Of a stretch of 64,000 bases of DNA, positions 1 to 64,000 are shown piece after piece. The notes under the pieces are model-generated. The model was given only the letters and a program-made list of their open reading frames with translations. It did not search any database and was not told where the DNA came from. Within the stretch, counting starts at the first letter, position 1; each line of letters opens with the position of its first letter. Source of the DNA: Paenibacillus amylolyticus (GTDB taxonomy: Bacteria > Bacillota > Bacilli > Paenibacillales > Paenibacillaceae); contig NZ_CP121451.1 of NCBI RefSeq assembly GCF_029689945.1, positions 372,001-436,000 of the forward strand. Reading direction: 5' to 3'. A program made the position numbers and the translations under genes.

Positions 1-422
1 GGATCAACCAGCGCTTCGATCCGATTAAGGCCCATGGTCTCATATCCGAATGGCAACAATGCCGAGAAAGCCTCGGTCATATAACCGTGACGCCAGTAGT
101 CACGTCCCAGCTCATAACCGATCTCTCCTCGGAATGCGCCTTCAAGCTGCCATGTGTTAAATCCACAGCTTCCGATGAGCCTGCCTGTTTCCTTCAATTC
201 GATCCCCCAGCGGATTGCGTCCTCTTCTCCTGCCATTTGGTTAAGAAGTCCAATCATGTCCGCCGCTTCGCTTGTCCCAATCATGGGTGCAAGATTCATG
301 TAACGGGTCACCTCACGATCTGACCAGCATGCGAACATCTGGGCCGCATCCCGGCGACGCATTTTACGCAGACGAAGCCGCGCAGTCTCCATCTCGGGAA
401 TTCTTCCTTTGCATTTATACAT
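1..422 (-). CDS. GNAT acetyltransferase, RimJ/RimL type (partial, 3' end outside window)
   Basis: Reading the minus strand from an ATG at 422 gives about 140 residues and runs off the window edge. The product begins with the METARLRLRKM pattern typical of RimJ/RimL-like GCN5 N-acetyltransferases, followed by a GYELGRDYWRHGYMTEA block, which matches the acetyl-CoA-binding beta4-alpha3 region of that family. Such enzymes acetylate protein N-termini, amino acids or small amines, and the substrate cannot be told here. The start is uncertain: an in-frame ATG at 392 has an AAGGAAG ribosome site and would remove ten residues. The C-terminus is missing only because the window ends. Confidence 0.8.
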   Translation of the reverse strand, partial: MYKCKGRIPEMETARLRLRKMRRRDAAQMFACWSDREVTRYMNLAPMIGTSEAADMIGLLNQMAGEEDAIRWGIELKETGRLIGSCGFNTWQLEGAFRGEIGYELGRDYWRHGYMTEAFSALLPFGYETMGLNRIEALVD

Positions 423-524
423 ATAAGACACTCCGATCCGATCTATCTCCGCAGACCATAAGATTCACTAGTCATCTAATCATAACCTGCGCCGAATGGC
501 AACTGTTCAGTCATGGACACACGT

Positions 525-556
525 CGAAAAAACCGGGCCAATGTCGCTCCCGGTCT
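525..556 (-). terminator. Rho-independent terminator
   Basis: On the minus strand an ACCGGG / CCCGGT stem is followed by a run of six T residues. It lies about 65 bases past the stop of the gene ending at 621. Confidence 0.65.
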
Positions 557-620
557 TGTTGTCCGTATGGTTCCATTCAAGTTGGGATCAATCACATCAT
601 CATGCTTGTCCGAATGAATG

Positions 621-917
621 TTAAGCTTTGGACGTTTTCTTGTCCTTCGCCAGCAATTCATCACTAACCCGGCCAAGTACGGCGGTGATTTCCTTGAATT
701 CTTCGATACCAGTCCCGGTTAGGCTCCATTGGTCCCCGTGGGCGGTCAGGAAGTTCTCCTGTGTCAGGTGTTCAAGCTCTTGCTTGATCTCCCGCTCTCC
801 AACGCGATATCCCCGTTCTTCCAATAGGGGCAGTGCCTCGCTAACGTTCAGATCCTGATTTTGGGCAAAATATAATAGATGAATCCGTACAAATAGATTC
901 TGTACCTCTGCATGCAT
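621..917 (-). CDS. Hypothetical protein, winged-helix-like, 98 aa
   Basis: A GGAAGGAG ribosome site sits about 9 bases before the ATG at 917, which supports this as a real gene. The product is small, soluble and mostly helical. The middle (LLEERGYRVGEREIKQELEH followed by LTQENFL) looks like the recognition helix and wing of a winged-helix protein, but I do not recognise a named family. It is divergent from the methionine sulfoxide reductase gene at 1102 and has its own terminator downstream. The function is unknown and the winged-helix reading is an inference from pattern only. Confidence 0.65.
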   Translation of the reverse strand: MHAEVQNLFVRIHLLYFAQNQDLNVSEALPLLEERGYRVGEREIKQELEHLTQENFLTAHGDQWSLTGTGIEEFKEITAVLGRVSDELLAKDKKTSKA

Positions 918-1101
918 AAGCTAAGCTCCTTCCCGGGTTGTAGCCCTCCGTGGTTGCTAAGTAATTACCCCACGCGAGAAGCTGAGAAACAGGAGGATTC
1001 TTCTGGTATTCCCTTGCCTTTCCGAAATCCTCCGCTTGACTAACCGCATCCTCTGCACTATCTTGAAAATAAGTACCATTTTGCTCGGGAGGGTGATTTA
1101 C

Positions 1102-1599
1102 ATGTTTCAAGCTGTTTCCTATGAAGGAACACGAAGTGAGCAGCACACCGCCGTCCTGGGACAGTTAAGTGCTCTGATCCGCGATGAACCCAGTGCGATT
1201 GCCAATCTGGCAAACGCTGCTGCGCTGCTCAATGTATTTATGACCGACACCAATTGGGTCGGCTTCTATCTGTATGATGGAAAAGAACTGGTCCTCGGAC
1301 CATTCCAAGGACTGCCTGCCTGTATCCGAATTCCACTGGGACGTGGTGTATGCGGCACATCTGCTGCGGAAAAACGTACCCTGGTCGTTGACGATGTTCA
1401 TGCCTTTCCAGGCCATATTGCCTGTGACGCAGCATCGAACAGTGAGATTGTCGTACCTATTATCAAAAACGGCGAACTGTACGGGGTGCTGGATATCGAC
1501 AGCCCGATCAAAAACCGTTTTGACGACGAAGACCGCGTCTTCCTGGAGAAGGCCGTAAGTCTGCTCACAGAGCAGTTGGAAGCCACCGTATCCCTTTAG
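1102..1599 (+). CDS. msrC: Free methionine-(R)-sulfoxide reductase (GAF domain)
   Basis: The 165-residue protein is essentially a single GAF domain. It has the family marker NWVGFYL and three cysteines at residues 74, 84 and 108. Their spacing (10 and 24) equals that of the catalytic cysteines of the fRMsr family (Cys84, Cys94 and Cys118 in E. coli). The enzyme reduces free methionine-R-sulfoxide in the cytoplasm, normally with thioredoxin, as part of oxidative-damage repair. I start it at the ATG at 1102 because a GGGAGG ribosome site precedes it; an upstream in-frame ATG at 1036 lacks one. A bidirectional terminator follows. Confidence 0.92.
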   Translation: MFQAVSYEGTRSEQHTAVLGQLSALIRDEPSAIANLANAAALLNVFMTDTNWVGFYLYDGKELVLGPFQGLPACIRIPLGRGVCGTSAAEKRTLVVDDVHAFPGHIACDAASNSEIVVPIIKNGELYGVLDIDSPIKNRFDDEDRVFLEKAVSLLTEQLEATVSL

Positions 1600-1661
1600 G
1601 AAATGATGAATACGGTGATCGGAGTCCTCATCATACACGATGATGAAGAACCCGCAATAGC

Positions 1662-1697
1662 AAAGAGCGCAGTCCTCCCTTGAGGTCTGCGCTCTTT
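1662..1697. terminator. Bidirectional Rho-independent terminator
   Basis: An 11-bp perfect stem (AAAGAGCGCAG / CTGCGCTCTTT) with A and T tracts on its sides lies between the convergent genes ending at 1599 (plus) and 1753 (minus). Confidence 0.8.
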
Positions 1698-1752
1698 GTT
1701 ATCCATTATGTTTCACACCCATGTTCTTGCTCGCCCATGTTACTCTATGCAT

Positions 1753-2529
1753 CTAGGATAAATCGTGTTCCGCTTTAATCATCATCCCATCCCGCAGGAA
1801 TTCCGCCAGCCTCGGGTGGTATCCATCATACATCTGGCGGAAATTTTTATGCTCTACATACAGATTCGCCAAATCCCGATAGATCTCAGCGGTAGGTGTA
1901 TAATAACCTTTGATCCATTCAAGATGCCTGTCAATAATCCGTTGTACTTTCGCACTTCCGGGTTCCAATCCATCCTCAATGGCCTGTTGCAAATCAAGAT
2001 GAACCTGATCAATTTTCGCCTGGGAATCCAGATAATCCTCTTTCGATTTTATCTCCTGGTTGGACTTCTGAACGTCCTCTTTCTGCATTCGCTTCACATC
2101 ATTACTGACTACAGGGTTAGAACCTGATTCATTCAGCAACTGGTGACGCCCCTTATCCATAAAACCCGTATAAAACTCATGTTCATCAAGTTCCTGTTCA
2201 CCTTGCAAATAAGAAATCGTTTTGTCCAGTGTCTGAATCAATCCATGCAGACGGAGTGCCTTCTCCAGAATATCAATCCGATGTTGCTTCATGATGCGTA
2301 TGACATCCTGAGGATCATCCTTTAGCATAGGGCCAATCTCATTCTCCTCCATGCCTACTTCCTTATAAAAAAGGATTTGCTGGAGTCTCAGTAACTCCTG
2401 CTTTTCATAATAGATATCGTCATCCGCATCCCCAAAGGCCGGATTTAGAAGACCTGTCTGCGCATACTGGCTCAGTTTGTTCAGACTTACGCCTGACATT
2501 CCCGATACGTCAACCATGGAATATGCCAT
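1753..2529 (-). CDS. MerR-family transcriptional regulator, TipA-like, with TipAS-type effector domain
   Basis: This 258-residue protein has an N-terminal MerR winged helix (about residues 1-70; the FYKEVGMEENEIG wing is typical). A dimerisation coiled coil spans about 75-115. The C-terminal TipAS-like helical domain carries the DKGRHQ-like segment and the ending YHPRLAEFLRDGM, as in TipA/Mta/SkgA proteins. These regulators bind hydrophobic or peptide antibiotics and activate multidrug-response genes by untwisting promoters with long spacers. The ATG at 2529 follows GGAGGTGTATTCAA. The nearest possible target is unclear; it may regulate itself or a distant gene. The first helix is slightly divergent from canonical MerR. 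Confidence 0.85.
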   Translation of the reverse strand: MAYSMVDVSGMSGVSLNKLSQYAQTGLLNPAFGDADDDIYYEKQELLRLQQILFYKEVGMEENEIGPMLKDDPQDVIRIMKQHRIDILEKALRLHGLIQTLDKTISYLQGEQELDEHEFYTGFMDKGRHQLLNESGSNPVVSNDVKRMQKEDVQKSNQEIKSKEDYLDSQAKIDQVHLDLQQAIEDGLEPGSAKVQRIIDRHLEWIKGYYTPTAEIYRDLANLYVEHKNFRQMYDGYHPRLAEFLRDGMMIKAEHDLS

Positions 2530-2810
2530 TTGAATACACCTCCTGCCCGTCCTGCAACCCCAGAGTTCAGGCTTATTTCATACTGCATTTTATTTGAATA
2601 ATGAGAGAATATAAGACTTTCGGCAGTCCTGTACCACTTCATTCCGCTCGTGCTCTGGATGGGTACATCATGCTTCGGTGATATGAGCGGCATTTGGTCA
2701 GTGATGTTGCGGTATGTTAACTATGTTATACCCGTCTCATCAGATGTGAACCCGCAGTCAGTGAAGAATTTTTATGTATTTTTCAAACTTCTTCCTTGAT
2801 CTTCATCTTA
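2530..2810. other. Intergenic region upstream of the TipA-like gene
   Basis: This stretch holds the leader and presumably the promoter of the minus-strand regulator starting at 2529. I found no coding signal with a ribosome site. One short antisense open frame (2487-2693) lacks such a site. Confidence 0.5.
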
Positions 2811-2839
2811 AAAAACCTGTGCCATTATTCCGGCACAGG
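2811..2839 (-). terminator. Rho-independent terminator of the aldehyde dehydrogenase gene
   Basis: On the minus strand CCTGTGCC and GGCACAGG form an 8-bp stem followed by six T residues. It begins about 57 bases after the stop at 2896. Confidence 0.85.
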
Positions 2840-2895
2840 CGCTTGTGGTTATGTTTCTATTAGCATTGTATATTAAGCAGAAGAATGGAAACGAA

Positions 2896-4320
2896 TCACC
2901 CTTTATTAAACATGACAAACTTCAATTCCGTCATTTCTTCTACCGCATATTTGACACCTTCACGTCCAATCCCACTTTGTTTCACCCCACCATAAGGCAT
3001 GTGATCCACTCGGAATGTGGGAATATCATTAATCATCACTCCACCAGCTTCGATCTGATCGACAGCATGGAGGGCGGTATGAATATCGTTTGTAAATACA
3101 CCTGCCTGAAGTCCGTATATCGAATCGTTAACATGTTCAATACCTTCTTCAACGGAATCAACCGTATTGATAACTACGATCGGTGCAAACACTTCCTGAC
3201 AGGATACCTTGGCATCACGAGGAACGTTCACCAGCACCGTTGGTCGCAGAACGCCTCCTTCAGCTTGTCCGCCTGCTGCCACTTCAGCCCCGGCCTGTTT
3301 GGCTTCATCAATCCAGTCGAGTGTACGCTCTACATCCTTGGACGTAATCAGCGCAGAGACTACCGTATCCGGACTCAGCGGGTCTCCAACCACCACTTGT
3401 TTAGCCGCTTCAGCGAAACGCCGGATGAATTCTTCCGAGATATCACGATGTACGTAAATGCGCTGTAGGGAAATACATACCTGACCCTGGTACGTAAAAG
3501 CACCCGTCACACAACGCGGAACTACTTTGTCCAGATCGGCGTCCTTATCCACAATCACCGCTGCATTAGACCCTAGCTCCAATGTCACGCGTTTGAGCCC
3601 TGCTTTGCTGCGAATGCTCGTACCTACTGCTGGACTGCCTGTAAACGTAATGTGAGCAACACGGGGGTGCTCGACAAGCATGTCACCAATGGTTTTGCCG
3701 TCACCACTCACCACGTTCAGTGCACCATCCGGCAATCCGGCTTCCTGAAGCAGATTAGCGATGTAATAGGAGGACAGGGGTGTCTGCTCCGCTGGTTTGA
3801 GAACAATCGTATTGCCTGCTGCCAGCGCCGGGCCTACCTTGTGGGCGACCAGATTCATTGGAAAATTGAACGGCGTAATCGCACCGATGACGCCTAAAGG
3901 TTGCCGCATCGTATAGCCGATACGTCCTTCTCCACCTTTGGCTGCATCCATCGGAACCGTCTCACCGGTCAGCCGCTTGGCTTCCTCGGCGGCAAAACGA
4001 TACGTTTCCACCGTACGGTCAACCTCGGCCAATGCTGCGGTAATCGGCTTCGCTGCTTCAAGCGCAATGATTCGCGCTGCTTCTTCCTTGCGTTCTTCAA
4101 GCATGGAGGACAACTTGTACAGGATATCTGCACGCTGATGTGCAGGCATCTGGCGCATTGCCTTCCCAGCTTGAACTGCAGCTGCAACAGCAGCCTCCGC
4201 TTCCTCGGCTGAAGCCGACGAGACTTCTGCCAGCGTTTCCCCGGAGTATGGGGCTTGAAGGGCTATATAATCTACGGATTCGGTTGGCTTGCCACCGATA
4301 AACAGATGTTGTTTTTTCAT
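2896..4320 (-). CDS. NAD(P)-dependent aldehyde dehydrogenase
   Basis: The product is 474 residues, the usual ALDH length. It shows the NAD-binding and substrate segments in order: TPFNFPMNLVAHK, LKPAEQTPLS, FTGSPAVG, the catalytic glutamate in LELGSN and the catalytic cysteine in QGQVC. The C-terminal PYGGVKQSGIGREG signature is also present. It oxidises an aldehyde to the acid. The VTLELGSNAAVIV form is typical of the y4uC/lactaldehyde-dehydrogenase-like branch, so the substrate is probably a small or phosphorylated aldehyde, but I cannot fix it. The start at 4320 is chosen because GGAGG lies 9 bases upstream; the in-frame ATG at 4329 touches that site. It follows the MFS-UspA pair by 111 bp. 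Confidence 0.93.
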   Translation of the reverse strand: MKKQHLFIGGKPTESVDYIALQAPYSGETLAEVSSASAEEAEAAVAAAVQAGKAMRQMPAHQRADILYKLSSMLEERKEEAARIIALEAAKPITAALAEVDRTVETYRFAAEEAKRLTGETVPMDAAKGGEGRIGYTMRQPLGVIGAITPFNFPMNLVAHKVGPALAAGNTIVLKPAEQTPLSSYYIANLLQEAGLPDGALNVVSGDGKTIGDMLVEHPRVAHITFTGSPAVGTSIRSKAGLKRVTLELGSNAAVIVDKDADLDKVVPRCVTGAFTYQGQVCISLQRIYVHRDISEEFIRRFAEAAKQVVVGDPLSPDTVVSALITSKDVERTLDWIDEAKQAGAEVAAGGQAEGGVLRPTVLVNVPRDAKVSCQEVFAPIVVINTVDSVEEGIEHVNDSIYGLQAGVFTNDIHTALHAVDQIEAGGVMINDIPTFRVDHMPYGGVKQSGIGREGVKYAVEEMTELKFVMFNKG

Positions 4321-4373
4321 ATGCTGCATCCTCCATCCAATAATGACTACAAGAATATGACAGTATATTACCT

Positions 4374-4407
4374 TATCTATTTATACACTATATCTATTTA
4401 TACACTA
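4374..4407. repeat. Tandem 17-bp direct repeat upstream of aldehyde dehydrogenase
   Basis: TATCTATTTATACACTA occurs twice, back to back and without mismatch, 54 to 87 bases before the aldehyde dehydrogenase start. On the coding strand each unit contains TATAAAT, so the element may duplicate a -10 region or an operator half-site. Confidence 0.85.
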
Positions 4408-4431
4408 TTTCCGTGCCATCAACCCACTCAC

Positions 4432-4854
4432 CTACTTCACCGTCAGGACGGGGCACTCTGCATGTTTTAACACGCCATGGCTTACACTACCCATGATCAT
4501 CTCTGCAAGCACACCCTTCCCGCCTGTACCCATCACGATCATTCCACACTCTCGTTCACGCGCCACACGGCAGATCTCATGAACGGGATCACCTGCAATT
4601 AGCAGTGTTTCATATGCTACATCGCGTCCAGACAACTGTCTGGTCACCGGTTCAATAATATGTTGCCCTTCTTCGGCAATCCGAGCCTCCAGATCAACTC
4701 CCAGTGCAGGTTCATTAATGGAAATGGCAGGATTAACATGCACGATGATCAGACTTGCGGGTTGTTTCACACTTTCAGCCAATGTAAGAGCTTGTTCCAA
4801 AGCCTTATGCGCATGATCCGAACCATCAACAGCAACCAATATACGTTTCAGCAT
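4432..4854 (-). CDS. Universal stress protein (UspA family)
   Basis: This 140-residue single Usp domain starts LKRILVAVDGSDHAHKALE. It contains the ATP-binding G-x2-G-x9-G-[ST] motif near the end (GTGGKGVLAEMIMGSVS) and closes with CPVLTVK. ATP-binding Usp proteins are soluble and rise during growth arrest or stress; the exact activity is unknown. A GAGGAGG site is well placed before the ATG. Only 18 bases separate it from the MFS exporter stop, so the two are probably co-transcribed. Confidence 0.93.
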   Translation of the reverse strand: MLKRILVAVDGSDHAHKALEQALTLAESVKQPASLIIVHVNPAISINEPALGVDLEARIAEEGQHIIEPVTRQLSGRDVAYETLLIAGDPVHEICRVARERECGMIVMGTGGKGVLAEMIMGSVSHGVLKHAECPVLTVK

Positions 4855-4872
4855 TGCAATTCCTCCTCTGAA

Positions 4873-6093
4873 TTAATGCGATGTAATGGCGGAATCAATA
4901 TCCCGCAGGTGACGACGGCGTACCAGCAATACCACGACACCAATCAGAACCATGAGTGCGCCAAAATAAAACGGCGTTTCCGGCAGGAACCATTCAGATA
5001 ATTTACCTGCAAGCCATGGCGCAAGTGCACCACCCAGGAAACGAACGAAGCTGTATGCAGCAGAAGCGACCGAACGCTCCACAGGTGCAGCTTCCATAAC
5101 CGCTGTTGTAATCAATGTGTTGTTAATCCCAAGGAAAATCCCTGCTACAATGACTGCCACAATAACAGTAGTGGGTGAACCCATTACCGTACCCAAGGCC
5201 ATAACAACCAGATCAATCGCAAACAATGTGAGCATGACACTCATGGATGGAACCGATCCGAATCGGCGTTGTAGTCTAGGTGCCACAAATACTGACGTAA
5301 TGGCCAGCATCAATCCCCAACCAAAGAATACATATCCCAGGCCGTGCTCATCCAGATTCATCACATAAGGTGAATAAGCCATCAAAGTAAAGAATCCAAA
5401 GTTATACAGGAAGGCGGTAATTGCCAATGTTTTCAATGAAGGATAACTTAAGGCTTTGAACGGATCGGACAAAGAACTGCGTGTTTTCGGTTTCGCCATT
5501 TTGGGCAGCATAAATGTAATGCTGATAAATGCTATTGCCATCAGAACAGCCACCCCATAGAACGGGCCACGCCAAGAGATGGAACCCAGCTCACCACCGA
5601 GCAGCGGACCCACCGCAATCCCGAGACCAAGTGCTGCTTCGTACAAAATAATGGCCTTGGCTGTCCCCGACGTGGACAGTCCCACAATGGCAGATAACGC
5701 CGTTGCGATGAACAAGGCATTGCCTAGTCCCCAACCGCCACGGTATCCGACCAGAGCGCCTACGGTATCCGAGGTACCGCCGAGGAAGGAGAAGATAATA
5801 ATCAACAATATGCCGCTAAGCAGCGTCCATTTCACACCGATGCGGCTGGATACGACACCCGTGATCAGCATCGCTACCCCGGTTACAGCGTTATAGCTGG
5901 TAAATAGCAGCGACACCTGGCTTTTGGAAGCATGCAGCTGATCTGCAATTGCCGGCAGGATCGGGTCAACCAGACCCAGACCCATAAAAGATATGATACA
6001 TGCAAAGGCGACCGCCCATACCGCTCTCGGTTGAGACAGCAAGCCCCCACGAGATGACGGCAATTCGTCCGGTAACGATGGCTCTCTTTTCAT
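4873..6093 (-). CDS. Major facilitator superfamily exporter (DHA1-like)
   Basis: A 406-residue polytopic membrane protein with about 12 hydrophobic segments. It opens with a cytoplasmic basic stretch, then GLGLVDPILPAIADQL, which is the TM1 signature of drug:H+ antiporters, and GYRGGWGLGNALFIATALS matches the DHA1 motif C/B region. It probably exports drugs or metabolites; the substrate is unknown. I start it at the ATG at 6093 because CAGGAGGAATTACGT precedes it; the longer frame from 6150 has no such site. A MerR regulator gene lies 229 bp upstream on the same strand and a UspA gene follows. Confidence 0.88.
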   Translation of the reverse strand: MKREPSLPDELPSSRGGLLSQPRAVWAVAFACIISFMGLGLVDPILPAIADQLHASKSQVSLLFTSYNAVTGVAMLITGVVSSRIGVKWTLLSGILLIIIFSFLGGTSDTVGALVGYRGGWGLGNALFIATALSAIVGLSTSGTAKAIILYEAALGLGIAVGPLLGGELGSISWRGPFYGVAVLMAIAFISITFMLPKMAKPKTRSSLSDPFKALSYPSLKTLAITAFLYNFGFFTLMAYSPYVMNLDEHGLGYVFFGWGLMLAITSVFVAPRLQRRFGSVPSMSVMLTLFAIDLVVMALGTVMGSPTTVIVAVIVAGIFLGINNTLITTAVMEAAPVERSVASAAYSFVRFLGGALAPWLAGKLSEWFLPETPFYFGALMVLIGVVVLLVRRRHLRDIDSAITSH

Positions 6094-6209
6094 ACGTAAT
6101 TCCTCCTGTGAATAATTTATGTGGTGAAACTTTTTATTTGAAAATGACATGAAATAATGAAAAGCCTCTATACACTTTCATAATTAGAGGTAACAAAACG
6201 GCACAAATG

Positions 6210-6228
6210 ACACCGGAATATCCGGTGT
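6210..6228. repeat. Short perfect inverted repeat between MerR and MFS genes
   Basis: ACACCGG and CCGGTGT flank a 5-base AATAT centre in the 229-bp gap upstream of the MFS gene. It could be an operator or a weak hairpin; no T tract follows, so I do not call it a terminator. Confidence 0.4.
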
Positions 6229-6322
6229 TTGTACAGGATCGCCACAAAAAATTATGGTGCTCACTCCATGTAGCGATGATGTGTATACTGTTCTGTTTAT
6301 TAAACATTAGATGCTAATACGG

Positions 6323-6775
6323 TTAGCCGTCTTCATCACTCTGCGGATCATGTGCCTGTAACTTCTGAATACCGCTCCGAACGCGTTCACGCAGCTCTTC
6401 CAGTTCAGTCTGTACGGCATGTATGCTCTGAAGTTTCTGCTCGATCAGTTGCAGCTGACCATCCAGTGTTGTTTCCATCGTGGTGAGCTTCTCAACCCGC
6501 TCTTTCACTTCGGTCGTCTGCTGGTAGTCAAAACGTTGTTCGTTCAGTGCATCTGCTGTTGCCACATAAGTATGTAGCTCCTGAAGAGAGAATCCAAGTA
6601 CCTCTTTGGCACGAACTACCTTCTTCAGATAATCGATATCCTCCCGAGTGTACAACCGCGTCCCGCCATCTGTTCGCAGAGGTGAAGGCATGACACCAAT
6701 CTCTTCATAATAACGAATGGTTCGCTTGGTCAAACCGCATTCCTTGGCTACGTCATCGATTTTATATAAACTCAT
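6323..6775 (-). CDS. MerR-family transcriptional regulator
   Basis: A 150-residue MerR protein. The N-terminal winged helix reads YKIDDVAKECGLTKRTIRYY and is followed by the LRTDGGTRLYTREDI wing, then a long coiled coil (about residues 80-140) with no recognisable effector domain. Short-tailed members like this often regulate an adjacent exporter, which here is the MFS gene downstream on the same strand. The ATG at 6775 follows GAGGTGAGGGAA; an upstream ATG at 6793 is less well placed. A 20-bp palindrome lies 56 bases upstream and is a likely autoregulatory site. Confidence 0.88.
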   Translation of the reverse strand: MSLYKIDDVAKECGLTKRTIRYYEEIGVMPSPLRTDGGTRLYTREDIDYLKKVVRAKEVLGFSLQELHTYVATADALNEQRFDYQQTTEVKERVEKLTTMETTLDGQLQLIEQKLQSIHAVQTELEELRERVRSGIQKLQAHDPQSDEDG

Positions 6776-6830
6776 TTCCCTCACCTCTCTCATATGTCTG
6801 TAATGTTATGTATATAATTATATATAATAT

Positions 6831-6850
6831 TAACGTTAACGTCAACGTTA
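6831..6850. promoter_or_regulatory. Putative MerR operator (20-bp palindrome)
   Basis: TAACGTT-N6-AACGTTA is a perfect inverted repeat with an ACGT-rich centre, 56-75 bases before the MerR start at 6775. Near-symmetric ACGTTnACGT-type elements are common MerR-family operators; the assignment to this gene is inferred from position. Confidence 0.6.
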
Positions 6851-6906
6851 GATTTAACCTTTGTAGTCTTAGCGAGTTTAACAGCCTCTTCGCTTCTCTA
6901 TCTTCA

Positions 6907-6938
6907 ACAAAAAAAGACCCGCTTCACACGCGAGTCTT
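6907..6938 (-). terminator. Rho-independent terminator of the SdpI-family gene
   Basis: On the minus strand AAGACTCGC and GCGGGTCTT pair with one G-T/C mismatch around a 7-base loop, followed by seven T residues, 29 bases past the stop at 6967. Confidence 0.8.
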
Positions 6939-6966
6939 CCCCTCTACACGATTTATCCATTTCACC

Positions 6967-7353
6967 TTAATCGTTCTGCTCATTCTGTTGCTGTTGAGCA
7001 CGCTGCATTTGCTTCAATCGACCTTCAACTCTGGTAAACAATCTGAACGTATAGAACCCGGTAGCCACCAGACTCAGTACCAAAGCTCGTACATCTGTCA
7101 GCCAGAAACCGATAATGCCGAATATCGTAATAATCACACCAAATTGCATCATCAGATTGGCGCTATAACTCTGCGCTTCGTTCCACAACTCGGGATTACT
7201 CATTGCCCGAGGGGTGCGATATCCATATATTCCGTTAATCATTTTCGGTGGTTTTTTGAACACCATTAAACCCAAAATGAAATAACACACGCCAATAATG
7301 ATCCCTACTACTGCTCCTGTCAAAACGTTCTCCCCTTCACTGTTGTCTTCCAT
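6967..7353 (-). CDS. SdpI-family membrane protein
   Basis: A 128-residue protein with about three to four membrane segments. It includes the family core INGIYGYRTPRAMSNPELWN followed by AQ and ends in a polar glutamine-rich tail. The IGYRTPxxxxxxxxW(N)xAQ block defines the SdpI C-terminal domain. SdpI protects Bacillus subtilis against the SdpC killing factor, but most short family members stand alone and their role is unknown. No sdpABC-like toxin gene is seen nearby. The start is not certain: only a close AGG precedes the ATG at 7353. A terminator follows. Confidence 0.8.
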   Translation of the reverse strand: MEDNSEGENVLTGAVVGIIIGVCYFILGLMVFKKPPKMINGIYGYRTPRAMSNPELWNEAQSYSANLMMQFGVIITIFGIIGFWLTDVRALVLSLVATGFYTFRLFTRVEGRLKQMQRAQQQQNEQND

Positions 7354-7401
7354 AGACCTGCTTACGCCTACACTGACACTCCGATGCAGAATGCCCTGAA
7401 A

Positions 7402-7437
7402 AATATAAAAACGGCTCTACGTATATACGAAGAGCCG
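7402..7437 (-). terminator. Rho-independent terminator of the P-type ATPase gene
   Basis: CGGCTCT / AGAGCCG forms a 7-bp stem, extended by ACGTATATACG-like pairing in the loop, with a T run on the minus strand 20 bases after the ATPase stop. Confidence 0.85.
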
Positions 7438-7456
7438 CCTGAATCGTTTCGTAAAC

Positions 7457-9800
7457 TTAAATATCCTTCACACGAAGTACGCGCATAGCGTTCAGGACAG
7501 CAAGCACTGTGACACCCACATCGGAAAATACCGCTTCCCACATGGTAGCTATGCCGAACACACCGAGTAGCAGGAAGATCGCCTTAACGCCCAGAGCAAA
7601 TGCGATATTCTGCCATACAATCATGCGTGTACGCTTGGCAATGCGGATTGCACTCGCAAGTTTGGACGGTTCATCGGTCATAATGACCACATCCGCTGCT
7701 TCAATCGCAGCATCCGAACCCAGGCCACCCATCGCTACACCCACGTCGGCACGTGCCAGTACAGGTGTATCGTTAATGCCATCACCGACAAACACCATTT
7801 TCTCCTTCGGAGATTTGGCAGCTTCCAGTTGCTCCAGCCGCTCGACTTTGTCCTGTGGCAGCAATTCAGCATAGACCTCATCCACACCCAGCTCGCGACC
7901 TACTGCTTCACCCACGGCTTTGGAATCGCCTGTCAGCATGACCGTTTGGCGGATGCCAAGCTTCTTCAGTGCCTGAATGGCAGCTGCTGAATCATCCTTC
8001 ACTTCATCGGCAATGACCAGATGACCCACATACACGCCAGCTTCAGCAACATGCACGATCGTGCCGGCCATTTCCGGTGTGGTATAGGATATCCCTGCCT
8101 GCTCCATTAATTTGGCGTTGCCTGCCAGCACTTCCCGACCATCCACGCTCACCTTGATCCCGTGTCCGGCAACTTCATCATAACCTTCCACACCTTGTGT
8201 GGGAATGGCTTTGGCCCAAGCTGCGCGAATGGATTCGGCTATCGGATGATTGGAGTTGGCTTCAGCAACAGCTGCAAGCTTCATCAGTTCTTCTTCGGTG
8301 CGTCCCCCTTCGGGACGAATGGCAGTTACTTTGAATACACCTTTGGTTAGTGTACCCGTTTTATCAAAAACAACAACTTTCACATCGTTCAATGCTTCAA
8401 GATAATTACTGCCTTTGACAAGAATCCCGTTACGTGAAGCTGCTCCAATGCCACCGAAGAATCCAAGTGGAATAGAGACCACCAGCGCACAAGGGCATGA
8501 GATCACCAGGAAGACCAAGGCACGATAGATCCAATCGGCAAATGTTGCACCACTAAGGATCAACGGCGGAACAAAGGCAATCAGGGCTGCAAGGATAACC
8601 ACAACCGGTGTGTAATAACGGGCAAATTTACTAATAAAATGCTCTGTTTTCGCCTTCCGGCTACTCGCGTTTTGCACCAAATCCAAAATTTTGGATACCG
8701 TTGATTCACCAAACGTTTTGGTTACTTCAATCTTCAACATCCCGTTTTTGTTTACAAATCCACTAAGTGCATCACTTCCGGGTTCCAGCTCACGAGGTAC
8801 TGACTCACCTGTCAGGGCAGAAGTGTCCACCATGGAACGCCCAGTTTTAACGATCCCATCCAGCGGTACTCGCTCTCCTGCTTTCACGACTATACGGTCA
8901 CCGATTCGTACGGCTTCCGGAGATACACGCTGTGTCTCGTCACCTGATCCCGTCAGGATATTCGCGTAGTCCGGGCGAATGTCCATCAGGGACTGAATCG
9001 ACTTGCGTGACCGGTTAACCGCCATGCCCTGAAACAGCTCCCCGAGCTGATAAAGAGCATGACCGCTACCCCTTCAGGATACTCACCAATGGCAAATGCA
9101 CCCAAGGTAGCGACGGTCATCAGGAAGTATTCATCGAACACCTGACCGCGGATGATGTTTTTGGATGCCTGGAGCACGATGTCTCCCCGGCAATCAGATA
9201 CGCGAGCGCATAGAGAGTAAACTGTGCCCATCCTTCCAGCGGCGACCAGATTGCAGCTGCGAGCAACACAGAACCGGCAGCAAGACGAGCAAGCAATACT
9301 TTGGTCTGGCCTGCACCATGTTCATGCGAATGGCCTGCATGGGCATCGTGATCATGAGTATGGCTATGATCATGATTATGTCCGGCATGACTTCCGTGCT
9401 CATGTGCGTGAACCTGCGAATCTCCATGATCATGCGTATGCGAGTGATTTCCATGTGAATGTGAATGTCCATGATCATGTCCGGCATGGTCATGACCGTG
9501 GTCGTGTGAACCAGCCGCACTCCCTGTATGGGCGTGCACATGCCCGTTCATCTGTTTTCCTTTTTCCGAGATTCGAATATGCGGCTCCAACCGAAGCACT
9601 TTGCGCTTCGCTTCTTCGACTACCTGTTCATCCATATCAGAGGTGGTGTGCAGCGATAATGTTTTGGTAACAAAATTGACGGAGCATTCGTTAATGCCCT
9701 TAATTTTTTTGACACCGTTCTCGATCTTTAATGCGCAGTTCGCGCAGTCCAACCCGTCAAGCAGCAGTTCCCTTTTCACCTGTTCCTGTCCGGTTCCCAT
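7457..9800 (-). CDS. cadA: Zn/Cd/Pb-translocating P1B-type ATPase (two apparent frameshifts)
   Basis: The parts, in order from 9800: an HMA metal-binding domain with GLDCANC, a histidine-rich stretch (about 30 His in 75 residues), the first membrane pair, the TGES actuator loop, the ion-binding CPC motif (ISCPCALVVS), the phosphorylated DKTGTLT and the hinge GDGINDTP. This is the ZntA/CadA/ZosA type that exports soft divalent metals. The frame breaks at 9185-9188 (CCCC; one G missing on the coding strand) and at 9052-9054 (AAA; one T missing). Restoring both gives a continuous protein of about 781 aa through GGDIVLQASKN and LFYQLGELFQG. A CadC-like repressor is divergent. Confidence 0.9.
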
Positions 9801-9853
9801 GTGAATTCTCCCCTTTGCAGTACAAAAACAATGTTATCATTCAACTTCATTCA

Positions 9854-9877
9854 ATATATGAGCACTCATTCATATGT
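9854..9877. promoter_or_regulatory. Possible ArsR/SmtB-type operator between cadA and arsR
   Basis: An imperfect inverted repeat (ATATGAG-N6-TTCATAT) lies in the divergent intergenic region. Metal-sensing ArsR repressors bind imperfect 12-2-12 AT-rich repeats with TGA..TCA cores. The match is only approximate. Confidence 0.4.
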
Positions 9878-10027
9878 TTGGTTAACCCTATTATATGCAC
9901 GCCTAAACATGAGTGTCAACAATCGTTGTTGATTTTTCATACAGATTATGCTAATAGTAATCATTTCGCTTTAGGCCGTTTTTGGATATAATAGAGCTAT
10001 AGTTGTTAACATAGGCGGTGATAGGAA

Positions 10028-10399
10028 ATGGAACAACCGGTTAAAGCACCAAGCGAATGTGATGCAGCCTGCTCAGGTACTGAAGCGGACGTGCAGACGA
10101 TTCGCACTTCACTCATAGATCGGGAGACCTCTTCCGAGATGGCAGATTGGTTCAAGGCATTCAGCGACCCAACACGTCTACGTATTATTGATGCGCTGTT
10201 ACAGAAGGAATTATGTGTGCATGACCTGACGGTTCTGCTCGACATGGGACAGTCGGCCATTTCACACCAGCTGCGTTCACTCCGCAACATGCGGATTGTC
10301 AAGCGGCGCAAGGAAGGCAAGACCGTTTACTACTCTCTGGATGATGCTCATATTGAGCAGATTTTCCTGCAAACGCTCCAGCATATTAAACACAGCTAG
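10028..10399 (+). CDS. ArsR/SmtB-family metal-responsive repressor (CadC-like)
   Basis: A 123-residue winged-helix repressor. The N-terminal extension contains cysteines (ECDAACSG), then FKAFSDPTRLRIIDALL, the metal-box helix ELCVHDLTVLLDMGQSAISH and the wing RKEGKTVYYSLDD. Cysteines in the N-terminal arm plus the ELCV cysteine resemble the alpha3N soft-metal site of CadC; the C-terminal DDAHIEQIF could provide an alpha5 site. It sits divergent to the Zn/Cd ATPase and presumably represses it until metal binds. Its own transcript ends at the hairpin at 10422-10472. Confidence 0.9.
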   Translation: MEQPVKAPSECDAACSGTEADVQTIRTSLIDRETSSEMADWFKAFSDPTRLRIIDALLQKELCVHDLTVLLDMGQSAISHQLRSLRNMRIVKRRKEGKTVYYSLDDAHIEQIFLQTLQHIKHS

Positions 10400-10421
10400 A
10401 CAGCAGCCAAGCTAGTTCATG

Positions 10422-10472
10422 AAGAAGAACCCTCGCCTCTCGGCTATATGGCCGATGGACGGGGTTCTTCTT
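10422..10472 (+). terminator. Terminator hairpin after the arsR gene
   Basis: AAGAAGAACCC pairs with GGGGTTCTTCTT around an inner CGGC..GCCG helix, just after the stop at 10399. Confidence 0.65.
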
Positions 10473-10549
10473 GGTAAGGGTACCGTTTATACAAGATACA
10501 ACGTGACGATTTCTTCTAATTCCCCATCCATTGCAGCTTGTCAGTTCGG

Positions 10550-11710
10550 CTACAACAGATTGTTCTTGTTCGGATCGTACAGGCCGGATCTGTCCTTGAA
10601 CCAGTTGAAGATATGCGATACACATACTTTTAGCACCGCGTACCCTGGAACAGCGAGCAGTATGCCCACGACTCCAAACAGATTACCCGACGTCAGAATG
10701 ACAAAGATAATCGTGATGGGATGAATCTTCAGCGTTTTGCCCATGATCTGTGGAGAGATGAATTTACCTTCAATTAACTGCACGATCGTCCACACGGCAA
10801 CCATTTTCAGCAGCATCACCGGCGAAGTAACCAGAGCCACGATTAACGCAGGTGTAATCGCAATCGCAGGTCCCAGATACGGAACAACACTCGTGAATGA
10901 TGCGATAATGGCAAGGATCAGCGCATAGTCCAGACCAATAACCATATAACCGATGTAGAGCAGAATACCGATGCAGAAGCTGACAATAATCTGTCCACGA
11001 ATGAATGAACTGATCTGGTGATTGATATCTTCCAGCACATGCATGGCGCCCGTACGGCTCTTGATCGGCAGGAAGGACAGAATTTTGGCCGGCAGCTTCT
11101 TGCCGTCTTTCAGCAGATAGAACAGAATAAACGGAACCGTTACGATGGAAAGTACGGTCTCCGTGAAAGCCCCGAGGAATCCGCCCAACTTGGTCCAGGT
11201 CGAGTTCAGAATTTCAGTAGCCTTCTGGGAGATGGTTCCCCACCAGTCCTGTGAATTCAGGTTCACCGTCTCCTGCAATTGACTGAACAGTTGGCTGCCC
11301 GTGAGTTCCTCAAACTGTTGTTTTACCGTCTCGCTGTATGTTGGGAAATTCTCGATCAACCCCATAATCTGGTTCCGCACAACCGGAATGACTGCCAGCA
11401 CAACGACGGTCAGAATGCCTCCGATCGCAAGATACAGAATCAGAATGGACCAGCCGCGCTTGATTTTCCAGCGCTCCATCACATCCACAATCGGATTCAG
11501 CAGATAGTAGAGTATGCCTGACAGAATAATAGGTAACACAATGGTTTTGATGAGTACAGCAAGCGGATGAAGAACAAAGGATACTTTGGTCAGAACCATG
11601 ATGTTCAGTCCCACCAATAGCAAAATTAGCAGAAACAGGACAAACTTGTTGTTAAGAAAAAATCGCTTGAACCGCTCCGGCCATACGCGGGGTTGCTCAG
11701 GTTGCTCCAT
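10550..11710 (-). CDS. AI-2E family transporter (UPF0118 membrane protein)
   Basis: A 386-residue protein with about eight membrane segments. It has the family layout: an N-terminal pair of helices, a long amphipathic domain (about residues 110-190, with [10 protein letters not shown]), then the conserved [18 protein letters not shown] block and the end [21 protein letters not shown]. Family members have been linked to autoinducer-2 export or Na+/H+ antiport; the substrate here is not known. It stands alone between the ArsR gene and the luciferase-like gene, in a direction convergent with arsR. The start at 11710 is the first Met of the frame. Confidence 0.9.
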
Positions 11711-11938
11711 AGGCGTGTCGTCCTCTCTTATGTATCCTTAATTTAGTAATCAAACTGTAAATCTAGCTAAACTCCCCTTACTCACGAATAAAAAAATACC
11801 TTGTACAAGCCAACATATGTATAACACTTTGGATTTATACGTATGGTGCTGTTTAACCGTTTCAAATTAAACCGGTAAAGTCATTTTACCCCAAAATGAG
11901 TCTTCTGCCCCACACGAAACATTTGCAAATTTTCCCTA
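11711..11938. other. Intergenic region upstream of the AI-2E gene
   Basis: AT-rich leader of the gene starting at 11710 on the minus strand. No open frame with a ribosome site and no clear regulatory fold was seen. Confidence 0.5.
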
Positions 11939-11973
11939 TAAAAAAGGCTCGCCTCACTGGGAGGACGAACCTT
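11939..11973 (-). terminator. Rho-independent terminator of the luciferase-like gene
   Basis: On the minus strand AAGGTTCGTCCTC pairs with GAGGCGAGCCTT and is followed by a T tract, about 54 bases after the stop at 12027. Confidence 0.75.
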
Positions 11974-12026
11974 AAATTTGGAGCTATAACTTACCATTGA
12001 GCCTGCTTTTATGCTGAAAATTAGGA

Positions 12027-13062
12027 TTATGCTTTGCCCGCCAACTGTGCGATTAACTCATAGGAATGCAGACGTGCCTTATGATCATATATCATCGACG
12101 TAATAATCAGCTCATCTGCCTGTGTCTGCCGAATGAAGGACTCCAGCTGTCCACGTACGGTTTCCGGGGAACCATTCACGGCGGCCTTCAGCGTCTGCTC
12201 CACACCGGCCTTTTCGCGATCCGTCCATTTGCCTTCCATCTCTGCCGGAGGCTGTACCAATCCTGTTGTGCCGCGAATAATGTTCAGGAACTGCTGCTGC
12301 ATCGTTGTACCCAGCCATGCTGCTTCCTCATCTGTATCCGCAACAACAGCATTAACCCCAACAATTACATGTGGCTCCTTCAAGCTGTCAGATGGTTGAA
12401 AATTGTTTCGATACGTCTCCAGTGCAATGCGTGTGTAATCGGGCGAGAAGTGGCTGGCAAAAGCAAACGGCAATCCCAGCTGACCTGCCAGACGTGCGCT
12501 GAAATCACTGGACCCCAGCAGATAGATGGGAATATTCAATCCTTCTCCAGGAACTGCGCGAACAGGTGCATGATAAGATGTCGCCGAAGCATCAAAGTAT
12601 GCTCTAAGCTCTGCCAGAAGTTCCGGGAAATCTTCCCCGCTGTTCAGATCTTTGCGTAGCGCCAGCGATGTACGGCGGTCACTGCCTGGTGCACGACCCA
12701 GACCCAGGTCAATTCTGCCAGGATACAGGGATTCCAATGTACCGAACTGCTCAGCAATGACAAGCGGTGCATGGTTAGGCAACGATGATGCCTCCTGAAC
12801 CCAGACGAATCGTGTTGGTTCCACCAGCCAGATATCCAATAACGACCGAAGTTGCGGAAGAAGCAATACCTGGCATGTTGTGATGTTCTGCTACCCAGTA
12901 ACGGTGGTATCCCCAACGCTCAGCATGCTGCGCCAGATCCAGACTGTTGCGCAAAGCATCAGCTGGTGTTGCACCTACAACGACGGGAGCCAGATCCAGG
13001 ATGGAAAGCTTAACGTCTTGAATATGTTCTTTATGGGATGAAGCCGTATTTTCTGTGGTCAT
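12027..13062 (-). CDS. Luciferase-like flavin monooxygenase family protein (one apparent frameshift)
   Basis: Two overlapping frames together encode a bacterial-luciferase-fold protein of about 344 residues. The start is SILDLAPVV, with the [18 protein letters not shown] segment near residue 60. The second half begins at [14 protein letters not shown] and continues [12 protein letters not shown], the signature of the MsnO8-type LLM class. The frames join at 12781-12786, where one extra base (AACGATGATG) appears; removing it gives the family sequence GGIMLPNHAP. These enzymes use reduced FMN or F420 on unknown substrates. An ArsR-type regulator gene lies just upstream on the same strand. Confidence 0.85.
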
Positions 13063-13221
13063 TATCGTTTATTCTCCTCAATGATTATATTTTTGTATAT
13101 CCAGATATATAGATTAATTAGATCGCAACTGGATATGGTGATGTGATGATAAACGAGCCGTTTACATCCGGACGGAATCCCTGCCTGCATGTGCATCCTA
13201 GCTTCCGTTCCGGCATCCGGC

Positions 13222-13533
13222 TTATAACTCGTTCTGCACGTACTCGGCAAATTGACGGATCGTCTCTTCGTTCCGCCGATAATACGTCCATTGTCCTCTG
13301 CGCTCGGAGAGCAACAACCCTGCCTTAAGCATCGTCAGCAGATAACTGGAGATAACCGACTGAGCCAGTCCAGCCTTCAGTTGAATTGTGCCAACGCAGA
13401 TACCGTTCTTGCCACCATCCGGATGCTGAGATAGTTCCAGCGGCGGAAAGTGTTGCTCCGGGTTTTTGAGCCACAACAAGATTTGTCTACGTGTCTCGTT
13501 CGATAAAGCTTTGAATATGAGTATAGGTTCCAT
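13222..13533 (-). CDS. ArsR-family winged-helix regulator
   Basis: The 103-residue product reads MEPILIFKALSNETRRQILL at its start, then a variable segment containing GGKNGICVGTIQ, the recognition helix AGLAQSVISSYLLTMLKAGL and the wing ERRGQWTYYRR. This is a standard ArsR fold without the usual ELCV metal cysteines, although one cysteine is present in the variable segment. The sensing mode may be thiol- or ligand-based. I start it at the ATG at 13533, with GGGGG 13 bases upstream; two in-frame upstream starts exist. It precedes the luciferase-like gene on the same strand, which it may control. Confidence 0.85.
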   Translation of the reverse strand: MEPILIFKALSNETRRQILLWLKNPEQHFPPLELSQHPDGGKNGICVGTIQLKAGLAQSVISSYLLTMLKAGLLLSERRGQWTYYRRNEETIRQFAEYVQNEL

Positions 13534-13579
13534 GGGTACGATTATACCCCCTTTCATCCATTTTGCAAACACATGAGAC

Positions 13580-13607
13580 AAACAAACCGACTCATGATCG
13601 AGTCGGT
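13580..13607 (-). terminator. Rho-independent terminator of the NAD(P)H oxidoreductase gene
   Basis: A perfect 8-bp stem (ACCGACTC / GAGTCGGT) with a T-rich tail on the minus strand lies 53 bases after the stop at 13660. Confidence 0.7.
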
Positions 13608-13659
13608 CTGGAATCATATGGAATACATATAGAGTACCTATAGGGATTCCGCATTCATA

Positions 13660-14241
13660 TTAGAATTGGGTTGTAACGGTTTGTTTAACCTGATCCAGCA
13701 TGGCTTGATATGCGGGTGCATCCAGATATCCAATACTGCCGAAGAGCAGATGATCTACTGCTTCAATGCCTACAAAATCGAAGATACCTACGTCTGAAGT
13801 TATTTTCAATCCAGCAGTCATGCCAATCTGATTATAAATTTCACTCGGTGTACCATGTGTATTGATGATGAGTCCTTTTTTGCCTGTCAGCAATTTCTCA
13901 ATTCCCGCTTCACCAGCTGCATATGCAAAACCATAGGCGAATACACGGTCAACATATCCTTTCATAATGGCAGGAAGACCTGTCCACCAGATCGGATAGA
14001 TGAATGTAATGGCTTCTGCATCCGCCACATACTTTTGCTCAGTCGCGATATCCTGTGGCGTCTGTCCTGCACGCATGGAAGCTGTATCGGCTTCTGTCAG
14101 TACGGGTTGGAATCCAAGCTTGTACAAGTCACGAACAACGACTTCATGGCCTTGAGCTTCAAGAGCTTCTACAGCAGTATTAAGGATGGCGTTATTCAGG
14201 CTGTCTGTGTGTGGGTGAGCATATACGATTAGATGTTTCAT
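13660..14241 (-). CDS. Flavodoxin-fold NAD(P)H oxidoreductase (quinone/azo-type)
   Basis: A 193-residue protein with the NQO1/MdaB/YwrO-type flavodoxin fold: HLIVYAHPHTDSLNNAIL for FMN phosphate binding, then IYPIWWTGLPAIMKGYVDRVF, and a C-terminal DFVGIEAVDHLLFGSIG. Such enzymes make two-electron reductions of quinones or electrophiles. The start at 14241 follows GGAGGGATTAATACT. A palindrome, CATAGATATCTATG, 70 bases upstream has a near twin in front of the neighbouring marR gene, which suggests that MarR represses this gene. Confidence 0.9.
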   Translation of the reverse strand: MKHLIVYAHPHTDSLNNAILNTAVEALEAQGHEVVVRDLYKLGFQPVLTEADTASMRAGQTPQDIATEQKYVADAEAITFIYPIWWTGLPAIMKGYVDRVFAYGFAYAAGEAGIEKLLTGKKGLIINTHGTPSEIYNQIGMTAGLKITSDVGIFDFVGIEAVDHLLFGSIGYLDAPAYQAMLDQVKQTVTTQF

Positions 14242-14310
14242 AGTATTAATCCCTCCAGATTGGTTTGAGTTAGGTTGCGAAAACGGGGTTACATTGATAC
14301 CTCCCACATG

Positions 14311-14324
14311 CATAGATATCTATG
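14311..14324. promoter_or_regulatory. Putative MarR operator 1
   Basis: CATAGATATCTATG is a perfect palindrome upstream of the oxidoreductase gene. A near-identical element (TATAGATGTCTATG) lies in front of marR. Confidence 0.65.
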
Positions 14325-14412
14325 TATATGGTTAAAAAAATATTTGTTCTCCTCTGTCTCCATCCCGCTCAATCATATCAGGGAGGAGGTTGCAGACAGA
14401 AGAGTTCAACCA

Positions 14413-14835
14413 TTATAACTTTCGGACAATAATGGACAGCAAGCTCTCCAACTGCTCCGACTGTTCATCCGACAGGTCACTATAGATCATGTCATTAATC
14501 TGCTCGGATACCTGATGGAAGATAGGCTCGAGTCGCTTCCCTTGTTCAGTAAGGCGAATCATCGTCACCCGGCTATCTTCGGCACTCTTGCTACGTTCAA
14601 CGTAGCCAAGCTTCTCCAGCTTGTTGACCAGTACCGTTACCGTTGGTTGCGTGCGCTGAACACGTTCAGCCAACATCTTGATTGATAGCGTCTCTTCACG
14701 GTATAAAAACATTAATACATCCCCATGAGAAGGTACAATGCCTGTTACTTCGTGCTGTTCCAATTCGTGAACAATCCGTTTGTTAACATGATCCCTGATT
14801 CGTGCAATCAGTGCAATGGCGTTGTATTTTGGCAT
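14413..14835 (-). CDS. MarR-family transcriptional regulator
   Basis: A 140-residue MarR protein. The helix-turn-helix region is SIKMLAERVQRTQPTVTVLVNKLEKLGYV and the wing is SAEDSRVTMIRLTEQG, in the usual positions (about 50-100). The flanking helices are the dimer interface. There is one operator-like palindrome just before its own start and another before the oxidoreductase gene downstream, a layout typical of redox- or phenol-responsive MarR repressors that control themselves and one detoxifying enzyme. The helical ends contain no cysteine that would point to thiol sensing. Confidence 0.9.
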   Translation of the reverse strand: MPKYNAIALIARIRDHVNKRIVHELEQHEVTGIVPSHGDVLMFLYREETLSIKMLAERVQRTQPTVTVLVNKLEKLGYVERSKSAEDSRVTMIRLTEQGKRLEPIFHQVSEQINDMIYSDLSDEQSEQLESLLSIIVRKL

Positions 14836-14847
14836 GACCTCATTATA

Positions 14848-14861
14848 TATAGATGTCTATG
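14848..14861. promoter_or_regulatory. Putative MarR operator 2 (autoregulatory)
   Basis: TATAGATGTCTATG, 13 bases upstream of the marR start, matches operator 1 at 12 of 14 positions and is nearly palindromic. Confidence 0.65.
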
Positions 14862-14881
14862 TATTTTCAAGTGCTTTTTAT

Positions 14882-14938
14882 AAAAAAGAAAAACAGCCCT
14901 TTCCATCCTTGTACCTGTGGAAAATATCGGGCTGTTTT
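14882..14938 (-). terminator. Rho-independent terminator of the nitroreductase gene
   Basis: AACAGCCC / GGGCTGTT stem with a long loop containing TTTCCA..TGGAAA pairing, then a T run on the minus strand. Confidence 0.8.
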
Positions 14939-15043
14939 GATCCTGTTTTGTTTTTTTATCCTGTGTCCTATAATGTTAGGTCTTGATCTTAAACCTTGAT
15001 CTTAGATCATCGTTCCTGGATTCATGTTGAATTCTTGCTGAAT

Positions 15044-15721
15044 TCAGTTAATCCATTGGGTGATTTTCTCAACGGATTGTCGAGACTTCTCACGCGCGGG
15101 CTCCTCTACCCGATAACCGAAGGTTGCCATCACCGAGACGTCCCATGCACCATCCTCCAGCAAACCCTCTTCTTCCAAAATTCGATGGACATCGTCACGG
15201 CTGAAACCTTCAATCGGACAGGAATCAATCTCGATTTGAGCTGCCGCCGTCATCATGTTGCCGAGTGCAATATACGTCTGCTTGGATGCCCAATCGAACA
15301 ATGATCTTGGATTATCCAGAATTCTCTGGTTATTTTGGAATTTCCCATAAGCCTCACTAGTTAACTTATATACATCATCCGGCATTCCTTTTGTTTCCTT
15401 CAGCATGTACTCTGCATAGGGAGAATTATAACTGGCATCTGACCGTGCCAGGATAACAACAAAATGGCTTGCTGTTGCCAATTGCTTTTGAGCGCCGGAG
15501 GAGACTTCGGACAGGCGCTTGCGCAGGTTCGGATTCTGTACAATCAGAAACTTCCACGGTTCAAGTCCTATGGAACTTGGAGATAATCTGCCCGTTTCCA
15601 ATATAAATTGGAAATCCTCATCCGAGATTTTGCGGGTATCATCAAAAATCTTCGTTGCATGCCGGAATTGATAAGCCTTTATAATGTCTTCTTTTTTCTT
15701 TGAATTTGTTGTAACTCCCAT
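15044..15721 (-). CDS. NAD(P)H-dependent nitroreductase family protein
   Basis: A 225-residue protein of the NfsB/YdgI type. It shows YQFRHATKIFDDTRKISDED at the start (FMN-phosphate arginines), LETGRLSPSSIGLEPWKFLI, the dimer helix ALGNMMTAAAQIEIDSCPIEGF and the terminal VMATFGYR. It reduces nitroaromatics, quinones or flavins with an FMN cofactor as a homodimer. It is divergent from nothing nearby and has its own terminator; together with the MarR/oxidoreductase pair it forms a small redox-detoxification neighbourhood. Confidence 0.92.
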   Translation of the reverse strand: MGVTTNSKKKEDIIKAYQFRHATKIFDDTRKISDEDFQFILETGRLSPSSIGLEPWKFLIVQNPNLRKRLSEVSSGAQKQLATASHFVVILARSDASYNSPYAEYMLKETKGMPDDVYKLTSEAYGKFQNNQRILDNPRSLFDWASKQTYIALGNMMTAAAQIEIDSCPIEGFSRDDVHRILEEEGLLEDGAWDVSVMATFGYRVEEPAREKSRQSVEKITQWIN

Positions 15722-15899
15722 GAAACTCCACGTCCTTTTTTATATATTTTGATGTTGAATCTTCGGTCTCCAGTTTCGGATTTGCTTAAGTATTAGTTTA
15801 GAATCTATATCCGAAAATGAAAAGTACGCACATTATTGTTTCTCAGTTTCTGAAAGTAAGTAATGTATTCTGACAAGGAATATTCGCATCGGGACAGCC

Positions 15900-17180
15900 T
15901 TATAGCTCGCCTCTGGTGATCATTTTGATCCGTCCATCTTCCCTGTATTCAATCTGGAAAACATCCTTGCTCGACTCCAGTTCAAATGTGACGACCCCCA
16001 ATTGCTCAGCATTTCTGTGAAGTTTGTAGGCGTCAAAATTAATGTTAAAAATCTTCTTAACTATTGGCTCCACATTTTGTCTAAGAAGAGACTCATCAAT
16101 ATTATATAATTTCTCATGATAAGCCTCCATCTCTTCACTGTTGCCTATTTCTTGTTGCTCATAATAATTAGCATCCCCTACAGTATAACCCAAGCCCTCT
16201 TTTCCTTCGGTCATCTGTACAAAGTAATTATCTTGAAAGGAAAAAAAGACTGTATCCTTACCAAGCTCATCATCTTTGCTTCGGCTTGTTCTTACCAAAT
16301 CAAGATTGGCTTTACCAGACAGAGCCTCTATCGCTTTTTTGGCATCCGCCAGCGCCGCCTGGGATATTTGATCAGGTCTCAGTTCGCCTGTGATCGAGAC
16401 AGCTTTGTCCTGTCGCCATACAATCTCTCCATAGCCAGTCTCATTCTCTAACGCTAATGTCGTATGCGATACAGGCTCCGACTCACCTTGCTTCATACTC
16501 ACATAACGTTGGACTGCTGCAGGTTTAAGCGTTGGTGCAGCACCTATACTTTGCAATAGTGATGGAACCTGGCGCAGATAACGGTGTTCCAACTCGCTTG
16601 GCTGCATCTCGGCTCTCATCTGGACTTCACGAAGATTGCCTGTAGTCGCATCGAGCCATATCTGCGCATACTCCTTCTCACCTTCATGTCCAGCCTCTAC
16701 ATATACTCTTCCGGACACAGGCAAGTCTTCCACTTTGGTGATCCGCAGCTGCTTACCCAAATCATCCCTCATCGTGATCGCAACATTCCTTTTCATTTTG
16801 TCCGTCAACAGATCCATGCTCAGATTATCAGATAACTGCAACGCTGCTGTCGGATAGACCTGCTCAATCACGGGTTTCACCAGCTGTCCATCATCCCAGA
16901 CCCATAGGAACAATCCAGCAGCAATAACCAACGCACCCGTGCCAGCAACAAGAGGCCCTCTTCTAGTGCGACGTTGGTGTGAAGCATTGCCTACTAGCGC
17001 TCTAAACGGCCTAGGCGACCTGGAACTGTCCTCTGACCTATATCTCTTGTTCGCTTCTTCCGACTTCTTCATCAACTCCACCTGTTGAAGCACATTTCGT
17101 TTATGATCCGCTGTAAAAGGAGAAGACGCAAACGGTCCCTTCCGGATTTCCTTTTCCCATTGCTCATCCTTATGTGTCAT
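15900..17180 (-). CDS. Probable membrane-bound anti-sigma factor partner of the adjacent ECF sigma factor
   Basis: About 426 residues. The first about 80 are charged and cytoplasmic (HKDEQWEKEIRKGPF and RNVLQQVELMKK). One membrane helix follows (VAGTGALVIAAGLFLWVW), and the large rest would be outside the membrane, with repeated PepSY-like alternating segments. Its ATG overlaps the sigma factor stop by 4 bases (ATGA) and has AGGAG upstream, so translation is coupled. Gene order and topology fit an anti-sigma factor that holds the sigma at the membrane until an envelope signal arrives. No zinc-binding HxxxCxxC motif is seen, so this part is inference. Confidence 0.7.
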   Translation of the reverse strand: MTHKDEQWEKEIRKGPFASSPFTADHKRNVLQQVELMKKSEEANKRYRSEDSSRSPRPFRALVGNASHQRRTRRGPLVAGTGALVIAAGLFLWVWDDGQLVKPVIEQVYPTAALQLSDNLSMDLLTDKMKRNVAITMRDDLGKQLRITKVEDLPVSGRVYVEAGHEGEKEYAQIWLDATTGNLREVQMRAEMQPSELEHRYLRQVPSLLQSIGAAPTLKPAAVQRYVSMKQGESEPVSHTTLALENETGYGEIVWRQDKAVSITGELRPDQISQAALADAKKAIEALSGKANLDLVRTSRSKDDELGKDTVFFSFQDNYFVQMTEGKEGLGYTVGDANYYEQQEIGNSEEMEAYHEKLYNIDESLLRQNVEPIVKKIFNINFDAYKLHRNAEQLGVVTFELESSKDVFQIEYREDGRIKMITRGEL

Positions 17181-17755
17181 TGGCTTCGCTCCTCCCATTG
17201 TTTCCGTACCTTATCCTTACCTCGAGAAATTCTGGATTTTACTGTGCCTGAACTGATTTTCAACATCTCAGCAATCTCACTCGTCGTAAGCTCATATTTC
17301 AGATTCAGCAAAAGAATCTCCCGGAACTTCTTCGGCAACGCCAGAACAATATCCCAGATTTCATGGACATGCTCCTTACGTATCACTTCCATCTCGGCTG
17401 AAGGATGTGCAGGCTGCTCTGCAATCATGACGCTTTGGCTCGAATCCCCACGCTCTGTCTCAATGGGTAACGTCTCTCCCCACAGGCTACTACGAAAAAA
17501 TCTGGATTTTCGATATGTAAAAGTGGTGTTTCTAGTAATCGTCAACAGCCATGTTTTCAGTGAGCACTCTCCGCGATAATGAGCGATCCCAGAGTATGCC
17601 CGAATAAACACTTCCTGTGACAAGTCATCTGCCTGTTCGGCACTTTTGGTCAGAAAATAAGCGTAATTCCATACGTCATTTCCGTAATCATCCATCATGC
17701 TGCTAAGTGTGTAATTGTCTATGGTCTGAGCCTGTGCCAGAAATTCATAATCCAA
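17177..17755 (-). CDS. ECF-type RNA polymerase sigma factor
   Basis: A 192-residue sigma70 group 4 protein. Region 2 is present (YGNDVWNYAYFLTKSAEQAD and DLSQEVFIRAY, -10 recognition), followed by a variable linker. Region 4 reads LPKKFREILLLNLKYELTTS and EIAEMLKISSGTVKSRISRG (helix-turn-helix for the -35). The next gene, overlapping by 4 bases, encodes a single-pass membrane protein that is likely its anti-sigma factor. A GGAACC-N17-GTCATA element upstream could be an autoregulated ECF promoter. The signal it answers is unknown. Confidence 0.93.
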   Translation of the reverse strand: MDYEFLAQAQTIDNYTLSSMMDDYGNDVWNYAYFLTKSAEQADDLSQEVFIRAYSGIAHYRGECSLKTWLLTITRNTTFTYRKSRFFRSSLWGETLPIETERGDSSQSVMIAEQPAHPSAEMEVIRKEHVHEIWDIVLALPKKFREILLLNLKYELTTSEIAEMLKISSGTVKSRISRGKDKVRKQWEERSQ

Positions 17756-17775
17756 CTGTTGTTCACCTCACTTAA

Positions 17776-17804
17776 TATGACTGAATTTACTGCGGTTCGG
17801 TTCC
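17776..17804 (-). promoter_or_regulatory. Candidate autoregulatory ECF promoter
   Basis: Reading the minus strand, GGAACC (17799-17804), a 17-base spacer and GTCATA (17776-17781) resemble the GGAAC / GTC pattern of ECF-sigma promoters, 20 bases before the sigma start. Confidence 0.4.
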
Positions 17805-17842
17805 CTAATTTGTACATTATTTCTTATTATTGTATCAAAATA

Positions 17843-17875
17843 AAAAACAGCATGTTCAATGCCGCTGAACACGCT
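17843..17875 (-). terminator. Rho-independent terminator of the methyltransferase gene
   Basis: CAGCaTGTTCA / TGAACAcGCTG stem, T6 on the minus strand, 84 bases after the stop at 17959. Confidence 0.8.
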
Positions 17876-17958
17876 GATCTCTTAAAGCATTTCCCCGATC
17901 ATTCGAATGACCGATCAACTTTATAATCGCTATTACCCTTAACTACCTCCTTATTCCT

Positions 17959-18693
17959 TCAAACTTTAACCGCAGAAACCATCAGAAACATGGGTCTCCT
18001 GTTCTCGTCTCGCATGCCAGGAACCTGTTCAATCATCTCCAGTGATGGTTTGGATTCAGCCACCCGCCCAATAGTAAACCCCGCCTTGATCAGTTCATTG
18101 AGGTGGCTAGCCAGTGTGCGATGATATTTGACCACATCCTGATTCAGAAAGTTCGCCACACGCTTCCCTTCTTCATGGTAATGATCCACGGGCCAGTGCA
18201 GAATCTCACCTTTGGGTCCGTAGTACCAATCCTGCTCAGGCCGAGCGGTGAAAATGGGATGTTCAGTGGAAAGGACAAACGTGCCACCCTGAACAAGACA
18301 GTCATTGATTTTGGCATACACCCTGTCTAACCGTTCAATATAATGCAAAGCAAGCGAACTGATCACAACATCGAACTGTCCGGGTGCAAAATCAATGTCC
18401 TCAATCGCCAGCTGCTCGTACTGGATCTGTGGATCGTCCGTCATCTCACGAGCACGCTGGAGCATATTCTCAGACAGATCTACACCAATTACTGAACTCG
18501 CTTGCTGCTCTCGCGCATACCTGCAGTGCCAACCGAAACCACATCCCAAATCCAGCACACGCTTGTCCTTCAGATCAGGTAAAAGAGTCTGCAATTCATG
18601 CCACTCCCCTGCTGCATCCAGCCCTTGTACGGATCGAGCCATCTTACTGTAGTTATTGAAAAACTCAACTTCATCGTATTTATTTTGTTTCAT
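17959..18693 (-). CDS. Class I SAM-dependent methyltransferase
   Basis: A 244-residue protein with the Rossmann methyltransferase core: motif I VLDLGCGFGWHCRYA, motif II VIGVDLSENMLQRA, and FDVVISSLALHYIERLD for motif IV. The C-terminal part (FVLSTEHPIFTA, then HRTLASHLNELIKAGFTI) resembles the UbiE/Methyltransf_11 group acting on small molecules. The substrate is unknown. The start is the ATG at 18693, 9 bases after GGAGG; the frame also contains a TTG one codon earlier. It stands alone, divergent from the MATE exporter gene. Confidence 0.92.
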   Translation of the reverse strand: MKQNKYDEVEFFNNYSKMARSVQGLDAAGEWHELQTLLPDLKDKRVLDLGCGFGWHCRYAREQQASSVIGVDLSENMLQRAREMTDDPQIQYEQLAIEDIDFAPGQFDVVISSLALHYIERLDRVYAKINDCLVQGGTFVLSTEHPIFTARPEQDWYYGPKGEILHWPVDHYHEEGKRVANFLNQDVVKYHRTLASHLNELIKAGFTIGRVAESKPSLEMIEQVPGMRDENRRPMFLMVSAVKV

Positions 18694-18791
18694 CAAGAGA
18701 TTCCTCCCGCCACTTAAATATCAACCTACACTACCTCATAAACGATATTTATACGTAAAAGTTGCTAAGTGAATTCATTGCGTGTTATCAT

Positions 18792-18837
18792 ACAGAACGA
18801 ACGTTCAGTATTATTAAATACAGAATGAACATTCAGT
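18792..18837. promoter_or_regulatory. Paired TetR-type operator-like repeats upstream of the MATE gene
   Basis: ACAGAACGAACGTTCAGT (18792-18809) and ACAGAATGAACATTCAGT (18820-18837) are two copies with 2 mismatches. Each holds a palindromic TGAACGTTCA-like core typical of TetR-family sites. Confidence 0.6.
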
Positions 18838-18855
18838 TTACTAACGGAGGTCATT

Positions 18856-20211
18856 ATGAATACGAATTGGACGCATCCATTGGAAGGGCAATCTGTAGGC
18901 AAAGCTTTTATTAGCTACCTTGTGCCTTCCGTATTGGGGATGCTGGTGGTTGCTTTTAATTTTATTATCGACGGTATTATGGTTGGACACAAACTGGGTT
19001 CTACCGCAATGGCCGGGATTGGCATTGCCTCTCCGGTCTACACCCTTTTTGTTGCCATGTCGCTGTGGATTGGTATGGGCGGGGCAACCTTATACTCCAA
19101 CGCTATGGGTAGAAAAGATATTACATCAGCTAAACAAATTTTCACCAAATCCATTATGCTCATTATGCTCGTTACGATGGCCATTGGATATACTGCATAT
19201 ACGTTCAAAGACAAACTGGTATACTCCCTCGGAGCTAACCCCGAGACCTTCCCGTTTGCTTCGGACTACATGAATATCATGTTGTTGTTCGGATTTGTCT
19301 TCACCATTGAGAATGCTCTCTCTGTTTTTGTACGGAACGACGGGAATCCCAACACATCCATGTACGCTCAGATTACGTTTGCCGTGGCCAATATCATCAT
19401 TAATTATGTAACATTGTATGTACTCGAATGGGGTGTACGCGGTGTGGCGATCGGTACAATTGTATCGGCGTCTCTTGCGCTGCTTGTCCTGTTCACTCAC
19501 TTTTTCAAAAAAACAAATAATCTCACATTCATCCGGTTCAAATGGAACAACAAACTGCTGGCCTCTCTGCTGCTCATTGGCTTCCCCAGCTTTCTGGCTG
19601 AACTCGGCATGTCGGTCTTCTCTGTTTCCCATAACATCTCGATGGACCGCATTGCGGGTACAGATGGCGTAGCATCCTTTACCGTGTTGAACTATATTCA
19701 TGGTGTTGTATTGTTGGCTTTCCTGGGTCTGGCATCCGCTGCCCAACCTCTCGTAAGCTATTATCACGGTGCCAATCAGATTAAACGGGTACAACAAACG
19801 ATACGTTTAGCCACCAAAACAGCTCTGGCATGCGGCCTGCTATTATTACTTATTGTTCAAATCGGGGCACCTTATTTCGTGCAAATCTTTGGAAACTTCA
19901 GTAGCGGCGTAACGGATAATGCCGTATACGGATTACGCATATTTACATTGGCCTATGTGTTCATGGGTGTTAACTTTGTCATGAGCACCTATTTCCAATC
20001 TGTAGGTAATGCCAAAATGGCCATCTGGATTACCGCTGCGCGTGAGATGATCATCATGATTGCGTTGATTGCAATCCTGCCTTCATTCTTGGGTGTCACG
20101 GGTGTATGGCTTGCCGTACCGCTGTCCGAATTGCTGGTCCTCACAACCATAGCCGTGTATTATAGAAAACGATCCCTTACGGATCGAATACACGCGTTAC
20201 AGGCTGAGTAA
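18856..20211 (+). CDS. MATE-family multidrug exporter
   Basis: A 451-residue protein with about twelve membrane helices in two repeats. TM1 carries VVAFNFIIDGIMVGHKLG and the TM2 region GIASPVYTLFVAMSLWIGMG; the second half has GIGFPSFL-like and SAAQPLVSYYHGA segments. These features match the MATE (DinF/NorM) exporters, which expel cationic drugs using Na+ or H+ gradients. The ATG follows CGGAGGTCATT. Two TetR-operator-like repeats precede it although no tetR gene is within the window, so control may come from elsewhere. A strong terminator follows. Confidence 0.93.
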   Translation: MNTNWTHPLEGQSVGKAFISYLVPSVLGMLVVAFNFIIDGIMVGHKLGSTAMAGIGIASPVYTLFVAMSLWIGMGGATLYSNAMGRKDITSAKQIFTKSIMLIMLVTMAIGYTAYTFKDKLVYSLGANPETFPFASDYMNIMLLFGFVFTIENALSVFVRNDGNPNTSMYAQITFAVANIIINYVTLYVLEWGVRGVAIGTIVSASLALLVLFTHFFKKTNNLTFIRFKWNNKLLASLLLIGFPSFLAELGMSVFSVSHNISMDRIAGTDGVASFTVLNYIHGVVLLAFLGLASAAQPLVSYYHGANQIKRVQQTIRLATKTALACGLLLLLIVQIGAPYFVQIFGNFSSGVTDNAVYGLRIFTLAYVFMGVNFVMSTYFQSVGNAKMAIWITAAREMIIMIALIAILPSFLGVTGVWLAVPLSELLVLTTIAVYYRKRSLTDRIHALQAE

Positions 20212-20304
20212 CGTTAACCGATCATACAGCGCACTAGCAGAAAATAAATGAAACGTAGATAGAATGTCGCTAGACCTCATAACTGATCTAGTATACAAAT
20301 AAAT

Positions 20305-20340
20305 AAGCCCTGCACGATCAATATAGATCGGTCAGGGCTT
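20305..20340. terminator. Bidirectional terminator between MATE and FlxA-like genes
   Basis: AAGCCCTGcACGATC pairs with GATCGGTCAGGGCTT across ATATA, with A/T tracts on both sides. It serves the plus-strand MATE gene and the minus-strand gene ending at 20379. Confidence 0.85.
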
Positions 20341-20378
20341 TGTCTTAGCCTACATTAGATGTATTCAGATAGATGTAT

Positions 20379-20732
20379 TTAAATTCGTATATCAAATCGA
20401 CCATTGCTATCTGTTGTTGCATTCGCAATTTCTTTAGGGGTAGCTACGCCCTTTACATTGGATGAAGGTTGGGCAGGTGGCGCCTCCTTAGCAACGGTTG
20501 TACCGGATCCCTGAGAGCTTTGCTGTGCAATTTGTGCTTCGATCTGTTTGATCTGCTGTTCAAGCTGTTTGGTCTTTGTTTCCTTCGTCTTCTCATCGTC
20601 CTTGCTGGATTGTACTTTCTCCAGTTGAGCCTCCAGCTTCGCCTTTTGTTTCTCCAAGCTACTTGCATTGTCCGAACTCGAAGATGTCGATATGTATGAT
20701 GTTGTGGAGCTGGCTGTTGAAGATATATTCAT
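20379..20732 (-). CDS. FlxA-like coiled-coil protein, 117 aa
   Basis: After a low-complexity serine/threonine start (MNISSTASSTTSYISTSSSS), the protein forms a long coiled coil (about residues 27-75: KLEAQLEKVQ, KQLEQQIKQIEAQIAQQ). It ends in a proline/alanine tail with a short NGRFDIRI end. The LEQQIKQIEAQI pattern matches the FlxA-like family. The name comes from an E. coli flagellar-class gene, but the biochemical role is unknown. GAGGAGG precedes the ATG at 20732. No flagellar genes are adjacent. Confidence 0.75.
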   Translation of the reverse strand: MNISSTASSTTSYISTSSSSDNASSLEKQKAKLEAQLEKVQSSKDDEKTKETKTKQLEQQIKQIEAQIAQQSSQGSGTTVAKEAPPAQPSSNVKGVATPKEIANATTDSNGRFDIRI

Positions 20733-20974
20733 TATGGTTCCCTCCTCTTTCCTTGGCTTCACTATACCCTATCCCAATGAAGTCTACGTTAAATTCAACT
20801 GAAAGGTTGCTGAGCGAGCCGAGCATCAAGAGGTCAATCATGTAGAAGTAAGCCGATCAGAACCATTTCGTAGTCCAATTACTATTATTCATACTGATTG
20901 TCTTCATATAAGTGAAATTTTGATGCTGTCAGATCTATATAGCTAGTTTTTCTCGATCTAAAATGGTAACACAA

Positions 20975-21007
20975 AAAGACACACTCGATAAGATCAAGTG
21001 TGTCTTT
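20975..21007 (-). terminator. rRNA operon terminator
   Basis: An 11-bp perfect stem (AAAGACACACT / AGTGTGTCTTT) with an 11-base loop and flanking T residues on the minus strand, directly after the 5S gene. Confidence 0.85.
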
Positions 21008-21012
21008 CAATT

Positions 21013-21129
21013 GCTTGGCGGCGTCCTACTCTCCCAGGACCCTGCGGTCCAAGTACCATCGGCGCTAGAGGGCTTAACGGTCGTGTTCGGGATGGGTACG
21101 TGTGGAACCCCTCCGCCATCGCCACCAAA
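21013..21129 (-). rRNA. rrf: 5S ribosomal RNA
   Basis: The minus strand starts near GTTTGGTGGCGATGGCGGAG and ends near GGACGCCGCCAAGC, about 117 nt. It has the conserved CCCATCCCGAACACG segment. The ends are set by the helix I pairing and may be off by a few bases. Confidence 0.93.
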
Positions 21130-21220
21130 CAAGCATTTGTGTAACAAATGCGTTTGCGTTCCATTCGGTCCGACACTGCTGTGTGGATGAATGGTTCAGC
21201 GCATATTCAGAGATCATTCT

Positions 21221-21246
21221 CTGAAAACTAGATTCGAAACGAAAGT
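21221..21246 (-). other. Pre-23S processing stem, 3' strand
   Basis: CTGAAAACTAGATTCGAAACGAAAGT is the near-perfect inverse complement of 24476-24504 in the 16S-23S spacer. In the transcript the two would form the long stem cut by RNase III/Mini-III around 23S. Confidence 0.75.
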
Positions 21247-21268
21247 CTGCGAACTATCACTTGCTATT

Positions 21269-26181
<4,913 letters not shown>

Positions 26182-26300
26182 AGTATTGAAAAGAGCGATA
26201 AGCTCATTTTGAATCTGACGAGATTAAACATCTCATTTGTGCTCCAGTCGATTCAAGCCAAGGCTTGTTTCAAACTTTCGCGTTCATTCTGCAAGCAGAA

Positions 26301-26330
26301 TGTTTACTCACTCGTTGTTCAGTTTTCAAA
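26301..26330 (-). other. Pre-16S processing stem, 5' strand
   Basis: TGTTTACTCACTCGTTGTTC followed by AGTTTTCAAA pairs with 24547-24577. Together they bracket 16S. Confidence 0.75.
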
Positions 26331-26379
26331 GATCAAACTTGTTTTGTTACCGAGTGTTGTTCTCATCAGCAACTCTTAT

Positions 26380-26408
26380 ATAATATCATGTCCGAACCAA
26401 CTTTGCAA
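26380..26408 (-). promoter_or_regulatory. rrn promoter P2
   Basis: On the minus strand TTGCAA (26403-26408), a 17-base spacer and TATTAT (26380-26385) match sigma-A hexamers. It is about 200 bases before 16S. Confidence 0.8.
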
Positions 26409-26489
26409 GCTCTTTTTTCAAGTTTCTTTCGAAGCTTATTTCATTCGCTTGCCACACTGTGTATCTCGTGTTTTTTTGGCCGGAAATAG

Positions 26490-26519
26490 AATATACCATG
26501 CAGCATAGGCACTTGTAAA
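26490..26519 (-). promoter_or_regulatory. rrn promoter P1
   Basis: TTTACA (26514-26519), an 18-base spacer and TATATT (26490-26495) on the minus strand, about 110 bases upstream of P2. Tandem promoters are usual for Bacillus rrn operons. Confidence 0.6.
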
Positions 26520-26644
26520 GAGTTAATTTCTAAAAATATGAATTCCGCAATTTAACCATATTAAGTATCGCGAATCCACACTGGAATGTTACGTACGAAT
26601 GTATTATCCTGCTGCTAATCCTCTCGATCTAATCGCTTTTTCTT

Positions 26645-26698
26645 CTATATATAAGAAGATAACCCTCTCAACTCTCATATACGAGATGAAAAGGTTAC
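26645..26698 (-). terminator. Possible terminator of the TraB/GumN-like gene
   Basis: GAAGGTAACC and GGTTATCTTC pair with one mismatch, with a long loop and a T-rich tail on the minus strand just after the stop at 26718. Confidence 0.45.
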
Positions 26699-26717
26699 CT
26701 TCTATACTTATCTATAT

Positions 26718-27938
26718 TTACTTACGTTCTACTATATACCCTTTATCCTCAAGCAGTTTCACGATGCCGTGATCGCCCAGGTAGTGTGCTGCGCCAACAA
26801 CAATGAAATACTCTTCGCCTTTGCCGCTTTTCAAGTAACCATCAATCTTATCCGCCATGCCAATGTTACGATCAACCAGCATCGCTTTGTTGTACTCCTC
26901 GTTAGTGGAGAAGCTGTTTGTCAATTCAAGCAACTGCTCGTCATTACCCGTTTTCCACATCTCCGCCATTTGTTTCACACTGTTATCCAGCACGTCGAAG
27001 TTCTCGATTGTCGCTTTCAGTGTTTCCTCTTGTGTTTCTTTGGAAAAGTCGTTAAACATGCCAAGTTGAGATTGATAACTCTCCAGCTCAATTACTGGAA
27101 GTTTGCGCTCGATCGCTTTCTGGATGAAATACAGATCCACTCCTGCTGATGCTTCATATCCTGCCGTTGTCGACTTCAAGCTTGCAAGAGTACTCTCTAC
27201 TACCCAAGGCTTAAATGTATCCAAAGCATTAGGTTCCAGACCATTTTTCTTCAATACATCCCCCAGCTTCGTATACGTCTCACTGGAAATATGATCTTTC
27301 AATGTTGTCCCATCCTGATACGAACCCAGACTTAGAACCAGCTTTTGTTGCTCTTCGTCAGCGGCTTTGCTAATATCTATCTCTACCCCGAGATAGTCAG
27401 CTTCTGCAAATGCTTCTTCAAACTCCGGACGTAATGGATAGAAGCTCTCATCGGCAATATGCATGGACCCTACCAGATAGACCGTGTTTCCATTGCTCTC
27501 CACTTCCCACATGAAGCCGCGTCCACCGGTTTGGGCAGTTTCCGTTGCTGTATCTTTGGATACCAACAGCACGGTGCGTGTTGCAGCATCCCAGCGCACT
27601 TCATAACCCGCTGCATCACCGACGATGCGAATCGGTGCATACGTTACACCGTTGATGCGCGTAAGTTTGCTTTTGAGAGTAATTGTTTTACCATCTACCA
27701 CAGCCGTGATCGTATCATCTGTCGCAGTTGTTAGCTTCACATCCAAGGCATCCAGCGTAGTGCGCAGCGGAACCAATGTTGTACCTTTTTCCAGGATGGG
27801 TGCTCCTGTAGCATATTTCACCGCTTGATCATTGACCTTTACGGAAGTCCCCTGTGGAGATGCCATTGCCGGTACCGCAGATGCGAGCAGACCCACCGAG
27901 ATTGTAAGAGATAATAGCGTGCGTTTCCAATTCTTCAT
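26718..27938 (-). CDS. Secreted TraB/GumN-family protein with a copper-amine-oxidase N-terminal-like domain
   Basis: A 406-residue protein. A signal peptide (MKNWKRTLLSLTISVGLLAS, cut near AMA-SPQ) is followed by a copper-amine-oxidase N1-like domain (about 30-130; GTTLVPLRTTLDALDVKL, YAPIRIVGDAAGYEVRWD). The TraB/GumN domain (about 140-406) carries GSMHIAD at its start, a conserved glutamate segment (GVEIDIS) and the closing GAAHYLGDHG. TraB/GumN proteins have a metal-dependent hydrolase-like fold of unclear substrate. The amine-oxidase N1 module probably binds the cell wall in Paenibacillus proteins. It is monocistronic. Confidence 0.9.
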   Translation of the reverse strand: MKNWKRTLLSLTISVGLLASAVPAMASPQGTSVKVNDQAVKYATGAPILEKGTTLVPLRTTLDALDVKLTTATDDTITAVVDGKTITLKSKLTRINGVTYAPIRIVGDAAGYEVRWDAATRTVLLVSKDTATETAQTGGRGFMWEVESNGNTVYLVGSMHIADESFYPLRPEFEEAFAEADYLGVEIDISKAADEEQQKLVLSLGSYQDGTTLKDHISSETYTKLGDVLKKNGLEPNALDTFKPWVVESTLASLKSTTAGYEASAGVDLYFIQKAIERKLPVIELESYQSQLGMFNDFSKETQEETLKATIENFDVLDNSVKQMAEMWKTGNDEQLLELTNSFSTNEEYNKAMLVDRNIGMADKIDGYLKSGKGEEYFIVVGAAHYLGDHGIVKLLEDKGYIVERK

Positions 27939-28025
27939 AATATGTACTCTCCTTTAGTAAATTTATTTGCCAACCTCATTCAATAGAATAGATATCTTCA
28001 GATACTACGGATAGAGTTGGAAATT

Positions 28026-28052
28026 GGTGCCACTCCCAAATGGAGCAGCACC
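28026..28052 (-). terminator. Possible terminator of the ABC operon
   Basis: GGTGC-CA-CTCC / GGAG-CA-GCACC hairpin about 75 bases past the permease stop; the T tract on the minus strand is weak. Confidence 0.45.
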
Positions 28053-28127
28053 TTTCCCATCGATGCTCTAATTAGCTAAACTAATCATCATCATTTTCAT
28101 CATTTATTATTTTCTTCTGAACTCGAC

Positions 28128-29423
28128 TTAGATCTTGTATGCCTTCATGGCCTTGAATAACTCTTTAAATGTTGGGCGTTTACCATACATCAACACACCT
28201 GTGCGATAGATTTTGGCTGCAAGCCATCCGAAGATGACAATGGATACGATGAGAATCGCTAAGGACGTTAGAATCTCCCAAGTCGGTGCAACTCCCGCAC
28301 CGATCCGTACCAGAATCGCGGTCGGCGACGTGAATGGAATGAAGCTTGCGATTTTCAACAACAGAATGTTCGGCGTAGAAATACTGAAGATAGCAATATA
28401 GAAGGATACCAGCGACAACATCGTAATCGGCAGGACAGCCTGACCCAGTTCTTCCGTACGACTTACCATTGAACCAATGGCAGCGAACAACACGGCATAC
28501 AGGAAGTAACCCAGAATGTAGAATATGAGTCCGTACACAATAACCGCAATATTCACATCACTCAGACTCATATTCAAATCACCTAACACTGCACGGTTAT
28601 GCGGCAGCAGGATATTTCCGGCAACCACCGCTCCGAAGATCCCGATCTGCAGCATGCCCACCATGAAAATACCGATGATTTTACCGAACATCTGACTGAG
28701 CGGGGATACACTCGTAATCAGAATCTCCATAATACGCGAGCTCTTCTCCGCTGTGATCTCAGAGGCAATCATGTTGCCTGTCATCATCGTAGAGGTGAAC
28801 AGCAATATGATCAGCAAGTACACCACAATATAGTTAATCGGGCTCATCGAACCTTCTGACACAGCACCGGCATCACTTTTATCTGTACTCAAGCTCTGCT
28901 CGGTGAGCTTCACAGGTGTTGTAATCAGTTCCTTCTGTTCCGCTGTGAGCACATCCTTTACGACGACATCCAGCTTCACACTTTGCAAAGCAGCTTCAAT
29001 GGATGCAATGATCTGAGGGGACACGTCTTCTGCTGAATAGAGAATAGGCTGAGGGAACTCCTGTCCAGCAACAGCTTCGAACTTCAGATAGCCATCGATA
29101 AGTCCTGCTTCCGCATCTGCTGCAAGAGCCGCCTCATCTTTGTCTCCACTCGCAATGAAGCGATAGGCCTGATCTCCTTGGGCTGCAGAGAAGCTCTCCA
29201 GTTTCTCGGAAACTTCAGTCTGCCCTGCGCTCAGAAGACCGATATTTACAGGATTACTGCTTGAAGCTCCGCCAATGGAACCTCCATTGAATAAGGTAAT
29301 GAAATATGGAACATTGAGTCCGATAGAGATTAAAAGTGCAAGTACAATGGTCGTAACCATGAATGATTTCGTTTTAACTTTGTTTTTGAATGTAAACCCC
29401 GTAATCGTTCCCATTTTATTCAT
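28128..29423 (-). CDS. ABC-2 type permease (NatB/YhaP-like)
   Basis: About 431 residues. One N-terminal membrane helix (SFMVTTIVLALLISIGLNVP) is followed by a large extracytoplasmic loop (about residues 50-200). Five to six C-terminal helices include ITAEKSSRIMEILITSVSP, the cytoplasmic coupling segment diagnostic of NatB/YhaP permeases. This type exports sodium or peptides when paired with a NatA-like ATPase, here the gene directly upstream, whose stop overlaps this start by 8 bases. I start it at the ATG at 29423; a GTG at 29432 is possible. It is the last gene of a five-gene operon. Confidence 0.9.
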   Translation of the reverse strand: MNKMGTITGFTFKNKVKTKSFMVTTIVLALLISIGLNVPYFITLFNGGSIGGASSSNPVNIGLLSAGQTEVSEKLESFSAAQGDQAYRFIASGDKDEAALAADAEAGLIDGYLKFEAVAGQEFPQPILYSAEDVSPQIIASIEAALQSVKLDVVVKDVLTAEQKELITTPVKLTEQSLSTDKSDAGAVSEGSMSPINYIVVYLLIILLFTSTMMTGNMIASEITAEKSSRIMEILITSVSPLSQMFGKIIGIFMVGMLQIGIFGAVVAGNILLPHNRAVLGDLNMSLSDVNIAVIVYGLIFYILGYFLYAVLFAAIGSMVSRTEELGQAVLPITMLSLVSFYIAIFSISTPNILLLKIASFIPFTSPTAILVRIGAGVAPTWEILTSLAILIVSIVIFGWLAAKIYRTGVLMYGKRPTFKELFKAMKAYKI

Positions 29424-30321
29424 TAGACTCACCTACCTCACGAATAAAGATTTGGTTAAGCGTTGGTTCCTTCAGTTCAAAGTGTTCCACTGTCGTCTGG
29501 GTCATGGCTGTTCTCAGAATCTCCTGAGCCGCTTCCACCTGACTAATATGTATCAGGTACCCGCGCTCATTCCGCTCGACTTTCTTCACACCCGACAATT
29601 GTTCGAGCCCTTCCACACTTCCAATTGTACTCAGGAATACCTGTTCACGCGGATACCGGCTCTTGATCTCCTTGATCTCTCCTTGTACCACCGTGTTGGA
29701 ACGATGCAGAATGGTGATCTGACGACACAACTCTTCAACGTGCTCCATGCGGTGTGTCGAGAATAGGATGGCCGTGCCTTCATCTCGCAATTCCTTGACT
29801 GTGGACTTGAGTAATTCCACATTCACAGGATCCAGTCCGCTGAACGCTTCATCCAGAATAAGAATCTGCGGTCTATGCACTACAGCTGCGATAAAGCCCA
29901 TTTTCTGCTGATTGCCTTTGGATAACTCCTCAATCTTCTTATCGTAATACTCAGGTACTTCAAACCGGTTCAGCCAGTACTTGAGGCTCTGGTCTGCATC
30001 CTTGCCATTCATGCCACGAAGCCGTGCAAGGTAATTAATCTGTTCGCTGACCTTCACCTTCGGGTACAATCCACGCTCTTCCGGAAGATAACCCATAATC
30101 TGTTGCAGTTCTGTATTGTAGGGCTTGCCGTTGTACAGGATATTGCCTCCGTCAGGGTGAATCAGTCCAAGCACCATACGCATTGTTGTTGTTTTACCTG
30201 CACCATTGGCTCCCAGCAGTCCGTAAATCTCCCCCTCTTTTACATTGAGCGTGACTCCATTAACGGCTGTTTTGTCTGCATATTGCTTGACGACTTGCTT
30301 CAATTCCAATCGGTTCATCAT
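29416..30321 (-). CDS. ABC transporter ATP-binding protein (NatA/YhaQ-like)
   Basis: A 301-residue ATPase with Walker A GANGAGKTTT, Q-loop GYLPEERGLYP, signature LSKGNQQKMGF, Walker B LILDEAFSGLD and the switch STHRMEH. The YLPEERGLY Q-loop and the C-terminal domain of about 80 residues (with ELKEPTLNQIFI) are typical of NatA/YhaQ ATPases. It energises the NatB-like permease encoded next. GGGAG precedes the ATG at 30321. The gap to the upstream ATPase gene is only 17 bases, so it belongs to the same transcript. Confidence 0.93.
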   Translation of the reverse strand: MMNRLELKQVVKQYADKTAVNGVTLNVKEGEIYGLLGANGAGKTTTMRMVLGLIHPDGGNILYNGKPYNTELQQIMGYLPEERGLYPKVKVSEQINYLARLRGMNGKDADQSLKYWLNRFEVPEYYDKKIEELSKGNQQKMGFIAAVVHRPQILILDEAFSGLDPVNVELLKSTVKELRDEGTAILFSTHRMEHVEELCRQITILHRSNTVVQGEIKEIKSRYPREQVFLSTIGSVEGLEQLSGVKKVERNERGYLIHISQVEAAQEILRTAMTQTTVEHFELKEPTLNQIFIREVGESNE

Positions 30322-30338
30322 TTATCGTCTCCCTTCGG

Positions 30339-31235
30339 TTATTTCCACTGTACGGGTGCATACCCGGCAATCCAGAACGCCAGCACTTCATCCAATTCCA
30401 GGTTGCGAATTTTCAATACTCGGTTATTCGATAGCTCCAGCCTCTCCTGCGCTTCACTGACCCGGGTTGTAATGACGCGAACCAGTCCCCCCTCTTCCAA
30501 CGCAGATTCCACAAGACCGGGGATACTCTCAGGCCTTAAATCCCCTTCATACCAGACTTCTTTCCACTGATCGAGCACGATATCTTTCTCGGCCATCCCC
30601 AGCGACTGACCACGGTGCATCAATACGATGTAATCCGCAAGCCTTTTGACTTCGTCTGCAATATGTGTGGCAATCAGAATCGTGGTGTCTCCCCCCGCCA
30701 TGTAGGTACGGAACTGCTCCACCATCACTTTCCAGGCAAAGGGGTCAAGTCCTGAGGAGGGTTCATCCAAAAGCAATAGTCTTGGGCGAGCTGCCAGCGC
30801 AGCTGCAATCTCAAATTTGCGCCGTTCTCCCTTGGACATCTTGTTCAACTTCACATCAACAGGTACTTCCATATCATGAATCAGTTGGTCAAATAACTTC
30901 ATATCCCAACGTGGGTACCAGTACGCCCGGAAATGGGCTGCTTCCTGTGCTGTTATCCGATTTTCTTCCGAGCCAGCGTTATCTGCCACAAAACCAATCT
31001 GTTGTCTCAGTTCGATGGGAAGAGGCCCATCATGTTCCTGACCAAACCAACTAATCTGCCCAGCGTCTGGCAGCACCACTTGTTGCAGCATGTTAAGTAG
31101 TGTGCTTTTGCCTGAACCGTTGTGACCAAGAATAGCCACGACATACCCTTCCGGGATGGTGAGATCAATCGGGCCAATAACTCTGCGTTTTCGCATTTTG
31201 GATACGCCGTTCAACTGAACTGCTATGGGTTCCAT
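30339..31235 (-). CDS. ABC transporter ATP-binding protein (YtrB-like)
   Basis: About 298 residues: Walker A GHNGSGKSTL, signature MSKGERRKFE, Walker B LLLDEPSSGLDP and the H-switch ATHIADE. The short MSKGxRRK signature and the C-terminal part without extra modules fit the YtrB/BcrA group, which usually lies beside a YtrA-type GntR repressor, as here (13-base gap). The membrane partner is probably the 31727-32446 protein. The start is the ATG at 31235, after GGGAGTGATTCAT; an in-frame GTG at 31244 lies in that site. Confidence 0.92.
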   Translation of the reverse strand: MEPIAVQLNGVSKMRKRRVIGPIDLTIPEGYVVAILGHNGSGKSTLLNMLQQVVLPDAGQISWFGQEHDGPLPIELRQQIGFVADNAGSEENRITAQEAAHFRAYWYPRWDMKLFDQLIHDMEVPVDVKLNKMSKGERRKFEIAAALAARPRLLLLDEPSSGLDPFAWKVMVEQFRTYMAGGDTTILIATHIADEVKRLADYIVLMHRGQSLGMAEKDIVLDQWKEVWYEGDLRPESIPGLVESALEEGGLVRVITTRVSEAQERLELSNNRVLKIRNLELDEVLAFWIAGYAPVQWK

Positions 31236-31248
31236 ATGAATCACTCCC

Positions 31249-31647
31249 TTACTTCGCGTAAATAGCCTTCAGGACTTCCCGGAACAGGCTCTCCATCTCT
31301 TCTTTCGTGCATCCGACCGATTTTCCAGACTGCACAGCTGCGTGCATGGCTTCCTGTGCGGCCTTTAATCTATAATTTTCTCTGTCGCCGGCTTCTACCT
31401 GGGCCACAAATGTACCTGTCCCCTGCTTCGTACGAAGCAGGCCTTCATTCTCCAGATCCTGATAGACTCGTCTAACCGTAATCACGCTGCAATTCAGTGC
31501 TCCGGCGAACTCACGAATGGACGGCAAATGTGTTCCCTCCCCCAACTGACCTGTAATAATTAACGATCTTAACTGATTTTCAATTTGGTGGTATAAAGGT
31601 TCAGCGCTATTTTCATTAATTTGAATGGGTATTTTCACATCTCGCAC
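31249..31647 (-). CDS. GntR-family regulator, YtrA subfamily
   Basis: A 132-residue repressor. The GntR winged helix lies at residues 10-80 (EPLYHQIENQLRSLIITGQL, LPSIREFAGALNCSVITVRR and the wing LRTKQGTGTFVA). The tail is only about 50 residues, the hallmark of the YtrA subfamily, which controls ABC transporter operons in response to cell-wall antibiotics in Bacillus. The start is a GTG preceded by GGAGGGCGAG, with another GTG three codons later. A 26-bp palindrome at 32499-32524, upstream of the first gene of this operon, is the likely operator. Confidence 0.9.
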   Translation of the reverse strand: MRDVKIPIQINENSAEPLYHQIENQLRSLIITGQLGEGTHLPSIREFAGALNCSVITVRRVYQDLENEGLLRTKQGTGTFVAQVEAGDRENYRLKAAQEAMHAAVQSGKSVGCTKEEMESLFREVLKAIYAK

Positions 31648-31726
31648 CTCGCCCTCCGGTACACTCCAGTCTGTTACCTGACCGTGCCGGTTTCATCCTG
31701 TATTCGTACATAAGTTCAATTCTCAT

Positions 31727-32446
31727 TTAATTCAAATCCCGATGAACCAGCTTCTTCAGCGTCAAGCGACTACATAGCCACAATACCGCTACGCCAGCCA
31801 CCAGAGAAATCCACATCATCGGGGACAACAACCCACCTGATTTACTTTCATCCAACACCATTCGAAAACCGTAACTGCCTGACATTCGAATCAATAAGGA
31901 TATGCCTACGGCAATGGGTACAAAAAGCGTGCTGAGGAGCAAATATTTTTTGCCACTATTCAGAAACTCTCCATATATATAGAATCCTGTTACCAAAAGT
32001 CCATAACCTGTACAGGTCAAGCCGAAGGCCAGATATTGATCCCATCGGAATCCTTCGGTATGAAGGTTAACCACGTATAGCGATCCGTAGAAAAAAATAC
32101 CATTGTACGCAAACGCCATCACGGATTGCTGTAACCTTGACCACATCACCGTTTGTTCCGGGATCGGGATTCTGCGATAGTAGGCCAGCATCTGCGTATA
32201 GGAATCCTCGTGTATGTAACGGAAGGAGCGCCTGCAGAACATGAACCCTTGAAATGGCAACATGATCAAAAAGAAGGAATCCACTACTGGATTAATGTAA
32301 TCTGTCTGTTGTTGTCCCACTAACATCACACCGCACATGCTGCCAGTGTATATCATGAATATTGCAGACCATAGCCATTGGAGCTTATCCTTACTCATCT
32401 GGTTGCGGGTCAACCACCACGCCTGCTTCCATTCGTTCATATGCAT
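31727..32446 (-). CDS. Membrane protein, probable ABC permease subunit
   Basis: A 239-residue protein with about six membrane helices and a short N-terminal cytoplasmic segment (NEWKQAWWLTRNQMSKDKLQ, typical of ABC-2 permease starts). It has no sequence signature I can name. Its position as the first gene of the GntR/ABC operon makes it the likely membrane partner of the YtrB-like ATPase. The first ATG is at 32446 and a second at 32440 has a slightly better spaced AGG. The YtrA-type operator lies about 53-78 bases upstream. Confidence 0.75.
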   Translation of the reverse strand: MHMNEWKQAWWLTRNQMSKDKLQWLWSAIFMIYTGSMCGVMLVGQQQTDYINPVVDSFFLIMLPFQGFMFCRRSFRYIHEDSYTQMLAYYRRIPIPEQTVMWSRLQQSVMAFAYNGIFFYGSLYVVNLHTEGFRWDQYLAFGLTCTGYGLLVTGFYIYGEFLNSGKKYLLLSTLFVPIAVGISLLIRMSGSYGFRMVLDESKSGGLLSPMMWISLVAGVAVLWLCSRLTLKKLVHRDLN

Positions 32447-32498
32447 GCCTGCCTTTCACCTGTCATTCACTCATCTTGCTTACTGTGATCACTGTGTT

Positions 32499-32524
32499 TA
32501 CTGTATATATCAATATACACAGTA
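32499..32524 (-). promoter_or_regulatory. Putative YtrA-type operator
   Basis: A 26-bp palindrome, TACTGT.TATAT..ATATA.ACAGTA, pairing 11 of 13 positions, lies 53-78 bases before the first gene of the GntR/ABC operon. YtrA-type sites contain TGTATA..TATACA cores. Confidence 0.65.
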
Positions 32525-32649
32525 TACAGACCAAATTATCATCCCGTCAACCCCTAATTTTCCTGAATCAGGAAGAAGAGTTGGGCCACCGTTCTGAATT
32601 GCGTTACAATAAACACAGCACTGAACTAAGCAAAAGGGAGGTTATTCAT

Positions 32650-32976
32650 ATGACTTGGCTGATAGAGCCCGGAATAGTCTTCCTTATCATCATTGGTGTG
32701 ATCTGGTTGCTCATCCGAAGTGACCGTCAGCGTCACCAAGGCAGACACCCCATCCGGCGTAGTAACAGTTACACCGACTCTACCTTAGGGTCCCCGGTCA
32801 TGATAGGGGATGACTCTCATGAGCGAAATTCCAGACATAGGTTTGATCACAGCTTTGATCACAGACATTCGGAAACCGATTCTTCTTCAGGCTCTCACCA
32901 TCACAACAGTGACAGCAGTAGCAGCGACTCTGGAGGAGATAGTAGCGGCGGAGACAGTGGTGGTGGCGGTGATTAA
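32650..32976 (+). CDS. Single-pass membrane protein with a His/Ser/Gly-rich tail, 108 aa
   Basis: The start at 32650 has GGGAGG 8 bases upstream; a longer frame beginning 96 codons earlier lacks such a site. The first 25 residues form one membrane helix (WLIEPGIVFLIIIGVIWLLI). The rest is low complexity: an RHQGRHPIRR segment, then histidine-rich (HRFDHSFDHRHSE) and finally a serine/glycine/aspartate repeat ending GGDSGGGGD. This looks like a membrane-anchored, possibly metal-binding tail facing outside or inside. I recognise no family and assign no function. A strong terminator follows. Confidence 0.7.
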   Translation: MTWLIEPGIVFLIIIGVIWLLIRSDRQRHQGRHPIRRSNSYTDSTLGSPVMIGDDSHERNSRHRFDHSFDHRHSETDSSSGSHHHNSDSSSSDSGGDSSGGDSGGGGD

Positions 32977-33007
32977 ACAATTACACGTAATCCTCCAATC
33001 ACAAAAG

Positions 33008-33054
33008 AAGGGCTGTACCCGGAATTGTGTAAACACAATTCGGGTACAGCCCTT
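33008..33054. terminator. Strong bidirectional terminator
   Basis: A near-perfect stem of over 20 bp (AAGGGCTGTACCCGGAATTG pairing with CAATTCGGGTACAGCCCTTT) separates the convergent genes at 32650 and 33095. Confidence 0.9.
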
Positions 33055-33094
33055 TGCCGTTCTCTAGCACCTGTTAGAAGAAGAGGACTTGCAA

Positions 33095-33464
33095 TTAAAC
33101 GAGGTTATAACCATTAGGCAGACTGCGGTTGGCGCGGATCGCACGAATCTCTTCCAAGGTCAGACGCTCATTCGTAGAGATCAGGGATTCCACATCATTG
33201 CCACGGATGAGATCATCCAAATCTCTCAAGTTGGTGTTGCCACGGAAAACACGGAATCCACCCTGAAAGTTCGGCCGTGTAAACACAACGAGTGTTGCAT
33301 TGGAACTTGTTGAGAAAAGCGCAGGCTCTCTACCCGTCCAAAATATTGTCCAGGTTACGAAGACCTGTGTTGCCACGGTAGATGCGGCTTCTACCTCTGT
33401 AGTTCTCTTCTGAATACACGGTAAGGCGTGGATACGTTTGACTGACACTAACTGTTTTTTTCAT
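33095..33464 (-). CDS. Small protein with two Greek-key (beta/gamma-crystallin-like) repeats (two apparent frameshifts)
   Basis: The frame starting at 33464 (GAGGGGGAAC ribosome site) reads MKKTVSVSQTYPRLTVYSEE, then YRGRSRIYRGNTGLRNLDNI, and stops. A second frame continues with FTRPNFQGGFRVFRGNTNLR and DLDDLIRGNDVESLIS. One missing base in each of two homopolymers (CCC at 33333-33335 and AAAA at 33315-33318) would join them as LDGVESLRFFSTSS. The reconstructed 123-residue protein has two similar modules of about 40 residues with a Y/F-x-x-x-N-[FY]-x-G-x-x-[RV] pattern, as in beta/gamma-crystallins, which bind calcium in microbes. The family assignment is tentative. Confidence 0.65.
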
Positions 33465-33604
33465 TTTGTTCCCCCTCTCGAACTCATTCTATGAATGAAT
33501 GAGAGAGGTAGCGTGGACGAATCATCTGCTAGATTCGTCCATTTTCATATTTTCAGAAGATTATGGTAACGCACACCACAGAAGATTGAGCTGATATCCT
33601 TCTT

Positions 33605-34068
33605 TCACACACCAAGAATAGCTTCCCATACCGGACGTGTATGACCACCAGGATATAAGATATATAGAAGAACATACACGACAACACCTGTTAGCGCTGA
33701 CCCGAACCAGATCATGGACGTGAACTTGCCCCAGCGGCGATGTTTTCCGAACTTCTTTTTGAACCCAAGCACCAGTGTGGAGATGCCGAAAATTGCCGCC
33801 ACGGTAGCCAGGATGATATGAAAGATCAGAAATATCCGATAAAAGATCTCCAGATCCGGTCCCCTCCCCAAGCCGTATTACCTACGAACACTGTACGAGA
33901 CATATAGATTATGAAGAAGATCAGAGCTGCAATCGCACCTGCTACCATGGCGGACTGATGAGCCTCGCGTTTGCCCTGAATAATCAGTACCCATCCGATT
34001 CCCACCAGTACTGCACTAATCACAATGAAAGAAGTACTGATCGTTGGTAGCCAAAAATACATATCCAT
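33605..34068 (-). CDS. ctaM: DUF420 membrane protein, caa3 oxidase maturation factor CtaM (one apparent frameshift)
   Basis: Two frames join near 33861-33869 (two CCCC runs; one G missing on the coding strand) to give a protein of about 154 residues with four to five membrane helices: LPTISTSFIVISAVLVGIG, then MVAGAIAALIFFIIYMSRTV, the junction GNTAWGGGPDLEIFYRI and the histidine segment FLIFHIILATVAAIFG. These histidine-bearing helices are the DUF420 signature. CtaM is needed for haem A-type oxidase maturation in Firmicutes. It is the last gene of the caa3 operon, which supports the assignment. Confidence 0.88.
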
Positions 34069-34102
34069 CGTGTGTTCCCCTCTTGTCAGAACATTGACTT
34101 AA

Positions 34103-35026
34103 TTATTTTGCAGCCGGATTGAGTGGCCCCTCTGCGCCCCCAGCAGGATACGAATCATCATCATCTTCCTGCTTCTCTTTCCGATACCATTGGAAAAAGA
34201 CATAGGCTAACATGGAGGCGAAGATTCCTTCCTGAATAAACTTCATTACAATGCCGCCGACCTGCTGATCTTCCTTCGCGGAAGACAGAAAGTTGAAGAA
34301 CGCAGGCCCACCGAATGAGCGAAGTAACGCCGTAGAATCTCCAGACACACAATATCGCATTGCTTCAGCCCATACTGCCGGGTTGCTGTACGTCTGATAC
34401 AACGGCTCGGACGCAAAAATAATCAATCCACATGCAGGCGTAAGCAGTACCATATTCAGAAAAATAAAACCAATCTTGGATAACCCCGACGCTTGTCTAC
34501 CCTCTGGCAACGGATTCAGCAATGTCCACCACATGAGCATCGAAGTGATGAACAGTGCAATATAATACAACCGGTGAACGGTAAAATTCAGCATGACGTA
34601 ATCATGTACAATCGGCAGGTGATAGAGTGAGAACAACCCGTTAAAGAGCACTGCTGCAACGATCGGATGAGCCAGGAACGATAGCTGGCGTGTTGGCAAC
34701 CAGCGCACGATTCTGCGCCATACCCAGATCGGCAGGCCTTTCATCATCAGCGGCGGAGCTACCAGATAGGAGAGCGCCATGCTAACCATATGGAAGCTAA
34801 ACATAACATGACCAAGCAGATTGAATGGCCCAGCTTGAGCCAGATACAGGACAAACAGCCCTGTAATAAACATGATTTTCTGCCCGGCAGTCGCAGGCTC
34901 TGCACCCTTGATTTGCTCGCTTAACGGTCCCACAAGCACCAAATACGCCGCAGCAATGATCAGAAATAAAGCCATTATAAGCGGACTCCATAAGTCGTTG
35001 AAGCTAAAATACTGCAACCCGAGCAT
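34103..35026 (-). CDS. ctaG: Cytochrome c oxidase assembly protein CtaG
   Basis: A 307-residue membrane protein with about seven helices and the caa3_CtaG landmarks: GHVMFSFHMVSMALSYLVAP, then PIVAAVLFNGLFSLYHLP, DYVMLNFTVHRLYYIALF and TPACGLIIFASEPLY. CtaG is required for assembly of the CuB centre of caa3 oxidase in Bacillus. I start it at the ATG at 35026, 8 bases after GGGGAGG; the longer frame from 35170 overlaps the ctaF terminus and has no ribosome site. The C-terminal tail is charged. It lies between ctaF and ctaM. Confidence 0.92.
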   Translation of the reverse strand: MLGLQYFSFNDLWSPLIMALFLIIAAAYLVLVGPLSEQIKGAEPATAGQKIMFITGLFVLYLAQAGPFNLLGHVMFSFHMVSMALSYLVAPPLMMKGLPIWVWRRIVRWLPTRQLSFLAHPIVAAVLFNGLFSLYHLPIVHDYVMLNFTVHRLYYIALFITSMLMWWTLLNPLPEGRQASGLSKIGFIFLNMVLLTPACGLIIFASEPLYQTYSNPAVWAEAMRYCVSGDSTALLRSFGGPAFFNFLSSAKEDQQVGGIVMKFIQEGIFASMLAYVFFQWYRKEKQEDDDDSYPAGGAEGPLNPAAK

Positions 35027-35133
35027 ACGGGAAACCTCCCCGTGACCTAATTTGGTTGTTGCCTTCATTTCCTGGTAAAGATTCTTTCGCCAAAAAGGGG
35101 AAAAGACGGCGGCATTGCGCCGCCGCCATCTCT

Positions 35134-35454
35134 TTACCACCAGACCCAATAGAGTGCCATTATGATGCACGTAAAGGCTACGAAGAAGCCAAAGGCCATG
35201 AACAGGATCGGCATCAAATGCCCTTTGTCCTTCATGTGCATCCAGTAACCCAATTGAACGAATACCTGAAGAATAGCCATGACGAGCAAAATAATAATCG
35301 TAAAGGTTGTGTTAACCCCTCCGGCAGAAGCAGCCGCAAACGCAATCAGCGTGAGAATAATGGAGAACACAAACACCACGACGTGTTTCTGCGGCCCTTC
35401 CGTCCGGTGACGGTGTTTCACAGGCTGTTGATCTGTCTTATCCTGTGCCGACAT
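35134..35454 (-). CDS. ctaF: Cytochrome c oxidase subunit IV, caa3 type
   Basis: A 106-residue protein with three membrane helices: a charged N-terminus (SAQDKTDQQPVKHRHRTEG), VVVFVFSIILTLIAFAAASA, then IIILLVMAILQVFVQLGYWMHMKDKG and a final helix ending MALYWVWW. The LGYWMHMKDKG loop is the COX4_pro/CtaF signature. It is a small structural subunit. It starts 3 bases after the ctaE stop, in the middle of the ctaC-D-E-F-G-M operon. Confidence 0.92.
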   Translation of the reverse strand: MSAQDKTDQQPVKHRHRTEGPQKHVVVFVFSIILTLIAFAAASAGGVNTTFTIIILLVMAILQVFVQLGYWMHMKDKGHLMPILFMAFGFFVAFTCIIMALYWVWW

Positions 35455-35457
35455 GTG

Positions 35458-36084
35458 TCAGCCCACCTTTCCGAGCAGGTACACGACCGTAAAGATGAAC
35501 ACCCAGACCACGTCAATAAAGTGCCAGTACATTGCGGAGACGTATACTTTAGGTGCAGTTACGACCGTCAGTCCTTTTTTGAACAGCTGTCCGATAATGA
35601 TTCCGATCCACACAATACCGAACGCAACGTGGGCTCCGTGGAACCCGACCAGTGTATAGAATGCGGAACTGAAGGCACTTGTAGTCATGCCGAACTCTTT
35701 ATGTTTCACATACTCGTAGAACTCGTATATTTCCAGCGCGAGAAATCCCATACCCAGTACCACCGTGATGCCTAGCCACAATGCCAGCGCATCCCGCTTG
35801 CCCTTATGCATGGCCTGAATGGCAAATACACTTGTCAAACTGCTGACCAGGAGAATGAACGTTGCAGCAGCCACAAGTGGCAGGTGGAACAGTTCATTCG
35901 CCGTAGGTCCATCATTGGTTTGGCCACGAAGAGCCAGGAAGGTAGCAAAGAGTGTACCGAACAGTACCGTCTCGCCGCCAAGGAACAACCAGAAGGCGAT
36001 GAGCTTGTTACGTCCTTCCAGTGTTGCTTTCTCCGGTTCATGCGGCAATTTGTCATTCACCGGTTCGGCATGTGAGGTTGTCAT
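35458..36084 (-). CDS. ctaE: Cytochrome c oxidase subunit III
   Basis: A 208-residue protein with five membrane helices: KLIAFWLFLGGETVLFGTLF, then LVAAATFILLVSSLTSVFAI, EFYEYVKHKEFGMTTSAFSS, the conserved FYTLVGFHGAHVAFGIVWIG and VSAMYWHFIDVVWVFIFTVV. This is the Bacillus-type short COX3. It supports proton uptake and stability of the oxidase. Its start overlaps the ctaD stop by 4 bases (ATGA), so the two are translationally coupled. Confidence 0.95.
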   Translation of the reverse strand: MTTSHAEPVNDKLPHEPEKATLEGRNKLIAFWLFLGGETVLFGTLFATFLALRGQTNDGPTANELFHLPLVAAATFILLVSSLTSVFAIQAMHKGKRDALALWLGITVVLGMGFLALEIYEFYEYVKHKEFGMTTSAFSSAFYTLVGFHGAHVAFGIVWIGIIIGQLFKKGLTVVTAPKVYVSAMYWHFIDVVWVFIFTVVYLLGKVG

Positions 36085-37969
36085 GTTCTAGCCCCCTTCT
36101 CATCCTGATCCTCCGGTTCAATATGCCAGCCATGATCATCATAAAGTGAACGCAGTGCCATTGATCCAAATGTAATCAGAAGACCGATGACAACGACAAT
36201 ATAATTGTTGAAAATAGCATTCATAAACGCATTTCCGAAGTCATCCTTGCTGAACATCAAGCCAAGTCCGGCAATAAAGATACCTACGGACATTACAAAC
36301 GGCAACGGCGTTGCTGAAGGCATATGAATCGAACCTACAGGTTCTGCTGGTGTCATCTCTGTGTGTCCAGCCCTCTTTTCCTTCCAGTACGCATCAATTC
36401 CACGTACCAGTGGAGTCTGCTTGAAATTATATTCCGGTGGCGGCGAAGGAATGGACCATTCCAGGGTACGACCGTCTTCCCACGGATCGTTTGGCGCACC
36501 AGCCGGTTTTCTCATGGTGATCACGATGTTCACGAGGAATATAATTACCCCCACACCCATCAGAAATGCACCGACGGAGCTGACCAGATTGAGCAGATCA
36601 AAGTCCTGATTCGGCAAATATGTAACGATCCGGCGCTGCATTCCCATCAGACCGAGGAAATGCTGTACAAAGAACGTTAATTGGAAACCGATCATAAATG
36701 TCCAGAATGTCCATTTCCCAAGTGTTTCACTCAGAATACGTCCGAACATCTTCGGCCACCAGTAATGCAGTCCCGAGAACAAGCCTAGCACCAGTCCCCT
36801 ACAATAACGTAGTGAAAGTGGGCTACAACAAAGTACGTATCATGGAACTGAAAATCCGCTGGAGCAGATGCCAGCATGACACCGGTAACACCGCCCATAA
36901 CAAAGGTTGGAACGAATCCAACAGCAAACAGGTTCGCTGCTGTAAAACGGATCTGTCCACCCCACATCGTAAAGAGCCAGTTAAAGATTTTGATCCCGGT
37001 AGGTACGGCAATCAACATCGTGGAGATGGAGAAAAGCGCGTTGGCTACGTTACCCAGACCTGTTGTAAACATGTGATGCGCCCATACCATGAAGCCCAGG
37101 AAGGCAATCAGGATGGTGGCAAATACCATGGAGCTGTATCCGAACAACCGTTTACGTGAGAAGGTCGGAATAACCTCCGAGATGATACCAAATGCCGGCA
37201 AAATCAGAATGTATACTTCCGGGTGCCCGAAGATCCAGAAGATGTGCTGCCAGAGTACGGGGTTACCGCCACCTGCAACATCGAAGAAATTCGCTCCCAG
37301 TATACGATCAAACGTTAAAAGTACAAGCCCTACCGTGATGGCAGGAAAAGCAAAAAGGATAATGGCAGATGTAATAAATGTCGTCCATGTAAACATCGGC
37401 ATCCGCATGTAGGACATGCCTGGAGCACGCATGGTAATAATGGTTGCCAGAAAGTTAATGCCCCCGATGAGCGTTCCCAGACCCGCGATCTGAAGGCCGA
37501 TGGTGTAAAAGTCGACACCGTGCGTTCCACTGTATTCACTGCCCGAGAGTGGCGTATATGAAGTCCAGCCCGCATCCGGTGCTCCTCCCATAACCCAGCT
37601 CAGGTTCAGCAGCAGTCCACCAAAAAGGAACGTCCAGAAACCAAGTGCATTCAGAAAAGGAAAAGCAACGTCCCGTGCCCCGATCTGCAAAGGCACGACA
37701 GCATTCATAATGGCAAAAATAAGTGGCATGACACCAAGGAAAATCATCGTTGTTCCATGCATTGTAATCAATTCGTTGAAAACCTGTGCCGATACAAAAT
37801 CATTCATAGGCTTCATCAGTTGAATCCGAATCAAAATGGCTTCAATGCCGCCGATCCCAAAGAAAAGTCCACCTGCAACCAAATAGAGAATGGCAATTTT
37901 TTTGTGATCGACGGTGGTGATCCAATCCATCAAGCCCCTGTACCTCTTGACGCTATGCGCATGAGCCAA
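36081..37969 (-). CDS. ctaD: Cytochrome c oxidase subunit I (one apparent frameshift)
   Basis: The catalytic subunit of caa3 oxidase, with haem a, haem a3 and CuB. Seen in order: WITTVDHKKIAILYL, the low-spin haem histidine in ITMHGTTMIF, IFGHPEVYILILPAFG (CuB histidine and cross-linked tyrosine), the CuB pair AHHMF, and HFHYVIVG (haem a3/a ligands). The frame breaks at CCCC 36796-36799, just after HFHYVIVG; one missing G on the coding strand restores VGGLVLGLFSGLHYWW and a 629-residue protein of normal length. The start is a TTG at 37969 with GGGGG 9 bases upstream (MAHAHSVKRYRGLMDW). It couples to ctaE. Confidence 0.95.
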
Positions 37970-38001
37970 GGTTGTGTACCCCCTTCTTCGTCCTTGCTGT
38001 T

Positions 38002-39054
38002 CTATTCATAGTCCAATTTGTAGTTGGCCAGATATTCGGCAATTCCGTCGATTTCTTCATCCGTCAACCCAAGATCCTTGGGATTCGGCATGGTATTGCC
38101 CGGCTTCACGGATTGTGGATCATGGAGCCATTCTTTCATGTTATCCAGTACCGGGCTGCCTTCTTCCTGTCCCTCACGGGAATTCAGCAGAATGCCAGCG
38201 ACAGATTCCTTGCCGCCAATTCCCGTTAGATTAGGTGCTACCGGTCCACCTTGATCACCAACAGCGTGGCAAGAAAGGCAGTTTGTTTTGAATTTCTCGG
38301 CCAATTGAGTGTCTTCAGGAAGGACGGCAGGTGCTTTCATCTGATTCACCCATCTGTCAAAGGATTCCTGGCTCACGGCTTTTACCTTGAACTCCATGAA
38401 GGCATGCGATCTGCCGCATAATTCGGCACATTTACCGCGGTAAACGCCTTCATTCGGTGCTGAAAAACTGAACTTGTTAAGGGTTCCATCCGGGTTTGTG
38501 TCCATTTTGCCCGCAAGTGACGGCACCCAGAAGGAGTGAAGCACGTCAGCGGTTTTTAATTCGAATGCGATTTTCGTTCCGGTCGGGATGATGAGATCTT
38601 GAGCGGTGGTTATGTCATATTGAGGATAAGTAAATTCCCACCAGTACTGATGCGAGGTGACTTGGACCTTAAGTGCATTTTTGTCATTGGACAGATCTTC
38701 GCCTTGGGCAAAAATCGTTTGGACCGTCGGTACTGCCAGTACAATAACCAGCAATAACGGAATGGCTGTCCATATTACTTCCAGCTTGAAATTACCTTCA
38801 ACCTGTTCGGGCATCTCAGTCTGCCCGGCTCGTCTACGAAACCGGATCAGAACATAGGCCGCTATGGCAAATACAATGATGAGCACCACGATCATTATCG
38901 TGATGGATAACTTCATCAGATCATATTGGCCTTGTGCCACAGGACCCTGAGGTTTCATTACCGACAAGTCTTCCCGCCCGCACGCGGATAGCAGCAAAGA
39001 GAACACCGCCAGCAAGGGGAGAATTCGCTTTGCAACCTGCCACTGTTTCATCAT
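38002..39054 (-). CDS. ctaC: Cytochrome c oxidase subunit II with fused cytochrome c (caa3 type)
   Basis: A 350-residue lipoprotein. The signal ends at the lipobox LLLSAC-G. Two membrane helices follow (about residues 40-110) and then the cupredoxin CuA domain with HSFWVP and the ligands in CAELCGRSHAFM. A C-terminal class I cytochrome c has CLSCHA (haem attachment) and TMPNPKDLGLTDEEI (axial methionine). It accepts electrons outside the membrane and passes them to subunit I. The ATG at 39054 follows GTGGGGTAGATCA. The promoter lies at 39264-39292, leaving a leader of about 200 bases; ctaD starts 32 bases after its stop. Confidence 0.95.
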   Translation of the reverse strand: MMKQWQVAKRILPLLAVFSLLLSACGREDLSVMKPQGPVAQGQYDLMKLSITIMIVVLIIVFAIAAYVLIRFRRRAGQTEMPEQVEGNFKLEVIWTAIPLLLVIVLAVPTVQTIFAQGEDLSNDKNALKVQVTSHQYWWEFTYPQYDITTAQDLIIPTGTKIAFELKTADVLHSFWVPSLAGKMDTNPDGTLNKFSFSAPNEGVYRGKCAELCGRSHAFMEFKVKAVSQESFDRWVNQMKAPAVLPEDTQLAEKFKTNCLSCHAVGDQGGPVAPNLTGIGGKESVAGILLNSREGQEEGSPVLDNMKEWLHDPQSVKPGNTMPNPKDLGLTDEEIDGIAEYLANYKLDYE

Positions 39055-39117
39055 TGATCTACCCCACTTTTTTACGTTTTCGTAGATTACCGTTGTCGTT
39101 CGGTAGAAAGGCAACAA

Positions 39118-39263
39118 AAGGTACGTTTCAGCACGATACGCATAATCCTCTTCATCATACAGAATGCTTACAAAAATAACGCTTCCAGTACTCCCGTGAT
39201 TTCCTGCTCAGGGCATGTCTGCGCATTCTTCCAATTCATTCTATATGCTTCAATCACTTATTA
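39118..39263. other. Leader region of the ctaC operon
   Basis: About 200 nt between the promoter and ctaC. No known riboswitch fold was recognised; an inverted frame here has no ribosome site. Confidence 0.4.
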
Positions 39264-39292
39264 AATATAAGTTGAGGGTATGATTTTGTCAA
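39264..39292 (-). promoter_or_regulatory. Promoter of the ctaC-D-E-F-G-M operon
   Basis: On the minus strand TTGACA (39287-39292), a 17-base spacer and TATATT (39264-39269) are near-consensus sigma-A hexamers. Confidence 0.8.
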
Positions 39293-39305
39293 TCTTTGGA
39301 CACAT

Positions 39306-39314
39306 GTTCACAAA
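39306..39314 (-). promoter_or_regulatory. Possible ResD-type activator box
   Basis: TTTGTGAAC on the minus strand, 14 bases upstream of the -35 of the ctaC promoter, differs by one base from the TTTGTGAAT ResD consensus of Bacillus. An adjacent AAGTGAACA is a second weak match. ResD is known to activate ctaC in Bacillus. Confidence 0.45.
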
Positions 39315-39594
39315 TTGTTCACTTTATGTAAAAAACCGCTCTACAACTTGATTTGCAAACGATTTCAGTTAAAAGTATTACACTCTACATTTGAAAATTT
39401 TTGCCAAATTTCGGTGATAAAACTCGATTTATTGGTGATTTTTCTCACATTCGAAACATGCGCTATTATGCAAAAGAAAGAGCCGATTTTATGGAAAACC
39501 TCTTCCATACCGATTCAGAAAAACAAGCCTATCGCTCCATACCGCTACTTTCAGCCTCAATACAGCATGGAGCATTCCTTCGAGCGTTAAATTC
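39315..39594. other. AT-rich intergenic region upstream of the caa3 promoter
   Basis: Between the ResD-like box and the methionine aminopeptidase stop I see only AT-rich sequence. The plus-strand frame at 39315-39590 lacks a ribosome site and a recognisable fold. Confidence 0.5.
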
Positions 39595-39620
39595 ATGTCC
39601 TCTTATTCACTGACTGCTTC

Positions 39621-40382
39621 TCATGTGCCATTGGTCAGAATCAGGGGGCCATCTCCAGTAATCGCAACCGTATGCTCATACTGTACTCCCCAGCTGCCAT
39701 CTACCGTCCTTACCGTCCAGCCGTCTTCATCCCAAACAACAGCCCCGGAACTGCCCTTTGTAAAGATGGGTTCTATGGTAATGACCATTCCCTCGGTAAG
39801 CATCGTGCCTGTTCTGCGCTTGCCGTATGGCAGCACATTGGGCGGTTCATGAATATATTGGCCAATGCCATGACCGATGAGGGGTTTCACAATTCCATAA
39901 CGATATAGCCTGGCTGTCCGTTCAATGGCACTTCCAATATCTCCGAGGGTATTCCCCGGTACGGCTTGGGCAATCGCCCGCTCAAGTGCCTTCTCCGTGC
40001 GTCTCATCAGCTTGCGAATGGATCTGCCCGTTTCACCAATGCCATATGTCCAGGCGGAGTCAGCAAGCCAGCCATCTTTGTTTACCACCATATCAATGGT
40101 CACGACATCTCCACTCGTCAGCTCCTCAGCTCCCGGAAATCCGTGGCAGACCACATCATTGACAGAGGCACACGTCGCGTACGGATATCCTTTATACCCT
40201 TTTTGCTCCGGTGTAGCCCCATGTACTGCCAGAAACTCTTCCACCCGCTCGTTGATCTCCGCTGTTGTGATCCCGGGTATCATCCACTGCTCAATATGCT
40301 GGTGACAACTTCGCAATATTCGTCCAGCTTCGCGCATGTAGCCAATCTCTTCTTTGGTTTTCAAAATAGGGTCCACATGCAT
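39621..40382 (-). CDS. map: Methionine aminopeptidase, type I
   Basis: A 253-residue enzyme that removes N-terminal methionine from new proteins. It shows the pita-bread landmarks: GYKGYPYATCASVNDVVCHG (substrate histidine), the metal aspartates in TIDMVVNKDGWLADSAWTY, GHGIGQYIHEPPNVLPYG (metal histidine), ITIEPIF (metal glutamate) and YEHTVAI (last glutamate). No N-terminal zinc-finger extension, as usual for bacterial MAP. It is not in the usual secY-adk-map order, so it may be the second copy (compare YflG of Bacillus). Confidence 0.94.
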   Translation of the reverse strand: MHVDPILKTKEEIGYMREAGRILRSCHQHIEQWMIPGITTAEINERVEEFLAVHGATPEQKGYKGYPYATCASVNDVVCHGFPGAEELTSGDVVTIDMVVNKDGWLADSAWTYGIGETGRSIRKLMRRTEKALERAIAQAVPGNTLGDIGSAIERTARLYRYGIVKPLIGHGIGQYIHEPPNVLPYGKRRTGTMLTEGMVITIEPIFTKGSSGAVVWDEDGWTVRTVDGSWGVQYEHTVAITGDGPLILTNGT

Positions 40383-40431
40383 TCATCCTTCCCGCTGTAG
40401 GTGTACTTCCATATATATGCAGCAGGAACGC

Positions 40432-40472
40432 AAAAAAACCGCCTGCCGGAGCTTATCGCCCGAGAGACGGTT
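40432..40472 (-). terminator. Terminator of the 62-aa gene
   Basis: AACCG.CT..CGG / CCG..AG.CGGTT stem followed by seven T residues on the minus strand. Confidence 0.8.
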
Positions 40473-40514
40473 CTATTCATTATCGGAACAGTATAATCAG
40501 AGTTGTGTGTTGTT

Positions 40515-40703
40515 TCAGGACACGGAAGAATCCATCTTGACAAGCTCATGCTCAACCACAGAAGTCAACTCTTCCTCGTATCCACCCGTAATCCGGTATT
40601 TTCTCACGTACTCCTTCACGAATTTTTTTGGATCTTTAGGACGGAAAATCCGAGTCATTTCCCTCAAACTTTCTTTGACCTCATTGTGACCTTTCGTTGC
40701 CAT
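40515..40703 (-). CDS. Hypothetical 62-aa charged protein
   Basis: A GGGAGGGAATTACA site directly precedes the ATG and a strong terminator follows, so this small frame is likely translated. The product is basic at the start (TKGHNEVKESLREMTRIFRP) and ends acidic, with a predicted helix-loop-helix (KKFVKEYVRKYRITGGYEEE). I recognise no family. The long leader (about 200 bases) contains a TAAAGCttGCTTTA hairpin and another imperfect hairpin, so expression may be controlled after transcription starts. Confidence 0.65.
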   Translation of the reverse strand: MATKGHNEVKESLREMTRIFRPKDPKKFVKEYVRKYRITGGYEEELTSVVEHELVKMDSSVS

Positions 40704-41102
40704 TGTAATTCCCTCCCAAAACGTTGAAAGTGAATGCTCCGTTTAGAGAATGCCGAATAAGTCTTAAATGCCATCCATGAAGTTGTGTGCGCGGCTTAAA
40801 GCAAGCTTTAGGTCGGGAACCTCGCTAGAAAGCAAGTACCTGACACTATAAATACCCGATATGATTCGAATTGAATCATAATCTTATTGTAGCATATTCG
40901 GAAGTATCTTACGACTTGACGATTTCCTCTAATTAAATATAACGGTTTTCATGCCCAAAAAGTTTAATTCCGAATCATATGTTATGAATGCCGCCATTCT
41001 ATACGGATTAATATATCCAGCATAACACTGAACTATTCGGGGGATATTATCACGGACAACCCATACAGTTAAATTACTGGTATCCAAAGGAGGCGCCGTT
41101 TC
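40704..41102. other. Divergent intergenic region with hairpins
   Basis: It contains the leader of the 62-aa gene (hairpins near 40797-40812 and 40820-40856) and the promoter region of the plus-strand gene at 41103. No coding signal was found. Confidence 0.5.
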
Positions 41103-41382
41103 ATGGAACGCAAAGAACAGGATATGCCTGCCCCTTTCACATGAAAAGGTGGAAGTAGACGGAGTATATATCAACGAAGCTGGACGTGAGGAACATCTGC
41201 ACAGAGGACAACACTTTCCGGCAGATCCCGTTCTCGGCAAGTCAGAATGGAAGCTGACGGAGTATGCTTTTGACAATCACCATGATGGACGTACCGATGA
41301 ACGATTGGTTCCCAAAGAAAACGATACGGATAAAATGGGCAAGATCACCAACCCTCGCAGACAGATCGAAGGCGGAAGATAA
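41103..41382 (+). CDS. Hypothetical protein, about 93 aa (one apparent frameshift)
   Basis: A strong AAAGGAGG site precedes the ATG at 41103 (MERKEQDMPAPF), but that frame stops at once. Another frame, EVDGVYINEAGREEHLHRGQ continuing FPADPVLGKSEWKL, runs to 41382. The pieces join if two bases are added in the CCCC-TTT stretch at 41130-41137 (or one base removed), giving PFSHEKVEVDGV. The protein is hydrophilic and ends GKITNPRRQIEGGR. I know of no function. Confidence 0.55.
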
Positions 41383-41476
41383 TATCGATTGTTTTGGTCG
41401 TCAGATCAATTCACCGGTTCAGTTCTGTCCACCTCCTACATAGCCTAGTAAAAAAGGTTAAAGGAGGCTGGACCGG

Positions 41477-41815
41477 ATGTCACCCATGAAATCGTCTAGC
41501 GGTCTGGATGAAAATATTGCCGGTATGCTGTGTTATCTATTTACCTTTATAGGTGGCATTGTCTTTCTTGCGGTAGAGAAGCGGAGTCGGTTTGTGTTAT
41601 TTCATGCGCTGCAATCCGTAACCGTCTTTGGCATCATTATGGTTGGACATGTATTATCGACTTTTCTTCCGTTATTTGGGCCACTGGTGGCATCCTTGTT
41701 ATCCCTGCTCGGTGTGGTGGTCTGGCTCATCATGGTGATCACAAGCCTGCAAGGGAAATGGCTAAAGCTGCCGTGGGTTGGCGATTTTGCAGAAAAACAG
41801 ATGCGTCATCTGTAA
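41477..41815 (+). CDS. DUF4870 (Tic20-like) membrane protein, 112 aa
   Basis: The 112 residues form three to four membrane helices: ENIAGMLCYLFTFIGGIVFL, then EKRSRFVLFHALQSVTVFGI and VASLLSLLGVVVWLIMVITS, ending LPWVGDFAEKQ. The F-x-x-x-EKRSRFVLFHALQS segment is the DUF4870 hallmark. The function is unknown; some relatives are Tic20-like. AAAGGAGG is placed 9 bases before the ATG. A plus-strand terminator follows at 41836-41881. It may share a transcript with the hypothetical gene upstream (94-bp gap). Confidence 0.85.
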   Translation: MSPMKSSSGLDENIAGMLCYLFTFIGGIVFLAVEKRSRFVLFHALQSVTVFGIIMVGHVLSTFLPLFGPLVASLLSLLGVVVWLIMVITSLQGKWLKLPWVGDFAEKQMRHL

Positions 41816-41835
41816 TTTCAAAAAACATGAGCATA

Positions 41836-41881
41836 AAAAGACGATCCATCCCCTTTCAAACGGGGTGTGGATCGTCTTTTG
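41836..41881 (+). terminator. Rho-independent terminator of the DUF4870 gene
   Basis: AAAAGACGATCCATCCCC pairs with GGGGTGTGGATCGTCTTTT; a T tract ends it. Confidence 0.9.
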
Positions 41882-42028
41882 CTTGTTTTTAAAAAGATAT
41901 TTCAAGCCTCAACTGTTCTTCGATGTTTCGCATGTAAAGGTGACTTGTTCATGTGATTGAACATTCACAACATAAATGATGTATGTTATAAACCATTCAT
42001 GCTGTATATCACCATGCATTAACCTGCT

Positions 42029-42069
42029 TAACTGTTCATCTTGTTAAGGGTACCTTCTAAACAGTTAAC
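42029..42069. repeat. Nine-bp inverted repeat downstream of pbuX
   Basis: TTAACTGTT and AACAGTTAA flank about 22 bases. It could be a hairpin or an operator; no clear T tract. Confidence 0.4.
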
Positions 42070-42106
42070 ATAACAATCATGCTGGGCGATAGGCCCAATC
42101 GGGCTG

Positions 42107-43468
42107 TTAAGCCGACTTGCCTGTCTCTCCAAGAATGGCATCCGCCTGTTGTTCAGCCATCTTGGCAGCTGTTTCCTGAGTACCCAAACCGTTGAACAGC
42201 AGATTCATGAAGATCGCCGTGAAGCTGCCTGCGATGATACCGTTGCCGAGCATAATCTGAGCCCAGTCCGGTGCACCAGCGAACAACTCAGGTACAACGG
42301 TAACCCCCAGTCCCATGCCTACTGAACAAGCGATGACAAACAGATTCTCATGTCGGTTCAGATCGACCTGACTGCCGATAATCCGGATACCGGATGATAC
42401 GACCATGCCGAACAAGGCCACCATGGCTCCGCCAAGCACTGCAGTTGGAACAAGCTGTGCCAGCGCCGCAATCTTCGGTACAAATCCGATGACCACCAGG
42501 AGTCCACCAGCCACCACAATGACATCACGTGTCTTCACACGTGTCATCTGTACCAGCCCTACATTTTGCGAGTACGTTGTATACGGGAATGAGTTAAAAA
42601 TACCGCCTAGGACAATGGCCAGACCCTCCGCACGATAACCACGGGCCAGATCCTTGGAGGACAGGTCCTTGTCCAGAATTTTGCCCAAAGCCATAAATAC
42701 GCCCGTGGATTCGGCCACGCTGACAATCGCCACCAGGATCATCGTAAGAATCGGTACAATCTCAAAGGTTGGTCTGCCGAAGTAGAACGGCTGCACAACA
42801 TGGAACCAGCTTGCGTCGCGAATAGGTGCAAAATTAACCTCGCCCATCAATCCTGCTGCCACCGTACCAACGAGCAAACCAATCAGGACCGAGATGGAAC
42901 GAATGAATCCGGTTGTGAAACGAGTCATCAGGATGATAAAGACCAGTACACCGAAACCAAGCAACAGGTTCGTTCCACTACCAAAGTCCGGCTGGCCCTG
43001 ACCGCCACCCAGATCATGGAAAGCAACCGGGATCAGCGTCAGACCAATAATGGTCACAACGGAACCTGTCACGACAGGAGGGAATAGCCTGATCAGCTTC
43101 CCAAAGAGACCAGAGAAGATCAATACGAACAACCCTGAAGCGATAATCGCCCCGTAAATGGCAGATACACCACTGTTCATCCCAATCAGAATCATCGGAG
43201 ACACGGCCTGGAATGCACAACCAAGCATGACTGGTAGCCCTACACCGAAATATTTATTTCCCCATACCTGAAGCAGTGTAGCCACACCACAGGCGAGCAG
43301 GTCAATGGCAATGAGATAGGTTAATTGTTCCTGTGTAAAGCCCAGTGCTTTACTCACGATCAGCGGAACGACAACGGCTCCTGCATACATGGCAAGCACA
43401 TGTTGAAGTCCGAGCGAGAAGGTTTTGATTGGATGCCGGTGCCGCTGAAAAATACGTTCGCGTGCCAT
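42107..43468 (-). CDS. pbuX: Xanthine/uracil-type nucleobase permease
   Basis: A 453-residue carrier of the NCS2 family with about twelve to fourteen helices. Family marks seen: SLGLQHVLAMYAGAVVVPLI, AFQAVSPMILIGMN, PPVVTGSVVTIIGLTLIPVA, SVAESTGVFMALGKI and NSFPYTTYSQNVGLVQMT with the key glutamine. These match xanthine permeases (PbuX). It starts 1 base after the xpt stop, after GGAGGG, so xpt-pbuX is one operon, controlled by the purine riboswitch upstream. The longer frame from 43510 is not supported by a ribosome site. Confidence 0.94.
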   Translation of the reverse strand: MARERIFQRHRHPIKTFSLGLQHVLAMYAGAVVVPLIVSKALGFTQEQLTYLIAIDLLACGVATLLQVWGNKYFGVGLPVMLGCAFQAVSPMILIGMNSGVSAIYGAIIASGLFVLIFSGLFGKLIRLFPPVVTGSVVTIIGLTLIPVAFHDLGGGQGQPDFGSGTNLLLGFGVLVFIILMTRFTTGFIRSISVLIGLLVGTVAAGLMGEVNFAPIRDASWFHVVQPFYFGRPTFEIVPILTMILVAIVSVAESTGVFMALGKILDKDLSSKDLARGYRAEGLAIVLGGIFNSFPYTTYSQNVGLVQMTRVKTRDVIVVAGGLLVVIGFVPKIAALAQLVPTAVLGGAMVALFGMVVSSGIRIIGSQVDLNRHENLFVIACSVGMGLGVTVVPELFAGAPDWAQIMLGNGIIAGSFTAIFMNLLFNGLGTQETAAKMAEQQADAILGETGKSA

Positions 43469-43469
43469 A

Positions 43470-44092
<623 letters not shown>

Positions 44093-44117
44093 TTACACGC
44101 TCTTTCAATCGATGGGT

Positions 44118-44168
44118 AAAAAACAAAAAGCCCGCCTTTTCACACGCTGCGGAATAACCGGAGGCGGG
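44118..44168 (-). terminator. Riboswitch-controlled terminator upstream of xpt
   Basis: CCCGCCT / AGGCGGG stem with a long loop and a T-rich tail on the minus strand, 62 bases before xpt. Its 5' arm overlaps TCTTTCCCG, which is the exact complement of CGGGAAAGA in the aptamer P1 3' strand. Confidence 0.8.
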
Positions 44169-44364
44169 AAAGACGGACTTGTACATATGGACAAGCCGTA
44201 TGGATGCTGCAAATGTACTGGAGGGATATTCGAGCAGGAGTTCACTCCTGACACGTCAAACGCCAAACAGCTATCCAGGATCGGATGTGAAGGTACCTGA
44301 ATCTGCTTTTCAAGCAAACTGTCTGAGAATGGTCTCATGCCAGCCCTATCATAATGTTGCAGCA

Positions 44365-44440
44365 TCTTTCCCGTAGTCCGATCATTCCGGTGATCGGGTA
44401 GAGACATGCAGGCCTATTCCTGCACATATACGAGTAACGG
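44365..44440 (-). promoter_or_regulatory. Purine (guanine/xanthine-type) riboswitch aptamer
   Basis: The minus strand reads the G-box pattern: ACTCGTATAT, a TGCAGG..CCTGCA hairpin, GTCTCTACCC, a GATCACC..ATGATC hairpin and GACTACGGG. The base that pairs with the ligand is C (GACTAC, not GATTAC), so the ligand is guanine-like. It precedes xpt-pbuX; ligand should favour the terminator and stop transcription. Confidence 0.9.
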
Positions 44441-44723
44441 CATATTAAATTTTTGGCTCCATGATTCGTTACAATGTATGATCGCGAACCTGAATGTAAA
44501 AGGTTATACATAACTGACAATGTTAGAAGTATACCGAATCGGCGGCGTGAAATAAAGAAGTATTTTCATGGAAGTTGCGGAAACTTGTTTTAATTTGCAA
44601 ACAGGGGGTGATTGGAATGTATTTTTTATGTACAATATGAGAACGGAAGCGCGGAACCGAACGGAGAATGGATGGAACCGCGGCCTACATTTTCAATTAA
44701 ATGATCAAAGGAGATATGCAGAC

Positions 44724-45218
44724 ATGAAAGGCGTACTTAAAGAATTCAAGGAATTTGCCGTTCGCGGCAACGTCATCGATCTGGCGGTCGGTGTCATTAT
44801 TGGGGCTGCTTTTGGTAAAATCGTCACATCCCTTGTGAATGATATCATCATGCCTCCGGTAGGGAAACTGCTGGGCGGAATTGACTTCAGTCAGAAAATC
44901 ATCAATCTGGATGGGGATATCAAAACAGCAAACGGACAGGACATCACCACTCTAGCTCAAGCCAACGAAGCCGGGGCTACCGTGATTGCTTATGGACAGT
45001 TCATCAACGTCATGATTGATTTTCTGATCGTTGCATTCTGTATCTTCATGCTTGTGAAAGGCATCAACTATCTCAAAAGCAAAGAACACAAAAAGCCCGA
45101 GCCGCAAAAAACGACCAAGGCTTGCAAGTATTGCCTATCTGAAATTCCAGCTGCGGCTACCCGCTGCTCGCACTGTACTTCAGAGCTTGAAGCAGAAGGA
45201 AGCGGCGCAACGGCTTAA
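44724..45218 (+). CDS. mscL: Large-conductance mechanosensitive channel with a C-terminal zinc ribbon
   Basis: The MscL part (about residues 1-122) shows [40 protein letters not shown] (pore helix), [12 protein letters not shown] and [20 protein letters not shown]. It opens under osmotic downshock as a homopentamer. The last about 45 residues, not part of ordinary MscL, contain C-x2-C-x10-C-x2-C ([20 protein letters not shown]), a zinc-ribbon fold, then a short acidic tail. AAAGGAG precedes the ATG at 44724; the frame upstream to 44568 is not supported. A plus-strand terminator follows. Confidence 0.94.
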
Positions 45219-45367
45219 CCAAAATCAGCAATTAGAGACTAACCGAGTTGAATGGTTAATATAAGTTCTGATGCAGGGGACAACCTCTTACTTGTTAGCG
45301 TTTATGTATGAAAAGCCGGCTATATGGGCTTCATTAACAATATCATTGCGTAGCTTATAAGGTTAGA

Positions 45368-45397
45368 AGGTTCCACCGTAAGGTGGGGCCTTTTTTT
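45368..45397 (+). terminator. Rho-independent terminator downstream of mscL
   Basis: AGGTTCCACC / GGTGGGGCCT stem with a GTAA loop and seven T residues. Confidence 0.85.
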
Positions 45398-45460
45398 AGC
45401 CTAACATACATGTGTTACACGTCTTCCCCATGAATATCATTCACAGCCATGCTCATGAAA

Positions 45461-45763
45461 CTAGAAACGGCGTGGCAGCAAATGCTCCAGGATCGACTTC
45501 AGATCCTTATCTTCTTTGTAGACTTCTTCCCCGGTATCCAGCTCCGTTACACGAATATATTCAAAGTTGGCCGAAGCATCCAATGGTTTGAACAGCAATT
45601 GGGCCTCATCTTCCAAGCGTACGTTGAATCCCATATCCTTAAACATGGTGGTTAACTGATTGTTAGCGGGTTCCTGACCTTGCCCTACAAATATAAGTCC
45701 TCTAAGACTTTTACGCTCCTGCGGTTGCGGATAAATCACCTGAAAGTGTACAATGCATTCCAT
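45461..45763 (-). CDS. Hypothetical protein, 100 aa
   Basis: AAAGGGGAAC precedes the ATG and the frame is clean. The sequence is soluble and mixed alpha/beta: ECIVHFQVIYPQPQERKSLR, GLIFVGQGQEPANNQLTTMF and FEYIRVTELDTGEEVYKEDK, ending LPRRF. It is convergent with mscL and divergent from the Nudix gene at 45843. I recognise no family and cannot give a function. Confidence 0.65.
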   Translation of the reverse strand: MECIVHFQVIYPQPQERKSLRGLIFVGQGQEPANNQLTTMFKDMGFNVRLEDEAQLLFKPLDASANFEYIRVTELDTGEEVYKEDKDLKSILEHLLPRRF

Positions 45764-45842
45764 ACGATCGTTCCCCTTTCGTTTAAAACATACTTTGTGA
45801 AATTTTGAACTTTAAAAACTGCTATATAAGGAGATACGTTTC

Positions 45843-46496
45843 ATGACCCCAGAACGTTTCGACATTTATGACGATAATCAACATTGGATCGGTACAGCGC
45901 TACGCAGTGAGGTCCATGCCAAAGGATACTGGCACCGTTCATTCCACTGCTGGATCGTGCGTGACGAAGGCGAGCAGCGACAGGTTCTTTTTCAGCGGCG
46001 GCGCGATATCAAGGATACCTTCCCCGGATGTTACGACATTACAGCAGCAGGTCATCTCACCGCAGGTGAACAACTGCAAGACGCTAGTCGTGAGCTGGAG
46101 GAAGAATTGGGTGTACATGTATCTTTCGATGCACTCACCTATCTATTCACGGCTACACAGCAGCTCCAAGGAGAGGTCCGTGGTGTCCCATTCGTCGATC
46201 GGGAATTCAGCGCGGTCTATGGATTATGTCTGAACCAGCCGCTTGAAGCCTACGTTCTTCAGCCCAGCGAGGTGGATAGCCTGTATGAGGTGCCACTGGA
46301 TGATCTGCTCGCCTTATTCCGTAGTGAGATCGACGTCATTCAAGCTACCGGAATCCAGACGCACCCGTCAAACGATCATGCAGCTTATGAACCGGAGCGT
46401 ATCGTTCGCGAGATTCGGGCAACGGAATTTGTGCCTCATGGCACAGCTTATTATATGGACGTGCTGGAGGCCCTGTATCACGTGCCCAAAGACTGA
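45843..46496 (+). CDS. Nudix hydrolase, isopentenyl-diphosphate-isomerase-like subgroup
   Basis: A 217-residue protein with the Nudix motif GHLTAGEQLQDASRELEEEL. The box is one residue shorter between the first glutamate and RE than the classic pattern, as in GHxxAGE..EDGxRELEEELG proteins. The start ERFDIYDDNQHWIGTALRSE resembles IPP-isomerase-type Nudix enzymes. It would hydrolyse a nucleoside-diphosphate-type compound with divalent metal; the substrate is unknown. A bidirectional terminator follows. No close operon partner. Confidence 0.9.
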   Translation: MTPERFDIYDDNQHWIGTALRSEVHAKGYWHRSFHCWIVRDEGEQRQVLFQRRRDIKDTFPGCYDITAAGHLTAGEQLQDASRELEEELGVHVSFDALTYLFTATQQLQGEVRGVPFVDREFSAVYGLCLNQPLEAYVLQPSEVDSLYEVPLDDLLALFRSEIDVIQATGIQTHPSNDHAAYEPERIVREIRATEFVPHGTAYYMDVLEALYHVPKD

Positions 46497-46660
46497 GTGC
46501 CCCAAAGACGGATCATGTCCAGTCCTGTTCAACCCGATCCCGTTCAATCGAATGTTCATAGCTTCATTTTCTCAAAAATAGCATAACTTCATACCTTTAC
46601 TATCGACTTGACTGGAAACAGATGCTGTGACGAACATCACTGTCATGTCTCAAACAACAC

Positions 46661-46693
46661 AAACAGGCGTCTGCCTCGGGGCAGTGCCTGTTT
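46661..46693. terminator. Bidirectional terminator between Nudix and TrmB genes
   Basis: AAACAGGCgTCTGCC pairs with GGCAGtGCCTGTTT around TCGG. It lies between the convergent stops at 46496 and 46783. Confidence 0.85.
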
Positions 46694-46782
46694 GATATAC
46701 ACAGTATTCGTTTTATAAAAAAAGGGATCATATACCGACGTGCTCACTTCAACAGAAGTGGGTTAGCCCAGAGCCAAACTGC

Positions 46783-47588
46783 CTAGCTCCTGTCGCCTTC
46801 TCCTGCAGGGGAGGACCAGTAACGCTTAGAAAGTTCTGCGTATCGGTGCCCATAGCGAGACTCCAGTTCCTCACCCATATCCTGCTCCAGTTCATACAAC
46901 ACCAGCTCTTGTGCAAAATGATTCAGCAGCAGTCCAGTCATGACCGGATGCTCCGTCACCACTGCCTGTGTGGCACATGATTCACCGCGCATGCCCAGCA
47001 TGCACCAGCGCCGATCCACCACCAGAGAGAATTTCCGACCGTTACCTGTGCCATACAAAGGCAATCCCGGCAAAGGAAGCGGCTGATCGAGCATACCCTC
47101 GCCGCCATCACAAGACCATAACAGCCGCACACCGCGAGCCTCAGCCTGTTGTAAGTCATGACGAAGTAATTCTGCCTCTTCACGCCAAACATCTACGACA
47201 ATCTCATGCTGAGCCTCGGCCAATTCACGGCTCAGATTCTCAAACACATTTTTGTCACCCTCCATGTTATAGAAACAGGCTTCTCCGGTTCGCTCTTGGG
47301 CATGCTGCTCTGGACGTAATCCAGAGAGGTACGCATCTGATCGGAGATCATGCGTGTCATCTCTTCAGGCTTCAGCACACTGTACTTCGCGGGCTCTCCC
47401 GGACTACAGCGCAAAAATCCACGCTGTTCCAGCCGTTGCAGGGTCGCATATACATTGGAACGGGACACGCCCAGACGCTTCGCAACCTCATATCCCGAGG
47501 CTGATCCCTGGCGGGCGAGTTCCACCATAATTTTAGATTCCATCTCGGTAAACCCAAGATGACGCAAATGATGCAGCAGTTGGTCCAT
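46783..47588 (-). CDS. TrmB-family transcriptional regulator with a PLD-like sensor domain (one apparent frameshift)
   Basis: The winged helix (residues about 1-70) reads LGFTEMESKIMVELARQGSA, VAKRLGVSRSNVYATLQRLE, then RGFLRCSPGEPAKYSVL. The frame breaks at AAA 47273-47275: one missing T on the coding strand converts SITWRVTK into VFYNMEGDKNVFENLSREL, after which the effector domain continues (QHEIVVDVWREEAELLRHDL, then MLGMRGESCATQAVVTEHPV). The full length would be about 268 residues, normal for TrmB-like regulators of sugar or stress genes. The start is taken at the ATG at 47588; another lies at 47603. A zinc-ribbon gene lies directly upstream. Confidence 0.82.
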
Positions 47589-47655
47589 ATCTCCGTCCCC
47601 CATGCTGTCAGCAACCTGCACTGCCTCACACTGATGCGGCAGAGCTTCTACTGCA

Positions 47656-48477
47656 TCAGATCTGTTCAGCACCGCAGCGCGGGCACCATTTCGAACCTTT
47701 GGGCAGCTCGGCTGCACAAATCTGACAATTCACCATTTCGCGTGATACTTCGGTCTGTACGTCCACCGTGTTCACGACCGGATTATTCTCTTTCCAATAG
47801 CGGATGCGTTCGTCCAGCTCCTGCTGACGCTCGCGTTCCCGTTGCATCTCTTCATCCCTGCGACGTTCCCACTCCGCATCGAACGCTTCCTTCTCTTCCT
47901 GGGTAAACTCGGTACTGTTATACTCCGATTCCGTCTCCAGATCGGCGATGGATGGAATGACCGTGTGATACGGCTCATCTGCCTCCAGTTCCAGTTCAGG
48001 TGGCGCATCGTAGAAGTCCGGCTCCGGACTATGGGTCTGAGTCTGCGCTACAGCTGCCTCCTGTCTCGCAGCTGTGGTCGCTTTTGCAACGCCAGCAGCA
48101 CCGACTGTAGGTGCTGGTGTCTTGAATTCACCCAGCTTGCGCCCACATTTCGGGCAGAAGTTGGCATCCAGGGAAGCGACGTGTCCACACTCGCACAACC
48201 GTTCGTTCTTGAGCTGTGCAATCTTGTTGCGCAAACCATCAATCTCGTCCTGCAATTCGTCGCAGAGCTGCGACAGATCCACCATTTCTTTTTCCGCACG
48301 GGTCATATCCTGTGCCCGATAACCCTCATAGAAGATGCGACCCATATCTGTAAAATGGACTTCCTGCTCCTGTTGCAAGCCCACAATCTGGTTGTTCAGT
48401 TTCCCAATCTCAACGGCGTGCTGGGCACGCTCTGTTGCTTTGTTCGCTCCGTCTTTGATGCGTTGAAGCAGTTTCAT
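47656..48477 (-). CDS. Double zinc-ribbon coiled-coil protein
   Basis: About 273 residues. An N-terminal coiled coil (LLQRIKDGANKATERAQHAV, IGKLNNQIVGLQQEQEVHFT, KEMVDLSQLCDELQDEIDGL) is followed by a first zinc ribbon (CECGHVASLDANFCPKCGRK), a long acidic disordered part and a second ribbon at the end (CQICAAELPKGSKWCPRCGA). No catalytic motif. It may be a scaffold or envelope-associated protein, but the function is unknown. AGGAGG precedes the ATG at 48477 with correct spacing; an ATG 6 bases upstream is too close. The TrmB gene follows after 67 bases. Confidence 0.8.
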   Translation of the reverse strand: MKLLQRIKDGANKATERAQHAVEIGKLNNQIVGLQQEQEVHFTDMGRIFYEGYRAQDMTRAEKEMVDLSQLCDELQDEIDGLRNKIAQLKNERLCECGHVASLDANFCPKCGRKLGEFKTPAPTVGAAGVAKATTAARQEAAVAQTQTHSPEPDFYDAPPELELEADEPYHTVIPSIADLETESEYNSTEFTQEEKEAFDAEWERRRDEEMQRERERQQELDERIRYWKENNPVVNTVDVQTEVSREMVNCQICAAELPKGSKWCPRCGAEQI

Positions 48478-48483
48478 GACCAT

Positions 48484-48818
48484 TCCTCCTCTGTCCCGTC
48501 AAAACCAATATTATCATTTTAGAAGTTTAGTAGAGCACATATTACATCTTTCATGCAAAATGCTCTGGCATATAACTTATACGATATCATGCCAAAAAGT
48601 TGCGTAATCTCGTGCTGTTGCCCGTTTAATACCGATACTGGATGAAATCGGGGGCTTTCGTCAAGACCATACGTTCGGGTATAATGAAGCTTTGACCATA
48701 CTTAACCGCCTGATTAGGCGACTAACTCTATCATACCAATTTACAATGTGATTGTGAAAAGGGCAAATGGTTTACTTTTAGCCGGGATAGTCCTATCCCT
48801 GAATGCATACAGAGGTGG
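48484..48818. other. Divergent intergenic region before the helicase gene
   Basis: About 335 bases. A TATAAT hexamer at 48678-48683 with a weak -35 may be the helicase promoter. No coding signal was seen. Confidence 0.4.
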
Positions 48819-48825
48819 ATGAAAC

Positions 48826-51407
48826 ATGTTAAGTCCGAACTCAACGTTCTACCCCCGTCCGCTCGGGGTTACCCCGGCGGCGTCCCTGCCCCAGTCCCGT
48901 CTGCTCCGCTGGAGACCAGTCGGCAACTCGTGGGCAATGAGCAACAGGATGCCTTTTATTTTCGTTCTCTGGAAGAGGCAGGCATCAAGTTAAACGCACC
49001 ACAAATCTCGGCAGTCCGTCACGGCAGAGGGCCCATTCTAACGCTCGCCGGAGCGGGATGCGGCAAAACAACGGTGCTGGCTGCAAGAGCAGGCTACCTT
49101 ATAGAGGTCAGCGGCGTACACGCAGGCAGTATCCTGCTGGTGACGTTCACCAACAAGGCTGCCACCGAGATGAAGGACCGCATCGCCGCATTGCCAGGCA
49201 TACGCCCGGCTGCCGCGAGAGCCGTGCAGGCTCGCACGTTCCACTCTTTTGCGCTGACATTGCTGCGTCATTATGGTGTGCAGGAAGAGATCTTTGGCGA
49301 GTCCCGAGCCCAGCACACGGTGCTGAAAATGCTTTTGCGCCAAAACGGCATGAGTGAAGCCTTCCAGCCGGAAAGCTTGCTGGCCATGCTGTCTGCATGG
49401 AAGATGCAAGGATCGGAAACAACCGACCTGCCTGAAAAATCACAGGAAGAACGCGATGCCAAGCGTGTTCTTCTGGGTTACGAAGCCTGGAAACAGGAGC
49501 GGGGCAAAATGGATTTTGATGATATTTTGCTGCGTGCTGCCGCCCTGCTTCGTGATCCTGCTGTGCTGGGGCCGCTTCAGAAGCGGTTTCAGTATATTAT
49601 GGTGGACGAGTTCCAGGATACCAACCATCTGCAATATGAAATTGTGCAAAAACTGGCTTCCGCCCACCGCAACCTGATGGTTGTCGGAGACGATGACCAG
49701 ACGATCTATACCTTTAATGGCGCACGCCAGGAATCGATTTTGGAATTCGATAAAGTATACCCCGGCGCACGCATTGTGACGCTGGATATCAATTATCGAA
49801 GTGATGCACGCATTCTGGGACTCGGCAGTGAACTGGTCGCCCGCAATAAACGCAGACGTGACAAACGGCTGCGTGCCGCCGGAAACCGCGGAGACGCGCC
49901 GCGCTTTGCCACCCCTTCCAATGCGGAGGAAGAAGCGGCCTGGGTCGTGAACCAGCTGTGCCAGCAGGTTGAAGAAGGGCAGCACACCTATCGGGATATT
50001 GCCATTCTTCATCGGACTGCCAGCAGCAGCCGGGCTGTATTTGAGCAGCTTGTGTTGAAAGATGTGCCTTTTGTACAGCATGGGGCTTCCCCGGTCTTCT
50101 ATGACCAGTCTCTCATCAGACCCCTGATGGATCATCTGCGTCTGTCCCTTGATCCACGCGCCATGGATGCTCTTCCCAGTGCACTGGGACCGCTCTATGT
50201 GTCAAGGGATGCCGGGCTGGAGTGGATTCAGCGCTGTGAACAACAACAGGCGAAGAAATATCCACTCATCCATCTGGTGAAATGGGACAAGCTGAAGCCG
50301 TTCCAGCAGGAACAGGTCAAGGAACGCATCAAGCTAATCAAATCACTGCACAAACTCAAACCCATCATCGCCATTCAGGAGATGCGCAGGCAGTTCTACG
50401 ACAAATATATGGAAAGTGGTGACCCCAGCATCTTCACCCATTATAAGGAAACGATGCTGGAAACCCTGGATGAATTCGAAGCTGCCGTCAAAAAATTCGA
50501 AACGGTGGAAGAGTTCATTCAATTCGCGGATGAGCTCTCCCGCAGACACCGTGAGATGGAATCGCTGCGCCGCGCACAGGACAGTGATGCCGTCCAACTG
50601 ATGACCATTCACCGGGCCAAAGGACTGGAGTTCCCTTGCGTGTATTGGATTGGAGCCAGTGAAGGCATTGTGCCTCACAGCACAGCACTTCGCCAGGATA
50701 TCCCCGAAGATCAGAAAGCTGCGCTTGCCGTGCAGCAGACAGATGCGGAGCTGGACATGGCACTGGAGGAAGAACGCCGGCTCGCCTACGTTGCCATCAC
50801 ACGGGCCAAGCAGTACTTGTATGTGACTTCGCCAGCGAGCCATCATGGAAAACCAGCGGATGTGTCTCGTTTCCTGCTTGAAGCCTTCGGCATGGAGGTT
50901 CTGGACAAACGCAAACCGCGTGAGGAGGGCCGGACGAACAACCAATCCTCATATGGAAAAGGAAATGCACCGTATGCCCGCTCAGGCTCAGGTACTCGTT
51001 CCGAAGGTCGGGATATGGCACAACGCCGCGCAATTAGCCATAGCGATCGTCGTGACTTCGAGGTCCACAACGAACGTGACGAGGATCGCTTCGGTGAACG
51101 GCGTGGCAGTGGTGAGATTCGCAACCATAAGGCGTTCAGCACCACTGGTATACGTTCGACCGCTGCAAGTTCCTCCATTTCAAAGCCGCACACTTCGGGC
51201 TCAGGTCAAGCGGAACGTACGGAGACCGTTGCAGTCTGGAAATGCAGTTCGCCCACCTGTAAAGCGTGGCTAAGACAGAAACCGGCTGTGCCTTCTGCAA
51301 AAAAGACCAAGAAGGCTTCAGCCGGTCCACCCACCTGTCCCCTGTGTTCAGGATCGATGGAGGCGAGTACCCGTCAGGTTCCCGTCACGGGGAGATTTGG
51401 GAAATAA
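48826..51407 (+). CDS. UvrD/Rep-type superfamily 1 helicase with a C-terminal zinc ribbon (start region apparently frameshifted)
   Basis: The helicase motifs appear in order: Q motif LNAPQISAVRHGRGPILTLA, Walker A GAGCGKTT, Ia TFTNKAATEMKDRI, II DEFQDTN, III GDDDQTIYTFNGA, IV NYRSDARIL, V MTIHRAKGLEF and VI VAITRAKQYLYV. It unwinds DNA 3' to 5'. The last about 180 residues are unusual: a disordered, charged tail and four cysteines (CSSPTC, CPLC) forming a zinc ribbon. AGGTGG is 7 bases before the ATG at 48826 (MLSPNSTFYPRPLGV). One missing C in CCCC (48872-48875) would join it to the main frame; the ATG at 48819 is in frame but touches the ribosome site. Confidence 0.9.
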
Positions 51408-51437
51408 AATAACACGAGCGTAATAGCTCGTTTCAGG

Positions 51438-51476
51438 GCGCTTTTTGCTGTTTATTAACAGTAGAAGCGTCTTTTT
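51438..51476 (+). terminator. Terminator of the helicase gene
   Basis: GCGCTT..CTGTT / AACAG..AAGCGT stem followed by TTTTT. Confidence 0.7.
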
Positions 51477-51500
51477 CCATTTCAGAATGGGGGTTGGATT

Positions 51501-51869
51501 ATGCAGGACGGCAAACAACATCTGTATGTATCGGTAACTCATAACCTGATTGAACGAACCAAGAACGAATCTACACCCTTTGAGGTGTTGGTGGATGACG
51601 AACAGTTGGGCCGATTGAAGGATCTGATGAAGGTGCTGGAAGATGACGATGCCTATACGTTGCAACGGGCTCCGGTGCCCTACAAATCGGCAGATCATGA
51701 TGAGGCGACAGAGCAATTTTCGGATGGTATGACCTTGCTGTATACCTTTCTGTATGACCATGGCACGCCTGATTCCCGGCAGGCCATTGAGAGCATGAAC
51801 GTACTTCCGAGGCTGCAGGATACGGATTACGATGACCCAGGATACGAGAATTCACCACTCAATAAATGA
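51501..51869 (+). CDS. Hypothetical protein, 122 aa
   Basis: GGGGGTTGGATT precedes the ATG. The product is acidic and soluble: QDGKQHLYVSVTHNLIERTK, then EVLVDDEQLGRLKDLMKVLE and TEQFSDGMTLLYTFLYDHG. I recognise no family. It follows the helicase gene by 93 bases, with a terminator in between, and ends before a bidirectional terminator. The function is unknown. Confidence 0.65.
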   Translation: MQDGKQHLYVSVTHNLIERTKNESTPFEVLVDDEQLGRLKDLMKVLEDDDAYTLQRAPVPYKSADHDEATEQFSDGMTLLYTFLYDHGTPDSRQAIESMNVLPRLQDTDYDDPGYENSPLNK

Positions 51870-51883
51870 CTGGACAGAATGCC

Positions 51884-51929
51884 AAAAAGCATGCGTAGCC
51901 GCAGATCACGCGGATGACGCATGCTTTTG
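51884..51929. terminator. Bidirectional terminator
   Basis: AAAAAGCATGCGT / ACGCATGCTTTT stem, A/T tracts on both sides, between convergent genes. Confidence 0.85.
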
Positions 51930-51964
51930 TTATATATGAGGGACAACTGTGACGTGAAACGTGC

Positions 51965-53035
51965 TCAATCCAGACGAATCTCCTGGCCTTTCTCGGCGGA
52001 TTCGTAGATTCCGCACAGCATGCGTGTGGAAGCCACACCATCCGCAATTGGACTGATCGGCTCTGTCCCGTTCAGGCAGCAATCCACAAAGTGGTCGATC
52101 TGGTTCTGGAATGCACTATGAATATGAAGACCCGTATTGTCCGTCTGGGGTTCAATATTCAGGATGGTGTTATTTTTCTCCGTGACGATCAATGTCTCCG
52201 GCTCCAGTTCAAATCCACCGCGCTCGCCATATAATTTCACGGATGATTCATCTCCGCGTGCATGTAAGGTAAAGCTCACATCCACCGCCAGCGAAGCCCC
52301 GTTCTCAAACCGAATAAGTGCATTCGCCATATCTTCAACGTCATTCACAGCTGCGCTGTAGTCGGCTGCTTTGTAAAAAGAAAGATGTTCGATATGGGCA
52401 CGATTGCCCAGCTTCCGATACGTATTTCCACTGACCGAAACAGGCTTCGGGCGACCCATCAGATACCAGCACTGGTCAATGATATGTACGCCTAGGTCAA
52501 TCAGAGGACCTCCGCCGGAACGGCTTTTGTCAGCAAACCAACCGCCTGGATTACCGTGGCGCCGCAGAATGGAAGCTTTGGCATAATACAGTTCACCAAA
52601 TTCCCCGGCATCAATGAATCTGCGCATCATCTGCATATTGTTGTCATACCGCCGCACAAATCCAACGATAAAGGTACGTCCGCTCTTCTTCACCGCTTCT
52701 TCAATCCGCAGCGCATCTTCCACATTGGTTGCCACCGGTTTCTCCAGTAGCACATGCTTGCCTGCCTCCAGTGCAGCAATGGCGAATTCCGCGTGTGTAT
52801 TGTTCCAGGTACAGATACTGACAGCATCCACATGCGGGTCCTCCAGCATCTCCCGATAATCGGTGTACACGGATTGGGCATCATACTTCTGCGCTGCAGC
52901 TTTGGCCCGCTCCTCATTCAGATCACAGATGGCATAGATGACCGCATCCTCGTTCTTGGCATAACATCTCATATGAAGATCCGAAATGGATCCTGTACCG
53001 ATCATTCCAATGTGCAGCATTTGTCTCGTGCTCAT
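51965..53035 (-). CDS. Gfo/Idh/MocA-family oxidoreductase
   Basis: A 356-residue NAD(P)-dependent dehydrogenase. The Rossmann half contains HIGMIGTGSISDLHMR, YAICDLNEERAKAAAQKYD, the dinucleotide segment SICTWNNTHAEFAIAALEAG and the hallmark LLEKPVATN. The C-terminal half has GGPLIDLGVHIIDQCWYLMG, which carries the catalytic lysine/histidine pair of the family. Members oxidise sugars or inositols. The start is the ATG at 53035, 6 bases after GGGAGGAC; a longer frame starts at 53068. A GNAT gene lies 47 bases upstream on the same strand. Confidence 0.92.
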   Translation of the reverse strand: MSTRQMLHIGMIGTGSISDLHMRCYAKNEDAVIYAICDLNEERAKAAAQKYDAQSVYTDYREMLEDPHVDAVSICTWNNTHAEFAIAALEAGKHVLLEKPVATNVEDALRIEEAVKKSGRTFIVGFVRRYDNNMQMMRRFIDAGEFGELYYAKASILRRHGNPGGWFADKSRSGGGPLIDLGVHIIDQCWYLMGRPKPVSVSGNTYRKLGNRAHIEHLSFYKAADYSAAVNDVEDMANALIRFENGASLAVDVSFTLHARGDESSVKLYGERGGFELEPETLIVTEKNNTILNIEPQTDNTGLHIHSAFQNQIDHFVDCCLNGTEPISPIADGVASTRMLCGIYESAEKGQEIRLD

Positions 53036-53082
53036 CTTCGTCCTCCCTTCCTTTTCCACAACGTCCACAACATCACTATCGT

Positions 53083-53559
53083 CTAGTCTGCCCGCAGCAT
53101 GCCTTCGTAAATACCCGGCGTTGAATTTTCAATCTTCACAGCACCCAGCGTTCGGGCATAGAAATCCACAGGACCCGCTGATCCGATAATGGCATAACCG
53201 TAACCATCCGCCTTCATCGCATGCATACAAGCCAATAACAGGGCTGTACCTACACCTTTGCCCCGTGCATCCTGGCTCACGCCTGTCGGGCCGAAGAAGT
53301 TGCGGCATGTCGCTTCGTAACAGGCAAAACCAATCATTTTCCCATGCTCAACCGCAATGTAACAGGACACGGGCTGACGTGCAAAAGCAACCTCACATTC
53401 ATCTACCCAAGCCTGGCTAAAATGTGACCTCACCCAATCCAGTACAAGCTGCTTCTCTGGGGCAATGGCTCTTCGAATCACAATGGAGGATTCCTCCAGC
53501 GTTCTCAGGCCACTCTCTTGTTCTGGCAAACGATAGAGCGCAACCAACATATCACTCAT
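53083..53559 (-). CDS. GNAT-family N-acetyltransferase
   Basis: A 158-residue protein with IVIRRAIAPEKQLVLDWVRS, FACYEATCRNFFGPTGVSQD, the acetyl-CoA loop ARGKGVGTALLLACMHAM and GYGYAIIGSAGPVDFYART. These match a small GNAT family acting on amines or amino acids. GAGGAGG precedes the ATG at 53559. The next gene on the strand is the Gfo/Idh/MocA oxidoreductase, so the two may act on the same metabolite; the substrate is unknown. Confidence 0.9.
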   Translation of the reverse strand: MSDMLVALYRLPEQESGLRTLEESSIVIRRAIAPEKQLVLDWVRSHFSQAWVDECEVAFARQPVSCYIAVEHGKMIGFACYEATCRNFFGPTGVSQDARGKGVGTALLLACMHAMKADGYGYAIIGSAGPVDFYARTLGAVKIENSTPGIYEGMLRAD

Positions 53560-53807
53560 TTAATGCGTTCCTCCTCATACCTGAATGTGAAATAGGGGAA
53601 AGACTTGGCCACTACCTGAAATTAACCTAATTCTGCTGCGGATAACCTGCAATACAAGCGATATTTCAAATCTAAACTAACCTACCGCTTACATTCATTG
53701 CATGCCAACTGCAACACTGAGACGATCTGTCCCGTCTATTAACTTGAAGCGTGGCTTTAAGGAAGATTTTACCGCGAGATTACCAAGATTAGAAGGGATG
53801 AATATTG

Positions 53808-54878
53808 ATGAATAACAACATGAAAAAAGTAAGTGCCGTGATGGCCCTATCCATGGCATTGGGCGGCGGAGCCGCTTATGCAGCAACATTGGACAACACA
53901 CAACCAGTCCATCAAACATCCGTTTCAGCCGATAGTAACGCAGCTGCTGCCGTAAAGGTATCCGTGAATGGCGCATCCATCTCCGATGGTTATTGGAACA
54001 AGGATGGCAAGGTAGCCATGATCCCACTGCGTGATCTTACCGAAGCATTGGGTATTGAACTGGAATGGAATAAAGAAACCAAAACGGCAGAGCTGACTCG
54101 TGGCGCTCTATGGACACAGGTCATCACAGGCAAGGATCAGTATTCCGTGAATAAAATGCTGCTCACGTTGGGCACAGCGCCTGAAATCACAGGCGGAAAA
54201 CTGTATGTACCGGCTGCTTTTGCCGAAAAAGCACTGCATGGACAAGTGAACACAACAGGAAATCAGGTGACGATCTCTAGTGAGGAGGACGTGAAGACGG
54301 TTACTGAACGTGGTGTAATTACCAGCATCTCGAACCAGGATAAATATAAGTCCATCCAGATTGGCGGTGCAGGGTTGGATGGCATCGTGCTCAACCTGAG
54401 CGATGAGACGAAATTCATCTCCGTTGAGGGGAAAGAGATTGCACTGACGGATCTGGCCATCGGCATGAACGTGGAAGCTGAGCATTCCCTGATCACTACC
54501 CGCAGTCTGCCGCCACAAACGCCGACTTATAAAGTTACTGTACTGGATGCAGCTACAGCATCTGAGGCACAACCTGAAGAGGTGCTGGGTACAGCAGGTA
54601 CAATTGAAGATGTAAGAACTGCAGAAGGCCTGATCTCACAGATTGAGATCACAGGTACACGGTTAACAGAGACGGGTCCTGACCATGTGATCCTAAATAT
54701 CAATAAAGATACACTGCTCGTAAATCACGAAGGTGAGACGGTGAAAGCTGAAGAACTGACGAAAGGAACCAAAGTCATTGGGTTCTACAGCCCTGTGCTG
54801 ACACGTAGCCTGCCTCCAATCGGAACAGCTTGGAAAGTGGTTGTTGAAGCACCTGAAACCGTGCTGGAAGCGAAATAA
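53808..54878 (+). CDS. Secreted copper-amine-oxidase-N-terminal-domain protein with two repeats
   Basis: A 356-residue protein. The signal peptide is KKVSAVMALSMALGGGAAYA. A copper-amine-oxidase N1 module follows (about 45-150; VKVSVNGASISDGYWNKDGK, VAMIPLRDLTEALGIELEWN, KLYVPAAFAEKAL), then two similar repeats of about 80 residues, each ending in TRSLPP (TTRSLPPQTPTYKV and LTRSLPPIGTAWKV). Such modules are common in Paenibacillus wall proteins. No catalytic residues are seen; it probably binds the wall or matrix. AAGGG precedes the ATG at 53808. A very strong terminator follows. Confidence 0.82.
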   Translation: MNNNMKKVSAVMALSMALGGGAAYAATLDNTQPVHQTSVSADSNAAAAVKVSVNGASISDGYWNKDGKVAMIPLRDLTEALGIELEWNKETKTAELTRGALWTQVITGKDQYSVNKMLLTLGTAPEITGGKLYVPAAFAEKALHGQVNTTGNQVTISSEEDVKTVTERGVITSISNQDKYKSIQIGGAGLDGIVLNLSDETKFISVEGKEIALTDLAIGMNVEAEHSLITTRSLPPQTPTYKVTVLDAATASEAQPEEVLGTAGTIEDVRTAEGLISQIEITGTRLTETGPDHVILNINKDTLLVNHEGETVKAEELTKGTKVIGFYSPVLTRSLPPIGTAWKVVVEAPETVLEAK

Positions 54879-54934
54879 TACGGTTAGACGCGACTTGTTG
54901 AGCTTAGGCTCATGTTCTATGTTATTGCGGACGA

Positions 54935-55028
54935 CCGCGTATATCTCTTAGCGCGGTGTCATGAGTATGGAGTAGCATAATGACCAGTCATCCGCGTGTA
55001 TGTCCTCGCGCGCTTGTCATGAGTTTGG
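54935..55028. repeat. Imperfect direct repeat (two copies of about 36 bp)
   Basis: CCGCGT..TAT.TC.T.GCGCG...GTCATGAGT.TGG occurs at 54935-54970 and again at 54992-55028, 57 bases apart, with scattered mismatches. Confidence 0.6.
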
Positions 55029-55082
55029 CCGCATAAAAGAGCTCAGCCGTGCGGTTAGGCGGCGAAATCAATTCAAAAAAGA

Positions 55083-55125
55083 CCTTATCCGCTTGTCTCC
55101 TGACAAGCACGGATAAGGTTTTTTT
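55083..55125 (+). terminator. Strong terminator downstream of 53808 gene
   Basis: CCTTATCCGcTTGTC / GACAAgCaCGGATAAGG stem, TCCT loop, then TTTTTTT, which runs directly into the T/G-rich array. Confidence 0.9.
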
Positions 55126-55148
55126 GGTTTTAGGTTTTAGGGATCTTT

Positions 55149-55261
55149 GGGGGTTTGGGGTTTGGGGTTTGGGGTTTGGGGTTTGGGGTTTGGGGTTTGG
55201 GGTTTGGGGTTTGGGGTTTGGGGTTTGGGGTTTGGGGTTTGGGGTTTGGGGTTTGGGGTTT
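55149..55261 (+). repeat. Telomere-like (GGGGTTT)n tandem array
   Basis: One GGGGG run and then fifteen GGGG runs, each exactly 7 bases apart with TTT between, give 16 G-tracts on the plus strand. The preceding GGTTTTAGGTTTTAGGG is a degenerate heptad lead-in. Any four tracts could form an intramolecular G-quadruplex; the repeat is identical to the Bombus/insect-unlike but plant-like TTTGGGG class only in form, not origin. No protein is expected from it. Confidence 0.95.
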
Positions 55262-55348
55262 GGCTTTAAGTTTTGCGGAGCGTGCCTTCAAACTTGCTTC
55301 CAAGCGAAGCACACCTGAACTTGTCCGGAACAGGCATGTGCAACGTGC

Positions 55349-55460
55349 GTTGCATACGACGTGCACTGTATACGACATGCGCTGCATACGCGATACGCGT
55401 TGCATACGATACGCTTGCATACGATACGCGTTGCATACGATACGCTTGCATACGGAATGC
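55349..55460. repeat. Degenerate 15-18 bp tandem repeat, about seven units
   Basis: Consensus GTTGCATACGATACGC, units repeating seven times with variants such as GTTGCATACGACGTGC and TTGCATACGGAATGC. Units are unequal in length, unlike a CRISPR array. Confidence 0.8.
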
Positions 55461-55531
55461 ATGAGCAAGCGGTCGTAGCGCTAACGAATCCGAGGCATCT
55501 TATTCAGGGATTTGAAGCACCTGTAAAAACC

Positions 55532-55624
55532 TAAGGAATCCCAGACACGCTATATGTGAATAAATAGCTGTTTATAGCATTTTTATCAGAAAAATTCGAG
55601 AAATAACGTGTCTGATGTTCCTTA
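55532..55624. repeat. Long imperfect inverted repeat, possible interspersed element
   Basis: TAAGGAA..CAGACACG (55532-55549) is the inverse complement of CGTGTCTG..TTCCTTA (55607-55624), with 3-base internal loops and a 57-base AT-rich centre. A third related GACGTCCTGAGTTCCTTAG lies at 55657-55675. Confidence 0.7.
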
Positions 55625-55705
55625 CATTTTCAGAAGAGGACTTGAGGGCCGAATAAGACGTCCTGAGTTCCTTAGAAAATCTCACGATATGCGGGATTCG
55701 CTGAA

Positions 55706-56107
55706 TCAACCAACTTGGACTTCATCTTCAACAATCGCTTCTACTTCAATCTCAACCATCAACAAGGGATCAATGAGTGCGCTAACTTCAACCATGGTGG
55801 CTACAGGCTGAATCTGTCCAAAAAATTCACCGTGCGCCTTGCCAACTTCCTCCCACCTGGAGATATCCGTCACAAACATTCGGGTTCTCACCACATGCGA
55901 CATGTCAGCCCCCAACTCTTTCAGTGCATTCTCGATCGTCTGCAAAACGAACCTCGTCTGTGCATACGGATCACCTGCCCCAACGACTACACCATCTTGC
56001 ATCGCGGTTGTACCCGCCACTTCGATTCGATTCCCTACACGGATGGCACGGCAATATCCCACCAACGGTTCCCATGGGGAACCGGTAAATACCTGCTGTC
56101 TACTCAT
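55706..56107 (-). CDS. RidA/YjgF-family enamine/imine deaminase
   Basis: A 133-residue protein: FTGSPWEPLVGYCRAIRVGN, then VAGTTAMQDGVVVGAGDPYA, QTRFVLQTIENALKELGADM and VVRTRMFVTDISRWEEVGKA. The end ATMVEVSALIDPLLMVEIEV matches the RidA signature except that the usual arginine before P is replaced (P at ALIDPLLM). RidA hydrolyses reactive 2-aminoacrylate. Other members lack that activity, and the loss of the arginine (normally R105) makes the role here uncertain. It faces the repeat-rich region. Confidence 0.85.
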   Translation of the reverse strand: MSRQQVFTGSPWEPLVGYCRAIRVGNRIEVAGTTAMQDGVVVGAGDPYAQTRFVLQTIENALKELGADMSHVVRTRMFVTDISRWEEVGKAHGEFFGQIQPVATMVEVSALIDPLLMVEIEVEAIVEDEVQVG

Positions 56108-56283
56108 TTTTCTCGTCCCTCGCTTTGCTTTGGTTGTATGTATCTCATCTGATTAAGCATGAATTATATCAGTCCACTATCATCTCAGACAATAGAACAG
56201 ATTATAATCCTGTCTCATTGCAGCTTCAGCACACGGTGCCCTGCTTCATGACAGGTTGGTCAGCCAATAACATTTTTCACACA

Positions 56284-56343
56284 GAAAAAATCCCCTGAAT
56301 GACTGCTCATTGTTTGGATCAAGAGCGGTTTATTCGGGGATTT
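56284..56343 (-). terminator. Terminator of the VanY-type gene
   Basis: AAATCCCCGAAT / ATTCAGGGGATTT arms with GAGC/GCTC-like inner pairing and T6 on the minus strand. Confidence 0.8.
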
Positions 56344-56381
56344 CAGGAAAATTAGCGTTTTTTAAGGACGAAGCATCCAGA

Positions 56382-57353
56382 TTACAACTTGATATTCGCC
56401 TCATCGAAGTATTCTTCCAGGGTTAACCCACTCTTCGCCACATCCGGTGCCAAATCGGTACCGATGTACCGAATATGCCAAGGCTCATAGACGTAACCGG
56501 TTATATCTTCTTCACCTTGCAGATAACGGATGACGTATCCATATTCCGCAGCGTGTTCAGCGAGCCACTGGCCTTCCTTCGAGGTGCCAAATACCTCTTC
56601 CAGCACATTGCCCACACTCGGACTGGATACATCAATGGCAAGCCCGGTCTGATGTTCGCTTCGGCCTGGAACAGAGCTTACACGATCCGTGTATTCCTGA
56701 CCTTTGGTTTTGACATTGTTGTTGTAGATGGATACCTGACGCTGATATGAACGATAGCCTGACACCGCACGAAGCTCAATGCCGTCCGCCTTGGCACCTG
56801 CAAACAACTTCTCCAGTGCCTCGGCAGCTTCCTTGCGCATGTGTCGCTTCTCGTGAGGTCCGTCGAAGGAGAACGGCACATTCGGCTCCACCAGATCGTC
56901 CGGCTCATACCCTTCAGGCAGACTGCGTTGCTTGTTCACAATGACGGTCATGGACTGGGCATTGGTCACTACGGATTCTGCATCAATCGTCGTTTGCAGT
57001 GCACTGATGCTGCGTTTCTCCATCAAAGGATCTTCCGCTGAGGCTCCATTGCCATCGTCTGAAGAACCCTGTTCGCCAGCCGAAGCATTCCCGGACTCGC
57101 TATCTGTACCTTCACCGCTGTTGCCCGAAGATGATGTGTCATCACCGCCAGCATTGTCACCGTCCGACCCCTTATCTTCCGTAAAGTGAACGGTAGTGCC
57201 GTCCGATTCCTGTTGTGTGTTACCTGTTCCATTCGGGTTCTGACTCTCCTCTGTGCCCGAACCGTTCTGGCACGCGGCAAGCAATGCTCCGCATATCATC
57301 AATGATGACAGCATAACCACGATGCGGCGCTGTCTTCCTGTACGTGCTTTCAT
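56382..57353 (-). CDS. Lipoprotein D-alanyl-D-alanine carboxypeptidase (VanY/M15B type)
   Basis: A 323-residue exported lipoprotein. The signal ends at the lipobox ALLAAC-Q. A long acidic serine/glycine linker follows (about 25-105), and the M15B peptidase domain contains SGYRSYQRQ, SEHQTGLAID (zinc histidine and aspartate) and EPWHIRYIG (catalytic glutamate and zinc histidine). It trims the terminal D-Ala of cell-wall stem peptides outside the membrane. The linker probably spans the wall. No vancomycin-resistance genes are nearby, so it is a housekeeping-type enzyme. Confidence 0.93.
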   Translation of the reverse strand: MKARTGRQRRIVVMLSSLMICGALLAACQNGSGTEESQNPNGTGNTQQESDGTTVHFTEDKGSDGDNAGGDDTSSSGNSGEGTDSESGNASAGEQGSSDDGNGASAEDPLMEKRSISALQTTIDAESVVTNAQSMTVIVNKQRSLPEGYEPDDLVEPNVPFSFDGPHEKRHMRKEAAEALEKLFAGAKADGIELRAVSGYRSYQRQVSIYNNNVKTKGQEYTDRVSSVPGRSEHQTGLAIDVSSPSVGNVLEEVFGTSKEGQWLAEHAAEYGYVIRYLQGEEDITGYVYEPWHIRYIGTDLAPDVAKSGLTLEEYFDEANIKL

Positions 57354-57631
57354 GTAAAAACTCCTATCGCAATAATATAAATGTTGTTGTCTAGTTGTGT
57401 GCGTGTAATGTTCCCTGCGACAGTATACCTTAATTGGGAGCGAAGCTCCACCGGTAAAGACCTCCTTTAGAAGAGATCTTCATGAACATATACGGGTTGT
57501 ACAGCCTGTATGATCGTTTTTTGGACTTTTAGAGCAGCATTCCCGCGAAAATGAGATGAATTGAATCATGCAATATGCTGCAATACAAACAAGCAGAGGT
57601 GATCTGAGATCTCCCCGCTCTGATGGGTGCA

Positions 57632-58421
57632 TCATTTGGTTGCCGGGCTGTCCGTCTTCTTCTGGACAGCCTGCCACATCCGCGCGGCTACACGCTCGCG
57701 GATCAAATCCAGCCCTGCGGTGGCCGGCACGCCCGGCAGCAGCGCCGTCAGCTCTGGCAAGGCCGGCGGCTTACCCGGCTGCGCAAGGCGCACCTCAACG
57801 GCGCCAAAGCCCGGCCCCGGCTGGTGCATGGCGCCGTCCGCGGCTGCCTCGGCGATCCACTCGCCGACGGCCGCGCCGCCTTCGCCGCCCCTCACTTGCG
57901 GGCGGCCAGCCGTTTCCGCTGCGCGGCCGGGGCCGCTGGGATCATGGGCGAGTTCCTCCGCCCATGCCCCGAGCACGCCGGCGAGCAGCGCTTCGCGCGG
58001 CAGGCCGGCGTGCTCCAGCTGCAGCAGCGGCTCGGCCGCGAGGCGCGCGGCTACGGCGCGCTCAGCGGCCGCGGCATGCGCGCAGCCCGGGCGGCCGCAG
58101 GTGCACGCTACGGCCGCGCTGGCCGGCGCTTGCGCAGCCGGCAGGCAGCGCGGCAAGCTCCTCAGGCGCCGGGCCGCCGCGCAGCAGGGCGTACAGCGTC
58201 AGCGGGCGCTTGCGCAGCTGCGCCAGTACAGCTTCGCGCTGGGCTTCGCTCAGTCGCGCCGACGTTCCCGTGACCGTGAACACGCCTGCAACGGCAGTTC
58301 CCGTCTTACCTGCGTCAGCAGAACTGTTCGCTTCCTGACCCGCCGCATCCGCTGCTGTATTTACTTCTGCTGTCCATCCACCGGGGGACATATGCAGCTC
58401 GATCTTCCATTTTTCGCTCAC
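57632..58421 (-). CDS. ywqB: SWIM zinc-finger protein (YwqB-like), unusually GC-rich, one apparent frameshift
   Basis: The first frame begins SEKWKIELHMSPGGWTAEVN and ends in a stop after ALPAGCASAG. A second frame carries the SWIM motif CTCGRPGCAH (C-x-C-x4-C-x-H) and continues to 57632 (LLQLEHAGLPREALLAGVLG). They meet near 58150-58165, where one base is extra or two are missing, for a full length of about 262 residues. SWIM proteins bind DNA or protein. It lies directly after the SNF2 helicase gene, as ywqB follows ywqA in Bacillus, and the two may work together. Two 60-base lines sampled here (58021 and 58081) each have 50 G/C of 60. Confidence 0.78.
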
Positions 58422-58467
58422 AACAATCCCCCTTTCTCAACATCTATATTCCCCTGATTGTGCAAGG

Positions 58468-61400
58468 TCACAGCCACGTCTCGCCCTGAAGAGAAATCAG
58501 GCCACGCAGCTCATCATCCGACATCTCGGTAAGCCAATTCTCGCCTGAACCAACAACCTGCTCGGAGAGTGCCTTCTTGCTCTCAATCAGCTCATCAATC
58601 CGTTCCTCCAGCGTTCCCTGACAGATCAGCTTATGCACCTGCACGTTGCGATTCTGCCCGATTCGGAATACACGATCCGTCGCCTGATTCTCAACCGCGG
58701 GATTCCACCACCGATCATAGTGAACAACGTGACTCGCCCGTGTCAGATTCAGCCCTACACCTCCGGCACGAAGAGACAACACAAACAGGGACGGTCCCTC
58801 TCCTTTTTGGAAAGTCTCCACCATCTCATCCCTTTGCGCCTTCGACACGCCACCATGCAGGAAATATGGCTCTTCCTCGTATCGCTGTTTCAACCTTGAT
58901 ACCAACAGTTCCCCCATCGCAACATACTGCGTGAAGATCAGGGCCGATTCCCCGTTATCCCGGATGGCATCGAGCAGTTCAAGCAATCGTTCCATCTTAC
59001 CGGATGCCTCAGCCTTGCCGTGGTCTTTCCGATTGCTGTCCGCCAGCACCGGATGATCACAGATCTGCTTGAGCTTGGTCAGGGAGGACAGGACAATCCC
59101 CTTCCGGGCAATGCCATTCCTGCCGTCCAGCCCGCCCATCAGATCATCCACCACACGCTGGTACAACACCGTCTGCTCCGGCGTCAGGGAACAATAGGAT
59201 TTCAGTTCAAGCTTCTCGGGCAGATCCTTGCGAATATCCGGATCACTTTTCAGCCTGCGCAGCATGAATGGAGATACCAATCGATGAAGCTCACGCAAGG
59301 ATGCTGCATTTTCTTCGGATGGCCCCAGTCCCGTATACCGCTGGCGGAACGATGAAGCTGTACCCAGATACCCCGGATTGAGAAACTGGAAAATCGACCA
59401 GAGTTCGCTCAATCGGTTCTCTACAGGCGTTCCCGTCATCGCAATGCGATGAAGTGTAGACAAACGCATCACGCTTTGCGCTTGCTTGGTACGGTAGTTC
59501 TTAATATATTGTGCCTCATCCAGCACCACGGTGGACCAGTGCAATGAAGCCAGATCCGGGCCATCTCTGCCTGCCAGATGATAGGTTGTCAGTACAATGT
59601 CATGCGTCTGCGCCTCTGCCTGAAAATCATTCCCGTGCAACCGTTGTCCGCCATGATGAATGTACAACGACAGATCCGGGCAAACCGCTTCAACTCACGT
59701 TGCCAGTTTCCAAGCAGCGAGGTAGGACACACGATTAGTGCAGGCAGATGAGCAGGCTGCTCATTTGTGTGCTGATCGGCCGCGAACGAACCATCCGATC
59801 CATTCCACACCTCATTCTCACGCGCTTCCTCTTCCGCCGCCTGGCGTTCCTCATGTTTGCTGTCAAGCAGGCAGGTAATAACCTGAATGGTTTTCCCCAG
59901 TCCCATATCGTCCGCAAGACATACGCCAAAGCCCAACTCACGCATCGCGGATAACCATTGGTAACCGCGTTCCTGATAAGGTCTTAGTTCACCATGCAAT
60001 TCTGCCGGAACCTGACGGGGCTCAATGCTACGAAGCACCTGTCCATCGAGCAGGAAAGCAAGCATCCCATCGGATTCGGCACCAAAGACGGAGAGGCCCT
60101 TCCATGCGGAATCCTCCCTTCATCCGCAGCCAGATGCAGCCATTCGGAGAGAGGCATATATTGTTCTTCTTCTTTTTCATATAACGCAGAACTTGCCGAA
60201 TCTCCTTCGTATCCACTTCAATCCATTCACCGCGGAACATGACATAAGGAACTGTGGATTCAGCCAGTGCTGCCAGTTCCTCTGCCGTGACTGGTTTACC
60301 GTCCAGCATGGGCTCTGCTTTGAAAGCAACCAATTGTTCCATGCCAAGCGCCGATGTGGCTCCAGGCAATCGCTCCGTTCCCCGATTCAACATCTGCAGA
60401 CGGAGGCCAGCCCGACGTTTCCCGGCCCGACTCCACCTTGAAGGCATAAGAACGGTTATCCCCGTTTTCTGCAAACGTGGAACGGCATGCGTGAGAAATT
60501 CAAAGAAACCCTGCTGCTCCAGCTTGATTCCCTCTGGACGAGCGGATAGCAGCGCCGTCTCCAGTTCAGGCGCCAGTTCTGCTGCTTGCCCGAGCGCCAT
60601 CAACAATTGCTCTGCCGCCGAGGCATACAACACTTTCCCTCGGTCCAGATCTCGCTCCGGATGCGCCCAGATAGTCCGCGCAGGCAGCCTGCCAGACTTG
60701 GTTCCTGCTCGCTATCCACCCAAAAATCGATGCCCCAGATCGTTTCATGTTCGCCGAGTGGAGGCTCCAGGCGGAGCACCAGCTTCAATTGGCCTTCAGC
60801 AGGCGCCATCTCTTCTGCTCCCACGATCGGCATTGACGTTCCACCCACTTCTTGCAGTGTATGAATAAACGCTGTCATATCATCTGTTGGTCCCTGCACC
60901 GTCACAGGACGGAACATCGAGATCAGACTGTTCCACCAAAGTTCGGCTACTGGCGAAGATCCGCGTCGATATGGCGTGCGGTAACGGGACAGTTCACTGT
61001 CCATACTTTCCAGTTCACTCGTCACTACAGCATGAATCATGCCACTCATGAATGAAAATAATACCGCAGCCCCTGCTTCTTCACGCGTTTCCGGCTCCAA
61101 TGAAGCATAAGCTCCAGGCGCAGAAAGTCCGATCGGAGGCATCGCTTCAGCAAGATCGCGGAAGCGTTCAATGTCCTCCTCCTGCTGCAAGCGTGGCCGC
61201 CATACACCTGTCAATGTTTCTTGCCCGGTCCGTCGCCTTGCTCCGGTCTTTGCTGCGAATTCAGCTGATGGAGCAATGGCTCCCGCAACAGCAGCTCCTG
61301 TGTGAACTGCGCCGCTTTGATCCAGTAACGCATCTCTTCTCCAACCTGAATTCCGGCTGCATTGAACAAACGGTCATCCCATTGCAGCAGCAACCTGAAG

Positions 61401-61667
61401 GCATCCTTGGGCGAGACGGCCAATCCCTCCAATGTACGTCCCAGCAGTTGACGCCGCTTCGTGTTCTTGGCTTCAGCCGTGTTCCTCAGCGGATTCGGCC
61501 AGCGCAGCTCCGCAAGACGCAGAGCGGCAGGCTGAACAGACGACCCCCGTCGCCAAAATTCAACCGTCTTACCACGTGGCTCCATGCATCCACACGCGGT
61601 TCCGATGTTTCACCGGAAAAACAAAAAATACGTCACCAAGCCATACTCCATACAGCGATTGCATCAT
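58468..61667 (-). CDS. ywqA: SNF2-family helicase (YwqA-like), at least six apparent frameshifts
   Basis: Reading through the breaks gives a protein of about 1,066 residues. The bacterial SNF2 N-terminal domain starts MQSLYGVWLGDVFFVF and has GETSEPRVDAWSHVVRRLNF. The ATPase begins ELRPYQERGYQWLS, with Walker A DDMGLGKT, DEAQ box VVLDEAQYIKN, TGTPVENRLSELWS and the last motifs SLRAGGVGLNLTRASHVV and DRVFRIGQ. It remodels nucleic acid or protein complexes; YwqA was linked to RNA polymerase recycling. The breaks (near 61617, 61544, 61217, 60634, 60084 and 59665) are mostly one-base losses in homopolymers. The start at 61667 follows GGGAG. A SWIM gene follows. Confidence 0.88.
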
Positions 61668-61775
61668 TAAAGTCTCCCGTCATCCCTTCGCATTGTTACT
61701 CTCCATCATATACGAAAATGACCGGATTTAAAAACCTTTGCCCACAAAAAGTGGTTATTTCGTTGTTTAACAAGA

Positions 61776-61818
61776 CAAAAAAATGTCCCTTCTCCCGAAA
61801 AGCGGATGAGGAACATTT
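61776..61818 (-). terminator. Terminator of the cheW gene
   Basis: AAATGTTCC / GGGACATTT stem followed by a T run on the minus strand, 66 bases after the stop at 61884. Confidence 0.8.
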
Positions 61819-61883
61819 GGGTCAATCCAAGGATACTACTGAATATTGAAAGAATTACGGATCGTTACCTTACGATGATCTGA

Positions 61884-62303
61884 TTAAGCTGCCAGCAATA
61901 CATCCAGGTTCAAGATGCCTGCACGATGATCTTCACAGAACCCGATCTTGTCAAAAATGCCAAGCATGAAACGGCGATGTTCCTCAGCAGGTTCCTCGAA
62001 ACGATCGTAACTGACGACAGAATCAACCATATCGACGATCAGAGGTACGAATCCTCCTTTGTATGGCACCACAATAATACGTGTGGAAGAGGTGTCCTCC
62101 TGATCCGGCATGCCTAACAGTACACGTAGACTCACCACCGAAACAACCTTACCGTATAACGAAGCGAAACCTCTGATCTCCGGACTTCCAAACGGGACCG
62201 TTGTCACCTGCACCATTCTGATGATCTCATGAACTTCATCAATTCGTAGTGCAAAGATCTGGTCTCCTACCGAAAAATTAATATATTGCATTCCCTCATC
62301 CAT
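61884..62303 (-). CDS. cheW: CheW-like chemotaxis coupling protein
   Basis: A 139-residue CheW domain: YINFSVGDQIFALRIDEVHE, IIRMVQVTTVPFGSPEIRGF, SLYGKVVSVVSLRVLLGMPD and VPLIVDMVDSVVSYDRFEEP. CheW joins receptors to the CheA kinase. No receptor, cheA or cheY gene is next to it, so it may be an extra copy or a single-gene sensor partner. I start it at the ATG at 62303; the in-frame ATG at 62315 lies next to its ribosome site. The upstream region holds DnaA-box-like motifs. Confidence 0.9.
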   Translation of the reverse strand: MDEGMQYINFSVGDQIFALRIDEVHEIIRMVQVTTVPFGSPEIRGFASLYGKVVSVVSLRVLLGMPDQEDTSSTRIIVVPYKGGFVPLIVDMVDSVVSYDRFEEPAEEHRRFMLGIFDKIGFCEDHRAGILNLDVLLAA

Positions 62304-62594
62304 AGTTATCCCCATACCCTCTCATTCCGTATAATCAGACTACTTTCGTCTCATTAGATGTTACTTTGGTGTATCGGTTTTTTTCGCTCAAATGTTTAGG
62401 CTTCAGATCAATTTTGCCAACTTCGACACTTGTTTTAAAAATGAGCGTAAGTAACCTGACATTCGGTCCATCATGTTATATTCAAAAAGGACCAAACATC
62501 GGCAATAAGCTGATCTTTGGTCTCTTTTTTATCCCCATATGTTATGGATCGGTTTCTATGTTTTCAAATACTTGGAACAAAAACGAGTTATTCC
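62304..62594. other. Upstream region of cheW
   Basis: AT-rich. A plus-strand frame at 62366-62650 has no ribosome site and no family match, so I leave it out. No other structure was noted here. Confidence 0.5.
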
Positions 62595-62830
62595 TGTGGA
62601 TAACTTGTTTTCTCACTCCAAAACAACTGTTTTATCAAAAGAAAACATGAGTTATACCTAATTTGTGGATAAGTTGTGCACATATTGCACACATGTTGTG
62701 GATATGTTTAGCTTTTTATGTGGATATTCATTATTTTAATGTGGACATGTTGTGTATTTGTTTGTAAATCTGACGTTAAATCTGAATATCCCATGCCAAT
62801 TATCCATTACTGTGGACACGTTGTGGACAT
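62595..62830 (+). promoter_or_regulatory. Cluster of seven DnaA-box-like motifs
   Basis: TGTGGATAA (perfect reverse of the TTATCCACA box) is at 62595-62603 and 62664-62672. Close variants lie at 62697-62705 and 62719-62727 (TGTGGATAT), 62740-62748 and 62822-62830 (TGTGGACAT) and 62811-62819 (TGTGGACAC). All have the same direction and sit in AT-rich DNA. Confidence 0.65.
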
Positions 62831-62843
62831 GCCCGCTTCCCTT

Positions 62844-63791
62844 CTATTCCACCAATTCACCCTGACGCATGATCAGCTTGTCATCGATGTACACATCCGG
62901 TTTTTGCACAACAGCATCGATATGTACACCCGCCGCAATCGTTCCACCGAATGTGTTATTGCTGCCAAAGGCGACATGGATCGTGCCGTATACCTTCTCA
63001 TCCTCCAGCACTACACCCGTAATGCGTGCCTTGTTATTGGTACCAATGCCGAATTCACCGAGAAAGCGACCATCGCCATCACCAAGCGTTTCCAGTAACT
63101 CAGCCCCATCCGGTCCTTCAGCTGAAACCAACCGTCCTTCCTTGACGGTTAATAACATCGGTTCACGGAGGGCCCCGATTCCGGCAACAGAACCATCTAC
63201 CAGAATACTGCCTTCGCCATTGCCCTCTACGGGAGCGATATAAGCTTCTCCTGACGGCAAGTTGCCTGATTCACCAGGATTCAGATACAGGCCTGTACTT
63301 GGTACACCATTACGATTCTCTATGGAAAAGGAAAGACGATGTCCCTGCTTCTCTATGCGCACATGACGACCTGCAGTTAATAGAGCCGTTACCTTCTCGG
63401 TCAACGCTTTTACTTGCAAATACTCAGCTGTAATGGCGCCATTCACAAACATATCCTCTGTTATTCCGGGCATCGTTGCCACTCGGGTCCCTGATGCGGC
63501 GGCTTGTTTGCGTGCCTGGGTATGCGTTAATGAATATCGAGTTACACACACCGCTACATCGGCCCGAATCATGGCCTCTGCAATCGGTGCAGGCGGCTCT
63601 TCTCCGGATCTGCTTCGTTCCTCCATGGTTAGCAGGACCGACTCCGCACCCAGTGCTTTTCCTGCCTCATAGATGGACTCGGCCAAATCCCGTTTCATGT
63701 CGTCTGCGACAACCACCAGATTTTCTCCACTGCGCAGTCCGAGACATTCGGTTAGCACATTTTTACTGATTTCTACACGTTGCTTGCTCAT
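62844..63791 (-). CDS. M29-type aminopeptidase (leucyl aminopeptidase-like)
   Basis: A 315-residue protein: VVADDMKRDLAESIYEAGKA, CVTRYSLTHTQARKQAAASG, the conserved LNPGESGNLPSGEAYIAPVE block and GEFGIGTNNKARITGVVLED, KVYGTIHVAFGSNNTFGGTI, then AGVHIDAVVQKPDVYIDD. The segment order fits the M29/NicX group of metal-dependent aminopeptidases and dioxygenases; the glutamate, histidine and aspartate residues in these blocks bind the metal. The substrate is unknown. A separate partial gene lies upstream on the same strand. Confidence 0.88.
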   Translation of the reverse strand: MSKQRVEISKNVLTECLGLRSGENLVVVADDMKRDLAESIYEAGKALGAESVLLTMEERSRSGEEPPAPIAEAMIRADVAVCVTRYSLTHTQARKQAAASGTRVATMPGITEDMFVNGAITAEYLQVKALTEKVTALLTAGRHVRIEKQGHRLSFSIENRNGVPSTGLYLNPGESGNLPSGEAYIAPVEGNGEGSILVDGSVAGIGALREPMLLTVKEGRLVSAEGPDGAELLETLGDGDGRFLGEFGIGTNNKARITGVVLEDEKVYGTIHVAFGSNNTFGGTIAAGVHIDAVVQKPDVYIDDKLIMRQGELVE

Positions 63792-63885
63792 GCATTCATC
63801 TCTCCTGTCTTGGTTTCAGCTCTTCACAACTCGACTTGACCCTTTCGACAATTGACTGGGGATTCCTGCATGTCCAAATCTGAAC

Positions 63886-64000
63886 TTAGCTCCAGGTAGC
63901 GGCCCATTCAGCGAGAATTGAAGCTGTTTCCTTATACTGAAATGTCGGAAAGTAATGTCCGTAGGGTACATCGATGCGTTTGACCTGTGAGTTCATACCC
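63886..64000 (-). CDS. C-terminal fragment of an unidentified protein (partial, runs off window)
   Basis: The minus strand has a stop at 63886-63888 preceded by an open frame to the window edge: MNSQVKRIDVPYGHYFPTFQ, then YKETASILAEWAATWS. This is coding-like and may be the end of an alpha/beta-hydrolase or similar, with the HYF(P) segment near the last catalytic histidine, but only 38 residues are available. The start and family lie outside the window. Confidence 0.45.
   Translation of the reverse strand, partial: GMNSQVKRIDVPYGHYFPTFQYKETASILAEWAATWS

Follow-up and report, generated by a model that had tools for sequence, protein, structure and literature searches.

A (GGGGTTT)16 array behind an intrinsic terminator of Paenibacillus amylolyticus: unit turnover and replication orientation of G/T-rich arrays in the genus

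Introduction

A perfect array of the heptad GGGGTTT lies between two convergent genes of the Paenibacillus amylolyticus chromosome, raising the question of whether such a repeat is kept for what its unit does or arises from the way the DNA is copied. According to Rehm et al. 2015 (PMC4692102), many bacteria have an excess of heptad repeats, which so far lacks explanation. A sequence-only reading of the 64,000-nucleotide stretch analysed here (the window) had described the array as (GGGGTTT)15 with 16 G-tracts, had suggested that it grew from a short seed by slippage, and had offered quadruplex formation, phase variation and protein binding as possible roles.

Results

The array and its setting

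Exact counting gave 16 units on the plus strand, one more than previously proposed, with an extra G before the array and GG after it; the number of G-tracts was instead correct, since 16 tracts of at least four G, the first one of five G, were counted starting from position 55149. TRF called the array at 55150–55263 (period 7, 16.3 copies, 100% matches, score 228), and the longest identical period-7 run in the window was 107 bases, the maximum in 30 first-order Markov simulations being 11.

As already recognised from the sequence, the array is located between convergent genes and after the terminator of the plus-strand one, coding for a Cu_amine_oxidN1-domain protein, the other gene coding for a RidA/L-PSP family protein (Table 1). 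It starts 271 bp from the upstream stop codon and 24 bases beyond the end of the hairpin of this strong intrinsic terminator, which was overlooked by the terminator scan, was revealed by RNA folding and is shared by the orthologous regions of the relatives inspected. The lead-in of degenerate heptads was also found, starting, according to TRF, within the terminator T-tract. An Rfam search of the locus did not retrieve any family at gathering score, and a laxer threshold gave two chance matches on the terminator. The small ORFs running through the repeat are mechanical.

Table 1. Features of the locus and other annotated elements of the window (window coordinates).
Feature	Position	Strand	Support
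Copper amine oxidase N-terminal domain protein (PF07833), gene before the array	53805–54878	+	ORF list; Pfam E 1.2e-17
Intrinsic terminator hairpin, T7 at 55119–55125	55076–55125	+	RNA folding, -29.5 kcal/mol; minus strand also folds, -27.6
Degenerate lead-in heptads, possible seed	55121–55141	+	TRF, TTTTAGG x3.0
(GGGGTTT)16 array	55150–55261	+	Exact count; TRF score 228
Left end motif AGCGTGCCTTCAAAC (dispersed element, longer form)	55279–55293	+	15 bases after the array, outside it
Second tandem array (16- and 31-bp units, GCGTTGCATACGATAC)	55347–55454		Inside the dispersed element (longer form)
Dispersed element core	55477–55681	+	36 own-genome matches, some of them short pieces
RidA/L-PSP family protein (PF01042), gene after the array	55706–56107	-	ORF list; Pfam E 1.1e-26
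Complete rRNA operon (16S, 23S, 5S)	21013–26181	-	Rfam
Purine riboswitch	44354–44453	-	Rfam

Two candidate explanations were rejected on position. A telomere needs the end of a linear replicon, and the array sits 427 kb inside a 6.82-Mb contig. A phase-variable contingency repeat was likewise discarded, the array being 3' of both convergent genes and not in the promoter or coding frame of any surface or adaptation gene.

Occurrence of the unit

A genome-wide search for other GGGGTTT arrays retrieved none in the same genome beyond this single (GGGGTTT)3 place (14 overlapping matches). One pattern search identified three G-rich heptad arrays in the genome (G000), the two beyond the present one being a (GGGTTTT) array at 1.293 Mb and a (GGGTTTC) array at 2.517 Mb. 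A (GGGGTTT)3 place was detected in 3 of 98 relatives, P. amylolyticus itself not counted. At a larger scale, 32 bases of the repeat (at least 4.6 units) matched at least 117 stretches from many phyla in GTDB genomes, 80 of which were listed individually and of which one genome can contribute several. Among the matches listed were named isolates of Pseudomonas, Klebsiella, Flavobacterium, Psychrobacter and Paenibacillus, together with many contigs of MAGs, in some of which the repeat is terminal. GGGGTTT is no rarity among bacteria, and the earlier remark that few bacterial examples exist does not hold, the G-rich heptads of Xanthomonas and Nostoc (PMC4692102) being further examples.

The array stays and its unit changes among relatives

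Of 75 genomes of the genus, 49 yielded the orthologous region; its intergenic part, hereafter site 1, was compared in 42 of these 49, P. amylolyticus included; in G113 and G107, where RidA was not found, 900 bases were scanned instead. A dispersed element, described below, is present in 17 of the 42 regions, and all of these 17 carry a G/T-rich stretch between terminator and element, with the G/T-rich strand always being that of the terminator (17/17). A TRF array scoring at least 30 was called in 16 of them (the exception being G051), and one scoring at least 45 in 13. At least seven different units were found on the same strand of this one orthologous site: besides GGGGTTT, they comprise GGTTTT and GGTTCT (G025, G099 and G027), GGCTTT/GGTTTT (G113), GGTTTTT (G023 and G055), GGTTTAT (G053 and G106), AGTTTTT or AGTTTTTT (G034, G058 and G002) and GGGTTT/GGGTTTTT (G016). 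None of the 25 element-less regions showed a G/T array (best TRF rows listed: score 24 to 34, other units), and in one of them, that of the close relative G008, a 34-base G/T-rich stretch without repeats was observed.

That no sister genome might have the array, as the sequence-only reading had envisaged, is thus true for the GGGGTTT unit at this site in the 41 relatives, but false for a G/T array there. A unit that is rewritten while the repeat stays matches the prediction of slippage and not that of a unit-specific function. Together with the degenerate lead-in heptads, the differing units of the relatives support the suggestion that a short seed grew by slippage.

A second site of this kind was found before a TetR-family gene, where the (GGGTTTC) array at 2.517 Mb of P. 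amylolyticus sits (site 2). In G013 and G056, GGGGTTT arrays precede the orthologous TetR gene and follow an M20 peptidase gene and a terminator, an arrangement established in these two genomes and not in G000. A TetR orthologue was retrieved from 22 of the 75 genomes (E 1e-40), and the 1 kb upstream of it, read in all 22, contains a TRF array scoring at least 45 in 13 cases and none in 9. The units include GGGTTTC, GGGGTTT, GGATTTA, TGGGT, CTTTGGGG, TTCTTTGG, TTTAGTTC and TTTTTTTG, and the arrays are located at differing points of a zone rich in T and G on the coding strand. Site 2 behaves much as site 1 does, as a place of arrays whose units differ among species. Elsewhere at the two sites, heptad arrays with GGG tracts number from 6 to 16 units.

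Replication orientation of G/T-rich arrays

By GC skew and dnaN, origin and terminus were placed at about 1.06 Mb and 4.15 Mb in P. amylolyticus, and at about 0 and 3.55 Mb in G025. In all three G-rich heptad arrays of P. amylolyticus, the G-rich strand is the leading-strand template. A survey was performed on 31 genomes of the genus, of one to three contigs each and all with dnaN found, using three G/T patterns with up to three mismatches; clusters of matches were classed as arrays by periodicity, with one row per cluster picked by hand. The resulting 37 rows (26 arrays and 11 non-periodic matches) count once a G016 cluster matched by two patterns. In 24 of the 26 arrays the G/T-rich strand is the leading-strand template, with the terminus assumed opposite dnaN in 29 of the 31 genomes, some lengths rounded and further orthology between the counted places possible; the two opposite cases come from G048 and from G103, the latter close to the assumed terminus. 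After merging orthologous rows (five of site 1 and three of site 2) the count was 18 of 20 (two-sided binomial p=0.0004). Adding a pentad search, which gave one new place (G020, 5.085 Mb, same orientation) plus site 2 of G105, raised it to 19 of 21 (p 2e-4), a second G020 pentad match (13/18 periodic) being excluded. With a stricter periodicity cut, 13 of 14 arrays showed the majority orientation.

Non-periodic G/T matches were distributed 8:3 in the same direction as the arrays, so that the orientation bias may in part not be special to arrays. From non-coding composition the reverse would be expected for G-rich units, with the leading strand favoured 7:1 for three GGGGTTT units and 1.5:1 for GGTTTTT, and no strand preference for AGTTTTT. 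A GGGAAAA control followed composition, with 20 of 22 matches on the leading strand, several of these unmerged rows looking orthologous, and with 1 of the 22 being periodic. In a pattern-free TRF sample (score at least 40, coding sequence included), the G/T-asymmetric arrays of P. amylolyticus were distributed 8:0, two of them also belonging to the pattern count, and those of G025 showed no bias (2:2).

Discussion

A probable slippage microsatellite with a possible fork polarity

The array is probably a microsatellite produced by replication slippage and devoid of a conserved function. The seed would be the G/T-rich patch behind the terminator, made of the T-tract and the GG at the stem foot (GG then T7), from which slipped copying might lengthen, shorten and rewrite the units until each species has its own unit at the same place. 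The survival of an array may depend on the direction of replication, orientation-dependent loss being the presumed cause of the bias. On this last point we are more reserved, and we only tentatively suggest that the G/T-rich arrays of Paenibacillus are fork-polarised, that is, that they persist almost only where the G/T strand is the leading-strand template.

In the majority orientation the C/A-rich strand is the lagging-strand template. This recalls CTG/CAG repeats, in which, according to a review (PMC3310812), contraction occurs when the strand prone to structure serves as lagging-strand template, and the sense of the bias would match that rule if the G/T strand were the structure-prone one. 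Such a step suits GGGGTTT better than AGATTTA, and the sense of the bias also holds for AGATTTA-like units, which are not obviously structure-prone. In both systems the fate of the repeat would be set by which strand is the lagging-strand template; the CTG/CAG rule, however, comes in that source from constructs and disease repeats, whereas the Paenibacillus one would derive from the positions of natural arrays.

Alternative explanations

Direction of transcription, rather than polarity of replication, could underlie the orientation, if a head-on gene reading through its terminator met the forks and slippage or repair there expanded G/T units on the coding strand of that gene. The upstream gene of site 1 is indeed head-on to the fork, as are the peptidase and TetR genes of site 2 in G056, and the two directions are confounded in the orientation count. 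At the six P. amylolyticus arrays where this head-on rule was examined, the preceding ORF shares the G/T strand in four (site 1, L286, L288 and L350), but at L275 and L281 the neighbour is on the other strand, according to crude ORF calls (at least 120 aa, longest first) by which some flanks are misjudged. We consider this explanation unlikely, although it stands better than the following ones.

The array might alternatively be a part or by-product of the dispersed element, as the variable repeat head of a MITE-like repeat. The core in Table 1 is a copy of an intergenic repeat of about 200 bp, made of inverted units of about 24 nt (CTAACGAATCTGAGACGTCTTATT and its inverse), whose longer copies have the end motifs AGCGTGTCTTCAAAC / GTTTGAAGACACACC; the left end motif of Table 1 also precedes other copies, some of which are followed by its inverse. 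An even sample of P. amylolyticus (80 x 20 kb, 1.6 Mb; L271–L350) contains 25 copies, and matches occur in many genomes of the genus. The element has no Rfam family, support for a conserved RNA fold over the 25 copies is weak (-1.48 kcal/mol, 13 pairs, 3 of them changed on both sides), and it is possibly a MITE-like element. Its co-occurrence with G/T-rich stretches at site 1, present in the 17 regions with the element and with no G/T array in the 25 without it, supports a connection, and so does the P. amylolyticus sample, in which, among intergenic gaps of at least 200 bp, 8 of 23 with the element and 8 of 589 without it have an array (Fisher 1e-8). The site-1 pattern, on the other hand, may reflect one or two events of gain or loss, and the association was not replicated, with a profile built from P. 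amylolyticus copies whose yield in other genomes may be lower, either in a 0.8-Mb sample of G025 (0 of 5 gaps with the element vs 1 of 202 without) or at the copies of relatives (0 of 17 with an array score of at least 45, one reaching 42). Moreover, arrays occur at site 2 with the element absent upstream of TetR in all 22 genomes. The clustering is treated as a correlate of the P. amylolyticus genome, and an origin of the array from the element appears improbable.

A related precedent (PMC4596501) is BrickBuilt of Porphyromonas gingivalis, a minisatellite inside a MITE. As there, a tandem repeat accompanies a dispersed intergenic element; the BrickBuilt unit of 23 bp is however inside the element, while the P. 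amylolyticus array is outside the left end motif and site 2 is element-free. A BrickBuilt-like MITE with an internal minisatellite was rejected, given that the array stops 15 bases short of that motif, in a copy whose right end is not established.

Quadruplexes formed by the array could stall polymerases or protect a 3' end. The sequence rule of four GGG tracts is followed by the P. amylolyticus array, by G016 at site 1 and by G000 and G105 at site 2, and G4Hunter scores an idealised 16-unit string at 2.29. At site 1, however, at least four GGG tracts occur in only 2 of the 17 places (17 tracts, one of them in the lead-in, in P. amylolyticus and five in G016), the other 15 having at most two, with G4Hunter values from 0.12 to 0.58 for the five scored. 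A quadruplex as a conserved function was rejected on these counts, and the explanation as a whole is very improbable; the suggested quadruplexes are retained as a predicted property of this array. Conserved roles in protein binding or in phase variation are likewise unsupported, given the same 15 places and the change of unit between species.

Equally improbable is that the C-rich antisense RNA of the array, transcribed from the RidA side, is a putative Rho loading site stopping antisense transcription into the plus-strand gene. The minus-strand RNA would be C-rich and G-free across 112 bases, which is the character of Rho sites. C-richness is nevertheless not kept among relatives, in several of which the unit on that strand is A-rich with a single C or two (AAAAACT, AAAAACC).

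Finally, an assembly artefact is hardly credible, as the 112-bp array lies well inside its contig and comparable arrays are found in separately assembled genomes.

Comparison with other heptads and significance

The closest known system is that of the G-rich heptameric repeats of Xanthomonas and Nostoc (GGGAATC, GGGGA(C/T)T; PMC4692102), which have quadruplex formation in vitro as a feature; by its sequence, the P. amylolyticus array might share it. The array is of the same general kind as these heptads, being intergenic, G-rich and on the coding strand of the upstream gene, as are most of the downstream heptads there, with no function assigned and with length and sequence varying among close relatives, for which slippage is discussed in that source as well. 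Copy number, unit preference, distance from the ORF and strand neutrality differ. Those heptads have many loci per genome, prefer four units, lie mostly within 50 bp of the ORF when downstream of it and, in xanthomonads, have no leading/lagging preference; P. amylolyticus has one GGGGTTT place (three by heptad pattern), an array of 16 units and a much longer distance from the stop codon, and the Paenibacillus arrays are oriented as counted above, both before (24/26) and after merging (18/20). The replacement of the site-1 unit between Paenibacillus species is also unlike what is described there.

Retention of an array whose unit is exchanged from one species to the next speaks against functions tied to a particular unit, quadruplexes among them. 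The fork-orientation rule, if true, would provide a testable mechanism; bacterial chromosomes would record the orientation rule of disease repeats, and the hypervariable patches behind terminators would be a natural substrate for it. Among titles and abstract openings, in a literature with subscription journals mostly outside, neither a replication-orientation rule for bacterial microsatellites nor a treatment of Paenibacillus G/T arrays was found; one listed article (PMC5072193) concerns the typing of P. larvae by tandem repeats.

Further tandem repetition was observed at about 0.86 Mb of the P. amylolyticus chromosome (L281, 5000–8000), where degenerate repeats of 6 to 12 bp are gathered within 3 kb, three of the four being called coding.
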